A stretch of 64,000 bases of DNA, from contig CAMXCT020006573.1 in the NCBI GenBank assembly GCA_947184155.2, positions 1 to 64,000 on the forward strand, written 5' to 3'. Source of the stretch: Cladocopium goreaui. Its lineage: Eukaryota > Sar > Dinophyceae > Suessiales > Symbiodiniaceae. This document shows positions 1 through 64,000 of this stretch, one piece after another; position 1 is the first letter of the stretch; each line of letters starts with the position of its first letter. The notes under the pieces were generated by a model. That model did not search any database and had not been told where the DNA came from. It worked only from the letters and a program-made list of their open reading frames with translations. The position numbers were made by a program, and so were the translations under genes.

Positions 1-2584
1 GCACAGAGACTCGCCGCGCGAGTGCCAGGTAAAAAAAAGTTTGGCGAAAGGGATTGGTTCCCAAGCTCGCAGAGTTGTTCAATGATCGTGGCAAGTCCCA
101 CAACTGAGAAATGCAGTTGTTTTATGTTGTTTTGCTCTGGACTCCTCTGGACTGCTGCCATCAGAGTTCCCGCCTGGATCTACATTTTCACGCGCCACTA
201 GTGTCAGCCTGCAGGCCTGAGCGTCGAGCACAGGACGAGAGCAGCTGAGGAAGTTTTGCTTGGTTCCCAGATTGCCATACCCAGCCTGGGGCTGCCATTT
301 TTTAAAAGTATTCCGCGCATTTCAAGAGCTAGGCTGTCCAGCCTCTGTAAATAGAAATCTGATGAACACATCCGGAAACTAGTAGAGTTTGAGGCAGTCT
401 TATAATTTTCATGAACCATGTACAACATAAGGCTTGCCTGACGGAGAGGTTACCAGAAAGTTGACTGCTTGCATCCGCACTCAGGTCCTCAGGCTCATGA
501 CAAAAAGAGGCCAACAATTCAAAGTGTACAGAGGTGTGAATGCATCACTGGTAGAGGATAGGCGGTGGCTTTGGTCTCCACTTTTGGACACTGGCTTACA
601 ATCTTTGAAACTACACTTGTTTTCTAGTGATGCAACTTTTTGCATTTGGGCTATTTGAGATTTCACTCCAACTACGTGTACCCTTTCAAAGAAAGGGCAC
701 AGCCGCAAGTGGACTGCATGGCCTGCTTTGATGGCTAAAAGGATGGCTCTCGTCAACGCGAGCTGGCTGATGTGCTGGGGAATGTTCAAGAAGCCAGAGT
801 TCCTTATTCTATGGGCAGGTTTCGAGCAACCCCATTTCTTGGTCAAGCTGAAGTCAAGCTGGGCTTCATTTCGACATTCAGCTTCCAGTTTTTTTGATTC
901 AGTTGAATTTGTGCCCATCTTTGAAGCCTTTGGTCCATCTACTTCACCCTATGGCTCTCAGCAAGGGGGGATTTGCTACACCGAAATGGTTGGGGCAAGT
1001 TCTTCGGCCAAGGTGCGGCTTGGTGTTTGGGACACGCATGTGCTTAGGCAATTGTTTTCAAGTGCATAAAGTCCAACGTATTGGATACTCCAAGGCTTCA
1101 ATCGTCAACCTCTTGATAGAACCTTGGATGTCATTTTCACGCTGGTTGGTTCCGGAGAGGGGTCATTTCCATTTTTCACAACCAAAAAGGCATATGATCT
1201 TTGATTTATATTGATTTATGATGATTTTTTTATACCAGTCACCAGCCCCGTTTGATGCCTGGTGCTTCGAGTTTCCATCAGGAGCCCAACCGCCCACCGG
1301 CCTGGGACCAGGCTGAGGCAGGAAGTCGGTGACAAAAAGAAAGGTCTCCAGTGTCTAAAGCCAGTTTTTTTTTGACTTCTGCATGAGAACAGCCAGTGAC
1401 TTTTTTTTAAAGCCCTGTTAGGTGGTTGTGGTACCTTTCTGATGAGGTTCACTTTTTGATGCATTTTGGGAATCCCCCTAGGGGCCTTCCATTCACTCCA
1501 TTCCTGTTTCATCTCACACCCGAGGAGCTGGTAGCTTTGGACCGTCTGCGATTCCAGCATTTACACCGAGTGATTTATGCCCACAGGCGATGGCCACTGG
1601 GATGAAGATTTGAGTTGGTGCTATCATTGATCACATCCCGGCCATACCCAGATGATCCCAGATGAATATGCCGTAAACCAACGGAATGGAGAAGACCCTT
1701 CATCCAAGATCATCCAAGCAAAATCTTTTTTGGGTAACCAACGGAATTCGAGTTTTTTTTCAGAAGAGGCAGCGAGTGGAAAATGCGGAGTCCTACTATG
1801 ACGCTGGGGCCTTGGTCGTCTTGGTCGTGTGGAAAATGCCTTGCGCACCTCGTGGTAAACTCAATGGTAAAGCATACCGCATTTACCCAATTTGACCAAA
1901 TTTGACCATGTGGACCATGTGGGGGCTCTTGAGAACCATATTCAAAGAGGGGCTTTGTTCATCTTTTTTCTATCGAGCGCTTTGGACAGATGTGTTGAGC
2001 TCGGGATCTCAGGTCTTGGAGACAGAGCGGCAGGCGGAAGTCATGCACGCGCGTCGGCAGCTTGGGAGATGCTCTGCCATTTTTTTTGCGATCAGATCCT
2101 GATCAGATCCTGATCAGATGAGATCCTGATGTGTCCTATTTACCTCTTAAATAATTTAAAATACTTTAAATACAGGCTTCCAAAGCTTTGACATTCCTTC
2201 AAGCCTTTACCTTGGGAGGTTGATGCATTTCATGGTTGGGCATCCGGAAAATCTGAAAGAGGACCCCCTGTAAGTGGTCTGAAAGCTCTGGTTTCCTTGA
2301 AAGGTAGCCTCAAATCAATGCATTTATCTCCACTTATGAGATTTCAAATGCATTTTTTTCGTAAAACCTATTCAAATGATTTTCAAATGATTCTAATATT
2401 CTAATGATATCCATATCCATTTCATATTTGTTTTTAATGGGATTCAGGATTCCATTCATATTTATAATAAGTTATCATGGAATTATTGAAATCATGATTA
2501 TAACCTTGATAGATCTTTATAGTTTATAATCCATTGATATATCAATATCCATTTATAGTTCAGGATTCTCCAGAAAAATCCAAG
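1..2584. other. No gene I can support
   Basis: Several overlapping open frames of 60-145 codons occur on both strands, but none has convincing protein-like composition together with splice signals. Short direct repeats of GATCCTGATCA lie at about 2094-2130, and 2340-2560 is AT-rich. Upstream exons of the gene that begins at about 2585 could be hidden here. Confidence 0.4.
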
Positions 2585-5500
2585 GCCCGAATTTCGGCAC
2601 GGCATCCGTGGCATCCATGATCACCAAGGCACCGAAGCCATGCGCATTTCCAGGGCCAAGCGAAAAGAGGTGGCCGTGGACACGCTGAAGCGCGACAACC
2701 AACGAATGGTGGAGCGCCTCTGCGTGGTGAGAAGCCCAGATGAAGCCCTGTGGAGATGGTAGGATTAGACACATCTCATATATACGTACAACATATATCT
2801 AGACATAATATAATACGCTATAATATAACATAATATAATATCATATCACATCATATCATATATATATATAATACAGTATAACAGAACATAATGTAATATA
2901 TTGATATACATGTATATATAATATAATACAACACACACACATATATATATACAACACACACACATATATATATAGTATAAAATATAATATAATATAATAT
3001 AATATAATAATATAATATAGTATAATATAATACATTGGTATACAATAATATAATATAATACATTGATATACATGTTACCATGATATGTACCAACGTCAAT
3101 AACATACAATTATTTACGTTATCATAGATCATGATATATATTATAACACCTACTGTCATTGTATATCATTGATATATTATATATACATACACATAATATA
3201 TATATAATATATATATATATATGATATCATTCTTGGATGTATTTGTTCCGACACCATACAAAATACTTCTCTTCTTCGTTCTTTGAAGACCATTGTGCAA
3301 ATGTCGTCTGGAAGGTTCAGCATTGGCATTTTCCAAGCGAGGATACGAACTTGTATTCCCAATAATGTGTTAAAACATGTTACTGTAAGCATCATGCCAC
3401 AAGCTTATTTGATTTGGGGATGGTAGTTTATACCATCCCATTCTCCAGAGGTGGTCGGAAGTTCAAAAAAACCCTGATCTCTGACGTCGATTTTGCCTTG
3501 ATTCATTCCGTTCAATGTTTCATAGAATTGGATGATGGGAAAATTTACAGGAAAGCCCTATATTTGATGGTAAAAACCATGGTTTCCTGTAGATTTTCCC
3601 TTAAACCAATCCATTGAATGTTTGATTTTGGGGCTGACTAGCCTCCCCGAACCCTCAGTCCACTGGTGACTCCTCAGGTGATGCGCGAGTCCGAAAGTCG
3701 GCAACATTCCCTGGCCTCAAAGCCTTCGAAGCCGCCCGGCTCTGCGCCGGCAGGTGCGAAAATATGGGCATTGGATGGGTCGAAATGTTGCCATCGCACC
3801 CCTTAAAGGATGATTTCATGATGTTTGAGATGGTCTTTTTGGAAGAATCCCAGTGGCAATAGATGTCTTGGGATTGATGTGTCAAGACGAATCTGCTATG
3901 AAGTTGACGGATGTCAGATTAAGTGGATGTTTCGTTGAATGGTTGTGAACCTTAGAATGACAAGATGCGAAGGGCATGTCGAGCTGTGCTGTGGCTGCTT
4001 GATCTTGATTGGGATAGCAGTTGCTGATGCCAATCTTCGTCGCAGGCTCGTTGAACCTGAGCTATCGAAAGAAAGCTGCTAGACAGATAGATCAGGACAA
4101 CAAGGTCTTGTTGGATCGGCTGATTCGCCGGGGCCTTGGCTTTGCCCTTTGGTTTTTCAAACATGGCTAGCTGGGAAATCGCTCAACGAAATGGAGGTTT
4201 TGATGGGAAACTCATCGAACTAAATCGAAGAGTTTCCAGCAAGACATGTTTGATTCTCAGAGAGATTGTTATTTTATTGTTATTTCTTTAATATTTATTG
4301 TTATCTATTGTTATTTATCCCATTAAACCTCCATTTATCCCATGATTCCCATTACATAACCATTAAGTCAGCATTGAATTAGCTGTGTTGGATGCAAAGC
4401 CAGGTATCCGACCCACAGTGAACACTCGTGAGGAGCTGGAGTCTCGCTACCAGGCCTTCAGAAAGATATTGGTATGGATCAATACCTATTAATACCATTT
4501 TTAGGGGAATGAACATCCATTTACCAGCTATTTTGATGTTCACCAGGGGTACAAGGTTTTGACACACTGCCATATGAGTTTGTCTTAGATAATGCAGACG
4601 ATCCGAAGGAAAGGAAGGAGGGAGCGCTCCGAAAAATTTCTCTTTTTGAGATTTTTCATAAGGGATTTTTTAGGCGTATTGAAGGAAGGGATAAGGAAGG
4701 CAAATTAAGGGCCCCAATAGAAGGGCCCGTGCAACCATTCCCTGAACTGAGCATTGACATCGTGGCAGGTCTATTCCTCTCTCGTGCACAGGCCAGTAAC
4801 ACAACTGCTGGTGCTTTCTTGTGGGGACTGTTTGAGGCTGTCGATGGATCAGTGACGCGTTTCTTGATGACCACTGCTGGCTACTTGTCATTCTGTGTTC
4901 CATGCAGCAATAGCCCGGTCGAAGCTCCTACCGCCCTTTTCAAGGCATTCCAGATTGCGACGCCCCTTGCACAAGGCAGATGTCTTCAGGACGGCTTTAG
5001 ATGAGCATTCTCAGAATTTGGTTAGTTTTCATCTTTCGCCTTTCGCCATTGGGTTCCTTTATGTTCCTTTCTAAGATTTTGCGCTTCTCTCCCAAGTGAT
5101 GCAGGATCCCCCCACCGCCCATACGGCCGCCACGAAACTCGAAGCGGAAAGCGTTGGAGGCTGCGCTGAAGTGTGAAGACTGTGAAGACCACTGATGACA
5201 TCGGAAATTGTTGAAAAGTTTTGGATCCAAATGGGTATGGGTCAATACCTATAGATACATTTTTAGTGGGATGAACATCCATTTACCAGCTATTTTGGGG
5301 TTCACTAGGTACCAGGGTTTTGACCCATCCCCAAATGATTTTCCGATGGTCCAATTCGAGCAACTCCGAAGGCGAGACCGCGAGGTGCAAAGTGCTCTGG
5401 TTCCAAAGAAAAGGCACGGAGGGAGAACAGGGAGTAGACTTGTTCCTGGTATGGAATCATTGGGAATGTGCTCAACCAATTTCAATTTACTGGGTCTTTT

Positions 5501-8500
5501 GATGCTTTGACTTGCTGGCATCCCATTCATTTTGGTCTTGTATGGTCTTGTCCCTTCTGCCAAGGAGCCTTCTGCGAAGACAGCGGAGGCTTCTGGGCGG
5601 AAATCAAGCACGCCCGAACCACTGAAGAGCGCCAAGCAGGCGCGATGGGAAGATTGGGTGGTGAAGGTCCAAAGGTTGGGACCGTTGGGATGTGGAGATT
5701 AACAGCTAAAATGATTTGATCCACTGGATTTTGTTGTTGATTTAGGGTAGACTCACCCAAACATGTGTCTTAAGTTTGAAATTCACCTGGCGTGTTCCGA
5801 TCCAAATCCAATTTTTTCGTTAGTCAGCAGGCAGCTCGGACAGAGCTGGAAAAGGTGAATCAAAATGTCTTGCAGAAGATCAAAAGCGAAAGTGAAGGAG
5901 CCGCAGAAGGGGTCAGATTTCAGTCATTGGTGGGTGACACTGCTTGGCTTAACAGCTAAAGAACCTTTCGTTGGAACGTTGTGATTGAGGTAGCCAGAGC
6001 AAACTCTTTGGTTTTCTTCATGTCTGACCCCAAATAGGTTATTCTTCGAGTTTGAAAAGGCTCTGTATGACACTGATCACTGATCACTGATCACCACAAA
6101 GGCATATATGCTGCGCTAAATCGCATTTGCATCAAACAAGTGCTTCCTCAAAGCCACAGACCCATGCCCTGAGGACTGCCGGAGGTGTATTCCCAAGAAT
6201 TTGAGAATGAGGCGAGGCTTTGCAAAATTTGGCGAGAAAAGGGGCATCCTTTGTTTGGTGCTTCTTACACCCCTACTCAGTTGCGCTCCAAACCGCTAAG
6301 ACGCAGGATGAGTCCGTGAAGCCGGACAGGACCGAGACCCCGGAGCCGGTGCGGAATGCCAAGCAGGTGGGCTAAGTCCTGTTTGCAGCGAGTTTCTCTG
6401 TCAGATCTGGGATTGACTTTGGCCTATCAGGCCTATCAGGCCTATCACGTCAATTGACAGATGCTGCAATGATCATTGGCAGGTGGCACATGCAGAACTG
6501 GAGAAGCTGGAACAGCATGTGCTCGACAAGATCCACAGCGAAGCAAAGCCTCAACAAGGCAACGTTGAAGGTGATAAAGCAGAGTTAAGATGCTGATAGA
6601 TGGATTTTCGATTGGATTTTTGAGGAGGGTTCGGTGCAGTTCCTCTGGTTGACTTGGGGTTTTGGGGCTGAACCACTCTGAAAGGGCTTTCAACTCCGCA
6701 AAGTCTCAATATCTTTCAATGTGTGCATGCCATCAGGCAGCAGCCACTTTTCCAGGCCTGCAGAGCTTCCGCCAGGTGAAGATGGCGAGTCTGAAAACTA
6801 CTCAGACTTTGAGAGCGAGGATGATCAGCTCCCAAAGGTGCGGCTGATGGTGGAAAGGTTGGAAGGCCGTGACACAGCTGGGAGTTCCTGCTCCCAAGCC
6901 AAACCAAACAGAGTGTTGTTGATAGTCTAAACTGTCTGAACCCATCTTAACCCTAAGTGCCACCAGAGATGGGCTTGGGCTGTTCAATACTACTCTGTCT
7001 GACAGAGCATCTCACGTAGCTTTTGAGGCAAAGAGCAAAGTTCAGCCTTCGCCTGCTCTGGAAGAAAGTGAGGACTCCCCCACTTTCTTTTGAGTGCATA
7101 GCTCATCCAACCCCCAAATTATCGAAAAAAAACATTCCAGTTGAACCCAACGGACTTTTTAGGACTTTATCTGAGAACCTTGGATCCTACACACCCCTTA
7201 GATCCGCTTGGCTACACCACTTGAGTCACTTGGCAGGAGTATGAGGATGACTATGAAGCCGATGATTACAGCGACGCCTTTGAGGCAGACGACGATTCCT
7301 CGCATCTGTCGTCCCCCAGGCTCTCTCCCAAGAAGCCGGCCATGGCAAGCACCCGAGAGGAGGCCAGTGATGAGGAACTGGAGCCGGTGGAGCCAATGAA
7401 ACCAGAGCCGGTGGAGCCAATCAGGGTGGAGGGAGAAGCAGCTCAGAGTGAGGACTTTGAAGATGAATTTGAAGCTGAGTCTGACCGACCTGGATCTCAA
7501 GGATCACAGGCTTCACCTGATGAGTTTGAGCCCATGGATGCCATGGATGCCATGGATCGGATCGGATCTGATCCAGTTGATAATGTGCCCTCCATCAGAT
7601 CTGATGGAACAGGCGGTCCAGCTCACAGTGATGAAGTTGCGATTCAAGCTTTGAATGAGCATGTTACTGCAGCTGCCAGTGAGAGGAGTACAGCTCAGAG
7701 TGATGAAGCCGCAATTCGACCCTTGAACGAGCATGTGACTGCAGCTGCCAGTGAGAGGAGTATAGCTCAGAGTGATGAGGCTGCGGTTCGGGCTTTGAGT
7801 GAGCACGTGACTGCTGTAGCCAGCGAGAGGTCTAGGAACCAAGACTTCAATCCACCTCCCACGAACCAGAAGACAACTGGGACAAATGAAGCCAACGAGA
7901 CAAATGAAGCGAATGAAGTAAATGCGGAGGTGAACGAAGTCAATGAGGCGAAGGAGGTGCATCAGATCAGCAGGGACTACTCTGACTTTGAGGCCAGTGA
8001 ATCCCAATCTCCTGGAAAGGATGGAGCCCGCGGCACCACTCCCACTGTCGGCACCGTCGCTAGTGCCACAGGTGCCACAGGTGCCACGAGTGCCACGGCA
8101 GCCACTGGGGCCACAGGTGCCACAGGTGCCACAGCTGTAGGAATCACTGGTACCACCTCCAGCTCCATCGGTATCGGCGGTGCCGGTGGTGCGAGTGCTC
8201 CTAGTGCTGCTAGTGCTGCTAGTGCTGAGGTGGCACCACCCAAGGCAATGCCTGGCAGGGGATGGTCGGAGAATTTCGATGATTTTGAGGAGGATGGCAA
8301 TGATGGCAATGACAACCTGGGTAATGAACCTGAAGATAGTGGCTGGGATCGCGAGCCACGTGGAGGCTCCCATTTGCTTGATGATGGAAGTCCCAGTGGG
8401 GCGCTGAGAGATGGAGTCTTCCTATATATAGGGAGGAGGCTCATCATGATACAGACCATCATATAATTTCCGTTGAGCCAATAGATGAATTCTCAACATT

Positions 8501-8976
8501 TTTTTGAATTCGTTTGTGCGATTGTGATAATGTATCAACAATGAATTGGCAGCGATGAAAGCGCGAGGTCGCATGTTCGGCAGCAACGATGATGACAGCA
8601 TAAGGGAAGATTCGGGAGAGTCGGCACCTCGCTTTCGCAGATGCTTCTTGTAGTTTGGTCAATGCCAGTGGCAAAAAACAAACTCATTGGTTGTCTCCTG
8701 CTTTCAGGTCCTTGAACTTCAATGGATGATTCCTGAGGCAGCTGTTGGGTTTGGACAATGGTGTGGGATGGTGTGGAAGGGGCAGTGGTAGCTATTTTTT
8801 GAGTCGGGTAGAGTTTCGATGAGATTTGCTTTTGCCTGTGATTCGCAAGACAGGAATCATATCCAGAGTCGTTTTGATTCATTTTGATTCATTTTGTAGT
8901 ATTGTTGGTATGTCCTTTCTGTGTTTTTCAGGGTCAGAGGGAAGACACCGAATTCTTCGTGGATGGAGGCGAGTAG
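2585..8976 (+). CDS. CFAP97/hemingway-like flagellar protein, multi-exon
   Basis: Exons read by eye: 2585-2726, 3678-3753, 4046-4132, 4404-4471, 5105-5170, 5565-5639, 5831-5911, 6301-6366, 6483-6570, 6737-6837, 7020-7067, 7237-about 8400, and a terminal exon 8932-8976 ending TAG. The exons up to 7237 join in phase; the link from the acidic exon to the end is unresolved. The first four resemble the CFAP97 (KIAA1430/hemingway) domain: two blocks of the R-x-I-x-x-(D/E)N-x-x-(L/M)-x-x-RL kind (DNQRMVERL, then RQIDQDNKVLLDRL), followed by TREELESRYQAFRKIL. CFAP97 proteins are cilium/axoneme-associated, which fits a flagellate. The rest is acidic and low complexity, with repeated motifs of the form YSDFE, FDDFE and YSDAFE and three about 21-residue repeats ending EHVTAAASERS. 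Exons 4046-4132 and 5565-5639 end at GC donors. The true start may lie upstream. Family assignment rests on remembered motif pattern. Confidence 0.6.
2772..3235. repeat. AT-rich microsatellite in a CFAP97-like gene intron
   Basis: About 460 bp of (ATAATAT)n, (TA)n and (CACACATATATA)n repeats, between exons 2585-2726 and 3678-3753. Frames read through it are artefacts of the repeat. Confidence 0.8.
4471..4573 (+). repeat. Introner-like TIR element, copy 1
   Basis: A 103-bp element starting GGTATGGATCAATACC and ending in the near-inverse sequence GGTTTTGACACACTGCCAT. The central hairpin GGATGAACATCC is replaced here by GAATGAACATCC. The element begins exactly where exon 4404-4471 ends, so its GTATGG supplies the splice donor. 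Three further copies lie in the window. Confidence 0.7.
5232..5333 (+). repeat. Introner-like TIR element, copy 2
   Basis: Same family as 4471-4573. The left end TGGGTATGGGTCAATAC and the reverse complement of the right end (TGGGGATGGGTCAAAAC) form clear inverted repeats. The hexamer CAAATG flanks both sides and could be a target duplication. It lies within the intron between exons 5105-5170 and 5565-5639. Confidence 0.7.
5565..6570 (+). repeat. Tandem duplication of an exon pair
   Basis: Exon pair 5565-5639 plus 5831-5911 matches exon pair 6301-6366 plus 6483-6570. The first members end TPEPLKSAKQ and TPEPVRNAKQ. The second members read ARTELEKVNQNVLQKIKSE and AHAELEKLEQHVLDKIHSE. The intron between the members lies at the same codon in both copies, but the first copy uses a GC donor (CAG then GCGCGA) and the second a GT donor (CAG then GTGGGC). 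Confidence 0.65.
7237..8466 (+). CDS. Large acidic repeat exon of the CFAP97-like gene
   Basis: This is an unusually long exon for this locus, following the acceptor TTGGCAG and opening EYEDDYEADD. The open frame runs to a TAA/TAG-type end at 8466, though the last about 60 bases are probably intron. It holds proline/glutamate repeats (EPVEP), three tandem copies of a unit with AQSDEAAIRPLNEHVTAAAS-like sequence at about 7620-7830, an (N/E)-rich NEANE stretch, an ATGATGAT tract at 8040-8150, and a C-terminal DFEEDGNDGND segment. Composition suggests a disordered acidic tail. A long antisense frame (7513-8373) mirrors this codon bias and is not counted as a gene. Confidence 0.6.
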   Translation, partial: EYEDDYEADDYSDAFEADDDSSHLSSPRLSPKKPAMASTREEASDEELEPVEPMKPEPVEPIRVEGEAAQSEDFEDEFEAESDRPGSQGSQASPDEFEPMDAMDAMDRIGSDPVDNVPSIRSDGTGGPAHSDEVAIQALNEHVTAAASERSTAQSDEAAIRPLNEHVTAAASERSIAQSDEAAVRALSEHVTAVASERSRNQDFNPPPTNQKTTGTNEANETNEANEVNAEVNEVNEAKEVHQISRDYSDFEASESQSPGKDGARGTTPTVGTVASATGATGATSATAATGATGATGATAVGITGTTSSSIGIGGAGGASAPSAASAASAEVAPPKAMPGRGWSENFDDFEEDGNDGNDNLGNEPEDSGWDREPRGGSHLLDDGSPSGALRDGVFLYIGRRLIMIQTII

Positions 8977-9206
8977 GATCGTTCTGGTCCTGGCCATGCT
9001 GAGACACTTCAAAAGGTGTGCCCGCAGGGGCGATTGCAACCCCTGGGAAGCTCGGCTTTCCTTCGCAAATGTCAGAAAATTAAAGACGCCACACATTTCA
9101 GTGAAAGTGTCCAGTCTTCACCAGTCTTCCCGGGTCTATTTTTTTTCAGTCCAATGAGACTTAGACTGCCAACACGGCGGTAGATTCCAATACTTCTTCA
9201 GAGGTC

Positions 9207-9511
9207 TCACCGCATTCCTTCCTGCATATCCCGGGCAACAGGACCACCTGGGTTCGACGCAAACCGGGGTGTGAAGCCAGGCACTGTACGAAGTGTGTCA
9301 GGGCCTTCCACCAAGTGTGAGATGAAGGTCGCTCCTCGGCGCATCATGAAAACCTGACTAAGACTTGCACCATCATTGCGACATCCGAGTTGTTGATTCT
9401 CCCACTCTTGTAACCTAGATATGACTAGCTGTGGCACGGTGTCAGCTGGCGCTTGTCACGCGGAAAAAAACATCAGCACCCAGCACCAGCATTTCAGAAT
9501 TGCCCTGCAAC
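9207..9511 (-). CDS. Possible minus-strand exons, unknown protein
   Basis: On the minus strand the frame at 9437-9207 reads as plausible protein (LRTVPGFTPRFASNPGGP, then MQEGMR and a TGA). Just upstream, after a TTGCAG acceptor near 9511, a short segment reads GNSEMLVLGADVFF. The two lie close together and could be exons of one small gene convergent with the CFAP97-like gene. No family is recognised and the splice link is not resolved. Confidence 0.3.
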
Positions 9512-10094
9512 CGCCCATCCCACAACAAAACCGAAGGGTGGCTGGAAGATCCTTTATGAATGGAAGTTTTAATGGAAAATCATTTGTAAATGGGGGATGA
9601 TAAGTGTTCGGTATAGTCTTAGCAAAAAATGCCCAGAAATTGGCCGTCGCTGTCTCCAAACTCTGGAAAACGCATGATACTCTTCATGGCATTTTTCGGC
9701 TTCAAAAGCTTTCATTAAAGTCATGGCATCGAACCAATTTCAGCACATTGAGCGCTTGAATCTGTTCAATCATGGGCCTTTTCCTCCGACAACCAGGGAC
9801 ACTTCCTTGAGGGGGCTCTGGCCAAAAGAATCAGCTTAGCATTTCAAGCAGCTCCAAGCAGTCCACTGGAAAGGATCAAATGAGTTCAAATGAACAGTCG
9901 GCCAGCGCGAAAAGGTTATCTTACTTCCGTGCCAAATCAGGGCCTTTTCTTTCGAATAAATCTTGGCTGCAATCATCAAAGCAAGAGTAGGTACAGCTCA
10001 CCCCCGCTATTTATCATCGGAGTACCAGCGTATAGCCCGTCTGTGTTTGTTACTTAGTCACCCCATGCAGCGTGGGCTGCGCAAATGAGTTGCG
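9512..10094. other. No supported gene
   Basis: Ordinary-composition sequence. A + strand frame at about 9722-9838 (opening MASNQFQHIERLNLF) is open to a TAG, but it is short and isolated, so it is not called. Confidence 0.3.
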
Positions 10095-10364
10095 ATGGCG
10101 CGAAGATGGCTCTTGCTGCTCCTGTTGCTGAGATGTGATGCCCAGGAATCTGACCTCCTGGCAGAGGCTCTGCACCAGCCTCTGAAACCGAAGAATGATG
10201 TTGGTATGGGGTCAAAGTTGGGTATACACAGTATGCACCCAAGTTTTTGGATTCCACCTGGTAGGGTCACTCTCTGCTCGTTCGCAAATGTGGAGTGCCA
10301 GGTAGCTCGACTCAAAGCGGAGGTGGAACGCCTCAAGGCGGGGCTGGGATGGCAGCTGGGATAG
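10095..10364 (+). CDS. Small ORF or first exon with signal peptide
   Basis: ATG at 10095 opens MARRWLLLLLLLRCDAQ, a classic signal peptide with a basic start, a leucine core and an AQ cleavage-like end. A short stretch follows, then a helical segment VARLKAEVERLKAGL after a GCCAG acceptor at about 10302. The frame is open to a TAG at 10362-10364 with or without removal of the segment 10198-10302, which starts GTTGG and ends CAG. It lies just upstream of the MFS gene and may be separate from it. Function unknown. Confidence 0.4.
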   Translation: MARRWLLLLLLLRCDAQESDLLAEALHQPLKPKNDVGMGSKLGIHSMHPSFWIPPGRVTLCSFANVECQVARLKAEVERLKAGLGWQLG

Positions 10365-10687
10365 CCTCCTGCGCCGCATCGCATGGGGGTTGGGGACTTC
10401 AGACTGCGAGGCACCAAACGAAAGGATTTAATCGCTGCAATGTGACAGGTGCAGAGCAAGTCATGTTCTTCGACTCTTTTGTATCTTTCTTGGAATCTGC
10501 CGAGAGTTTTGCGATGCCAAGATTATAGCAGGGCGCATCAGGGCGCCAATTTCCAGGATTTGAGTTCTCATTCCCACCAGCTTTTCAGCAAGCAGTGGCT
10601 CAGTGGCTAGTGTAAAATGACCACAGCTCTTTGAACTTCCTGCAGCCGGGCTCAAAGTTGGAGGTTTCCATTTCTTGGTTTTTCGCC

Positions 10688-13600
10688 ATGGCCAGGAAAG
10701 GAAGCACTGACCATTTGCGCTTCGGCGTGCCCGATACTGCACCGGTGAAGCCGACCGACCTCTCGGCACGGGAGATTTCCATCACCCTTTCCATGATCTA
10801 CGCGGTCAGCTTTTTTGAAGGACGCGGAACGGAGGCTTTCTGGAAGTATTTGTGGAGGCTTTGGAGCTTGTTTGTTGGCTTTTTTAAGCCGCATAAATCA
10901 ATGAAGTGATGCAAGATTTAGGGGCCAGCCGGGATGTAAAAGAACGATAAAGGAACTCCAAGACATCTATATAAAGAGATGAAGAGTGAAACTTTGATGG
11001 AAGAAAGGCTCAGACCTCCTGCATGAATGGATCTCATCCTGTGGGAAGGAGCTGACATGCAGCTTTTGCCTGCATCTTTCCGAGCACTGGAGGGAGACCT
11101 GGGTTTGTCTCCAACGACCTTGGCTGCATCCTCCTTGATGCAAACGCTTACCTGCACCTCAGCTGTGACTTCTACCTTGAAAAACTGGCCCTTGTTGGAG
11201 ACGATTTGGGGAGATTTGGGACCACAAAAGATCCATTACCGTGATTTTGTTCAGTTTGTTTTTGACTGTGACTCTGTTCTGGAAGCATTGAGGCGCGACA
11301 TTCTCGGTTTTTTGGGGCGTACTTTTGGACAACGGCATCCTGTCTCCTCAGCAAGTGCTTTTTAGTGGCTGCAGCGGATGGGGCGTGCTCACCCTTCTTT
11401 TGGCCTCAATCACTGACACTAGCCACCTGGCCCACCTGGCTCAGAAAAGGAATGGATTGTAGAGAACTGTTGGATTCGGCCCACGACGCATACCTCATTT
11501 TGCAGCCCATGCAACATAGGAGGAAGAAAGGTATGAATCCTTGGAAGTTTGTAGTATCTTGACCCCTTGACCCAGAGCTTTTTCAGATGAGGCTGGATCT
11601 TGGTGCTCCGTTTGTTCAACGGGATTGCCCTAGCAACGCTTTCGCCCACGACGCAGACCCTGATAGCAGACCTGACACCTCCACAGGAGCTCAGCTGCTG
11701 GGGCACTGTGGGATCCACAGTGAGTGTTGAGACTAAACTTGCAAAGTGCCATTCTTCCCGCGCGAATTGTTGCAAATCCTGGAAGAGAGAACAGAAATTC
11801 CACTGAACTAGCATATACATCCATATTCATATACTACATAGATTATGATATATATATAACATATATATATATATATGTAAAAACTCCTGCAGTAAAACCA
11901 TGTATTGTATATATCATCGATCTGCCCGATAGCGTTGGTTCAAAAGAGCTGAGTGCTTAACGGTGTTAGCTTAGTATTTCACCCCATTGTCGGTTGACCT
12001 GGTAAAATACAGGTTATCAGCCGTAGTCTCACTACTTTGCTATGGGGACCCCAATTGACCATCCTCTCGCCGTTCCAGGGTCAGGTCCATCGGCTGTCGC
12101 TGTGCCTAATATGGCCGGGGGCAACCCCGAGCCGATGGATGACGAAACAATGTTCCAACCCGTTGTTGCGTACTTTACCTTCATACAAAACAACCTGTCC
12201 CAGATTACTAGTGGGAATACCCTGCAAGTCATGAGGGAAGCTGAACAGAGGCACCTTCAGATAATGCATGGAGTAGTTGACTCAATTCGAAACGAATGGT
12301 CAAGTAGACTCGTAATGCAGGAGCAGGAGTATGAGCAAAGGCTGCAGGAGGTAGAAGGTAATGCCATTAGTGCCCTCAACGAGGAGAGGAAACGAGGCGA
12401 CGAGATGGAGGTCAGGTTGAATCAGGCTCAGGCATCGCATGACAAAAGAATAGAGGATGTAAAGGCAGAGGCAAACACAAAGCATGATCAGAAAATTGCA
12501 GAGGAAAGGAAACGTATCACTAGTGAATTCGAAGCTTCCTATGCACAGACAGTTGAACATGCAAAGAATGCCATAGCTGCCACAAAGAAGCAATATGAAG
12601 ATCAGGCTGCAATTGATCAGGCCAGGTTCATCAGTTTGAGGACTGAGTTTGAGAACTACAAGAAGGAGATGGCCGACAAGATCAACGAGGCAGCGGCTCA
12701 GAACCTTAGCCTTCAGGACCAAATCGATGATCTTCAGGAGCAGTTAAAGCATGTTGCCAAAGCGCAGCATGCCTCCGTTCCGAAAGCATCCGTCCAGAAC
12801 GCCGAGCCGGCCGCTACCACTAGCGTGCCCCACTTCAATATTGCCACTCCCAAAGCATCCGATGCACAGGCTGCCAGAGGCAGTGATGAGCCGATTCTTG
12901 AGTTTAAGACGCCTGCAGTGTTGGCGCAGGAAGCAAAGGCCAAGTTGGATGAACTGCTCAAAGGTGGCAGTCCCAAGCAAAAGCCGGCTGTCGGCAACGA
13001 CCAGCCCCAATTGCCAACGCAGTCAGGGTTTTTCACTCCCACTGAAGCTATCAAAACTCCCCCAAATGAATCTCCTAAGAGCGCAACCAAGCAACAGCAA
13101 GTTATGGGTCCCTCAGATCTTATTGAATTGGTGAAAGCCTTAACCCAAAGGGAAGAAAAGGATAAGCCAAAAACTAAGGAGGCTGAACTCATCAAGCTGA
13201 ACAACATGCCCGCTCCGGAGTCATATAGAACTTGGAAGAATCACGTCAGGGATGAAGTGAAGAGCTGTTCAGATCGCCCGGATGAGGCGTGGCTCTGGCT
13301 CAACGAGGTGTACGATCAAGAGTGCACCAGAGAGCAGTTGGAGAAGAAACTCCAAGATCCTGGAAAGTTCCTTACGCTGGATACAAAGTTATCAGCAGCG
13401 CTCACGCGCTCAGCCGGAGGGGACCTCGCAACTAGGATCTTGAATTTCAAGGAGCAGCAATCCCGAAAAGGCATCCAGGTCAGGGGAAGATATGTTCTGC
13501 TTATGTTTGAGGACTACTTCAAGACATCAGAAGAAGCAGGTAGCCTTTACAGAGTAGAAGATCTTTTGGGTGTTGTCAAAGTAGGCGATACTGTCCAGGA

Positions 13601-16600
13601 TCTCCGAAGATTCATCAACAAATGGGATGCTACCCTAGCTGGCATGGCTGTCACCCCTGATGATGCTGTGTTAAGGGACATCTTGTTGAGGCAGATCCGA
13701 CCAAGTCAGTTGCTGAAATATGACATCGAGGTGTTTGACCGTGCTCATGAGAAATCCCATGAAAAGTCTTACAGTTTTCTTCACCAATCCATGAAGAACT
13801 TGATCGATCGTGAACGATTGAGGGAGAACAGGAACCGCATTGCGGAGAAGAACAAGGCTGGGATTAAGGACACAAAGGCCGCACCCGCCAAAGGCGATGG
13901 TCGCGGCGGCCGAAAGGGCTCTCCAAGTCGCGGTAGATCGCAGGAACGAGGTGGCAAAGGCGACAAGATTTGCTATAAGTTCCAAAAGGGTACCTGTGAT
14001 AAGGGGAAGAAGTGTCCATTCAAGCATGTCAAAGATGATAAATCTCGAACTCAATCACCCAGAAGAACCAAAACACGTTCACCATCAAGGGGCAATAAGG
14101 ATGATAAGGGGAAGAAGATGTCTAAAGAAGAAATGGCTAAAACCCCATGCATCTATCATGCCCAGGGAAAGTGCAGACGTGGTGACAAATGTTTTTATAA
14201 ACATGATGACAAAGCCGCTGCCGCCACCAAAGACACCAAAAGGGCCAATTCACCCGCTCCCAAGAAGAAGGGCAAGGATTCCACAGCCGCTCCATGTCTG
14301 ATCCACAAGTTTGCATGCATCGTCCGAAAACAGCCGAAGGCAACTTCGTGCTCTGATGAGGCAAGTGTCAGCATGAAGCGTCTTAGATTCCGAAAGGCCC
14401 CACATGTGATCGAGGTGAAGGCAGTCGGTCGTCAAGTCCCAGTCAAGCACCGTCCAAGAGAGTTCACTAAGGTGTACAAGACAGCTGAAGATGTTCCAGT
14501 TTCATCGAAGGTTGAACAGCATGAAGCTCAGGTTCGTGCAAGACAGCTCCAAGAAACTGTGAAACTTCATGATTCAGATGTTGCACCAAGTTGTGGGTTT
14601 TGTTGTTGGGATGAGGACACACGTGACATCACATGCAAAGAGTGCAGGTTCATCAGCGGTCCCAAAGCCCTTAGAGACATTGGTCGTTTCCCGTCAATTG
14701 CCACAGCTGCGCCAAAGGCCGGTGTTAGTTGGCTCGTTGACTCAGGTAGTGAATCCGATCTTGTGTCCAAAGGAATGCTGAGGGATGTAAGTGCCAAGAA
14801 CTGCCGTGCAGCCGAGCATCCGATTTCCTTAGTCACAGCCAACGGTTCGACTGAGGCAAACGAAGTTGCTGATGTCAAGTTGTCCGCATTGCCAGATCCC
14901 GTGCATCCGTATGTGCTTGATCATACCCCAGCTGTGCTCTCTGTAGGAACGAGATGTGTAGATCAGGGTTACAGTTTCGTATGGCCTGCCAATGGCAAAC
15001 CAATCCTAGTCCGTCCAGATGACAAGGTTGTCCAGCTCAAGATCGAAGGTCATGTCCCAATCTTGGATGATAGTTGCAAGGTTTATCCCAAAGATCAATT
15101 TCAAAAGGATAAGCACCTCAAAAAGTTGTTTGCAATGCCGACCTCACGGTCGAGCTCAAAAGCCAAGCGGGACGAAGCCCAAGATGAAGAGCAGTTGGAT
15201 GAGTTGGTGGAGGATGACGCTCAGCAGGAGTACATCCGAAGCCGCAAGACTGAGGATCTGTTGGCTGAAGCTGCAAGTACCCAACATCAGTACACGCATT
15301 TCCCCAAGAACCCCTTTTGCAGAACTTGCCAACGAGCAAGGATGATGGCACCTCAGGCACGAAAGAAGGGTGGTCAGAAGAGAATCGAAACTGAAGTGTT
15401 TGGTGACCACATCATTGGGGATCATGTCATCATCAAGAAAAATGTAGAAGAGGGTTTCAGGGGGGAGCAAGTTGCGTTGGTGTTGAAAGATCTGCACACC
15501 CAATATCGGTATGTCTACCCTAGCCAGTCCAAGGACTCACAAAGCTGTGTTGATGGTTTGAATCACTTCATTGGATCAAAGGATGATGTTCAAGTTGTGT
15601 ACACTGACAATTCCCCAGAATTGATCAGGGCCATTAAGGATTTGGGTTACAGACACCAAACTTCCATTGAATACGTAGATTCATCAAAGTCTTTTGCTGA
15701 GCGCGAAGTTCGTCAGATGTTGGAAGGTGCCCGGAGCAACTTGTTGCAATCAGGACTTCCTTTGAAGATGTGGCCATTGGCCATGCAGCATCATGCGACC
15801 GCGATCAATGCAAGCCCCCAGCTTGACGGCAGTGATTCCCCATGGCAACTCAGGTTTGGTGAAGAGTTCCCTGCAATGCACATTCCATTTGGTGCCAAAG
15901 TGTTGTTCTGGAATAACCCCAAGAGGTTGGATAACACATCAGGTAAGCTCTCCCCAACAGCAAATGAAGGAATTTTCCTTGGGTATTACATCCAACCAGG
16001 TCATGATTGGAAGGGTGAATACTTAGTTGCCAAGTTGGAAGCCGCAGATTATCATGTCAACTGGGGTGCACTGACAATCCAAAGAACAAAGAGGTTGGAA
16101 TTGCCATCCGAGGGTTTCATCTTTCCTTTGAAAGCTCTGATCGACTCAAAAGCACCCAAAGCCGATCGCCTCGAGGACCAGGTCATTCCGCAGACACCCA
16201 AAGCTGTGCCTCTTGAGTCCAGTTTGCATCCACCGCAAGATGAGTATGAATACGAGCCAGGTACGCCTCTACCAGCCGACAGCGATGTCGAGCCTGATGC
16301 ACCCGAAGCGCCCGTATTTCCAGATCTCAAACTGACCCCCAAAGGTGAAATTATTCCAGATGGACATCATTGGGATGGTCACCGGATTGTACGTAACTAC
16401 AAAGGTTCAAAGCGTCCGGAGGGGATTGACTCAGAACTGTGGAAGATGTTAGGACCCCAAGATAGGAAGCTGATCATCGAGGAAGAAGCGAAGAAAGCAG
16501 CCAAGGAGCAGGAGGAAAAGCCAGCATCATCATCTGGCAGCAAGGGCAAAAAGAAGAAATCTTCACCGGCCCGGCTTGAGGCAACTCAATGCCCTCCTGC

Positions 16601-19600
16601 AACTGCAAAGCTCGTAGGCAATGTTTGGGAAATCATTCCAGCCAATTCCCAAAAGTTTTCCGTGCCGGCAATGCCAAAAGTTGCCGCGCCTGCCACAATT
16701 GAGCACCGGCCTCGAATTAGAGAGCTCGTCCGAGAGAAGATCAAGGAACTTGAGTTCAAGGTTGCACTCGAGCTTTTCGCTTCAGTTGCTAGGCTTGTAT
16801 CAAAAGATGAGATTGCCAGCAACCCCAAGGCCAAGGCCGCCCTTGATAAGGAGTGGGATAATCTCCGTAATAAGGGTGTTTGGGATGAGAAGCGTGTTCG
16901 TGAATGCCGCGACATAGTAGCTGAGGCTCGTCGCAATGGCCAAACTGTGCACCTAGGTCGAATCTTTGAGGCTTGCTATGAGAAGGGTTCTGAATTGCCT
17001 GAGTCAGACCCTCGCCGGAAGTTCAAGGGTAGGACGGTTTTCCAAGGGAACAATGTCAGGGACGAGAATTCCGATCACGCACTCTTCAACGAGTTAGGCT
17101 CTTCCCCAGCATCCATGGAAGCAGCAAAGCTGCTAGATGCTTTCGGTAGTCAGCCCGGGTTCTCCAAACAGCAGGCAGATGCAATCCAAGCCTACATACA
17201 AGCCCTCTTCACAGGGGTGCCCACATGGTTGTCACTTCCACGCAACAGATGGCCCAAAGATTGGGAGAAAAAGTACTGGCAACCCATGGTTCCTATGTTA
17301 CTTGCCCTTTATGGTCATCCTGATAGCGGGGGTATTTGGGAAAATCATCTCAATAGCCGTGTGGTGAAACAGGGTTGGAAGCAAATTTTACCTGACATTT
17401 GGCATTCAATTTTTCATCATCAAGAGCTCAACTGTCTTTTGGTTGTGTATGTAGATGACTTCAAGATGGCTGGCCCCACTGCCAATCTGGAAAAGGCATG
17501 GGCAAGCGTCAAGGCTGCAGTGAACATTGGTGATCCTGAGCCATATGACCGCTACTTTGGCTGTATGCACCGTGAATTTCACAACATCCGGTTGCCTTCG
17601 CAGGCACACCCTTTTGCATTCGCCTTTGAAGCCAAGAAGTCAGCAGCCGCACAACATAGAACACAAGACTGGTGGGAGCATGATGAAACCAACATGGCAT
17701 GGATCAGACACCACATTCAACCCCGAAAAAGATTGTACCAGCCGGTTGATGAGGGGGAGATGTAACTTGTCAAAATTCAAGTCGCATAACTTTCTTTGAC
17801 AAAAAGGTAACACTGAAAAGTTGTCCTAGCATCACCGACGGGAACAATCAAGGGGGCTATGATGTTTACACAGATGATTGGAAAACATCTAGCAATCAAA
17901 CAAATGAATTCTGGACAGGAAAAACAGTTTTCTGTTATGGACAAGATGGACCTGACAAATTCAAGCAGTTTGCAATGGCAAGTAAAGCCAGGCCAGGACC
18001 ACATCGCGACAAACGTGAGGCGAAAAAGGAAGCCAAGGCCTCTAAGTTCAGGGGGTTGAACACGCCGTGAAGAACAAAGCTGGCGTCATGGCCAAGCCCG
18101 TGAACTTAGTAAGGTATGACATGAGTGATTTCCTGGGGTCCTGTGTAGAAAATTATTGTAATCTTGCAAAAGTCAGCCCATCGTCCTTGAAAGAGGTGCC
18201 AACACCATTCACAGATGCTGGCATCGCACGGCCCGCACTCAGTGAAGATGAAAAGCCTGGCAAACTCCAGCCAGTGGCCAGCAAGATCTTAATGAAGATA
18301 CTCTTTGCCGCCAGAATGGCAAGGTTCGACTTGTTGCGTGCCACACAAAGCTTAGCATCTAGAGTGACAAAATGGTCCATAGAATGCGACGTTGCCTTGC
18401 ACAGATTGGTGTCATACATTCATTGTACAAAGCACCATTTCCTAGAGGGTTTCATTGGGGATGCCTTTGATGAATGCCAACTCTGGCTTTTTGCCGATGC
18501 AGATCATGCAGGCGAACATGATAGCAAGAGTACCACTGGCAGTGCCATTGTGCTTGTAGGCCCCAACACGTATTACCCCTTAAATGCATTCAGTAAGAAA
18601 CAAACGGTTGTTGCCATATCTTCAACTGAGGCTGAGGTAGTTGCCGCAAATCACAGCATGAGAGCCGAGGGCATTCCAATGCTGGCCCTGTTTGAGCAGT
18701 TGAACCTTTTCAAGAAGCTGCAGGGCAAACCAGCTCGCGATGCCGCGAAGCCCCAAGAAGATGTTGTGTTCACTAGGATTGACCCTGAAATTGACGAAAT
18801 CCGTAATGGGAATGTCGATACAGGTTGTAGTGTCGCGGACATCAACTCCCTCAAGGCCAGTTTCCCTGAATTTTATCAAGTCAAATTTATGGAGGACAAC
18901 CAGGCGACTATTACAGTCATGTCCACCGGTTCATCAGCATCCATGAGACACATGAACAAAACACAAAACATCAACTTCAAATGGTTGAAACAGCAATTTG
19001 AATGTAAACAGTTCGATCTTCTCAACGTAGGAACCAGTTTCCAAGTTGCAGACATTCTTACAAAACCTTTTACCCGACCAGCCCTTTGGTTGCATGCCAT
19101 TCATCTCATTGGCATTGGCCCGACAAAGGTGGAAGAAGCAGCAGCCCGCCACACCGCGGCGCCGAACTCCACTAAGGTGCCAAAACTAGCAACCGCTGCC
19201 GGGAATCAGGGGGGCTCCCAAAAGTCTTTTAAGCCCAGAATGTTGATCGAATTTTGCTGCTCTGATGATTCGAAGCTTAGTACCCCAAGAAAGTCCAATG
19301 AAGATTGCCACTGCATTAGGGTTACCGAAAAAGATGATGGTACCACTAACAGCTGTCGGCAACGGCTAGCCTCCCAAGTCCAAGATTTCAGAAATGATTT
19401 CAATGACGGCACTTTGATACTCTATGCATCGTTGCCTTGTGTAGGAGGTAGCCCATGGGGGAACGTGAATGGCCTTACTGTTGAGGGTCAGGAAAGAATC
19501 AAAGAGCAACAAAAACAGTTTACCAAGCTGTTCAAATCTTTTGTCAAACTTGTGGATGAAGTTTATGATGAACGAACCTTGATAGCATTTGAACTGTCCA

Positions 19601-22600
19601 AGAATTGCAAATATTGGAGATGGCCGATGGTTAGAAGATTCCTCAAAGAACGATCCATGACTACTCATCACTTTGATGGTTGTATGTTGGGTGTTCTTGG
19701 AAACAACGGTCAACCAATGAAGAAAAGTTGGACTATTGCAGGAAATTTTAAAGAACTCACCGTGTTAGACTCATTCAAATGTGATGGCAAACATGAGCAT
19801 GATCAAAGTAGGGGCAAAGCTCTTAAACTTGCTGAGAACTATACCTTCAAGTTGACTGACATGCTCCATGAGTGTTTCCGGGTAGCTGTGGTGGGCCAAA
19901 CATCCAAAAGGATTTCACCCGTTGTCATTCGTGCCTGTCCTGCAAAAATGGCTGACTCACGATATGCCACAGCACACCCGGCCAGCCGCGAGGCTGCGCT
20001 CGAAGCCACACGTGAGGCTAACAAAGAAGCATGGTTGCTCCTTCACAATCGCATTTTGTATGCATTGGCCATGCGCAATGAAGGTGAGAATCAGGCTGCT
20101 CAGGACCTTGTGGATGGTTTGATGACCGAATGGACGCCGGCTTCGGCCCTGAGGTTCTATGGTCGAGAGGATCCGCTTGCAGAATACCTTAGTTTCTGCT
20201 TTTTGCCAAAGGAGTCCCACATCGAAAAGATCATGCTGCCAGAGATGCCCGTCAATGACGTAATCTGGATCTTAGTCTCTGACTCGTCATGTGCATTGAT
20301 CACAGGGCGTAGGAAGACACTTAAGAAGTTTGATCTTTCCGAGCACTACCGACAGCGCAAACCCAAGTACGTGACTGAGTTCATCCACGAGATGCTTTGG
20401 GGTAAAACTTTGCAGAAGTTGGTAAAGAGAGGGATCGAATTGGCCGCGGACGCCCGCGAGCGCTATCCTCATGCACGCATCAACCTGCACTTGTCCTGGT
20501 TCGGAAATGAATTGGTAGGGGAGGATGGAATTGCCCAAAATCCAAATTGGCCGTACGATGGTCCCAACGGGCACTGGCCCACGATCCTGGATGATTGTGA
20601 GCGCCACTTGACATGGTTCATCAACAAGGCCCGGGAGTTGGACTTGCAGACGGCCGGTCTCACGACCGCGCCCTGGAGCGCAGATTACGGCATTCATCCA
20701 ATTTTCGATCAATTCTTTCGACCATTTGGAGCCCCGATTCAAAGCTCTAACCAGCAGCCTGCAAGGGCGTGCCAATCCGCGGTATCCGTGGCTAAAAGCA
20801 AAGGGGTACGCCGATGCAATGGAATTCAGAGACCAGTGGCATTTCGCCAACTCTGAAGAAAATCGCACGCGCCTTGCTGCCTATTGGACAGCTACCCTTT
20901 TCGCACTTGATTCCGGATGGCGGGTCGGCCAAATTGGTTTGGAGCTTTCTGAGTGTGCCCAGGAGACATGGGATGATTTGCGGAGGAACATGAGCGCCGT
21001 CCTGGACGAGCTGCCAAGATCCTATCAGGAGACATGTGCAAACATCACCAAGTTGCTTTTTGGAGAGTCCCGAAGACACATTGTGCCGACGGGCAGGTCA
21101 TTCACCAAGGAGGACGTCGAAGCTCAACAACCTGACACTGAGGACTACATCGACATCAAGACGATGCCTTCGGGCACATTTGCTGAGCCTCCCAAAGATG
21201 ACCCTCCAAAGGCCGCCGGCGACGGCGAGCCCGCTGCATCCAGCAGAGCAACAATCCTGGTCCAGACAGCTGAGGTCATGTTGAAGTCGCGGCCGAAAGC
21301 AGCACCAGCATCAATGGATGAGCCCGCAGATGACAAGGGAGCCACATCCAGCCAGTACCAGCCGCAGGCAACTGCGCGCTTCGAGGGACAAGCATCTGGC
21401 CACGTGAAAGCATATTGGATGGAAGAGCATTTGCCTGAATACCAATATACAATGGTGACCAATGCAGACGGGGACGATGTGCCCGGCATCCTCTTTGAAG
21501 GTACGGCTTATGAGCTGGAGCTGATATCGGCATCCGACGTTGAGACCATTGCCAGCCAGACTCGCGTCGACAAGAAGTTTTCTGATTTTGCAACTCGTGT
21601 CAACAAAGTTTGCAGGGGGCATGGATCCTGTGCCAAGGTGCCAATGGACAAAGACCTTTGGATTGACTTGGAGGATTTCGCCAAAGCCTTCCGCAAGGAA
21701 GTGCCCCCAGATGTTTTCATCACTGTCGCAAACCTGTTTGGCACCGCAATGAAGATCGACAAGCATGGCAAGAGTAGGTTCCAATTCTTGTGTGCAAAGA
21801 TCTCCCATTTTCCTGTCGACAATGGCCTAGGCATGCCGTATTATCCTGTGAAAATCCGTGCAATTCAGGGTCACTCCGAAGCTGCCTTGAAAACCGCAGG
21901 GGGTCTTTATGCCAATTCAACCATGGTGTATTGCTCAGACCATGTATCCCCCGAGCGAAAAGCCGCCTTCACTGGCGTGCCCCTGTGTGCCATGACTGAG
22001 GTTCCTGAGGTTGTCTTCCATCGCACGATGAAAAGCAGCTGGAAGAGCATCGCACAGAACGGCCTGATCCCAGGCGGCGGTGCAACAGTCAACAGTGGCC
22101 GTGCCCATATCTACATGGCAGAACACTGTATTGGCACGCAGGGGTATCGATCTGGATTAAGAGCAAAATGTCCAATCGAAGTCAAAATCGCAATGCGGCA
22201 AGCAGTTGAAGCTGGTGTCATCTTTAGTCGCACAGAAATGGATGGGATTTTGTGCTCAGAACGCATCCCACCGCAGTTTCTGGTCAGCATCTCAGAAGAA
22301 GGACAGGTGCTTTGGTCCCGCGCCGAGAGCAATCTCGAGCCCAGCACATGGACTGGCGCGGCATCTGCCTCAGCACCGAAAGCCAAAGCGGTCACCTTGA
22401 CTGCCCGAGATGATGCAAATGACGACCCAATGGATGACACCAGCACGGGGCGACCCGATGCCAAGTCCACTGATGATGATGCAGCCACTGCCTCAATGCA
22501 AGTTGACCAGCCGCCCGCAAGGACGCGCCGTGTTTACATTGCACCCAAGTACTGCGAACCTTTCATGGGCTCCTGTCCCCTCTGCCAGGTTGAGTACGTC

Positions 22601-25600
22601 AGTGGCCAAGTGACATGCACCACATGTGGTTTTGAGCCACTCCCAGTGGACGAAAGTGGCGATACAAAAGAGGCCAACAAACCCAACAGGAGGACCCGCA
22701 TCCTTGAACGGCGAATGCAAAGTCTCGCCGGGTTCGGAATGTTTGGGAAGATGAGCGGAAGCTTGCTGACAGCCTTGACGGAAGAGCAAGCCAACCTGCT
22801 ACGCCGAGAACTGGGCCCCAGGGGAATCACATCCGTGGAATCAGCAGTCCTCAAAGACTGCCGCGACAGGCATCGACGTGCAAAAGCGCTGGGCTACGAG
22901 GACGTGGAAGATAGATACACCAGCGACGTCACTTTTTGCGACCGCATCCACGGTGAGGGGAAGGACCTGCAGGACTGCATATTTGACGATATGTTCGCAT
23001 ATGGCAACCTCCCCGATCCCCCAAGGACCAAAGCTCAGATCTCGGCTGGCGTCGCCGCCAATGCCCAAAATGAGAACTGCTTATCTAAGTTGATTTTCAT
23101 GTCTCAGCCTCGTGGCGTTGATGGCTTCCCAGTTGAGTTCCGCAAAACATGGAAGAAGGTCTGGGGTTTCATGTTTGGCCGCCACATTTTTACAGAGGAT
23201 GAATATGTCAGCTACATCGGCCGTCGTGGCGCATTCCGTGGCCTGTTGACCTGGAAGGGTACTGTCCAAGTCCCTCTTGATGGCACTCGTGATTTCCTCG
23301 AAAAGGTGTATGAGGAAAACCTTCCCTTGGTTCGGAGCAATCTTGAACGCAAAGAGAAGCAGAGCGCCGCTGCAAAGGCTGGAGGTCCTGGAGGTCATAA
23401 GGCCGACCCCACGGTCGCGCCCACCATTGAGCGAAAGCGCAAAGCCGAAGCTGATGCATCCGCAACCGCAACAGATGTCACAGCCGCCTCAAGCTCTGCT
23501 CGCGCAGATGCCTCGCACGCTGATGCCCCAGCCGCACCATTTCTGGTACCCGAACCACCAACATCCAAAGCAGGAGCACGACCATTCTTGGAGCCTGAGA
23601 CACCGCCCACTGCAAAAGCAGCAACCGCAGGAGTCACTTCGAAGGCTGCAAGCTCCGGTCGCCCGGATGCCTCTTGGAGTTGGAATCGTGATCACTATGG
23701 TGCACGCCGAGAATGGAGTTTCTGGCGTGGGGCTTGGTATTACCGTGACGAGGCCGGCGGCCGTTGGATCTTTTGGAACCGTTAGGGAGACGATGATTTT
23801 CTTTTGTAGCATAGCGCAAGATGTGGCATGGTAATGTGCCTTCCTTGCAACGCTGCGCTGGGTTTTACGGGCTTGAGCTTTTTAGAGGGACCTTTGAAAG
23901 ACTGCACAAAATGTCTAAAACCAACTAAAGAAATTCGGCTACCCGCGAGGGTATGCTTTTCTGGGTTATTCGTTCTCCGCAGTCGTCCCTGCTCGCCCGA
24001 GGGGGGTGTAAAAACTCCTGCAGTAAAACCATGTATTGTATATATCATCGATCTGCCCGATAGCGTTGGTTCAAAAGAGCTGAGTGCTTAACGGTGTTAG
24101 CTTAGTATTTCACCCCATTGTCGGTTGACCTGGTAAAATACAATATATAAAATTAATATAATAATAATAACAATAATAATAGTAATGATAATAATAAGAA
24201 TAAGAATAAGAACAGGAATAATAATAAGAAAAAGAATAGTAATGATAAGAATAATAAACATAAGAAGACTAATAATAATAACATTAACAATAACAATAAT
24301 AATAATAACAATAATAATAATATTTAAAATAATAATATAATATAGTAAAAACAATATATATATATATATATATCTATTTATATACATATTGTGTTTATGA
24401 TGACTATATCAGCAAGAATTTTTTCCTTCCTGGAAAAGGAGCGAGGACGGGCCTACAGTTGGTCTGGCTTTTCTATGGCCATGGGCTGCATGAGCACTGC
24501 CATGATCACCACCACCATCTCGCAGAGGAGGACTGGGGGATTCGGATCTTTGAGATAAGCTGATGAAAAAATTCGCACCGCTCCAGGAAAGCTGATATTG
24601 TTTGCCACTACATGGGTAGGGTCAAAATTAGGTACCCCAATAATTGGATGGTGAATACTAAACTAGACTAACATCTGTGGTCCCACATCGGTCTTCCATT
24701 TTGACCCACATCCACATGAGTACGGCTGTACTTTTCGATGTTTTAAGCTTCCTGTTCGTGCGCAAATGATTTTCCAACACTGGTGAAAAGTGGATCAAGT
24801 GGTAGGTCTCATCGGGTATTTTTAGACTTTAAGTCACACTTCTGGGATGAAACTTCCTACATGAAGCGTCAAAATGTTTTAGATCATGGTTTGTGAATCC
24901 TGCTGCTTTGGAGAACCATGATGTTTGAGTAAACCTGTTTCCTTTCTCGAGAATCTCGCAAGGGTTTATAGGAATGGCGCTCTGTATTTATTCCATCAAC
25001 ATTCTTCCCAGCAAAAAAACTGAAAATTCTTCCCGCTGTCTGATATTCTATCTGGCATCTATTCTGACATTCTTTCTGAAAAATAATCTGGCATTCTATC
25101 TGGCATTCTATCTGACATTCAAGTCTGGCATTCTATTCTTTCTTGCGCGCCGCTGAGGTTTGTGAGTGCCCACTGACATCTGGCGCTCGCAGTTGAGGTC
25201 CAGCAGTGCGGCAGTGCCCACTGAGATCTGGAGCTCGCGGTTGAAGTCTGGCCATGCCACTGTGATCTGGTGCTTGCAGTTGAGGAGCTGAGGGAAAAGA
25301 GTAGGAGAAGAAGGAGAAGAAAAAGGAGGAGAAGGGCGGGATGCACCTCTGATAAAATCTAGAGACCCTCACGGGCTGGAATCTCCAATCGCATGAAACT
25401 TCATAGTGATACCCCCCCTCTCCCACCGGCTGCTCACGACACCAATATCACAGTGTTCATGGAATTCTCCTCGGGGACACCGTCGGCATGCCGCCACTGG
25501 CAGCACATTCGGCAGCATCCACATCCTCAGCATCATTGTGTTTTCATGCAAAGCTCCCTGCCAAGCTAGCTTTCGTCCTATCCCCTAGGCCTCAAGTTTT

Positions 25601-28600
25601 TTTCTCACACCCTGAACATGGTCAAGCCCCAAATCGGAAATGGTTTTGGACAGTCGAACTATTTTGACCGAAAGAAAGTGGGAAGCACTTCCCCTATGAT
25701 CGTGGTCACGGTAATTGATGAAATGGCTCACCTCACAAGATATAATAAACATATTGACTATCTTTGGTTTTAAGCTGGCCGTTTGACATTTATGTTCTGA
25801 GAACTACAGTATTTAGGTCGAATGGTAGATAGACTTTTGAAACCAAATGTCTCAATTTGTCTCAATCAATTGGATTCAAACAAATTAGAAAACGTAAGAA
25901 ACTAGACCCTGCCAGTTTTCATTATTCATATTAGCATATATTAACGTACAGCATATTGAATTTTCATACGTTACATTGGAAATTGCAATTTGTTTTGGTT
26001 ACACTTGGAAATTTGACTTTCTACACGTGGCAAAACTTGAGATTGCTGGAAGCAAACATTACTTTTGAATTTGTGCGACGGGATGGGTGCTGAAGTGGTA
26101 GAGTTTGTGGGGTGGGAGTGAATGCCCGGCCGTAAATTTGGACACCCACTTGCTATTTGAAAAACATCCGCTTCATGAAATAGATAAGCCGCTTAAGCCT
26201 CAATATATCTCGAATATCCCTGATGTGCTGTCCTTTTTTTGTCATTGATCAATTATAAACTCAAAACTCCATATGTTTTCCACTGATCATCTTTGAGTGC
26301 GAGAAAGTTGTGGCAGGGTGATTTCAAGCCATCTGAATCTTGGGACTTATGAATATGACAGATCCAACTGATCCAACGTCAGGATTTTTGGCCTGTATGG
26401 TTGGCGAGTAGCGTTCGGCATAGCGGCTGGACTGAATGGTCCAGATTCTGAGCGTGACATCTTGGGAGAATCTTTAGAGTTTTCGGGAAAACTTCACCAC
26501 AAGTATCAATTTCTCAATTTCAAACACACAGCCTGGCTGAGCCGCTTGCGGCCGAGGTGGGAATTCTTAGCATTTTCTTGGGCTATGCCGTGAAGAAGTT
26601 GGTCAGGCTACCAACCGATTCGCACATTGCCGATGAGACGATGTGGAGCCCTTAGAGACCAAATCAGCAGTCGCAAAAATGTTCGCGGGTGGCCAAGTTG
26701 TGAAAATCGGAAACTCACCTCCAATGCCCTAATCATCCCTAATCAATTTGATGGACTAAGCTTTTTAATGCCCTAATCAGATGGTAAATTCTCCGTGGTT
26801 TCGTAGCTTTTCCAACCAATCTATTGGACACTGATGACTTCAGGTATGGCTCCATCAGCTTCTCCAAAGAGTTGCGCACGGTGATGTCTTTCTTCGAGGC
26901 CTGGACGACTTGACTTTGGACTGAAACCATAGAGCCACAACCAATGAGTTTAAGGGATTTACTATGGGATTTACCAAATGGTTGCAGAAAACAAACATGC
27001 AAGTGTCAAGCAAGTGTCAAGGCTTTTCTATTTTTCAGTCTTTGGTTTCACATGCTGTTTTTTTTGATGGTTTCACACTGTTTCAACATGTTGTATTCAC
27101 GTCTTTTTTCTGCCTTCATCCCCAGGGATTTCCGACCTTTCCGAGGTGTGGACGTTCTCGGTAATCGTCCTGCAGGGTTGCTTCGCGTGCATCCCATGGA
27201 CGGCCATGAGCTTCGCCACGATGTCGCTGGATGGCAAGGGGAGGGAGATTGCGGAAAGTGACATGGCAGGGATCCAAGTGACATGGCAGGGATCCTGGAT
27301 CGAAGTATTTTGAGAGTGGATGGTGAACCACATGGACTTCCAAGTCTCGGATTTGAATGAGCTGCTGTTGACACCAAGGTTCTTGCAATACTCAGGAGTA
27401 CCTGACTTGACGGCAGGACAGCTGGCGGTCAATGATGTGTGTTGTCCGCCAAGCTAGCTGAAGGCGAAAAAACCTGGAAGTTTTCCAAGTTTCACTGACT
27501 TTCACAGGGACATTCGGCACAAACCCGTTGCAGATTGTTGCAGGATGCATTTCTGGACTGATGCTCTTGTGCGGCTCCTTTGGGGCTTTGCTTGGCGGCT
27601 ACATTGGTGATGGACTCACAAAGCACCCGTGGCGTTTTTGAGTTGGTCCAAGACTGGGGGATACCAACAGATCCAACAGTGGGATATTAAAGGGATAGTG
27701 ATGGGATATAACTTAGCTGAACAGGAGGACTTGGGTATGCCCAAAAATCGGGGATACCCCCCCAACTTATCGCAAAAATCATGGAGGAACATGAGGAAAA
27801 GATGAAAACCCATCAGATTCTGAGGGTACATGATTTTCAGACCAGATGACCTCTCCAGCTTATTGCCAGGTGTTGAAATTGGCCAACTCTTTGTTTTGCA
27901 ATGCAAATAGCGATCCCAGGGTTCTCAGCTGTGTCTGACACGCAGGTTGAGTCGTTTTCAAGGCCGGCCCTTCACAGCTCAGTTGTCAGTTTGCATTTCG
28001 ATCCCTGTGGCCCTGTTGTATTACCACTTCGTTCCTCACAGCCCGGAAGCTTGGCGTCGATCCAGAAAGATCAGATCGAAATTCACGGAGCTGAAGCATC
28101 TGAAGCTGCGGAATGTGAAGAATTGTAATATCATCATGAGTCTTTTTGGGCTTGCAGGATATACACAACTTCTTGTAGGGCTTGTCATCCCAAAAGCCAT
28201 CAGAAATTTGTGGCGATTTCATGTCATTTCTCTTAGGACCCTTTCCCAATTTTCCCAGCAGATCCAGGTGTGCTTCTGTACTCAGGAGGGCATTCCATAT
28301 TGGACCGGACTTGTGGTGGTCTTTGGCCTTTGTGCCACCTGGTGTGATTACGGCGTCAATCGGCCCATGCTCTCTGAAGTCGTCGCGCCCCAACATCGAG
28401 CGAGGCAGGGGAACCGCTTAGGGGAGCAAGTTTCTAGTTTCTAGGCTCTTGCAGGGGAATAGTATGAATATGATGTCAATTGAAAAAACAAAACAAGAAT
28501 ATGATATTTGGGGTACTGTAATTATGTTTGAAAATGGTATATATCAACAAGCTGAGAATCGAGGGAAAACCTCTGACCAGTGAAATTAGGAATAAACCTC

Positions 28601-29574
28601 TGATTGCTAGCACATTTTAAGACAAACCCATCTCGGTGGACTGCTTCGGCCCCAGGATCCTAGGAGTTCTGTGTGCAGCGGCAGGGACGGCTGCTGCCTT
28701 TGGTGGGCCTTTGGTGGCTCTTGTTTCTGAGGCTGGGAGCCGGAGGTTTATGGGGTGGCCATGTCCCTGTCCCTATCCATTCTACGTTTTTGTGCTGGGA
28801 AGATACATCAAGTCCCCACACTGTCCACACTTTCATCAATGAGATCTTAGCCTCAGTGATTCCTGGAGGGAAAATGAAGAAGTGCTACATTGGACTCAAG
28901 CAATGGTATTGCAGAAAGGGCGTCTCCAAGATGCCCTTGCAAATCTGCAAGGCATTCTTTGGCTACAAGACGCAGCGCATACCCATAAATCAGGTTCCGG
29001 AGGAGTCTGCAGGGACGGTTGCTTCTGTTGCCAATGCTGCCAGTGGGTGAGCTCTATAAATCTCACCTGAAAAAAGTACACAAGTCAGTCATGTCAGCTG
29101 CAGAGGGATTCATTGGAACTGTGGGAGGACATCAGAAAGATTAACGCTGATGCTTTGGGCAATGGTCTGACTTTAGTGCCCCTTGGCTCTCCAGGCGCCT
29201 GCATGGGGTCGAGGTGAGGAATTTTTCTGTCAAGAGGATTTGAAAAGGCTGAGTTTCCGCACCAGGCAGATTTTCTGACCACACTTGTGGGACCCCACTG
29301 CGGCCGAGGTGTTGCATACCATGGACGATTTGTTTGATCTTCTACACGGCTTTGCATTGGACCTATGAAGCAGATCATGTTGCCCTCCAAAAGAAACAGG
29401 AAATGCATCGACCTCCCTCAACTGACGAGGATGAAGACTTTGAAGGCCTGCGGCCTCCATTTACTTGGACTGGTGGCAGTCCTTGTTAAATACCTTCAGA
29501 AAACAGATTTCACTCAGGTCAAACCGGCCGCCCTGGAGGAATGCAACCAGGGGTCTTTGTTGTCTCAAAGCTAA
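10688..29574 (+). CDS. MFS transporter (spinster-like) gene with retrotransposon in an intron
   Basis: Exons recognised: 10688-10804, 11027-11164, about 11297-11409, 11592-11686, 24439-about 24530, 26532-26601, 26844-26898, 27126-27222, 27379-27427, 27508-about 27610, 27946-about 28066, 28285-28404, 28656-28731, about 28995-29055, 29097-29175, about 29310-29445, and a likely last exon 29520-29574. Segments read like a 12-helix major-facilitator protein: LILWEGADMQLLPASFRAL, FWGVLLDNGILS, LRLFNGIALATLSPTTQ then IADLTPP, RGRAYSWSGFSMAMGC, VLQGCFACIPWTAMSFATM, GALLGGYIGD, DYGVNRPMLSE, AAFGGPLVALVSE, and IPWTICLIFYTALHWTYE, followed by an acidic cytoplasmic tail. MFS proteins are membrane carriers; the substrate is unknown. 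Exons 28285-28404 and 28656-28731 end at GC donors with matching phase. The acceptor before 11027 is unclear, because a TGA precedes the ATG in frame. The 12.3-kb element lies between the two halves. Confidence 0.72.
11871..11875 (+). repeat. Target-site duplication (left), ATATA
   Basis: ATATA immediately before the 5' LTR matches ATATA at 24143-24147 immediately after the 3' LTR. Five bases is the usual copia duplication, but the site lies in a TA-repeat, so the match alone is weak evidence. Confidence 0.65.
11876..12011 (+). repeat. 5' LTR (136 bp)
   Basis: Starts TGTAAAAACTCCTGCAG and ends TGGTAAAATACA. It is identical over all 136 bases to 24007-24142 by direct reading. It is very short for a 12-kb element. 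A TATATAT stretch at about 11909 could act in promotion, but no promoter is defined. Confidence 0.95.
12012..12027 (+). promoter_or_regulatory. Candidate primer-binding site
   Basis: GGTTATCAGCCGTAGT directly follows the 5' LTR. It does not start TGG, so it would not pair with a tRNA 3' CCA end. Its first six bases match the primer site of Drosophila copia as I recall it (GGTTAT...), which pairs with an internal anticodon-arm fragment of initiator tRNA. The complement contains CTGATAA, which has the form of a 7-base anticodon loop. The priming tRNA is inferred, not identified. Confidence 0.5.
12042..17765 (+). CDS. Gag-protease-integrase-RT polyprotein, first frame (1907 aa)
   Basis: The ATG lies 30 bases after the 5' LTR. 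Residues about 50-240 are a long charged coiled-coil. About 385-610 is the Gag core in dinoflagellate copia style (PESYRTWKNHVRDEV onward). Two zinc fingers of the form C-x7-C-x5-C-x3-H start at C644 and C703, in place of the usual single CCHC knuckle. A CxxC pair set lies at about 848-863. The aspartic protease has LVDSGSESDLVS with D900. Integrase shows H1082, H1086, C1093, C1096, an acidic residue at D1122 or D1127, D1189 in YTDNSPEL, and E1220 in FAEREVRQ. The D1189-E1220 spacing is about 30, slightly short of the usual 35. RT follows from about 1580, with the palm motif YVDD at 1803-1806. The frame stops at 17765, before the RT thumb, so RT is completed in the following frames. Confidence 0.92.
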   Translation: MGTPIDHPLAVPGSGPSAVAVPNMAGGNPEPMDDETMFQPVVAYFTFIQNNLSQITSGNTLQVMREAEQRHLQIMHGVVDSIRNEWSSRLVMQEQEYEQRLQEVEGNAISALNEERKRGDEMEVRLNQAQASHDKRIEDVKAEANTKHDQKIAEERKRITSEFEASYAQTVEHAKNAIAATKKQYEDQAAIDQARFISLRTEFENYKKEMADKINEAAAQNLSLQDQIDDLQEQLKHVAKAQHASVPKASVQNAEPAATTSVPHFNIATPKASDAQAARGSDEPILEFKTPAVLAQEAKAKLDELLKGGSPKQKPAVGNDQPQLPTQSGFFTPTEAIKTPPNESPKSATKQQQVMGPSDLIELVKALTQREEKDKPKTKEAELIKLNNMPAPESYRTWKNHVRDEVKSCSDRPDEAWLWLNEVYDQECTREQLEKKLQDPGKFLTLDTKLSAALTRSAGGDLATRILNFKEQQSRKGIQVRGRYVLLMFEDYFKTSEEAGSLYRVEDLLGVVKVGDTVQDLRRFINKWDATLAGMAVTPDDAVLRDILLRQIRPSQLLKYDIEVFDRAHEKSHEKSYSFLHQSMKNLIDRERLRENRNRIAEKNKAGIKDTKAAPAKGDGRGGRKGSPSRGRSQERGGKGDKICYKFQKGTCDKGKKCPFKHVKDDKSRTQSPRRTKTRSPSRGNKDDKGKKMSKEEMAKTPCIYHAQGKCRRGDKCFYKHDDKAAAATKDTKRANSPAPKKKGKDSTAAPCLIHKFACIVRKQPKATSCSDEASVSMKRLRFRKAPHVIEVKAVGRQVPVKHRPREFTKVYKTAEDVPVSSKVEQHEAQVRARQLQETVKLHDSDVAPSCGFCCWDEDTRDITCKECRFISGPKALRDIGRFPSIATAAPKAGVSWLVDSGSESDLVSKGMLRDVSAKNCRAAEHPISLVTANGSTEANEVADVKLSALPDPVHPYVLDHTPAVLSVGTRCVDQGYSFVWPANGKPILVRPDDKVVQLKIEGHVPILDDSCKVYPKDQFQKDKHLKKLFAMPTSRSSSKAKRDEAQDEEQLDELVEDDAQQEYIRSRKTEDLLAEAASTQHQYTHFPKNPFCRTCQRARMMAPQARKKGGQKRIETEVFGDHIIGDHVIIKKNVEEGFRGEQVALVLKDLHTQYRYVYPSQSKDSQSCVDGLNHFIGSKDDVQVVYTDNSPELIRAIKDLGYRHQTSIEYVDSSKSFAEREVRQMLEGARSNLLQSGLPLKMWPLAMQHHATAINASPQLDGSDSPWQLRFGEEFPAMHIPFGAKVLFWNNPKRLDNTSGKLSPTANEGIFLGYYIQPGHDWKGEYLVAKLEAADYHVNWGALTIQRTKRLELPSEGFIFPLKALIDSKAPKADRLEDQVIPQTPKAVPLESSLHPPQDEYEYEPGTPLPADSDVEPDAPEAPVFPDLKLTPKGEIIPDGHHWDGHRIVRNYKGSKRPEGIDSELWKMLGPQDRKLIIEEEAKKAAKEQEEKPASSSGSKGKKKKSSPARLEATQCPPATAKLVGNVWEIIPANSQKFSVPAMPKVAAPATIEHRPRIRELVREKIKELEFKVALELFASVARLVSKDEIASNPKAKAALDKEWDNLRNKGVWDEKRVRECRDIVAEARRNGQTVHLGRIFEACYEKGSELPESDPRRKFKGRTVFQGNNVRDENSDHALFNELGSSPASMEAAKLLDAFGSQPGFSKQQADAIQAYIQALFTGVPTWLSLPRNRWPKDWEKKYWQPMVPMLLALYGHPDSGGIWENHLNSRVVKQGWKQILPDIWHSIFHHQELNCLLVVYVDDFKMAGPTANLEKAWASVKAAVNIGDPEPYDRYFGCMHREFHNIRLPSQAHPFAFAFEAKKSAAAQHRTQDWWEHDETNMAWIRHHIQPRKRLYQPVDEGEM
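17753..18070 (+). pseudogene. Bridging segment of RT region in a shifted frame
   Basis: Between the end of the first frame and the RNase H frame lies an approximately 105-codon stretch open in a third frame. It has protein-like content (FCYGQDGPDKFKQFAM and a basic AKKEAKASKFRG end). Its open part starts right after a TGA at 17750-17752, at a run of five G (17753-17757). It ends at a TGA at 18068-18070, just after another run of five G (18051-18055). Each join needs the same shift, as if one base were missing from each G run. It probably belongs to one continuous polyprotein. Assembly error, true deletions or recoding could all explain it. Confidence 0.6.
18067..20856 (+). CDS. RT thumb, RNase H, methyltransferase-like and SGNH-like segments (second frame)
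   Basis: This frame is open from 18046; GTG at 18067 and ATG at 18088 are the first candidate starts, but it is most likely read as a continuation. Residues 1-140 match the copia RT thumb/connection (RYDMSDFL, then RMARFDLLRATQSLASRV). RNase H follows with FADADHAGEHDSKSTTG (D144 and D146 in the ADAD motif), SSTEAE (E188) and MEDNQAT (D277). From residue 392, MLIEFCCSDDS, then LYASLPCVGGSPWGN (P457-C458) and AFELSKNCKYWRWP resemble a class I methyltransferase of the C5-cytosine type, with the Pro-Cys of motif IV. Residues about 735-880 may be SGNH-hydrolase-like: SDSSC (D739), WFGNELVGE (G813) and SADYGIHP (D873, H877). The last about 45 codons are probably out of frame; continuity passes to the next frame near 20725. 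Confidence 0.8.
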   Translation: MKNKAGVMAKPVNLVRYDMSDFLGSCVENYCNLAKVSPSSLKEVPTPFTDAGIARPALSEDEKPGKLQPVASKILMKILFAARMARFDLLRATQSLASRVTKWSIECDVALHRLVSYIHCTKHHFLEGFIGDAFDECQLWLFADADHAGEHDSKSTTGSAIVLVGPNTYYPLNAFSKKQTVVAISSTEAEVVAANHSMRAEGIPMLALFEQLNLFKKLQGKPARDAAKPQEDVVFTRIDPEIDEIRNGNVDTGCSVADINSLKASFPEFYQVKFMEDNQATITVMSTGSSASMRHMNKTQNINFKWLKQQFECKQFDLLNVGTSFQVADILTKPFTRPALWLHAIHLIGIGPTKVEEAAARHTAAPNSTKVPKLATAAGNQGGSQKSFKPRMLIEFCCSDDSKLSTPRKSNEDCHCIRVTEKDDGTTNSCRQRLASQVQDFRNDFNDGTLILYASLPCVGGSPWGNVNGLTVEGQERIKEQQKQFTKLFKSFVKLVDEVYDERTLIAFELSKNCKYWRWPMVRRFLKERSMTTHHFDGCMLGVLGNNGQPMKKSWTIAGNFKELTVLDSFKCDGKHEHDQSRGKALKLAENYTFKLTDMLHECFRVAVVGQTSKRISPVVIRACPAKMADSRYATAHPASREAALEATREANKEAWLLLHNRILYALAMRNEGENQAAQDLVDGLMTEWTPASALRFYGREDPLAEYLSFCFLPKESHIEKIMLPEMPVNDVIWILVSDSSCALITGRRKTLKKFDLSEHYRQRKPKYVTEFIHEMLWGKTLQKLVKRGIELAADARERYPHARINLHLSWFGNELVGEDGIAQNPNWPYDGPNGHWPTILDDCERHLTWFINKARELDLQTAGLTTAPWSADYGIHPIFDQFFRPFGAPIQSSNQQPARACQSAVSVAKSKGVRRCNGIQRPVAFRQL
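20726..23785 (+). CDS. Tpt1/KptA-like RNA 2'-phosphotransferase domain plus zinc ribbon, retroelement C-terminus (third frame)
   Basis: The frame is open from 20612 and overlaps the previous one; the shift is needed around 20700-20760. Residues about 290-525 match the Tpt1/KptA family in order. CRGHG (R297, H299) stands where the family has LRHG. IRAIQGHS (R378, H383) is almost the family signature. VVFHRTMKSSWKSIAQNGL (H432, R433) and RAHIYMAE correspond to YHGT...SI...GL and the HVHLS block. YRSGLRAKCPIEVKI and ERIPPQFLVSI (P515-P516) correspond to the R-x-G...VL-I and VPPxFI blocks. Tpt1 removes a 2'-phosphate from RNA using NAD+. A zinc ribbon follows (C617, C620, C631, C634), then a helical region, an Ala/Pro-rich linker, and a Trp/Tyr/Arg-rich C-terminus (REWSFWRGAWYYRDEAGGRW) ending at 23785. 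Activity is not shown, and the first His is displaced by one Gly. Confidence 0.8.
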   Translation: MEPRFKALTSSLQGRANPRYPWLKAKGYADAMEFRDQWHFANSEENRTRLAAYWTATLFALDSGWRVGQIGLELSECAQETWDDLRRNMSAVLDELPRSYQETCANITKLLFGESRRHIVPTGRSFTKEDVEAQQPDTEDYIDIKTMPSGTFAEPPKDDPPKAAGDGEPAASSRATILVQTAEVMLKSRPKAAPASMDEPADDKGATSSQYQPQATARFEGQASGHVKAYWMEEHLPEYQYTMVTNADGDDVPGILFEGTAYELELISASDVETIASQTRVDKKFSDFATRVNKVCRGHGSCAKVPMDKDLWIDLEDFAKAFRKEVPPDVFITVANLFGTAMKIDKHGKSRFQFLCAKISHFPVDNGLGMPYYPVKIRAIQGHSEAALKTAGGLYANSTMVYCSDHVSPERKAAFTGVPLCAMTEVPEVVFHRTMKSSWKSIAQNGLIPGGGATVNSGRAHIYMAEHCIGTQGYRSGLRAKCPIEVKIAMRQAVEAGVIFSRTEMDGILCSERIPPQFLVSISEEGQVLWSRAESNLEPSTWTGAASASAPKAKAVTLTARDDANDDPMDDTSTGRPDAKSTDDDAATASMQVDQPPARTRRVYIAPKYCEPFMGSCPLCQVEYVSGQVTCTTCGFEPLPVDESGDTKEANKPNRRTRILERRMQSLAGFGMFGKMSGSLLTALTEEQANLLRRELGPRGITSVESAVLKDCRDRHRRAKALGYEDVEDRYTSDVTFCDRIHGEGKDLQDCIFDDMFAYGNLPDPPRTKAQISAGVAANAQNENCLSKLIFMSQPRGVDGFPVEFRKTWKKVWGFMFGRHIFTEDEYVSYIGRRGAFRGLLTWKGTVQVPLDGTRDFLEKVYEENLPLVRSNLERKEKQSAAAKAGGPGGHKADPTVAPTIERKRKAEADASATATDVTAASSSARADASHADAPAAPFLVPEPPTSKAGARPFLEPETPPTAKAATAGVTSKAASSGRPDASWSWNRDHYGARREWSFWRGAWYYRDEAGGRWIFWNR
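23786..23998 (+). other. Retrotransposon 3' untranslated region
   Basis: 213 bp between the last stop codon and the polypurine tract. No conserved coding or repeat content is seen. Confidence 0.6.
23999..24006 (+). promoter_or_regulatory. Polypurine tract
   Basis: GAGGGGGG directly abuts the 3' LTR, the expected position and composition for the plus-strand DNA primer. Confidence 0.8.
24007..24142 (+). repeat. 3' LTR (136 bp)
   Basis: Identical to 11876-12011. It is preceded directly by the purine run GAGGGGGG and followed by ATATA. Confidence 0.95.
24143..24147 (+). repeat. Target-site duplication (right), ATATA
   Basis: Partner of 11871-11875. It directly follows the CA end of the 3' LTR. 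Confidence 0.65.
24148..24370. repeat. (AATAAT)n microsatellite next to the 3' LTR
   Basis: Degenerate AAT/AAC/AAG trinucleotide repeat ending in (TA)n. Together with the TA run at 11851-11875 left of the 5' LTR, it indicates that the element inserted in a simple-repeat tract inside an intron. Confidence 0.8.
24535..26531. other. Long MFS-gene intron with repeat content
   Basis: No exon is recognised here. It contains the composite repeat 25040-25345, a short sequence at 24613-24660 similar to 10201-10260 (GGGTCAAA...GGTA), and ordinary AT-rich sequence. Confidence 0.4.
25040..25345 (+). repeat. Composite repeat: CATTCTATCTGG minisatellite plus GAGGTCCAG block
   Basis: A degenerate CATTCTATCTGG-type minisatellite (25040-25140), then GTGCCCACTGAGATCTGG-like units with GAGGTCCAGCAGTGC, then a GAGAAGGAGAAG purine tract. 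The same three parts recur in the same order at 60960-61505. Confidence 0.75.
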
Positions 29575-30530
29575 GGAGTCTGAGCAGTCTGTTCACTTGG
29601 GTGTTGGCTTGATGAAAAGATTACACTAGTGGACCCATGTATATCCTCCGGAGTAGCCCTGGAGCAATATTTTTTTTCTGGCGGATTCTATTGCGGAAAC
29701 ACTGCGGAAAAGTGGCGATGCTTCCAGCTTGTGCAGAAATATCTCGCTTTTTGACGGATTTCACGAACGTGACAGATGAAGAACATTGAAACACATTCCA
29801 CTATTCACGCAAGCGTTAATCAAGAAGCGATACAGTACTTCAGTCGATTCTCCCTTTTTCAAAGAACTTTGTGGTAGCTTGGTGTGGGAGTTTGGACGTT
29901 TCGAACACAACTGTTTGCCAGCTTTTGGTGCTTTTCTAGCTTTTATTGTAAGCAGCAGTTGATCTGCCAAATTGCAGATACTTTGGGGAATCAAGTGCTC
30001 GTGGCCAAGGAAAACATGCAGTTATGTGATAGCAACCAAGTTAGATTGAGTCTCATCAGGGCCTTCACATGGCCATGACACTTTTTCTCATGATCTAGAG
30101 GCAATTCTGATTGAATCAAGCAAAGAGCTTGCGAATTAAGTACTGGCATTCAGAAGCACACGCAGCGAGTATTCCGAGACGGTCTCTGTATCAATCAGGC
30201 TCAGACTTCTATCCCAGATCCATAGGGCTGTTGAAGGTCAAAGGCAACCAGACTCTGCAGATTGGGAGCTGTAAATTTCAATTCAATCGAACCTTTGTCC
30301 CTTTGAACATTTGGTTGCCCCAACTGCTTGTTAAAAAATGTCGAAAACGGTCCCAAAAAAGAAAAAGCCCTGGAGTTGCCAGGCTCAGCCCGCGCCTCCC
30401 CTGAACTTTGGGTGGCTTGGTACATGGAATTCAACACGCGTGACGCTATGCTCACTAAAGTTGTTTTGAACTTCGTGGTTGAGCAAAATCACAGCATGGA
30501 TTTTGTAGGACCCATCGTTGTAGATGCCAT
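29575..30530. other. No supported gene
   Basis: Unique-looking intergenic sequence between the MFS gene and the YGQQ ORF. Short frames only. Confidence 0.3.
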
Positions 30531-30974
30531 GTGGAGAATTGCAGTTCTTGTATTGTTCTTGTAAAATCAATCAAAATCCTTTCTGTTCCAACAATCATGG
30601 CGAACTATAGGCATCCGCAGGTAGAATTAGTCCTCCTTCAGCCCTGTTCGCAAAGGTATGGCCAAGCAGCGCAGCCGCCCTATGGCCAGCCAAGCCAAGC
30701 CATGGGACAAGCTTATGTCCCACCGCCAGCATATGGCCAGCAGGCCTTTAGCCAACAGGCCTATGGGCAACAAGGCTATGGCCAACAGCAGGCCTTTGGC
30801 CAAGCCTATGGCCAGCAGGCCTATGGGCAACAGGCCTATGGGCAACCGGCCTATGGACAACAGGGCCATCACCAAGGCTATCAGGCCTTTGGCCAGCCTC
30901 CCTTTGGGCAAATGCCGCAGGCTTATCAGCAGCCATATGGTCAAGCTTTTCCTCAGCTGCTTGGCCAGATTTGA
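30531..30974 (+). CDS. YGQQ-repeat prion-like protein or exon
   Basis: An open frame of 147 codons; ATG at 30531, or more likely the internal ATG at 30598 (MANYRHPQ). From about 30657 to the TGA it is a low-complexity domain of repeated AYGQQ, AFGQ and QAYGQP units, rich in Tyr, Gly and Gln without charged residues. Such domains resemble the prion-like regions of FUS/EWS-type RNA-binding proteins and of many coat or adhesive proteins, and are known to phase-separate. No folded domain is present, so it may be one exon of a larger gene (a short coding-like stretch at about 31156-31237 follows). Function not inferred. Confidence 0.5.
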
Positions 30975-31155
30975 AGAGAGCCTGGAGAACGGGGCTGAGC
31001 AGATTTTTGGTGCGATGAAATGCAACAAGCCAGTAGATCAAAATGTCTCTTGCAGGTTTGGTGATAGTGATTGTTCCTGTTGGCGGAGTTGAAAAATAGA
31101 GCTCTCAATGTGCCCTCCAACATTTCCAACCCAAAGGCGCTACTCCAGGATTAGC

Positions 31156-31237
31156 TGCAGACAGAAGGCTCTCGTGGAACTCAACCCGCCTAGGTCTGAT
31201 GTTCAGCAGAGTGCCACACAGCAACTGGAAGCCCCTT
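31156..31237 (+). CDS. Possible exon, unknown
   Basis: After a GCTGCAG acceptor the frame reads QKALVELNPPRSDVQQ and ends at a TGA soon after. It has protein-like composition but is isolated. It could belong with the YGQQ ORF. Confidence 0.25.
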
Positions 31238-31649
31238 GACACACTTGGATTTGATGATGCTTTGGTTGTTGAGTCGGGGGGGTTCCTACCCTTGCACCCT
31301 TCATCGCATTGTTCATGCCGGTTCGTAGTTCTAAAGATTGACCTTTCAGCTTTCAGCATGCAGATTTCTAGCGTGATTTTTGACCATTTCAAGTGATATC
31401 AGACCAATTCAGACCACATTTTCCAACGCAAAACCGAGGCATTGAGACAATCCCTGGGTGGTATGCCAGGAGGTCTTGGGGGTCGAGCTGCTAGCTGCTT
31501 GGCCAAAATCAGGTTTCCAAGTCTACTCTCCGTATAGGGGGCATTTCAATGGGAAAATCATCGATGGGTGGATTTTCCATTGAGATCTTTGATTACCAGA
31601 GGATGTTCGATTCCAAAAACTGCCAAGTTTACCTTTGACATCCTTTGAC

Positions 31650-32595
31650 CAGAGGTCCAGCTAGTCCAGCTCCACCTGCTGATGGCTGTACCTCCAACCC
31701 GCTCTTTGCGAAGCTGTGCCCTGGCGCATGTTGGTCTTCCATCCACTCGACCACCCTCGGGTGGTGGCCATGAAATGCCACTGCTTTGAGGCACAGCACC
31801 CTGCAGAAGTTGGCCTTGCTTGAGCAAGATCCCGTAGAGGCGTGAGATGCCCCGGTTTCCTATGGTTTTTCTACCTTCAAAGCCAATTTTTGGAGGATTT
31901 TTGGGATCCGATATATTTTTTTTGGGGAGACACCTGTTGGTTCTCCGCAATTTGTGTGATCGGTTCATCATTGGATTCGCATCATGCAATGTCCTGCGAG
32001 GCGTCGTTCCAAATCCACGAAGCTTGGGAAGAGTTGGGGGCCCCAAACCCTCCATTTAAACTTGCGATGAGGCTGGTGGTGGGCAGAAAGAAAACTTGAC
32101 CGCAGGTCAAATTTCCAGAAAAAAACAGATCTTCTGGAATTGGGCACAGCTTCTCGCTCTTGAGGGTCCACCGGCACTGACATCTTTGCTTCAGGAACCC
32201 TGCCATCTTTGACGAATGCCCTGCTGGAGTGGTGACGGCTTTGGTCTACCTGAGCATAGCCCAGGACTGCTGAGATTCCAAGCTATGCCGGATTCGAAAG
32301 TAATGAACCCTTGGCCGTTTGGTGCAGTACATTCCAATACAATGATTGACATGGTAAATGCAAGAATAAACCTACCATTTGGGCTTGGTTTGTACTGCCC
32401 GTTTATGGTCATGTTGGGGATGGTTTAGGGTTTAGGGGTTTTTTCGTTGGGTAAACACCACATTCTCCGCCATGGGATCGGCATAGGATCGGGACTGGAA
32501 GTATCGTCTCCTCCACCGAGCAACATACATGCTGTACTCCACGCCTGGGCTGCAGATGAGAATGGTCCGATGCCAAGCCTGGTCGGACACGTCAA
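31650..32595 (-). CDS. Minus-strand multi-exon gene, unknown function
   Basis: Three exons are readable on the minus strand. 32595-32457: CAG acceptor, then DVSDQAWHRTILICSPGVEY and YVARWRRRYFQSRSYADPM. About 32199-32127: VPEAKMSVPVDPQEREAVP. 31800-31650: after CTGCAG, LKAVAFHGHHPRVVEWMEDQ, ending at a GTCAAA donor. The HGHHPRVVEWMEDQ segment loosely resembles an ankyrin-type helix pair, but one unit is not enough to call the family. It is the only gene of the central region read on the minus strand. Ends are not defined. Confidence 0.4.
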
Positions 32596-32699
32596 CTGGA
32601 AGGCAAATAGAAACGACCAAGAAGCATTGAGCTGAGGCATCAGGCCGTTGGCCGATGTCTGACAGGCTGGGAAGCAGCTGGTTCAACCTTTACGTTTGG

Positions 32700-32845
32700 C
32701 ATATTATGTGTATATACATATAATTATATATTATATACTAGTATATATTAATATATAAGTTAAGATAGAAACGATGATATTACATAATATACATAGATAT
32801 CTGGATAGGTGGATACACAGATGGATGGATAGATAGATAGGTCGC
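32700..32845. repeat. (TA)n and (GATA/GATG)n simple repeats
   Basis: TATATA-rich tract followed by GATGGATGGATAGATAGATAGG. It marks the left approach to the satellite array. Confidence 0.7.
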
Positions 32846-33090
32846 ATCAGAGAATTGCATGACTCTCTTTGCCACCCTCAAGATTGAGCCAATACAATTT
32901 GGCCAGTGAGCATTGGAGCGAGGCTCATTCGAACCATGTACCATAATTCTGAGGTCTGCGGCCTCAGATTGGTTGGGATATATATTTAAGGGCTGCCGCC
33001 CCTGCCGCCGACCCCGGTAAAGAATCGGGGATTGCTGGTGAAACAGGCAAGCTGTGTGACGAGAAACTTTGGCAAATGCATTATCACAAG

Positions 33091-35932
33091 CAAGAAACCA
33101 GCAGCCAGACACCTTTTGTAAAACACAACCGAAACAGCAAAACACCACCTAATTTCGTGCCGAACATAACGCAAAATCAATCACAATAATAGGTTTTCGG
33201 GGGCCGAAACGTCCCTTCTGAAATCCTACTAGAAATCCAATTTTGTCCAATAGAAATCTAATTAGTCAAATTTGATTGATCGCTAATTTTGATTGCTGCT
33301 GCTACCTCTAATAAAGCAAGAAACCAGCAGCCAGACACCTTTTTTAAAACACAGCCGAAACAGCAAAACACCACCCAATTTCGTGCCGAACATGATGGAA
33401 AATCAATCACAATATTAGGTTTTCGGGGGCCGAAACGTCCCTTCTGAACTCCTACTAGAAATCCAATTTTGTCCAATTTTGATCTCTAATTTTGACTGCT
33501 GCTGCTGCCTATAATAAAGCAAGAAACCAGCAGCCAGACACCTTTTTAAAACACAGCCGAAACAGCAAAACACCACCTAATTTCCTGCCGAACATGACGC
33601 AAAATCAATCACAAGAATAGGTTTTCGGGGGCCGAAACGTCCCTTCTGAAATCCTACTAGAAATCCAACTTTGTCCAATAGAAATCTAATTTTGTCCAAT
33701 TTGATCTCTAATTTTGATTGCTGCTACTGCCTCTAATAAAGTAAGAAACCAGCAGCCAGACACCTAATTTCGTGCCGAACATGACGCAAAATCAATCACA
33801 ATAATATACCAATGTTTATAGTTTTCGACCAATGTTTATACCACTGTTTGTTGCTGCTGTTGCCTCTAATAAAGCGAGAAACCAGCAGCCAGACACCTTT
33901 TTTAAAACACAGCCGAAACAGCAAAACACCACCCAATTTCGTGCCGAACATGACGGAAAATCAATCACAATATTAAGTTTTCGGGGGCCGAAACGTCCCT
34001 TCTGAAATCCTACTAGAATCCAATTTTGTCCAATTTTGATCTCTAATTTTGACTGCTGCAGCTACCTATAATAAAGCAAGAAACCAGCAGCCAGACACCT
34101 TTTGTAAAACACAGCCGAAACAGCAAAACACCACCTAATTTCTTGCCGAACATAACGCAAAATCAATCACAATAATAGGTTTTCGGGGGCCGAAACGTCC
34201 CTTCTGAAATCCTACTAGAAATCCAATTTTGTCCAATAGAAATCTAATTTTAGTCAAATTTGATGGATCTCTAATTTTGATTGCTGCTGCTGCCTCTAAT
34301 AAAGCAAGAAACCAGCAGCCAGACACCTTTTTTAAAACACAGCCGAAACAGCAAAACACCACCCAATTCCCTGCCGAACATGACGCAAAATCAATCACAA
34401 TAATAGGTTTTCGGGGGCCGAAACGTCCCTTCTGAAATCCTACTAGAAATCCAACTTTGTCCAATAGAAATCTAATTTTAGTCAAATTTGATTGATCGCT
34501 AATTTTGATTGCTGCTGCTACCTCTAATAAAGCAAGAAACCAGCAGCCAGACACCTTTTTTAAAACACAGCCGAAACAGCAAAACACCACCCAATTTCGT
34601 GCCGAACATGACGGAAAGTCAATCACAATATTAAGTTTTCGGGGGCCGAAACGTCTCTTCTGAAATCCTACTAGAAATCCAATTTTGTCCAATTTTGATC
34701 TCTAATTTTGACTGCTGCTGCTACCTATAATAAAGCAAGAAACCAGCAGCCAGACACCTTTTTTAAAACACAGCCGAAACAGCAAAACACCACCTAATTT
34801 CCTGCCGAACATGACGCAAAATCAATCACAAGAATAGGTTTTCGGGGGCCGAAACGTCCCTTCTGAAATCCTACTAGAAATCCAACTTTGTCCAATAGAA
34901 ATCTAATTTTGTCCAATTTGATCTCTAATTTTGATTGCTGCTACTGCCTCTAATGAAGTAAGAAACCAGCAGCCAGACACCTAATTTAAAACACAGCCGA
35001 AACAGCAAAACACCACCCAATTTCGTGCCGAACATGACGGAAAATCAATCACAATATTAAGTTTTCGGGGGCCGAAACGTCCCTTCTGAAATCCTACTAG
35101 AAATCCAATTTTGTCCAATTTTGATCTCTAATTTTGACTGCTGCTGCTACCTATAATAAAGCAAGAAACCAGCAGCCAGACACCTTTTGTAAAACACAAC
35201 CGAAACAGCAAAACACCACCTAATTTCGTGCCGAACATAACGCAAAATCAATCACAATAATAGGTTTTCGGGGGCCGAAACGTCCCTTCTGAAATCCTAC
35301 TAGAAATCCAATTTTGTCCAATAGAAATCTAATTTTAGTCAAATTTGATTGATCGCTAATTTTGATTGCTGCTGCTACCTCTAATAAAGCAAGAAACCAG
35401 CAGCCAGACACCTTTTTTAAAACACAGCCGAAACAGCAAAACACCACCCAATTTCGTGCCGAACATGACGGAAAATCAATCACAATATTAGTTTTCGGGG
35501 GCCGAAACGTCCCTTCTGAACTCCTACTAGAAATCCAATTTTATCCAATTTTGATCTCTAATTTTGACTGCTGCTGCTGCCTATAATAAAGCAAGAAACC
35601 AGCAGCCAGACACCTTTTTTAAAACACAGCCGAAACAGCAAAACACCACCTAATTTCCTGCCGAACATGACGCAAAATCAATCACAAGAATAGGTTTTCG
35701 GGGGCCGAAACGTCCCTTCTGAAATCCTACTAGAAATCCAACTTTGTCCAATAGAAATCTAATTTTGTCCAATTTGATCTCTAATTTTGATTGCTGCTAC
35801 TGCCTCTAATAAAGTAAGAAACCAGCAGCCAGACACCTAATTTCGTGCCGAACATGACGCAAAATCAATCACAATAATATACCAATGTTTATAGTTTTCG
35901 ACCAATGTTTATACCACTGTTTGTGCAATGAG
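33091..35932 (+). repeat. Satellite array with higher-order structure, units about 203/223/228 bp
   Basis: Each unit begins (C/T)AAGAAACCAGCAGCCAGAC and carries CGAAACAGCAAAACACCACC, TTTTCGGGGGCCGAAACGTC and CCTACTAGAAATCCAA. Starts read at 33091, 33317, 33520, 33742, 33875, 34077, 34305, 34533, 34736, 34959, 35162, 35390, 35592 and 35815, giving lengths 226, 203, 222, 133, 202, 228, 228, 203, 223, 203, 228, 202, 223 and about 118. Two truncated units (33742-33874 and 35815-35932) share the same rearranged end with ACCAATGTTTATA twice, so longer blocks were duplicated. Open frames on either strand follow the period and are not counted as genes. Confidence 0.93.
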
Positions 35933-36120
35933 ACATAGAACCCTCCTGTTGCTCCTGTTGCTGCTGCTGCTCATGGCCACCACTTGAAACGCTGAAACGC
36001 CACCTAATTTCGTGCCCAAAACGCTCCAAAATCGAGCCCAAAAAGTGCCTAACGTCCCTTCTGAAATCCTAGAAAAAAAAGAATTGCCTTTGTGATGATA
36101 ACCGTCTTGTCAAACACCTT

Positions 36121-36240
36121 CTATTTCCTCCTGCTGCTGCTGCTGCTGCTCCTTCTCCTGTGACTCCTTCTGTTCAAAAGGCACCTGCCGGATGGGAAAA
36201 CACCATGGCAGTAGTAGTAGTAGTAGTAGTAGTCGTCCGA
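36121..36240. repeat. (CTG)n and (AGT)n microsatellites
   Basis: CTGCTGCTG run at about 36131-36150 and TAG/AGT run at about 36211-36235. The poly-valine frame here is a repeat artefact. Confidence 0.8.
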
Positions 36241-36252
36241 AACAAGAGTCAA

Positions 36253-36385
36253 AAGTATTATTCCCTGGCACGCTCCCCCTTGCGTCTGCCGGGGTCGGCG
36301 GATATTGACTGCTGGCTACTGGCTGGGTGCTGCTGTCTTATTCCCTAACGCGCTCCCCCTTGCGCAGCCGGGGTCGGCGGATATA
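36253..36385 (+). repeat. Direct repeat of a 50-bp GC-rich motif
   Basis: TTATTCCCT..CGCTCCCCCTTGCG followed by CCGGGGTCGGCGGATAT occurs at about 36257-36304 and again at about 36339-36383. A related motif in inverted orientation (GCCGCCGACCCCGG) lies at 33004-33017, so similar motifs flank the satellite array. Confidence 0.6.
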
Positions 36386-36578
36386 TATATATAAGTTTTG
36401 ACCTGGTGAATGGCAAAAGGCAGAAGCATCAACATATATAGTTTCTGCCATAGTTTCAATGGAACCACAGCATGGTTGCCGTCACGAGACAATGCAGTAA
36501 ATAGATATATGCACATGCCATCCGGGGCCTTCTTTACTTTGATATGTTGTGGATGGGACCATACAGAGCTCGACTCAG

Positions 36579-38224
36579 GTCATGAACAAGCTGCCATTGA
36601 AACTGGCAGAAGTTGAGGCCGATCGTTGCTTGCTTGTGGTTTTCTCATGTTTTCTCTGGGCCCCTGCTTTGTTTAGAATTAGAAAAAGAAAGAAACTGCA
36701 CAGCCCTAAATCAACGAACATATCATGCAAGTTTGAGTAGGGAAAACCAATGGATGGGACCCCAGGATGCTTTTTTGGTGCCTAAATTTCTGATGGTCCT
36801 GGAAGGTGCATGGAAGCACTGCGGCCTCGCAACAGCTGGGGGTCATCAATAGCGATGAGGCCATGGAGCTGTCGATGAGGCACAAAGACACAGTCGCTGT
36901 GCACTTCAAAACTGTGCTCTTCTACCACTTCTACCACCAGGACGCGATAGAATGGATAGAATGGATAAGCTCGGGTGGAAGGGTTTCAGAGCTGATAGTA
37001 GATGAGGCAACTGGTGAGGTTTGGGGGCTTGGAAGGCTCCTTCGCTCTGTAATTGAAGGTATTTTCCCTGGGTGATTTCATGTGATCGCTTCTTTTTGAT
37101 TTTTCTTCGATGCCCCAAATATTGCATCCTTGCAGGAGCGTTCACCCTGTGCATGCAGAACGCGCTCTTGGTGTCTCCCGTTCTGGACCAGGCTGCTCTA
37201 AGTCCCGGAATGGATATGAAAGATCCTTCCACGGAATATATGGGTTTGTCCGAAAATCGGCTACGCCCCAAAAACTGACGGTTTATCATGGTTTATCATG
37301 GTTTATCATGGTTTATCATGGTTTATCATGGTTTATCATGGTTTATCATGGTTTATCATGGTTTATCATGGTTTATCATGGTTTTCCCTATTGAAATACA
37401 GTATCCATTTGGGGCTATCCACCACTGGCGCATATGTGCCGGGAATCATCGCCAGGTTCTTGACCAACAGTAGTGTGGATGTGTGGCTCGCTGCACGTGA
37501 TGAACAGAAGACGTTTGATTCTCAGCGTGGCCCTGGTTTGTTACGTAGACTTGGAACGCCCATGGTTGCTATGAGAATAAGACGGTCATCCGGGATCCGA
37601 AAATTCGGTTGCTTTCAAATTGTTTTTGAGACTCGCAGCTTTGAGGCTGTTTCGGATGGACCGAAGTGGCTGTCTTCGCAACACAGGTCACAGGCAGCCT
37701 CCCGTATTCATTGTGTTTTTGGCTCTCTGTCATTCGTTCACCCACATTGCCTTTCTTATCCGTTGTTCATAGGTGTACCACAGTGAGCTAATGGCATATA
37801 TTTACCACATTGACCTGGTGGCATCTAACACGTTGGATCGACGCCAGTTTGTCATCCAACTTCTTTGCCGAGCCCATTGATTTAATGTTTGTCTTTGAGA
37901 TCAACGCCTTCATGTCCGGGAACCCGGCAGTTTCAACGCCCTAGGCATCTGGTTCAGTGGAAACCTCCGAGGCATCCCATTGCGCGTGTGATGCCCGCTA
38001 AGCGGGTGCTGCTGTATCCCACGTGCGCCGTTGAGAAAAGTTGTTGTTGGACTCTGACATTGGCAGGGCATCGAGAAAAGAAGCATTCAAGAAACAGCTT
38101 CAGTGACGTTGACAGCATTTCCAAAGCTGTCTATATATATATGACTAACAGGTACGACCTCTCAGATGACCAGATCTCCAACTTTGAGGAGTGCCAGACG
38201 GAATTCGAAATGTATGCGGATTAG
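36579..38224 (+). CDS. Multi-exon gene, unknown function (possibly joined to the next gene)
   Basis: Exon-like segments: 36579-about 36611 (VMNKLPLKLAE), 36806-37013 (HGSTAASQQLGVINSDEAME to VDEATG, GTGAGG donor), 37136-about 37243 (AFTLCMQNALLVSPVLDQA, hydrophobic), about 37400-37480, 37775-about 37880 (YHSELMAYIYHIDLVASNTL), about 37930-37990 (SFNALGIWFSGNLRGIPL) and 38151-38224 (YDLSDDQISNFEECQTEFEM, then a TAG). The 36806 and 37136 exons join in phase. The last exon could instead splice at a GC donor just before its stop into exon 38617, making one gene to 40584. No family recognised; possibly membrane-associated. Confidence 0.42.
37281..37380 (+). repeat. Ten perfect copies of a 10-bp repeat
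   Basis: GTTTATCATG occurs exactly ten times head to tail inside an intron of the gene at 36.6-38.2 kb. Related degenerate copies of GGTTAATCATGG lie at about 38515-38570 and 40040-40090. Confidence 0.97.
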
Positions 38225-38616
38225 TCGAACGATCAGTTGGTTTGGACATTAAGATGAATGTTTGATTGAGATGTTCTGAGTCCACTGCTCATGATGAGAT
38301 TATCATATCCAATTTTCCTCTCCAAATTATCCAATCACTGGCTCGCCCGTGCGAGCTGCCCGCAACATCAGGATTTGGGTGTATCGGTGCTCCCGGATGA
38401 TGCGGTCCAAGCCTTAAATTTGTGGTGCCTTTTGACACCACTGGGAGCACACTTCCAGGATAGGTCTTCAGCCAATGAGTTGGGTTGTCTGAAAATAGAT
38501 TGCCCCTAAATCCAATGGTTAATATTAATTACTAATATTGGCTAATCATGGTTAATCATTATTTTCCCTATTAAATTGGCTAAAATAGGGGGCAAAACCC
38601 TACGCCCTTTTTTCAG

Positions 38617-40584
38617 ACCCACCCTGTTGGTTGCGGATCTTGTCCCGAGATCCTGAAGCCTCCGAACCCGGCCTTCCGAAAGATTCTGGAGGAGGAAGCG
38701 AAGGGAAGGACGTGGGATGTGAAAAAATTGAATCAAAAAGTGGGACAATGATGCCATGCCGGCCATGTTTTTTCGGCCTTGTTATGTTGTTTTTTGGAGA
38801 ATGGGATCGTGAATCTGAAGGGGGAAGTGGCCAAGAACACCAGATGATTTGGACACCATCCCACTGGAGCTGGGAATCGATCTCTTCGTGAAAGACCTGT
38901 GGCAAACCAGGCTGTTGCAATGCGGCAAGCTCGGCTACAAAGGCCCAAGGACAGTTGGGGCTGAGCATGGAGGTCAGTGGCTCGTGACCCTTGGGCTAAG
39001 CTAATTCTGAAGTTGCTATGCTGACGTTGGTGTTGCGGCCTGCAATGAAAAGACGATGGAATCTTTGTTAAGCTTTGGGTCCTGAGGCTGGGAGTGATTT
39101 CACAAATTTAAAGTTGGAAGAAAACTTTGTGAGTAGTGCTGGCAGCCTGTAGGACAGACTGCTGCTTCTACCGGCGGACATTCGGTGCGGACCTTGACTT
39201 CCAGGTTCCTCAAGCTTGGGTGAATTTCACGCTCCAAACGAGGGAGAGAAGCGATACAGCACATGGAGACTACATGGAGCAGTTGGAACCATGTCCAAAC
39301 TTGTTCACAGACGAACTGGTTGAATGAATGTAACCATCACTGAACTGAATGACTTAATGTCTACAGGAGATGCAAATCGACAAGCCTTGTGTTGTAGCAG
39401 CGGAGATGAGGCCCATCAAGGGCCAATTGGACTTCTTGGCCGGTTTAGTCTTTGAAGGGGTTGGGTGCCCAGTCCTCTGCAGTTCCCAAGTGGAAAGAGC
39501 TGGGGGAGCAACCAAATGCTGCTGTGAACTTAGGCACGACGTCCTTCTGCTGTGCAAAGATTGCTGCGTGCTGAGCAACTGCTGGGTATGGACTGTTGGC
39601 TTGTGGGCTGCTGTGACATTTCTTTCAAGAAAAGCTCTTGGGAATATTAGCAACCATCAATATATCATTTGTATTTATACATGTAGAATAACATGTGTAT
39701 GTATATATATATATATGTATATGTATATTTAGATAATAAATATATAAACATGAATACATAGATAAATGAATAAATAAGAAAATAAGTAAATAAGAAAATA
39801 AATAAATAAACGTACATATATATATATGAGTAAATCGTTAACATGTAATAACTGGCCACTATCATCAGTATGTAATTCTAACTACATAGTTCTGGAATGG
39901 CAGGTAATAGTCAACAGAAAGGGATCCTCACTCTGCAAGGCGCGGCCTTACCCTGGTGGTGGCTGGTGGCTGCGATGGCAACCAGACCTACTGTGCCGAG
40001 GTGGCCGTGGGACAGGGTGGACAGCAGGGACATGGCGGTTTACCCTGTTTAATCATGGTTAATAGTGGTTCATAATGGTTTGTAGTGATTGATAATTCCT
40101 TTGATCAGTGGGTTTGGGTTTTTGGGTTTCGTGTATTTGGAATAACATTCCGAACTAAAATGATCTTCCCAGACTATAAACCTGCATTTAGTTGGCGGAT
40201 TTCGCAGCTAGCCATGTTTGATGGCACCGGAGCGTAATCGAAGCCAGTGGCTTCGGCCGTAGGCCCTTGCTATCTCGGGAAGACCAAACCATTTCCTTGA
40301 GGGATGTCCATAGCTACCAAAAGCACAACAACGACCCGATCTCTAAATGATTTTCCCAGCAAACCTCCATGTGTATTCCAGCCAGGCACTTTTGCGCAAA
40401 CGGAGGATACCAGCTGAAAAACCACTGGGGTGAAGTGCCCCAGAACCATCAGGTCGTGGCCATGACACAGAAGATCAATGCGGAAAAGCTGCTGAACGTC
40501 GTCGTAGCGGATCAGCTCAAGGACCGAAAATTAGGACATTCTCTGGTAACTGGGGAGAAGATGTTGCGAGGAGAAAACTTCTAA
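38617..40584 (+). CDS. Six-exon gene, cysteine-containing protein of unknown function
   Basis: Exons 38617-38739, 38828-38972, 39146-39318, 39367-39442, 39918-40037 and 40382-40584 join with consistent phase at every junction and end at a TAA. Readable segments: GCGSCPEILKPPNPAFRKIL, LDTIPLELGIDLFVKDLWQT, CRTDCCFYRRTFGADLDFQV, MQIDKPCVVAAEMRPIKGQL, RGLTLVVAGGCDGNQTYCAE and ANGGYQLKNHWGEVPQNHQV, finishing KMLRGENF. The many cysteines and the hydrophobic patch LTLVVAGG suggest a secreted or luminal fold, but this is inference and no family is recognised. An acceptor begins the first exon, so the gene starts further upstream, possibly in the 36.6-38.2 kb segment. All six-exon donors here are GT. 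Confidence 0.6.
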
Positions 40585-42724
40585 GTCACTTGAGAGTCAG
40601 AACTTTGGTAGAGATAGTGTTGTTTGATCCATATCGACACTGGTAGCTTAGTCATAAATGGTTATGAGTTACGACTTGTGATTTATGCTTATGCATGCGT
40701 ACCCTCAACTATGCATGCACGATGGAATAGTTCTCCCGGTATACAATAAGTCAAATATTGTTTTTTTTGTTTTGTTTTGTGTTTTCGTGATAAATTTACA
40801 AAAATATTGGTTATTGATATTTATTCCTTTTTCACACACTCTATCACTCTATATGTTTTAATGATGAAGAGATGTTGCTCATTGGCAAAGCAATATTTTT
40901 TTGCTTGTGATCGTGGAGGACGATGAGTTGGCACAGCTCTTCACAGCATCTTTGGGAGTGGTTGGACACTCACGGAGCACAAAGTGGTGCCTGATGCCAT
41001 TTGGAAAGTGTGAGTGTGTCTGAAAATGGAGAATACTCAGCAATTTTTATTGTTGCAGGGAATGATGATAAACTCTGATAAGCCATCATTTTTTGCATTT
41101 TCAAGAGGCAAATGAAGTATCAATGGGCAATTTTCCATTGCCAACTTACCCTCCCGGAGGGTATTCGACTTGACCCCTGCCACATTTTGACATTGGAGAC
41201 ATTGGAATCCTAGCAGGACATGCGACGCGGCCAAGGTGCTACACCCTGTCATCGACTGCAATCCTCGGGTCGTCTATGAGGCTGATACTCCAGGTGTATT
41301 TTGGAGCTTTTTAACTTGTTGGCATGAAAATATTTGGTGATGAAATGATGAAACCAAAACTGTGGTTTCCCCTAGTCTTTTTGGTTTCCATTGCTGGAAT
41401 TTTGTTGGATGTTGGGGTCTTGGCTCGTCTTGGCCAGGGACTCCTGACTGACACCCCTTTCTTTGTCACAGAGAGTGCACGGCTGCCAGCAGCTGTGCAA
41501 CACCTAGGACAGCCGTTATGAAGGGAACCAAGCTGTCAGTATTGGAACAGAATCAACGAGCTGAAATTTGAGCACTTGAAAGCTGATCTTTGTTGGCACA
41601 TGAAATTTGAGCAAATGAGCATTGCAAACTCAAGTAACAGTGCAAAAGTAAACAGGTATAAACATCCTAAAGATTCCCAAAGGAGCTTACTCGATTGAAT
41701 TTTGGGATGCACCACTGCCAGGGTGTTAGACCGGAGGACATGTGACTGATGGAGATCCCGGCATGGTGGCGGAACGGCGGGGTGAACCCAGGCTGCCGTG
41801 CGCTTGATGCTCCAAAAGATAGCGGGTACATTGACTCAGGTTAGCCGACTTCGTGGATCTCAGTGAGGTGGGGGTTGACTGGTGGCATATGGGTATGGAT
41901 CAATACCTATGAAAATACAATTTTTAGGGGGATGAACATCCATTTACCAGCTATGTTGATGTGAACTACAGGGGTACAAGGTTTTGACACACTGCCATAT
42001 CACCATCATTGGCATGCCTGATTTTTTTTTTTCCTGGCACCGGCTTTTACGGCACCCAATTGATTTCGGGGGAGTCGCAATGGCGATGATCTTGCAATCC
42101 ATGGGAGAAGGGTTTTGCTAAAAAAGAAGCAGCACATTTGCTTGTAGGCTTTTCGAAGCCCATTCCAATTGAACTCTAAACATCCGGAGTACAGTACTGT
42201 AGTTGAAACCGTTTCAGGGTGTAGGATCCATCACTGACTTTTTGGCTCCGAAACAAGCCTCGCCTTCCGTTGAAAGGGGCAAGATATGGCAAGATGATTA
42301 CTTTTGATAGATTTTGGGACGATATATGGGCTTGTGAAAAAAGAGGCTACCCCCAAATGCATTGGTTCATCATCATCTTGGAATGTTTTTAATTTTCTTG
42401 GGAGTTTTTCTACGGTATATCGGTATACCCCATTTCAGACGTGCCTAGCAGCCGTGACTCGTTGGCTGCTTAGTTCCCCCATCTTGGATGGTTCAAACTT
42501 CAAGCCCAATATCAAACGACACATCCCAAGTGTTGATGGTCAATCTTTTGTTTTTGATGCTTAGATTTCATATTTTTTCCTAGTGAACTATAAGGTATCG
42601 TATGTACATCATTGTACATCTATATATCTAGATAATTCATAGATGTATATAGATACATGATATACATACGTTGTACCCATATATATATATTCTATCTAAT
42701 GATATCTATTTATACAGAATATCC
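40585..42724. other. Intergenic or intron-rich stretch with weak exon candidates
   Basis: Short coding-like pieces at about 40917-40983 (DDELAQLFTASLGVVGHS) and 41222-41282 (CDAAKVLHPVIDCNPRVVYE, ending at a GTGTAT donor) may be exons of one undefined + strand gene. An ATG at 41324 opens a 65-codon frame with a hydrophobic stretch (PLVFLVSIAGILLDVGVL) that could be a small membrane peptide or chance. Otherwise there are simple repeats and an introner-like copy. Confidence 0.3.
41891..41998 (+). repeat. Introner-like TIR element, copy 3
   Basis: Same family as 4471-4573. Starts GGGTATGGATCAATACC, with the internal hairpin GGATGAACATCC, and ends GGTTTTGACACACTGCCAT. The tetramer ATAT flanks both sides. 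Confidence 0.75.
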
Positions 42725-44448
42725 ATGTTACGATCATCGGCCGCCCTCTTCCAGGCTGGCGGCTTCACCGGCCGCGCGCGAGACTTTGCCCAGAAGCACC
42801 TCAACGAGGTCGCGGTTCCTTTCAAGGTGTCAATGATGGGATCCATGGAAGATATGGAACTGGGAAAGTCGTAGGAAATCCCTTGAACTCTGATTTTTAG
42901 GTAGAAAAAGATCTTAGAAATCTGTGAGGTTTTTGGATAGGTATACTGAAAATGAAGAGAAATTAAAGATTTGAGTCCAAATGGTTTGGGGTTGAACATG
43001 GGTTGAGATATGGAATCCCCTTTTCAGACCATGGTTAGTGTCCAAAGATAGGTTTTCCATATGTTAAGATAAACTGCAGGATAAAACGGCAGGTTTAATG
43101 ATTAAGATTTCCATGAACCATCAAATAGTCATAGGATTTTGGGGTACCAATTTTGACGAACTTATGATACCAGTGGATTTTTTTTTGGTACTCTAGCTGA
43201 CGGACGAAGCTATAGACTCGGATAGGATTTTGGTCCAATAAAAGAACTATTGGTACCCCATTTTTGAGACATAGCTTGCATGACGGCATTCGCAGTGAAA
43301 CTCTCTCTCTCTCTCTCTGCATCTCTTTTCTGTCCCTTTTCAGCCACCCTTTCAAAGTACAGACTCATGCCTCTGTTGATTGCTCCATTGATCGAGTTTC
43401 ACAGCATACTTTTTGCTTGCTCAGTTCACGTAGCCTTCATTTCAATGCTTTCAAGCTTTTTAACTATGTGTCTACATGTCGAAATTGCAGGTGGACAATT
43501 ACCGGAAGGTGCTGGAGTGGATGGACAATAAGTGCCCCAAGGATCTCAGGGTGCGAAGGACAGCCCCCCACCACTGGATGTTCTCGTAGATTGCTGTGAA
43601 ACTCCGTGCCTGCTTGGTTGCAGGAAGGATTTGAGTCACGTGACGTGCGGAATTGTCAACTATAAGGATGCTCGAAGCAATCAGGAAACTGCGCAGAAAT
43701 AGGCGGATGGTGACCAAGTTGCTTTCTCACCATATTTGATGGGTAGCCATGACAGGTACATCAGTGGAAAGGTGTCTGAGCCCACCATCAGGGGTGAGGC
43801 TGGTGATTCGCCCTGATTTCACACATTTAACATTGAACAATTTCTTCCGGGAAAACAACTTGAATGTGATGTCCTCAAACATCAACCTGTCATGCAAGAG
43901 GCCATAGCCGGTTGTAGATTTTCTTCTGACTTTTTGTAGCTGCGAAGGAGGCGCTCGATGGCCTTGGGGGTCTTGGTGGCAACTTGGCCAGCATCCTTTC
44001 AGGCGCGGTGCGGTGGGAGCTTGGGGTTGCAGCGAGTTGCCGTGGAGTCCCTGGAGTCGAGAGGTGCTGGTGGCGGCCTTGGTGGTATTGGTGGCCTTGC
44101 TGGTCTTGGTGGTCTTGGAGGTGCGGCTGGGGTGACCAAGCAGCCTCCAGGTGTGTATGCCATGTATGCCATAGTAGTTTCTATGTTCAAGAGCATCAGG
44201 AGCACAAAAAAAAATACCACTTGAACAAAAGTCAGCTGATCACTAGAATGCCAATCACTTTTGAGCCTGGTCTGAGACACTGATAATCACTGATAGCTTA
44301 TGATATCTTGTGTTCCGTGATACTTACAGTGCGCACGCTTATCGTGGCATTGATCCAGCTGCAATCGACAGCTCCGCGAGGTGGCGTTGCCAGCCCACCA
44401 CCACAGCGCGCAGCAGGAGGCGATCAGTTTGTGGTTTCGGCGTCATAA
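42725..44448 (+). CDS. Four-exon small gene, unknown function
   Basis: Exons 42725-42808 (ATG start, MLRSSAALFQAGGFTGRARD, ending at GAG before GTCGCG), 43491-43550 (VDNYRKVLEWMDNKCPKDLR), 43940-44150 (Gly/Leu-rich GAGGGLGGIGGLAGLGGLGG) and 44330-44448 (to TAA) join in phase with GT donors and AG acceptors. The N-terminus is basic, with Ser, Ala and Arg and no acids for 19 residues, like an organelle-targeting peptide. The frame of the third exon is uncertain: a second frame (DGLGGLGGNLASIL) is also plausible at its start. No family recognised. Confidence 0.42.
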
Positions 44449-44490
44449 AAGCGCCATTTTTTTCAGCTCACTGAAGCGATGAGCTGACAG

Positions 44491-46234
44491 ACGAACATGA
44501 AGATGTGGAACATGTTGAATATTCAGGAGAGAAGAGTGGACATCCAGAATCTGCGGCTGCCTTTGCTTTATGTATCCGGTTTGTTCTTCCAAGATTGGCT
44601 CGTCCTATTCAGGGTTGGATCTCTGCAGTTGGCTCGTCCTTTCTGTGGTACCCTGACGCAGGAGGCAACATGGGTTTCAACATGCGGGAGCTGGGCAGAG
44701 GGCTGCTTGTCACAGGCCAAGACAGGTGTGATGAAATATGATGAAATGCTTCAAGGGTTTTCATTGTCGTAGACTTGCTTAATTGCAAAGCAGCAATGGT
44801 TTAGATAGTAAACAGTAGCATAATTGTCATGGCAATCTATCCCGTCAACTGCGTCAGGAGCCGGTGCGACGATGAAGTGATGGTGATGACACGGTACTGT
44901 GCCCTTTGCGCCGTTCGCGTTGGAGCGAGAAATTGAAACTCCCGATCCCAATTGGGACTGACCAACTGGTTTTGAACTTCACGTTGAAAGGGCTCTTGGA
45001 ACAACACAAGCTACTTTCACAGCCCACAACAGACAAGAAATTACTTTTGGCGTTGTTGATTTTGCTGCACATGCATGAAAGAAACATCGCTCAAGATGAT
45101 TTCTGAAGTGTTTAAGCTTATTGGCTGAGATTGACGTTTCAGCTGACCACGTGGTGAAAAAAGGAGACTCCCTTGCACGGCCGGCTGTTCTTTACTTCCG
45201 AGCAGAGAACGGACTGACTAAAACAGCAATCCTGGAGCAGCCACATAGATCCATATGATATCCATTTGGTTTAAGTTTTCCCTCCGTGTGAGGAATCGCT
45301 CTTCGCAATATCAGTGTCTAAATCTGTCTAAGGGTTGGTTTCTGCCTACCTGGCCCTCTTCATGGCCGTCATTGATGGATCCCATAATCCCATGATCCCA
45401 GGATCCCATGGTCAGAGTGGTCGCTGATAGAACTCTTCGTTATTTGAGTCTTGGGATAGGTCGGAATGGTCGGATAGCTTTGAGGTTTGTTTTCCGAAAC
45501 CGTGTGAGATACAGTGAAGGGGAACTGAATCGCGAAAATCGCAATCTCCATACTGTTAGGACTGGTTTTTGCTCAGGATCCCTTGATGGCCGTCCAAACC
45601 AATTGTTCCCGAGTACGGTGGTTAGATATTTGTTCCAAGATTTTGTCATTCTTTGGATAGGTCTGAGGTTGGACGTAGGCATGCTTACCCTCTTGTAATT
45701 TAACGTAGCTATTGAAAATGGCCATTAATAGTTGATTTTCCCATGAAAAATGGTGATTTTCCATAGCTATGTTAGTTTACCAGAGGGTAGCTTTCCAAGT
45801 TTCTTTTTCACCGCAGCCTCTCTTGGTGCCACGATCATTGCCCATTAGTGCCGCAGTTGTTGCAATGTGGCGCCCAGATCCAGGACCCTGTGTGGTTGGG
45901 CCCCCCAGGCATCAAGTTGGAATGATCTGGCGACCAGTAATCCAACATGGCTGGAAAACATCCACTGTTGATCGACTTCGATGATTTTCCCAGCCATTTC
46001 CCAGCCATCCTATGTAAACACCTCCGTTATAGCCATGATGACCAAGGCACAGGTGGCAGATTGGGGTGAACATCCAGATGACGTCGAGTACATGCGACAG
46101 TTGAAGGCCTTGCCGAAGAAGGTCTTGAAGAGGCGGAGGAGTCAGCGATCTGCGATCCGTTTGATTGTTTGGAGCAACTGGATTGTTCTTGGCAGAAAGC
46201 CAACTTGACGCTGGAATGGTTTGAAATAAGTTGA
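44491..46234 (+). CDS. Multi-exon gene, unknown function
   Basis: Exons: 44491-44725 (RFVLPRLARPIQGWISAVG, LWYPDAGGNMGFNMRELGRG), 44858-about 44921 (SRCDDEVMVMTRYCALCAV, containing CALC), 45143-about 45258 (DHVVKKGDSLARPAVLYFRA), 45817-45908 (LSWCHDHCPLVPQLLQCGAQ, then DPVWLGPP) and 46101-46234 (EGLAEEGLEEAEESAICDPF to TGA). The first pair joins in phase, and 45817-45908 joins 46101-46234 in phase through a GC donor (CCA-G then GCATCA). Middle links are less certain. The protein has many Cys and His and an acidic C-terminus. No family recognised. Confidence 0.45.
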
Positions 46235-46239
46235 GATAT

Positions 46240-46860
46240 ATATACATATATAATCATATATTACATATATATATACACATACATATATATAATAAAATAA
46301 TATAAAATAAATAAAATAATATCATATAATATACTATGATATAATATAATATAATATATTAGATTATATATTATATTGTATTACATTATATTATATTACA
46401 TTATATTATATTATATTACATTATATTATATATTATATTTTATTTTATATTATATTTTATTTTATTATATTATATTATATTATATTACATTACATTATAT
46501 TACATTACATTATATTATATTATATTATACTATACTATAATAAATTACATTATATTATATTATATTATATTGTATTATATTATATTATATGATATTATAT
46601 CATACTATATTGTACCATATTCTATTATATTATATTCTATTATATTATATTATATTATATGATATTATATCATATTATATTGTACCATATTATATTATAT
46701 TATGTTATATTATATTATATGATATTATGTTATATTATATTATATTATATCATATTATATTATATTATGTTATATTATATTATATTATATTATGTTATAT
46801 TATATTATATTATATTATATGGTATGGTATTGTATCGTTTTGTATTGTATTGTATGAATA
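46240..46860. repeat. (ATATT/TATTA)n microsatellite, about 620 bp
   Basis: Almost pure A/T repeat of TATAT and TTATAT units, grading from TATATAC on the left. Tyr/Ile-rich frames here are repeat artefacts. Confidence 0.95.
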
Positions 46861-47227
46861 TTCGAAAAACTGTAGAACCACCTATCATGTTCGGAAAACA
46901 TAGAAACCGCCGAAACATACTTTTCGATGTCTCCCTGACTGGCGATGTGTTTCAGCGTGTGCCAGGCGGGAGGTTATTGCCAAGGACGGCTGAAAAAACA
47001 CAGTTGCTGGTTCTACTTTCACTGACGGAGGTGGAAAACCAGGGAATTTATGGGGATTTCATCAGGTTTTCCTGGGGATAAAAACTGATTGGAAACTATG
47101 GGAAATTGGCACAAATATCATTAAAATACATAAACAACATATAAACTTCCATTTGGTAGTTTCTTGATGTGGCTAAGCAATGAACTTCTCTATATACTGT
47201 ACAAAAAAATGTCGTAGTGTGATGGTT

Positions 47228-48278
47228 TGCCAGCAACTTGACGGGGATGCGTTTAACTCTTCCTGGCAAGGACGTGGACATCAAGCGTGTGTGCCTGAAG
47301 CAGGGTAAGGCCAGTGGGGCGGCTTGCCATAATGTCCAAAAATAGACCTCCAATTTTGGAGGGTTCATACCACCCACTTCTGGGGAAATTGGGATGATTT
47401 TATGAGTGGGATTTATTGCACGATTGATACGCTGCCAGATCCACTTCTCGGTGGCTTGCTGGAACCTCTCCGAGTATTCTCGCAGCGGAGGATTGCAGGA
47501 TCAGGTTGGGACGGAAAACTGGGAGCTTTAAAATGGGTTGTACATGACTTGGCTTCTAGCAAAGTTGGCCGAAACGGGATAGAACATGATACAAACTGTC
47601 ACTGGTAGTGGAATCCACTTCAACGGGTTCGCATTTTTGCGGTATGTTCAAAATAGATACTGTCTTCTTTGGACGCACCACGTAAGGCATCGAGCTTGAT
47701 CCATGTGTTCTACGAGTCCAAGGATGAGCGGAAGGCTGGGCAAACGCTCGATGTCATGACAGGGAATTGCTTGAAGTCGCTTGTAATGAGGAGAAGATTT
47801 AGGGAATTTTAGGGATGGCTGATTCAAGCGCAGTATGGATGGAATCGATCAAATGGACATCCTTTTCGACATACTGCCCAGTGAAAGCGACTTGTGCAAG
47901 TAACTCCTTTTGGGCAATGGGTTTCTGCTGTGCGAAACCAGACTCGTTCTCAGCATTCTAGGTGCTGAATGCCTTCTCCTCTGCTGGCATTGATCTTGAG
48001 TTTGGGACTTCAGTCATGGCATGTCGTGGCGTTTTGCTGTCGTACTGTAAGGTTGGGGGAGAATAGTGATTTTACAATATTTTACATCGAGGTCTGCAAG
48101 GGTTCTATTTATGGTGTCATGTTTGGATTCCTCCACCAGAGAGAACCGCCAGCGATTCACCAGAAAGGGATCCTGACATGTCCCTCCACTTCGCCTGTGG
48201 CTCAGGTCCATGGAAGCAGTCCCAGTAGATCCCAACTCAAGCGCGGTACTCAGAAGCTGTGCAGCAGCACCCCAGTAG
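47228..48278 (+). CDS. Multi-exon gene, unknown function
   Basis: Exon-like segments: about 47240-47304 (RLTLPGKDVDIKRVCLKQ, ending at canonical GTAAGG), about 47670-47752 (ASSLIHVFYESKDERKAGQT), 47834-47899 (MDGIDQMDILFDILPSESDL, GTAACT donor), 47962-48048 (LNAFSSAGIDLEFGTSVMAC, GTAAGG donor) and 48209-48278 (MEAVPVDPNSSAVLRSC, then a TAG). Composition is convincing, but phase between several exons could not be reconciled by eye, so boundaries or one exon are wrong. No family recognised. Confidence 0.4.
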
Positions 48279-49806
48279 CATCCCTCGTATCTCACTCATA
48301 TCGTTGCCGCAATACTGCCAAGTATGGACATATGCATAAAAGTCGTATGTGTCTATCACGGGAATACACAGGATCAGGATATAGATGCATACATAGACTT
48401 AGACGTGCATGGTGAATGTATGTACATGACAATGCACACTATGTGTGCGTTCTTCCTCACATGTGTACATTGTGCATGTCTGCGTTTGTGTGCGACCCCC
48501 ACATCTTGAAAGCGACAATGATATCAGCAAATTTCATAAAGTACATTTCGGTGTGCGAAAGGTTGATATATCATGTATAATTATGATGGATTATGCTGCA
48601 GCATCTGTGGTCTATTGGTCGTCTCTTGAATCAAGCCTGCTTTGAGGTAAGAGACATGAGCAACAGATCATGTACGCGAAGGAATGCCTGTATATCCAGG
48701 ACAGCAACAGCCATGTTTCTTTTCAGACAGTAGCTCTGACATGACGCTACCATCCTGTGGAGGATGAGAACACCTGGGAGGAAGGCAAACCCTTGTCACC
48801 AGAGGAGGTGAAGCAGAGGCCATAAATTTCCAACTTCTGGGGTCTTCCATTCAATCCCTTGATTCTTGAGATTCCTGGATCCGCTTTGTTGTAAGGGAGA
48901 GAGAAGCACTGCAGCTTCTGAGCCACAAACCACCTTCTGTCCATGAACTGCTATTCAAACTTTATCCTGGCAACCTACTTGAATGTCAATGAAAAAATGA
49001 GCTCTTTTTGCGGCTACCGGACGTGATCCAATTCCAATTCCGATTCATCGTGGCTTTGCTTGCAGGTTCCAAGGTCGAATGAAGTGAACGCTGCAACGTA
49101 TAAGGGGAGCTGTGGGTGGATCTTCACACAGTCTACTACAGTCTACACGAGATAGATTCTAACTTATGGACACATGCGCAATTACATAGAGCAGACTTTG
49201 ATATGATTGACAATCAACTTTTTGGTTCTTCCACCTCTCACCTAGTGCTGTTCGTTTCATCTTTGAAGCGAGAGATCTTCTATGCTGCCTCCGGCAAGTG
49301 TCAAGAAACTAAGAACAGTGAACGATTCCTATAATTTGGCCTGGCATGACATCTTCAAACACATTGAGCCGCAAGAGTTAGACAAGTCAGTCAGAGCGAC
49401 GAGCCGTTTGACCGCTTGGTCTCCGTACAGAGAAGTATATGATTCTAGATCTTGGAGCTGGCACAGAATGAGGCAGGCTTGTCTATGAACTCACCCTCTT
49501 GCCCAGGGAGTCTTCCACTCGCACTCCGATCGCAGGAAAAATGTCTGGGGATTCCTGGGATTCCGATCGCAGTTTTGAGATTTGGGTGGATCAGATAAGA
49601 TTTGCATACTCGCCACTGGGAGATACAGGCAGATATAGATTCATAATGATTCATAGATATAATATGATATAATTGGATATAGGATAAATGATGATACAAA
49701 GTTCTACCTGCATACAGAGATTCTTCCTAAGCAAAGCATCACAAGAGAAAATGCCAGTGCGTGATTATTGTCCAACAATGGTTGTGCACTGCTGTAGAAT
49801 GTGCAG
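48279..49806. other. Region with isolated exon candidates
   Basis: A + strand segment at about 48749-48828 reads YHPVEDENTWEEGKPLSPEE and ends at a TAA, a plausible terminal exon without a clear acceptor. After a TTGCAG acceptor at about 49067 the frame reads VPRSNEVNAATYKGSCGW. A 68-codon frame at 49282-49488 is of uncertain status. No continuous gene model can be drawn. Confidence 0.3.
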
Positions 49807-50545
49807 ATCCGATCGGCACGTTACAATCGGATCTCCTTGACGTTTGTGGCTCCAGAGCTTCGAAAAAGCGTGACCGCTGGGCTGTTCCCGCCGAAAAGTG
49901 GCGCGACCCGCACGTGCAGAGGCGACCCAGCGTCGCTGTGCGTGGGGCGCTTTTCACGTGCCTTGGGGAGTACTGTGTTTTAGTGGTACCCATTTGCACT
50001 CTCGGGCTGTTGGGAAGAGTATGGAAGAGTGGCACTGAGTCCAGCTTCTGATTTTGATTCAGCTCTGCTCAGATGGAGCTGCTTGACAAGTTGGCCTGCA
50101 TCCTAGCTCTGCTTGTTCAGTGCGTCCCAAGGATGTGTTAGTGTATTCATGCCAATGCAAATCGATGCAAATTGGATCTGATACTGCACCAAAGGACCCT
50201 GTCGAATATACATTCATTTCTTGTGCTGTACAAACAAGCTTAAGAGTTTATCTACGGAATTACAAACTCATGAAGCAGTGAAAAATGTAGAGTAACGGGT
50301 CAGTCTGAATGAAATGGCAGTTAGGCAGTGCTAAGTTCTGAAGTTTCACCTTAAGATCCTTAAGGGCCCATCATGCCGCAATATCCCTCCCAGCCTCCCA
50401 GGCCGGTTGTTGAAACCAGCCTTCCAGGCCATCTATGTGATCATCATCACTCCGCTGATCATGCTCTCGAAGCCGGTTCTGCCGAAGGTCACTTGGGGCT
50501 ATGACTTTCTGCCACAGATGGCTTGTCATATGCACGGAAACCCAG
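49807..50545 (+). CDS. Membrane protein gene fragment, three phase-consistent exons
   Basis: Exons about 49807-50018, 50073-50136 and 50402-50545 join in phase (GTATGG, GTTAGT and GTGAGA donors). Segments: RDRWAVPAEKWRDPHVQRRP, then a hydrophobic helix YCVLVVPICTLGLL, then LLDKLACILALLVQCVP, then LLKPAFQAIYVIIITPLIML and WGYDFLPQMACHMHGNP. That gives three probable membrane spans with basic residues before the first. The start and the downstream exons were not found. Family unknown. Confidence 0.45.
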
Positions 50546-52207
50546 GTGAGACGCAAGAAAAATGCTCACCGCTTGAGATAAATACTTAGGGGTTTACGCA
50601 GGTGTAGGGTCTTGAAACGAACTGAACTTTAATAAGGTTGAAGACAAGATTTCAAGGAGCTCGCAGTGCAAAATGTCTGTGCAGTCACGAGACAGCATGG
50701 TGACCCCTCATCCATTGACCTAGCAGGCGGGGACAGTAAGACCGGGGTGTCTTAGGATTCTGAGCAGACTAGATTCCTGGTCGTTCTCCAGAGAGAATGT
50801 TCTGATTCTCATGATCATCAAATCTTTGAAGGGGTACAGATACAATACATGCAATGCAATACGTTAATAACCATTGTACCTCATTCATAGCCAAGGTGGT
50901 CTTGTGTCAAGGTCGGACTTGTGTCAAGCCCAGGTGGTCTTTCCTGATACCATGCATCATTCTCTTGCATTCGGGAGATGGCAGTGGCGTGGACACAGGA
51001 ATGGTCGCTTGGTTTGTGAATCAATAGACTGGGGTGGGGGTCTAGGCCTGCAACACACCTAAAAAAAACCGGGAGTTCAGGCCAACAGAATTGCATGCGA
51101 TCAACATTGATCAACCATCATGGATTTATCAGGTTTTATAATGTTTCTGGATGATGTTTTATGATGTTTTATAATTAATGTTTTATGATGTTTTATGATG
51201 TTTTATGACTGATTGGTCATTTCAAATGTATGGATTTAAGGTACTTTCCGTTCCGAGGCCAGAGCCGTTCCGAAGTTCCGACTTCCGTTCTCCTCTGAGG
51301 CAATCCTGTCGTTCGCCTGTTCCATGCTCATCGCTAGAGCCCCAGCTGATGCCAGCTGAAAAAGCTGAAGATTTGGGTATGGGTCAATACCTATTAATAC
51401 AATTTTAGTGGGATGAACATCCATTTACCAGCTATTTTGATGTGAACTACAGGGGTACTATTGGTTTTGACACACTGCCATTTCTGTATGTCCTGCTGTA
51501 TGTCCTGCTGAAATCTGGATGCTGAAATCTGCTGTTTCTACATAAATCATCATAAATCTGCTAATATAAATACTTAAGATATACAAGGTCGCAACTGATC
51601 CAAGGGGTTCCAGATCTTATGAAGATGGAATGAATTCATTAGCGTTCTGCCTGATGTCTATGAACCGGATATGAACAGGGGACGAACATCCAACCATGCA
51701 GCAATTCTGGCATTTTGATCTCTGGCCATCCCAACTTTGATAACTTTTTTTCTCACTTAGAAACAGGCGGCTAAAAAACACTCATCAAGATTCATCAAGT
51801 ACCTGTTTCTTCTTTTGATTTTTCCATATATTTTTCCATAGGAATTGGCAGCGGTCACTTGGTGGATCGCGAAATGAATCGAGGTAGCGAACCTGGCGAC
51901 CGTGGGCTTCTCTCTAACCCTTTCAGCGCCTGTCGCTGCTTGGTGTCGACAGTCGACAGTCGGGTCCAGGAGTTGCTGCCATTTGGAATATGATAATTGG
52001 ATGCAACATATATCATATATATATGTACAGATGTCTGTACAATCTATATGTGTATGTATACATATATAGATATGTCTATGTGTATATATACATATATATA
52101 TATATAGGCATATCATTATTCTAATTCTAATATCATGTGCACCATGTTCAAAGCATGGGTAATTTTCGTATAAAAGAGGATGAACATTCGATGAGTCAGG
52201 GGCTCAG
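50546..52207. other. Mostly non-coding, with repeats
   Basis: Contains a degenerate 12-bp repeat of ATGTTTTATG at about 51130-51210, introner-like copy 4, (TA)n tracts at 52015-52105, and a GC-richer stretch at 51245-51370 that is open in both orientations and cannot be assigned. Confidence 0.35.
51375..51481 (+). repeat. Introner-like TIR element, copy 4
   Basis: Same family: starts GGGTATGGGTCAATACC, carries GGATGAACATCC, ends GGTTTTGACACACTGCCA. Confidence 0.75.
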
Positions 52208-52276
52208 CATCCCAGCCTTGAGGTGACACTTGGATGGGAGCTGGTGTACTTGATGGAGCGTTTCGGCCCAAAGTAA
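52208..52276 (+). CDS. Possible terminal exon, unknown
   Basis: After a GGCTCAG acceptor the frame reads HPSLEVTLGWELVYLMERFG and ends at a TAA. Immediately downstream, after GGACCAG, a second frame reads FELLEFELGTIVIAQVLW to a TGA at about 52411. Both are protein-like but cannot be joined in phase. Confidence 0.3.
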   Translation, partial: HPSLEVTLGWELVYLMERFGPK

Positions 52277-52523
52277 AGCGTGGGCCCTCAGGACGGACCG
52301 ACGGACCAGGTGAGTTTCGAACTGCTCGAGTTCGAGCTCGGAACCATTGTGATCGCACAGGTCCTTTGGAATTCCAGCGGAGTTCGCAGACATGGCAAAG
52401 GGCTGATGTGAGCAGAGTTAAGGGTAGCTGTAGCTGGCTATGTTCTTCAAGGCTGAAGCATGCTCTGTACGGAGATTGAGCAAGTGTTCAATTCTTACTA
52501 AATTCATTGTTGGTATATTTGTA

Positions 52524-52619
52524 ATATGGGTGTGTCTGAAAATGGAATATACCCCCATGATGAACATATTCAGATGGAAAAGGATAAACCAATAGATTCA
52601 TGCCCAGACACACCCATAT
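52524..52619. repeat. 96-bp element with perfect 15-bp terminal inverted repeats
   Basis: ATATGGGTGTGTCTG at the left end and its exact reverse complement at the right. The interior reads GAAAATGGAATATACCCCC and so on. A half-copy (GTGTGTCTGAAAATGG-like) lies at about 41010-41040. It is MITE-like or introner-like. Confidence 0.75.
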
Positions 52620-52739
52620 GCATTTTGTGAATGGAAAGTTGGAAAGAGAGCTTTGCTAGCTTTGCCAACGTCATATCATTTCGAAAAGAAAGGATGATGC
52701 AGGACCGCAAAAAATATCTCTTCAACACGATACATTTAC

Positions 52740-53090
52740 ACATTCATTGATTTTACTATATATATATACGTTGGGTGGCAATTTATACTACGGTTGGTTT
52801 CTTATAAATCAAAAACAAAATAATATGCACAAATATTTCATAATTATTATACCGTATATAAATTATTATTATATAAATAGAAATCAAACAAATCCATTAT
52901 TATATATATAATAGGTTATATAATTGAAGATATGCTTTAAATTACGAATAACAAAATAATAAATTATTTATAATGATAACATAATTTAATAATAAAATTA
53001 AAAATATAACAATTACTATTACTATTATTAATAATATTGTTATTATTATTATTTTTTATTATTTTTGGAATTATATACAGTAGGGGGTGA
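52740..53090. repeat. AT-rich low-complexity DNA
   Basis: Degenerate TATATA/AATTATT sequence with almost no G or C. The following 53090-53676 is also AT-rich and without a recognisable gene. Confidence 0.8.
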
Positions 53091-53676
53091 AAGGAGGGCC
53101 TGTTGCAGACAAATCCTTTATTAAGCTGCGGGGACGATTTGTTAAAAGGCGTGTTTGGCCGGAGTTACTTGGGGAAAAAGAATTAGTAGTCGAGATAGCT
53201 TTATGTTTTAGCTAATTATTGTTACTTTTGCTGGCAAATCTATTGCGTTTTAGGTGTCACACGGCTTTTTGTTGAACATATATATTTGAGGACACAATAA
53301 TTTATTTATGTAGAGCTTTATTGGGGGAAAGCTGCGATTCTTGATTCTTCCTTTTTCGTCTTCTTATTTCTTCCTCCTTTCTCCTCTGCCAGCATATATG
53401 TTAGCTAGCCCTAATGCTTATATCACCCTCCTGGCTTGTGTGCCTTATGGGAGCGGGTACGAGATGGTTAGGTAGCGCGTAGAAATGGATGAATGCCAAT
53501 TTGGAGATTATATATAAAATTATTAATAATTTACGGACAGGCTAATAATAATTTTGGTTGTATTGTATTTGCCAAATTCCTAACAGGTGTTGGGTTTTAA
53601 TTTCTGCGGCCGGGAAATAATGTTACGAAAATGTACGTCCCCAAAAACCGGAATAATCCTGGAATCTTGTTGGGAT

Positions 53677-54632
53677 NNNNNNNNNNNNNNNNNNNNNNNN
53701 NNNNNNNNNNNNNNNNNNNNNNNNNNNNNNNNNNNNNNNNNNNNNNNNNNNNNNNNNNNNNNNNNNNNNNNNNNNNNNNNNNNNNNNNNNNNNNNNNNNN
53801 NNNNNNNNNNNNNNNNNNNNNNNNNNNNNNNNNNNNNNNNNNNNNNNNNNNNNNNNNNNNNNNNNNNNNNNNNNNNNNNNNNNNNNNNNNNNNNNNNNNN
53901 NNNNNNNNNNNNNNNNNNNNNNNNNNNNNNNNNNNNNNNNNNNNNNNNNNNNNNNNNNNNNNNNNNNNNNNNNNNNNNNNNNNNNNNNNNNNNNNNNNNN
54001 NNNNNNNNNNNNNNNNNNNNNNNNNNNNNNNNNNNNNNNNNNNNNNNNNNNNNNNNNNNNNNNNNNNNNNNNNNNNNNNNNNNNNNNNNNNNNNNNNNNN
54101 NNNNNNNNNNNNNNNNNNNNNNNNNNNNNNNNNNNNNNNNNNNNNNNNNNNNNNNNNNNNNNNNNNNNNNNNNNNNNNNNNNNNNNNNNNNNNNNNNNNN
54201 NNNNNNNNNNNNNNNNNNNNNNNNNNNNNNNNNNNNNNNNNNNNNNNNNNNNNNNNNNNNNNNNNNNNNNNNNNNNNNNNNNNNNNNNNNNNNNNNNNNN
54301 NNNNNNNNNNNNNNNNNNNNNNNNNNNNNNNNNNNNNNNNNNNNNNNNNNNNNNNNNNNNNNNNNNNNNNNNNNNNNNNNNNNNNNNNNNNNNNNNNNNN
54401 NNNNNNNNNNNNNNNNNNNNNNNNNNNNNNNNNNNNNNNNNNNNNNNNNNNNNNNNNNNNNNNNNNNNNNNNNNNNNNNNNNNNNNNNNNNNNNNNNNNN
54501 NNNNNNNNNNNNNNNNNNNNNNNNNNNNNNNNNNNNNNNNNNNNNNNNNNNNNNNNNNNNNNNNNNNNNNNNNNNNNNNNNNNNNNNNNNNNNNNNNNNN
54601 NNNNNNNNNNNNNNNNNNNNNNNNNNNNNNNN
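53677..54632. other. Assembly gap (956 N)
   Basis: A run of N. It falls between AT-rich DNA and the telomere-motif array, so the sequences on either side may not be correctly joined. Confidence 0.99.
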
Positions 54633-55530
54633 CCTGGAACCCTGAAACCCTGGAACCCTTGGAACCCTTGGAACCATGGAAACCTTGGAACCCTGAAACC
54701 GTGGGACCCTGGTACCCTGGAACCTTGGAACCCTTGAAACCCTAAAACTTCCAAACCCTAAACTCTATGCGCGCTGCGCGCGCTGCGTGCAATAAAGTAA
54801 ACCCTAAAACTTCCAAACCCTAAACCCTAATGCGCGGTGCGCGCGCTGTGTCCCAGAGAAGTAAACCCTAAAATTTCCAAACCCTAAACCATCGTGTTAT
54901 GCAACTTCCAAACCCTAAAGTTTAACCCGCGGTGTGCGCGCTGCATGCAATAAAATAAACCTTAAAACTTCCAAACCCTAAACCCTCATGCGTGCTGTGC
55001 GCGCTGCGTGCCAGAGATAAACCCTAAAACCTTCAAACCCTAAACACTAATGCGCGCTGCGCGCGCTCTGTGCAATAGAAATAAACCCTAAAATCTTCAA
55101 ACCTGAAACTCTCGTGTCATAGAGGTAAACCCTAAAATTTCCAAATCCTACACCCTAAACCCTAACGCGCGCTGCGCGCGCTGTGTGCCATAGAAGTACC
55201 CCTTAAAATCTCCAAACCCTAAGCCATCGTGTCATGGAGGTTAACCCTAAAACTTCGAAACCCTAAAGTTCAACCCACGCTGTGCACGCTGCATGCAATA
55301 AAATAAACTATAAAACTTCCAAACCCTAAACCCTAATGCGCGCTGCGCGCACTGCGTGCCACACACATAACCCTAAAACTTCCAAACTTTAAACCGTAAC
55401 GCGTACTGCGCGCACAGCCTGCCATAGAGGTAAACGGTTAAACTTTCAAACGCTGCGTGCCATAGAGGCAAAGCCTAAAACTTTCAAACGCTAAACCGTA
55501 AAGCAGGCTGCGCGCGCCGCGTGCCATAGA
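54633..55530 (+). repeat. Telomere-motif satellite with GCGCGC palindromes
   Basis: Begins with GGAACCCT repeats (54633-54750), then units of about 60-65 bp: TAAACCCTAAAACTTCCAAA, then CCCTAAACCCTAA, then a palindromic GCGCGCTGCGCGCGC block and CTGCGTGCCATAGAG. CCCTAAA is the complement of the plant-type telomere repeat TTTAGGG, also reported for dinoflagellates. The units degrade toward 55530. Confidence 0.9.
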
Positions 55531-55829
55531 GTGCTCCTCAAAAGTGATTACATGTCATACTTTAGTGGCATCCTCCAAATTCATTAGTCAGCCTTTGTTA
55601 ATCCAGGGCCCATTTTACCCATGTCATCTTCTTGGTCGTGGCGCCATTTCAGGATCACACTGATGACCTAAGCTTTGGCCTTAACTATTATGCAGGCAAG
55701 CGACATCAGCACGCTATGGGATTGGAAGACACAGGGTTTGCCCGTAGACCAGCCAAAAAATCGATTTTCCACACTGAACAATTGGATTTAACACATTTAG
55801 AATAGGAGCTCCGCCTGATTCAGATTTTA

Positions 55830-56290
55830 TCACTTAAAAGGTACCCATGCCTGACTAGCCTTCATGACTTAAAGCGTAACCACACCCGACTTAAGGGAAC
55901 CATGCCTGACTAGCCTTCATAATTAAGAGGTACCCACCCACGCCTGACTTAACAGAACCCATGCCTGACTAGCCTTCATAATTAAAAGGTACCTATGCCC
56001 CTGAATTCAGGGAACCATGCCTGACTAGCCTTCACAATTAAAAGGTACCCATTGGAACCATGCCTGACTAGCCTTAATGACTTAAAAGGTAACTACACCT
56101 GACTTAATACCTGATTTACTGGTTTTGCCTGATTTTGGAAAAACGCAGGGCCGGAATTTGCAGGGCGCGGGCCGGAATTTGCCGGGCCCGGGCCGGAATT
56201 TGCCGGGCTGGGATTTTGGGGTCGTGCCTAAATAATAGGATTTTTGCAAAAATCGTGCATGACTGAAGGGAACCATGCCTGACTAAACAT
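55830..56290 (+). repeat. Satellite of about 55-bp units
   Basis: ACCATGCCTGACTAGCCTTC followed by ATAATTAAAAGGTACCCA recurs at least six times with variation. It is interrupted at 56147-56214 by a GC-rich triplicate of GGGCCGGAATTTGCCGGGC. Confidence 0.85.
56147..56214 (+). repeat. Three copies of a 22-bp GC-rich unit
   Basis: GGGCCGGAATTTGCCGGGC-type units, strikingly GC-rich within AT-rich surroundings. Confidence 0.85.
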
Positions 56291-56899
56291 CATACCAATC
56301 ATCCCAAAAGAATCCAATAATTCCAGCAAGTGATGCCTGACCAATCCGTGCGTCATAATAAACCGTCTGCCCCTCCCCACCCAATAATGAACACACGGAA
56401 TAGTTTTTTTGTATTTAGTGGGTATTTAGTATGAGGGTGCGAAACTTCCCCCTTGGTTAAAAAAACTAAATTGGAAAACATTTTTTAAATAACATCTAAC
56501 TAAAATATTGCCAAAATTGGATTCCGAAGCTTCCCCCTGACATTAAATTGAAAACATTCGTTTTAAAAAATAAACTTTATATTTCAAAACCGATTGAATT
56601 CCTATTCAAAATCTAGCTCAAATCTTGCCAAATTGGATTTCGAAGCTTCCCCTTATATTAAATTGAAAACCTTACTAATCCCCACCTCCTTTTACTAAAC
56701 ATACCCTAAATACTAAAATATTACATCGATTCCTTTTACTAGGGTCCGCATTAAATTTTGGGAAATTTCAGGCTGGCCAATTTGACTTTTAATTGATATC
56801 TTTTCAAAAACAAATTAAATATAAAGGTCCCATTTCAGGATTTCACCACCAAAAAATAAAAACTAGTCAGCCCCGGTGATTTTTTTAACTAGGGTCTTT

Positions 56900-57975
56900 T
56901 AAGGTCGAAAAAATAAGTATTTTATATTACAATATTTATATAATATTGGGGGAAAATTTCGAAATCCACTTTTTGGCATTTCCTGGCAATATTTTTGCTG
57001 GATGTCAAAAGGAAATCTAATCGATTTTTGAAATCGAAAAAACATAGTTTTTTTTATTAATGTTTTTAATTTAATTTTAGGGGAAAATTTCGAAATCCAA
57101 TTTTTAGCAATATCTTAATTATATGTTAAATAGAAAATTAATCGATTTTGAAATATTTTTTTTAAAAATATATTAGGGCTGGTAATTTAATATTAGAGGA
57201 AACATTTCGAAATCCGGTTTTTGTTTTTATTTTTATTACTACAATTTAAAAGGAAATCGAATCGATTTCAAAAAAGAAAAAATAATATTTAATATTAGGG
57301 TTTTTTAATGTAATATTAGGGGAAAATTTCAAAATCCGATTTTTGATCATATTCTAATTAGATTTCAAAAGGAAATCTAATGAATTTTGATATAGAAAAA
57401 ATAGTCTTTGATATGAGGGTTTAATATGAGGGGAAAGCTTCGAAATTCAATTTCTGGCAATATCTTAATTTGAATTTACAAGGAAATCTAATCGATTCTG
57501 AAATAGAACAAATTTAGTTTTTTATATTGGAATTTTTCATGCAAGATTAGGGGAAGCATCGAAATCCAATTTTTGAACATATTTTAATAATTGGATTTTA
57601 ATTTGATATTAGGGGAAAGCTTCAAAATCATTTTTTTGTTTTTTCATTAGATTTCAAAAGGAAATCTAATCGATTTTGAAACAGGAAAAAAACAAAATGA
57701 TATTAGGGTTTAATATAAGGGAAAAGCTTCGACATCCATTTTTTTGGCCATATTTTATTTAATTTTTAAAAGGAAATCTAATCGATTTCGAAATAGAAAA
57801 ACATACATAGTTTTTTATGTTGGGGGTTTTTATTTGATATTAAGCTTCGGAATCCACTTGTTTGCCATATTTTAATTGGATTTAAAAAGAAAGAAATTTG
57901 ATCGATTTTGAAATAGAAATATGTGTATATATATATATATGTGTTTTCTATCAGTATTAGGGGGAAGCTTCGTAC
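56900..57975 (+). repeat. AT-rich satellite of about 110-125-bp units
   Basis: Recurring blocks GGGGAAAATTTCGAAATCCA, AAAAGGAAATCTAATCGATT and TATTAGGGTTTT appear about nine times with drift. Related but more diverged sequence extends left to about 56440 and right to about 58200. No coding frame. Confidence 0.85.
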
Positions 57976-58467
57976 CCTAATACTAAAGACCCCCCCAATA
58001 CTAAAAACTCCTCCAGGTGTTTGTTATTTGGGTGGGTGGGTGAAGGGGCGACTGTTTAGCAACAGGGGGAAGGGATTAAACCGTTTTTTGTTTCTAATTT
58101 CAAAATCCATGAAAATATATGAAAATAATCTTTAAATAGAATACTGCCAAGAATAGGATTTCGAGGATTTCGAAGCTTTCGCCTAGTATCAAACACCAAC
58201 ACCTGAATTAAAAAAACTAAATTTGACGATTTTAAAGGACGGAGCCCAATAAAAGACACCCCGGTGTTGACTAGTTTTTTATTCTTTGGGGGTGAAACCC
58301 TCACATGGTACCTTCATTTTTAAAATTGTTTCCTCAAGGGGATCAATTAAAAATCAGATTTACCAATTTGACATTTCCCAAAATTGGAAATTGCACCTAG
58401 TTTTTGTCATTTGGGGGTATTTTTCGTAATCGGGAGAAAGGATTAGCAAAAAGAATGCCTGATCAAA

Positions 58468-58735
58468 ATGATGCTGATTCTGTGTGTTACAATCTTTTTG
58501 CCCACTACAGTGTCTACAGGGTTACAAGGGATGCCGTGCCAGCTAGAGTCCCAAGTCCATTCAACCAACACCCTAATCGATGAAGTTGGACTTATTGAAA
58601 TGGAAGTGGGACTGGACCAGTTGATATGGGGCGATGCTGACCTTCAACGGGAGCTTCGGCGCCTGAAGGACAACAATTTGAAAATTCCGAACCTGAAATA
58701 TATTTTCAAAATTGTCTTACTAAGAGTGATCCCCA
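58468..58735 (+). CDS. Possible short ORF or exon
   Basis: ATG at 58468 opens a frame whose first part has a hydrophobic start (MLILCVTIFLPTTVS) and then IDEVGLIEMEVGLDQLIWGD and LQRELRRLKDNN, a charged helical stretch. Beyond about 58735 the frame runs into the minisatellite, so the natural end is unknown. Confidence 0.3.
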
Positions 58736-58738
58736 CCC

Positions 58739-58910
58739 TAACACACTATTCTGACATAGTTTCTGACATATCATCTGGACATATATGTGGCATATATGTT
58801 CTGACATACTATCTTACATTCTTTTCTGAGATTCTATTTGACATTCTTTCTGGCATCCTATCTGGCATCTATTCTGACATACTTTCTGGAATATATACTA
58901 TATTCTGATC
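58739..58910 (+). repeat. 12-bp minisatellite CATTCTATCTGG, copy at 58.7 kb
   Basis: Degenerate units of the 12-bp repeat. The left flank (AGTGATCCCCACC) is shared with the 60.9-kb copy, showing segmental duplication. Confidence 0.8.
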
Positions 58911-58919
58911 CTGCCTTGC

Positions 58920-59765
58920 CATGAGTTTGGGCTGGGAGTGCTTTTATTTGCGTGGATCAATTATCCACCAAATGTTGGTTTCACATGTTTGCACCCAATG
59001 ATTGCCATTACCATTGATACCCCAAAATGGCCAGGTCCTGAATTTGAGAGTAGGTCCTGAAAAGTTTTCTGGGTACTGAAAAAAGAGGACTTTGGCACAG
59101 GGTCTGAAAAAAGACGTAGGTGGAAGATTTAGATATGCTGTTGGGTTGCAAAGCTGGGTTAATTATTAGGACATTGTTGGAATTTTATTGGAACTTGATG
59201 TTTTCTTGCTGGAAGGTGGTGAAATCTTGCTGGAACCTTGTTGTTCTGCTTGATATGCAGAACTATTTTATATATTATTGAATATTGGAATTTTGGAATC
59301 TTGAAAATTTAAAAATTTGGAATCCTTTAATTTTGAAATAAAAATCTAGAATCTTGGAAATCTGTTTCCTTGGGATCCGGATATAAATTTTGGAACTCGT
59401 CTCCTTTTGACCTTATAACTTTGGAGAAAGCAAGATTCAAACAAGGATGCCAACATCGTAATTTCAACAAGGAATCCTCGACTTTAAAAACCAACCTGAT
59501 AAAAAAATCCCCCAAGAAATCAAAATTTATCCGCATATAAATTCCAAGAAGATTACAATATAATTCCAGCAAATTTCAAGATAGATTTCCAATCTCACAA
59601 CCCGGCACATTAAGCAAAGCAAAGTTAAGCAAAACAAACATAATGTAAATGAGCTTCTGTGATATACCCGACAGGTGCGCCGTTCAATTTTTACAAATCT
59701 TTCTGAAGTGTGCTGTGAAGCCAAGCGTTGTGTTTGGGTTTCCGTGAGTTAAATGGCCGCAAATC
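58920..59765. other. No supported gene
   Basis: AT-rich sequence with loosely repeated TTGGAA/TTGGAATTTT words. No coding content seen. Confidence 0.4.
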
Positions 59766-59767
59766 CT

Positions 59768-60385
59768 ATTAAATCTGATTTGACTCTGCACTAAAGCCTC
59801 CCAGACCTTCTCTCGAACCTTGTTGAACCTGACCTGGCTCTGCACCAAAACCTCCCAAACCTTCTCCGCACGGAATCCTGTTAAACCTGACCTGGCTCTG
59901 CACCAAAACCTTCCAAACCTTCTCCGGAAATTTTCCCGGAACCTTGTTCAACCTGACCAACCTTTTCCGGAACCCTATTGAATCTGACCTGGCTCTGCAC
60001 TAAAACCTCCCAAACCTTCTCCGGAACCCTATAAAACCTGACCTGGCTCTGCAACAACCTCCCAGACCTTTTCCGAAACCTTTTTCGGAACCTTCTCCGG
60101 AACCTTTTCCGGAACCTTATTGAACCTGACCTGGCTCGATACCAAAGCCTATTGAACCTGTTCTGGCTCTGTACCAGCCTCCCATACCTTCCCCGGATTT
60201 TTTTCCGAAGCCCTATTGAACTTGACCTGGATCTGCACCAAAACCTCCCAGACCTTCTCCGGAACATTCTCCGGAACCCTGTTAAACGTAACTTGGCTCT
60301 GCACCAAAACCTCCCAGACCTTCTCCGGAACCTTTGGATTATTTTCCGGACTCTCGTTGAACCTGACCCGGCACTTGCAACAATG
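59768..60385 (-). repeat. CTTCTCCGGAACC repeat family, array 1
   Basis: Irregular tandem units GAACCTGACCTGGCTCTGCA, CCAAAACCTCCCAGACC and TTCTCCGGAACC, about 55-65 bp with variable numbers of TTTTCCGGAACC. On the minus strand all units translate to VWE(V/A)LVQSQVRFNRVPEK-like repeats, with phase drift. Single units also occur at about 62152-62206. Confidence 0.85.
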
Positions 60386-60959
60386 CACGCCGAAACTATT
60401 CTGGGTTAAAAACACCATTACTTTACGCTCTTGGGGAAAAACCAAATCGACACCCGTTTCCAGCAAAATATTACAGCCAAATTTCTAGGATCCAAGATTC
60501 CAGGCATTAGGGTTCCAGACTTATAAGGGTCTTAATTTGATTTATTATCCACGAAATAATATATATAATAAAAAATAAATACAAAACAGAATAGAATTGC
60601 TTAAATTTGTTCTTAGAACCTAATACAAATAGAATGATTCCCAGAAATGCGTCAATTCTACAGCTTCACAAGATACAAGATTCAAAATTATTCGCAGGAC
60701 CCTCGATTTCCAGATAGGGTAGCAAAACTCTAAGGATACAAGAAATCAAATTTCCACTATTCCATGATCCTAGAGCCATATACTTCTAATATTCTAATTT
60801 TTTTGATTCCAAGATTCCATGGACCAAGGAATTCATATTATAAGAATCCCACAATTTTAAATTTCAGGCAAAATTTGAGGTTCCTAATACAAATTCTAGA
60901 CTTATAAACTACTTTACTTCGAGTGATCCCCACCATGACATTTATACGTTTTGTTACTG
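60386..60959. other. No supported gene
   Basis: AT-rich sequence between two repeat arrays. Confidence 0.4.
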
Positions 60960-61505
60960 GCAAATTTTCTTGCATTCTATCTGACATATCTTCTGGCATT
61001 CGATCTGGCATTCTATCTGGCATATCTTCTGGCATTCTATCTGACATTCTATCTGGTATTCTATCTGGCATTCTATCTGGCATATCTTCTGGCATTCTAT
61101 CTGACATACTATCTGGCGTTCTATCTGGCATTTTATCTGGCCGTTGAGGTCCAGTGGTGCTCACTGAGCTCGGAAGGTCCCAGGCTGAGGTCCAGCGGTG
61201 CTCACTGAGCTCGGAAGGTCCCAGGTTGAGGTCCAGCGGTGCTCACTGAGCTCGGAAGGTCCCCCAGCGGTGCCCACTGCGCTCAGACCCTTGCGGTTGA
61301 GGTCCAGCCGTGCCCACTCAGATCGGAAGCCGGCAGTTGAGGTCCAGCAGTGCCGACTGCGCGCGGAAGTTGGCGAAGAGCTTGTCGAAGAGTTGATAAG
61401 GCGGAAGTGGACATGGAAGTGGCGGAAGTGGACCTGGAAGTGGATGCAGAGGTGGTGGAGGAAAAGGAGGAGAAGGAAAAGGAGAAGGACAAGGAGAAGA
61501 ATAAT
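60960..61505 (+). repeat. Composite repeat: 12-bp minisatellite plus GAGGTCCAG block
   Basis: 60970-61143 is about 14 units of CATTCTATCTGG. 61144-61380 has repeated GAGGTCCAGCGGTGCTCACT and GAGCTCGGAAGGTCCC units. 61381-61505 is a GGAAGTGGA/AAGGAGAAG purine tract. Same order as 25040-25345. Confidence 0.85.
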
Positions 61506-62220
61506 TCTGATAAGATCTAACAATCCTCGAAAAAATCGAAAATTCCAGGATTCTGGAAATCCAGGGTTACAGGATTTTAAAATTATAAGGTTGCAAGGTT
61601 CAAAATTTATAAAATTCCAGGAATCCAAGGTTACAGATTTCCATGACTTCAAAATTCCAAAATTTCAGAATTCCCGGATTACAGGGTTCAAGAGCAAAAA
61701 TCCTTTATTGGAGACCTCGCAGGAATTCCTTACAAGAAATTTTGTGGTAACCTTTCCGGATGCCTCAACAAAGTTTGCGGATTTAGTTTGAATTTTATTT
61801 TATTAATCATGGCAAGTTCCGTACCTATCGTAAATTCAGGGCATGCACGAACCCCAAGCCTACAAGGAGCTCCAGCTCAGTCTGGGCACGCACGGATCCG
61901 AAGCCTATAGGGAATTCTGGTTCAATATAAATTTATAGGTTGACTGACTTTTTTTCGATTTTATATCGGACATCACGATATAAGAAGATTTAAGTTTGAT
62001 ATTAATAATATAGGAAGAAGGAAACAAATATAAATTTCGGTGGTATCCCCATCAGCCGCAACATTTTATTTTTATAATTTTTTTTGAAGTGTATTGCGAA
62101 ACCAAGCGGTGCAAACCCCTCAATTGGATTTCCATTAATTAAATTGCCACAAGCCCTGGTGAACCTGACCTGGCTCTGCACCGAAGCCTCCCAGACCTTG
62201 AGCTGACATACCATGGTCTG
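61506..62220. other. No supported gene
   Basis: Loose CCAGGATTCTGG-like words and AT-rich sequence; one CTTCTCCGGAACC-family unit at its right end. Confidence 0.35.
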
Positions 62221-62649
62221 CTAGGAAGACGAAGCCACTTCTTCCTCCCCGGTTTCTACCTTATCCTGAGCCAAGAAGGCGGTGACAGGCTTCGACTTTG
62301 ACTGTTTTGCTGTTGCTTTGAAGTCTGGAGAGCAACTTCTCATTGCAGCTACCGCGGTCTCGATCTTGAAATCCCCTTGCGTCTTGGCGATGACGATTGC
62401 CCGCTGATCCTCAGAAAAACCACTGGCATTGAGACAGATCCATCCACAAGCTTCATAAGGAAAATCTACTTCTACTTTCCTCCGGTATTTGGCAAAGGTT
62501 TCTTGGACTTTGGATGTCCATGCTATTATTGTCTTACCCTCACTTTGGGAGAAAGTGAAAACCTCTTTTAAACATTCTACCAGCCAGTCATGCTTGAGCT
62601 TATCAGGAAACCTCTCATCAAGTGTTTTCCAGAGATAGAAATATATCTC
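62221..62649 (-). pseudogene. Copia-type Gag fragment
   Basis: On the minus strand a frame of 142 codons is open from 62649 to a TAG at 62223-62221 and has no ATG near its start. It reads LWKTLDERFPDKLKHDWLVE, IIAWTSKVQETFAKYRRKV, VDFPYEACGWICLNASGFSE, DQRAIVIAKTQGDFKIETAV and AAMRSCSPDFKA. This is the style of Gag in dinoflagellate copia elements (a DERFP...W...A(K)TQGD...AMRS pattern recalled from the family). It differs from the Gag of the 11.9-24.1 kb element, so it belongs to another lineage. A TAG immediately upstream and repeats on both sides indicate a truncated relic. Confidence 0.6.
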
Positions 62650-62652
62650 CTA

Positions 62653-63010
62653 GGTGCGCCCTCCACAATACTCAATACAATGCGCAAAGTGCATTTTTGG
62701 AAGTATGGCATTGCTGATCAAGCAGAGTGGTGACGGTTACCTTTGTGAACGTCACGTGATTTCATGCAGAATGGCATTGTCAGATCTGAATTTGGTGGTT
62801 ATTTGATTGGTTTGTAACCTACGGTTATGATCAACCATCAACTTTGGTTTTCGACATCATGCCTTGGCACTTGGTATTGTGCTTTGACGAGGTGGGTGCT
62901 TGGACACCGTTTCCATGGCAAAAGACATGGAAAAAAATCCGGAGCTGCATTTTTGTTTTTGGCAAGTTGGGATTCTGCAGTAATTTTGTTGAAAGCTCAT
63001 TTTCCTGCAG
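62653..63010. other. No supported gene
   Basis: Possible upstream intron or exon of the 63.0-kb gene; nothing firm. Confidence 0.3.
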
Positions 63011-63411
63011 CTGTTGGCTGTGCTTGTGATTATTGCCTCCCGTTCTCAAGAGGAGCATGGCATTGCTTTTCGGATTGGTGACATGAAGGCGTCCCTGGGA
63101 TCTTTTGTGAGCGCTTCAACGGCTGGAGAAGCTGGAGTTATTCTTGTCTCGGCGCAGACCGATGACCAGGCACACCTTGTCTTGGTCAGCGACTCCTTGC
63201 GGAAGTATGCGCAAGCAGAGTGGGCGGTTATATGAGCACATGTTTTTCCAAGGAGGCCGGCGCGGAGCACATGAGCAAGGATATTTTCTTGAGGCACTGC
63301 GAGGAAGGAAAACACTTTTCAGCCGTAGATTTTTTTTTCCCTCCTAGGGACGAACCACCTAAGCCTAGTCCAATGGAAAAAGGCCGGAAAGTTACAAATA
63401 CAATGTTTTGA
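63011..63411 (+). CDS. Exon(s) of unknown protein with a frame break
   Basis: After a CTGCAG acceptor the frame reads LLAVLVIIASRSQEEHGIAF, GDMKASLGSFVSASTAGEAG, VILVSAQTDDQAHLVLVSDS and LRKYAQAEW, then stops at a TGA near 63235. A second frame opens at about 63220 and continues naturally: YMSTCFSKEAGAEHMSKDIF, LRHCEEGKHFSAVDFFFPPR, ending TNTMF and TGA. The overlap at GAGTGGGCGG leaves no room for an intron. A one-base change there, biological or from assembly, would join them. Family not recognised; the hydrophobic start could be a membrane anchor. Confidence 0.45.
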
Positions 63412-63524
63412 AACTGAAATTGTTACCAGTATTGGCAGGCTGTGCGGCAAGCTTGGTGTGTCCGACCAGGTGTCAAAGGCATGGCGCATTGCTGTACTCG
63501 ATGGTTCAAGCATGTCGCTTGCCG

Positions 63525-63890
63525 TCTTCTCCGGAATCTTTTCCATTTTCCAAACCTTTTCCGGAACCCTGTTGAACGTAACTTAACTCTGCACCAAAGC
63601 CTCCCACACCTTCTCCGGAACCTTTTCCGGAGCCCTATTGAACTCAACGTGGCTCTGTACCAAAGCCTCCCAAACTTTCTGACCTACTCTCACCAGACCT
63701 TCTCCCGAACCTTTTCCGGATTCCTGTTGAACTTGACCTCTGTACCAAAGCCTCCCAGACCTTCTCCGGAATCTTTTCCGTAATCTTTTCCGGAACATTG
63801 TCCGGAACCTGCTCCGGAACCTTCTCCGGAATCCTATTGAAACTGACCTGGTTCTGCACCAAAGCCTCCCAGACCTTCTCCGGACGGAGA
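63525..63890 (-). repeat. CTTCTCCGGAACC repeat family, array 2
   Basis: Same units as 59768-60385 (TGGCTCTGCACCAAAGCCTC, CCAGACCTTCTCCGGAACC), with expanded TTTTCCGGAACC blocks. Confidence 0.85.
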
Positions 63891-64000
63891 CCCTATCATG
63901 CCAAATCGGATATCTTGTAACGGTCCATGTGTACGGATGACCAGGTGGGTTTTTGCAGTTTCTTTTGCAAATTTGACGAGTTTGTTTTCCTCCAGCATGT

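Follow-up and report, generated by a model that had tools for sequence, protein, structure and literature searches.

The window, by which we mean the whole 64,000-nucleotide stretch analysed from Cladocopium goreaui, holds a Ty1/copia-type LTR element whose product includes a domain resembling the RNA 2'-phosphotransferase Tpt1/KptA. The domain is part of one Gag-Pol-accessory polyprotein of ~3,920 residues and is under purifying selection. Tpt1/KptA is an enzyme whose normal task is tidying up repaired RNA. We give a probability of roughly 40% to the reading that the domain accompanies the reverse transcriptase (RT) in the element particle and there acts, with NAD+, on RNA phosphates, most likely 2'-phosphates, enabling the RNA to be used by the RT.

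The features typical of Ty1/copia elements are present: LTRs with TG...CA ends, a target duplication, a primer site and a polypurine tract (Table 1). Motifs place the coding domains in the order PR-IN-RT-RH, as in Drosophila copia. The RT matches the Pfam profile RVT_2 at E 8.5e-4 and 19.4 bits, below the cut-off of 31.6. The window copy is interrupted at about 17766-18046 and again at about 20725, which splits it into three frames. Outside the Tpt1-like domain, ORF 3 holds the tail of an SGNH-like domain, a zinc ribbon, linkers and a C-terminal region that is conserved.

Table 1. Features of the element in the window
Feature	Position	Strand	Evidence or remark
Ty1/copia-type LTR element	11876..24142	+
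Possible 5-bp target duplication ATATA	11871..11875, again 24143-24147	.	flank low-complexity
5' LTR	11876..12011	+	136 bp, TG...CA; direct repeat, 100% identity to 24007-24142
Putative primer binding site GGTTATCAGCCGTAGTCTCAC	12012..12032	+	adjoins 5' LTR
ORF 1: Gag with two CCCH fingers, protease, integrase, first part of RT	12042..17765	+	motifs
ORF 1 CCCH fingers	13971-14027 and 14148-14204	+	motif
ORF 1 DSG motif	14730-14759	+	motif
ORF 1 integrase C..C	15297-15332	+	motif
ORF 1 TDN motif	15594-15626	+	motif
ORF 1 YVDD motif	17433-17474	+	motif
ORF 2: RT end, RNase H, C5-methyltransferase-fold domain (candidate), first part of SGNH-like domain (candidate)	18067..20856	+
RNase H motifs DAD, SSTEAE, EDNQA	18487..18918	+	motifs
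C5-cytosine-methyltransferase-fold domain (candidate)	19216..19908	+	conserved SLPCVGGSPWG (in 19417-19461), FELSKNC (in 19582-19608)
SGNH-hydrolase-like domain (candidate)	20266..20854	+	SDS, GNE, DxxH conserved; DxxH in next frame
ORF 3	20726..23785	+	open reading frame; span named by the first-pass annotation
Tpt1/KptA-like domain	about 21560..22312	+	PF01885, hhalign, structure, conservation
Domain motifs CRG; KSRF; KIRAIQGHS	21611-21619; 21770-21781; 21851-21877	+
Domain motifs HRT; SGRAH; SGLR	22019-22027; 22094-22108; 22151-22162	+
Zinc ribbon CPLC...CTTC	22574..22627	+	motif; conservation
Polypurine tract GAGGGGGG	23999..24006	+	directly before 3' LTR
3' LTR	24007..24142	+	direct-repeat partner of 5' LTR

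The first-pass annotation had placed a Tpt1/KptA-like domain in ORF 3 of a retrotransposon, 3' of RNase H and before the 3' LTR. Both the domain and its placement are borne out, although the domain itself fills only part of the span then named. The four motifs quoted at that time lie in order in the + strand frame: KIRAIQGHS ends at 21877, VVFHRT starts at 22010 and YRSGLRAKCP at 22145, and IPPQFLVSI follows. PF01885 (profile positions 15-176 of 177) matches ORF 3 residues 297-511. Because this match, with an E of 2.6e-11, scores 44.3 bits where the cut-off is 26, an origin by chance or sequence composition is ruled out, and the hhalign result (99% to KptA) rejects it as well. RNA lobe and NAD lobe are both aligned by the profile, and PF01885 is present in 16 of the 23 relatives found. 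A solved Tpt1 is matched at E 0.0068 by the single sequence and at 3.3e-6 by the profile; identity to the best-aligned solved Tpt1/KptA chains is 24-27%. Tpt1/KptA structures make up the first 20 of 48 PDB matches in Foldseek, which supports the Tpt1 fold mainly over the NAD lobe, with E <0.001 in only one of the 48. Confidence in the underlying AlphaFold model is low (its mean pLDDT is 51, and the four remaining models reach 34-43). Profile and structure, set beforehand as a refutation test, thus both matched. With the NCBIfam RNA 2'-phosphotransferase equivalogs, whose cut-offs are 231-279, the window protein has a top score of 18.3 bits where 239 would be required.

Other copies show how the domain is encoded. 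The 150 best-scoring of 607 candidate matches in the same genome have no stop across the 166 residues queried. Among these 150, 26 lie in a single open frame of 3,912-3,930 amino acids and 124 in shorter frames; in P0039 one frame runs from the RNase H motifs through Tpt1. The domain had been taken for cargo of the element. It does lie between the LTRs, here and in five of six further copies checked, where LTR pairs flank the element, but it is a piece of one polyprotein rather than loose cargo. Its presence in those copies also answers the second refutation test, which asked for family members lacking it. Target duplications of 5 bp are clear in three of five other copies read (AAACC, TATTG, GTATT); copy C1613 has none and copy C1022 sits in an AT repeat. 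A search with the upstream region, which scored the 7,996 candidate proteins that share the most words with it, found Tpt1 motifs in all 13 relatives that extend at least 340 residues beyond the SGNH-like DxxH. None of 20 pattern-matching stretches in viral contigs encodes a relative. That many copies have retained the domain intact suggests a use for it in the element's own replication.

The catalytic residues separate the domain from canonical Tpt1. Residue roles in Tpt1 are taken from PMC6333775, in which the His of the Arg-His-Arg-Arg tetrad contacts the junction 3'-phosphate and Arg68 holds the transferred 2'-phosphate. The equivalents of Arg18, Arg68, His101, Thr103, Arg121 and Arg139 are retained in the copia-type domain, and that of Lys66 in all rows with letters except one. 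The tetrad is incomplete. Its three Args remain, with Lys replacing the last of them in P0039 and P0045, but wherever an aligned copia-type row covers the His position, it has Gly. In the window copy the catalytic Arg-His motif LRH accordingly reads CRG, with Arg retained and His gone. The NAD+-contacting HGT motif is HRT in 17 of 17 rows, keeping His and Thr with Arg in place of Gly. Because of these two changes we file the domain as divergent Tpt1-like rather than canonical Tpt1. It shares with Tpt1/KptA (PF01885) the two lobes and the motif order, and differs in its fusion to a polyprotein and in the insertions that separate its motifs.

In the reading we prefer, the domain would travel alongside the RT into the element particle and use NAD+ to act on RNA phosphates. 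The most likely step would be removal of a 2'-phosphate left in the element RNA where cut RNA had been healed and rejoined, or from another RNA used in reverse transcription; the treated RNA would then become usable by the RT. Since the His touching the junction 3'-phosphate in Tpt1 is lost, the substrate it prefers may now be RNA ends more than an internal junction of the splice type. The same loss would fit a rather unlikely alternative, in which the domain would add ADP-ribose to the terminal phosphates of the element's RNA or cDNA, a cap that would conceal these ends from sensors or nucleases of the host. According to PMC8053099, Tpt1 of prokaryotes, fungi and humans modifies 5'-phosphorylated RNA or DNA in this way in vitro, and KptA with DNA accounts for several of the PDB matches. 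Against such capping, the equivalent of Arg68 is kept in all 16 rows with letters.

Counter-defence is an unlikely explanation. Here the domain would help to repair tRNA or element RNA after a stress or defence nuclease of the host had cut it. We know of no nuclease of that kind in these hosts, which we count against this, and across the element's three frames Pfam shows neither an RNA ligase nor a 2H enzyme. The domain is, however, borne by two element types in the same genome, and such a role has been proposed for phage KptA, viral KptA being interpreted as an enzyme of RNA repair or processing in PMC9503650. That source places KptA in jumbo phages, a mimivirus and nucleopolyhedrosis viruses, and in polyproteins of Beihai picorna-like virus and Botrylloides leachii nidovirus. 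The likeness is a KptA within the replication polyprotein of a mobile genome; the carriers there are RNA viruses or phages, whereas here the carrier is an LTR retrotransposon (PMC9503650).

Selection bears on whether the domain still works. Its median dN/dS is 0.112 (range 0.05-0.30) over 175 of 190 pairs from 20 copies, hand-picked from the best-scoring 150 of 607 and mostly more divergent ones; 15 pairs with dS 0.05 or less were left out, as was L028 (three stops, first part out of frame). The N-lobe (RNA-lobe) part is more constrained than the NAD-lobe part (0.041 vs 0.161, the latter from 168 pairs). The RT, at 0.020 over 27 of 36 pairs, is under tighter constraint than the NAD lobe; this comparison kept nine of the 20 sequences and dropped seven that are one base short, L065 (stop), L076 (gaps), L077 (short, gaps, stop) and L068 (no hit). 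The tighter RNA lobe, together with the lost His and altered HGT motif of the copia-type rows, would suit a domain whose enzyme activity is gone and which persists as an RNA- or NAD-binding module. We consider this improbable, as R297, R351, H432, T434, R459 and R479 are never replaced in those of the 17 rows (14 to 17 of them) that have letters there, and far relatives (29-38% identity) change R459 alone, to Lys. Mean identity, compared in 10 of 17 rows chosen by hand, is 0.78-0.79 in the domain against 0.55-0.61 in linkers; the zinc ribbon is the most conserved of the nine segments (0.845) and the SGNH-like end, at 0.59, is no higher than linkers. A probable host Tpt1 gene could have supplied a useless passenger fragment, but purifying selection, conservation among relatives down to 29% identity and the presence of all six motif strings in 19 of 20 sequences (L045 lacks KSRF) make this very improbable.

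The primer site offers a further view of replication. Its 21 bases are constant in the window and in all five other copies read, while LTR identity to the window LTR drops to about 81%. The site lacks an initial TGG, so nothing points to base pairing with the 3' CCA terminus of a tRNA. Its start presumably resembles that of Drosophila copia, which is not known to have accessory domains. For Drosophila copia a half-tRNA primer is mentioned in PMC5371799. The exact form of such a primer tested here, and with it the earlier idea that the domain processes a tRNA fragment primer, gains no support: the implied anticodon-arm sequence TACGGCTGATAACCGTA has no exact match in the genome. A 19-mer scan of prokaryote contigs hit a single stretch, from Nostoc, and a search of that stretch gave no tRNA.

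Retrotransposons with accessory enzymes have been described before. A literature search of limited coverage, which is no proof of absence, yielded neither a published Tpt1/KptA retrotransposon nor a report of any NAD+-dependent RNA-repair enzyme inside such an element. SymbioLINE-Dnmt and SymbioDIRS-Dnmt3, among the DNMT-bearing retrotransposons of dinoflagellates and charophytes, likewise have a selected accessory nucleic-acid-modifying enzyme, and a DIRS Pol with an extra domain (PMC5890265). That paper describes Symbiodinium Copia as free of DNMT domains, whereas the element here has Tpt1 and a candidate C5-methyltransferase-fold domain, the latter judged by its fold and by motifs IV (PC) and VI (E) and with no Pfam match. 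LTR elements of bdelloid rotifers have similarly captured SGNH-like and RNA-processing enzymes, a GDSL/SGNH esterase or a DEDDy exonuclease, in a separate ORF3 rather than in a polyprotein, and the available text mentions no Tpt1 (PMC5408684). In our element the Ser, Gly, Asn and His blocks of the candidate SGNH-like domain are present and its fold is weakly supported. If the preferred reading is true, it ties reverse transcription to the chemistry of ADP-ribose and to RNA repair, and it hints at a larger set of enzymes in the copia elements of such genomes than Pfam scans reveal. It would also bear on the function of Tpt1 outside the tRNA splicing of fungi, a question that PMC6333775 leaves open.

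DIRS-like elements of the same genome (four read) bear their own Tpt1 domain, which is closer to canonical. This suggests, on sequence grounds, that Tpt1 was captured twice, by copia-type and by DIRS-like elements. Their RT, RNase H and tyrosine recombinase motifs were read by eye, with weak scores (RVT_1 E 0.28, Phage_int_SAM_1 E 0.098, PDB integrase E 0.33). In the tree that includes their domains long branches meet, and four of 17 inner branches are starred. A broader reading can be offered tentatively, and we hold it somewhat doubtful: in this lineage, NAD+-dependent RNA phosphate chemistry may be a functional part of how retrotransposons replicate. At least two captures of a Tpt1-type enzyme would have taken place, one by DIRS-like elements and one by copia-type elements, where its neighbours are the C5-methyltransferase-fold and SGNH-like domains. 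Pol would have retained the enzyme because 2'-phosphorylated or end-blocked RNA is met during reverse transcription in these hosts. The host genome's own Tpt1 gene is probably L080. The assembly also contains two canonical bacterial-type Tpt1 genes, L078 and L079, which may be contaminants, the former judged by its bacterial-looking neighbours and the latter by its protein alone.

The Tpt1/KptA-like domain of the window is part of a retrotransposon polyprotein. The element that carries it is bounded by two identical 136-bp LTRs that start with TG and end with CA, with a 21-base site 3' of the 5' LTR and a purine tract 5' of the 3' LTR. Its motifs run from Gag, with two CCCH zinc fingers, through protease (DSG), integrase and reverse transcriptase (RT; YVDD) to RNase H, which is the Ty1/copia order; the RVT_2 profile matches weakly. 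The CCCH fingers stand where a CCHC knuckle is the usual Gag form. Among six further copies checked, LTRs were located at both ends in five (C1447, C1022, C144, C2768 and C1613), three of them with clear 5-bp duplications; no 5' end was located for C1188.

Coordinates of the features discussed (window positions unless a contig is named)
Feature	Position	Strand
LTR element	11876-24142	+
Gag to frame end	12027-23785	
CCCH zinc fingers of Gag	13971-14027; 14148-14204	
C5-methyltransferase-fold domain	19216-19908	
SGNH-hydrolase-like domain	20266-20854	
Tpt1/KptA-like domain	21560-22312	
Zinc ribbon	22574-22627	
Tandem repeat array	33050-35915	
Second tandem repeat array	46361 to at least 46875	
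L080, probable host Tpt1 gene	G000:C1209:39312-39845	minus

The far relative P0039 (38-40% identical) has, within a single frame of 1,596 residues, RNase H motifs followed by both middle domains, the Tpt1 domain and then the zinc ribbon. The assembly of the window's genome (1,165,616,438 bases, 6,202 contigs) was searched and the best-scoring 150 of 607 candidates, the window copy included, were scored. All 150 match at 92-100% with no stop within the searched stretch. Open frames of 3,912-3,930 residues, which roughly match the Gag-to-frame-end span of the window, hold 26 of these 150; the other 124 have shorter frames, and the window copy is split over three. The upstream region, used as a protein query, found 32 proteins, and all 13 that reach at least 340 residues beyond the SGNH-like DxxH contain the Tpt1 motifs K-x-R-F and GH. 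One distant relative of the element protein, P0124, bears the name Symbiodinium pilosum, which makes a dinoflagellate host likely.

The median dN/dS of the domain is 0.112 (801 bases; 175 pairs among 20 sequences, the window and 19 copies), with 0.041 for the first 300 bases versus 0.161 for the remainder; that of RT is 0.020 (9 sequences, 27 pairs). Identity among ten family members is 0.78-0.79 in the two Tpt1 lobes, 0.55-0.61 in the linkers, 0.59 at the end of the SGNH-like part and 0.85 in the zinc ribbon.

Active-site residues were compared with those of Clostridium Tpt1. Its essential tetrad is described as Arg18-His19-Arg68-Arg121, with Lys66, His101, Thr103 and Arg139 as further active-site residues (PMC6333775). 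By alignment, the tetrad corresponds in the window to R297 (CRG), G298 at the His19 position, R351 (KSRF) and R459 (SGRAH), and the other residues to K349 (KSRF), H432 and T434 (HRT) and R479 (SGLR). In a 17-row alignment, H432, T434, R459 and R479 are each kept in 17/17, and, counting rows with letters, R297 in 14/14, R351 in 16/16 and K349 in 15/16; every such row has Gly at the His19 position. P0039 and P0045, both far relatives, have Lys instead of R459. By these residues the enzyme core is retained, yet one contact to the junction 3'-phosphate is gone.

Used as a query against the genome, a canonical KptA-like protein matched 23 times. L078 (G000:C1) and L079 (G000:C5523) are KptA genes of bacterial type and their contigs are possible contaminants; the neighbours of L078 look bacterial. 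L080 has canonical motifs in a 335-residue frame, is of eukaryotic type by eye and is probably the host Tpt1 gene. Four of the remaining 20 matches were inspected (L081, L082, L083/L084 and L085), and each has a long frame in which an RNase H-like motif, recognized by eye, lies upstream of a Tpt1 domain that keeps LRH. L084 (C2112) also has RT-like motifs and L085 (C710) a tyrosine-recombinase-like end. Judged by eye, L081, L082, L084 and L085 look like DIRS-like elements with a more canonical Tpt1 domain, and PF01885 scores 90-96 bits in three scanned copies of this second carrier. A tree built from 20 domains sets the copia-type and P0045-type domains apart from the DIRS-like and cellular ones by a 100/99 branch. 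With caution about long branches, this suggests that Tpt1 was captured twice, by copia-type and by DIRS-like elements. The DIRS-like domains group with the host gene at 82/75, under the tool's mark for firm support.

With the identity of the domain, its fusion to the polyprotein, its conservation and its selection established, we propose that it would be packaged together with RT and would strip 2'-phosphates from RNA that serves in reverse transcription. DIRS elements are not known to rely on tRNA primers, so a role common to both carriers would be more likely to concern template RNA or ends than a tRNA primer. The domain may instead cap 5' ends with ADP-ribose, or may repair RNA after attack by host nucleases. 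The first-pass annotation had suggested processing of a tRNA-fragment primer; in the exact form tested this idea failed, with no exact match in the genome to the anticodon-arm sequence implied by the conserved primer site.

KptA is described from phages and, in rare cases, from viruses of eukaryotes, among them two RNA viruses that carry it in their polyproteins (PMC9503650), and retrotransposons bearing methyltransferases (PMC5890265) or SGNH esterases (PMC5408684) are on record. No Tpt1/KptA retrotransposon is named in the titles or abstract starts among the matches listed for literature pairing Tpt1/KptA with transposon words.

The C5-methyltransferase-fold domain of this copia-type element was missed by Pfam; Symbiodinium Copia, in contrast, is stated in one passage of PMC5890265 to be without DNMT. 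The SGNH-hydrolase-like domain sits between the methyltransferase-like and Tpt1-like domains, and its catalytic blocks are conserved in aligned relatives. In the distant relative P0045 (1285 aa), the same three domains follow a differing N-terminus, which stands in place of RNase H, resembles a 2OG-dioxygenase by eye and has no Pfam match. Elsewhere in the window, the two tandem repeat arrays have spacings of about 200-230 bases and about 10-15 bases.
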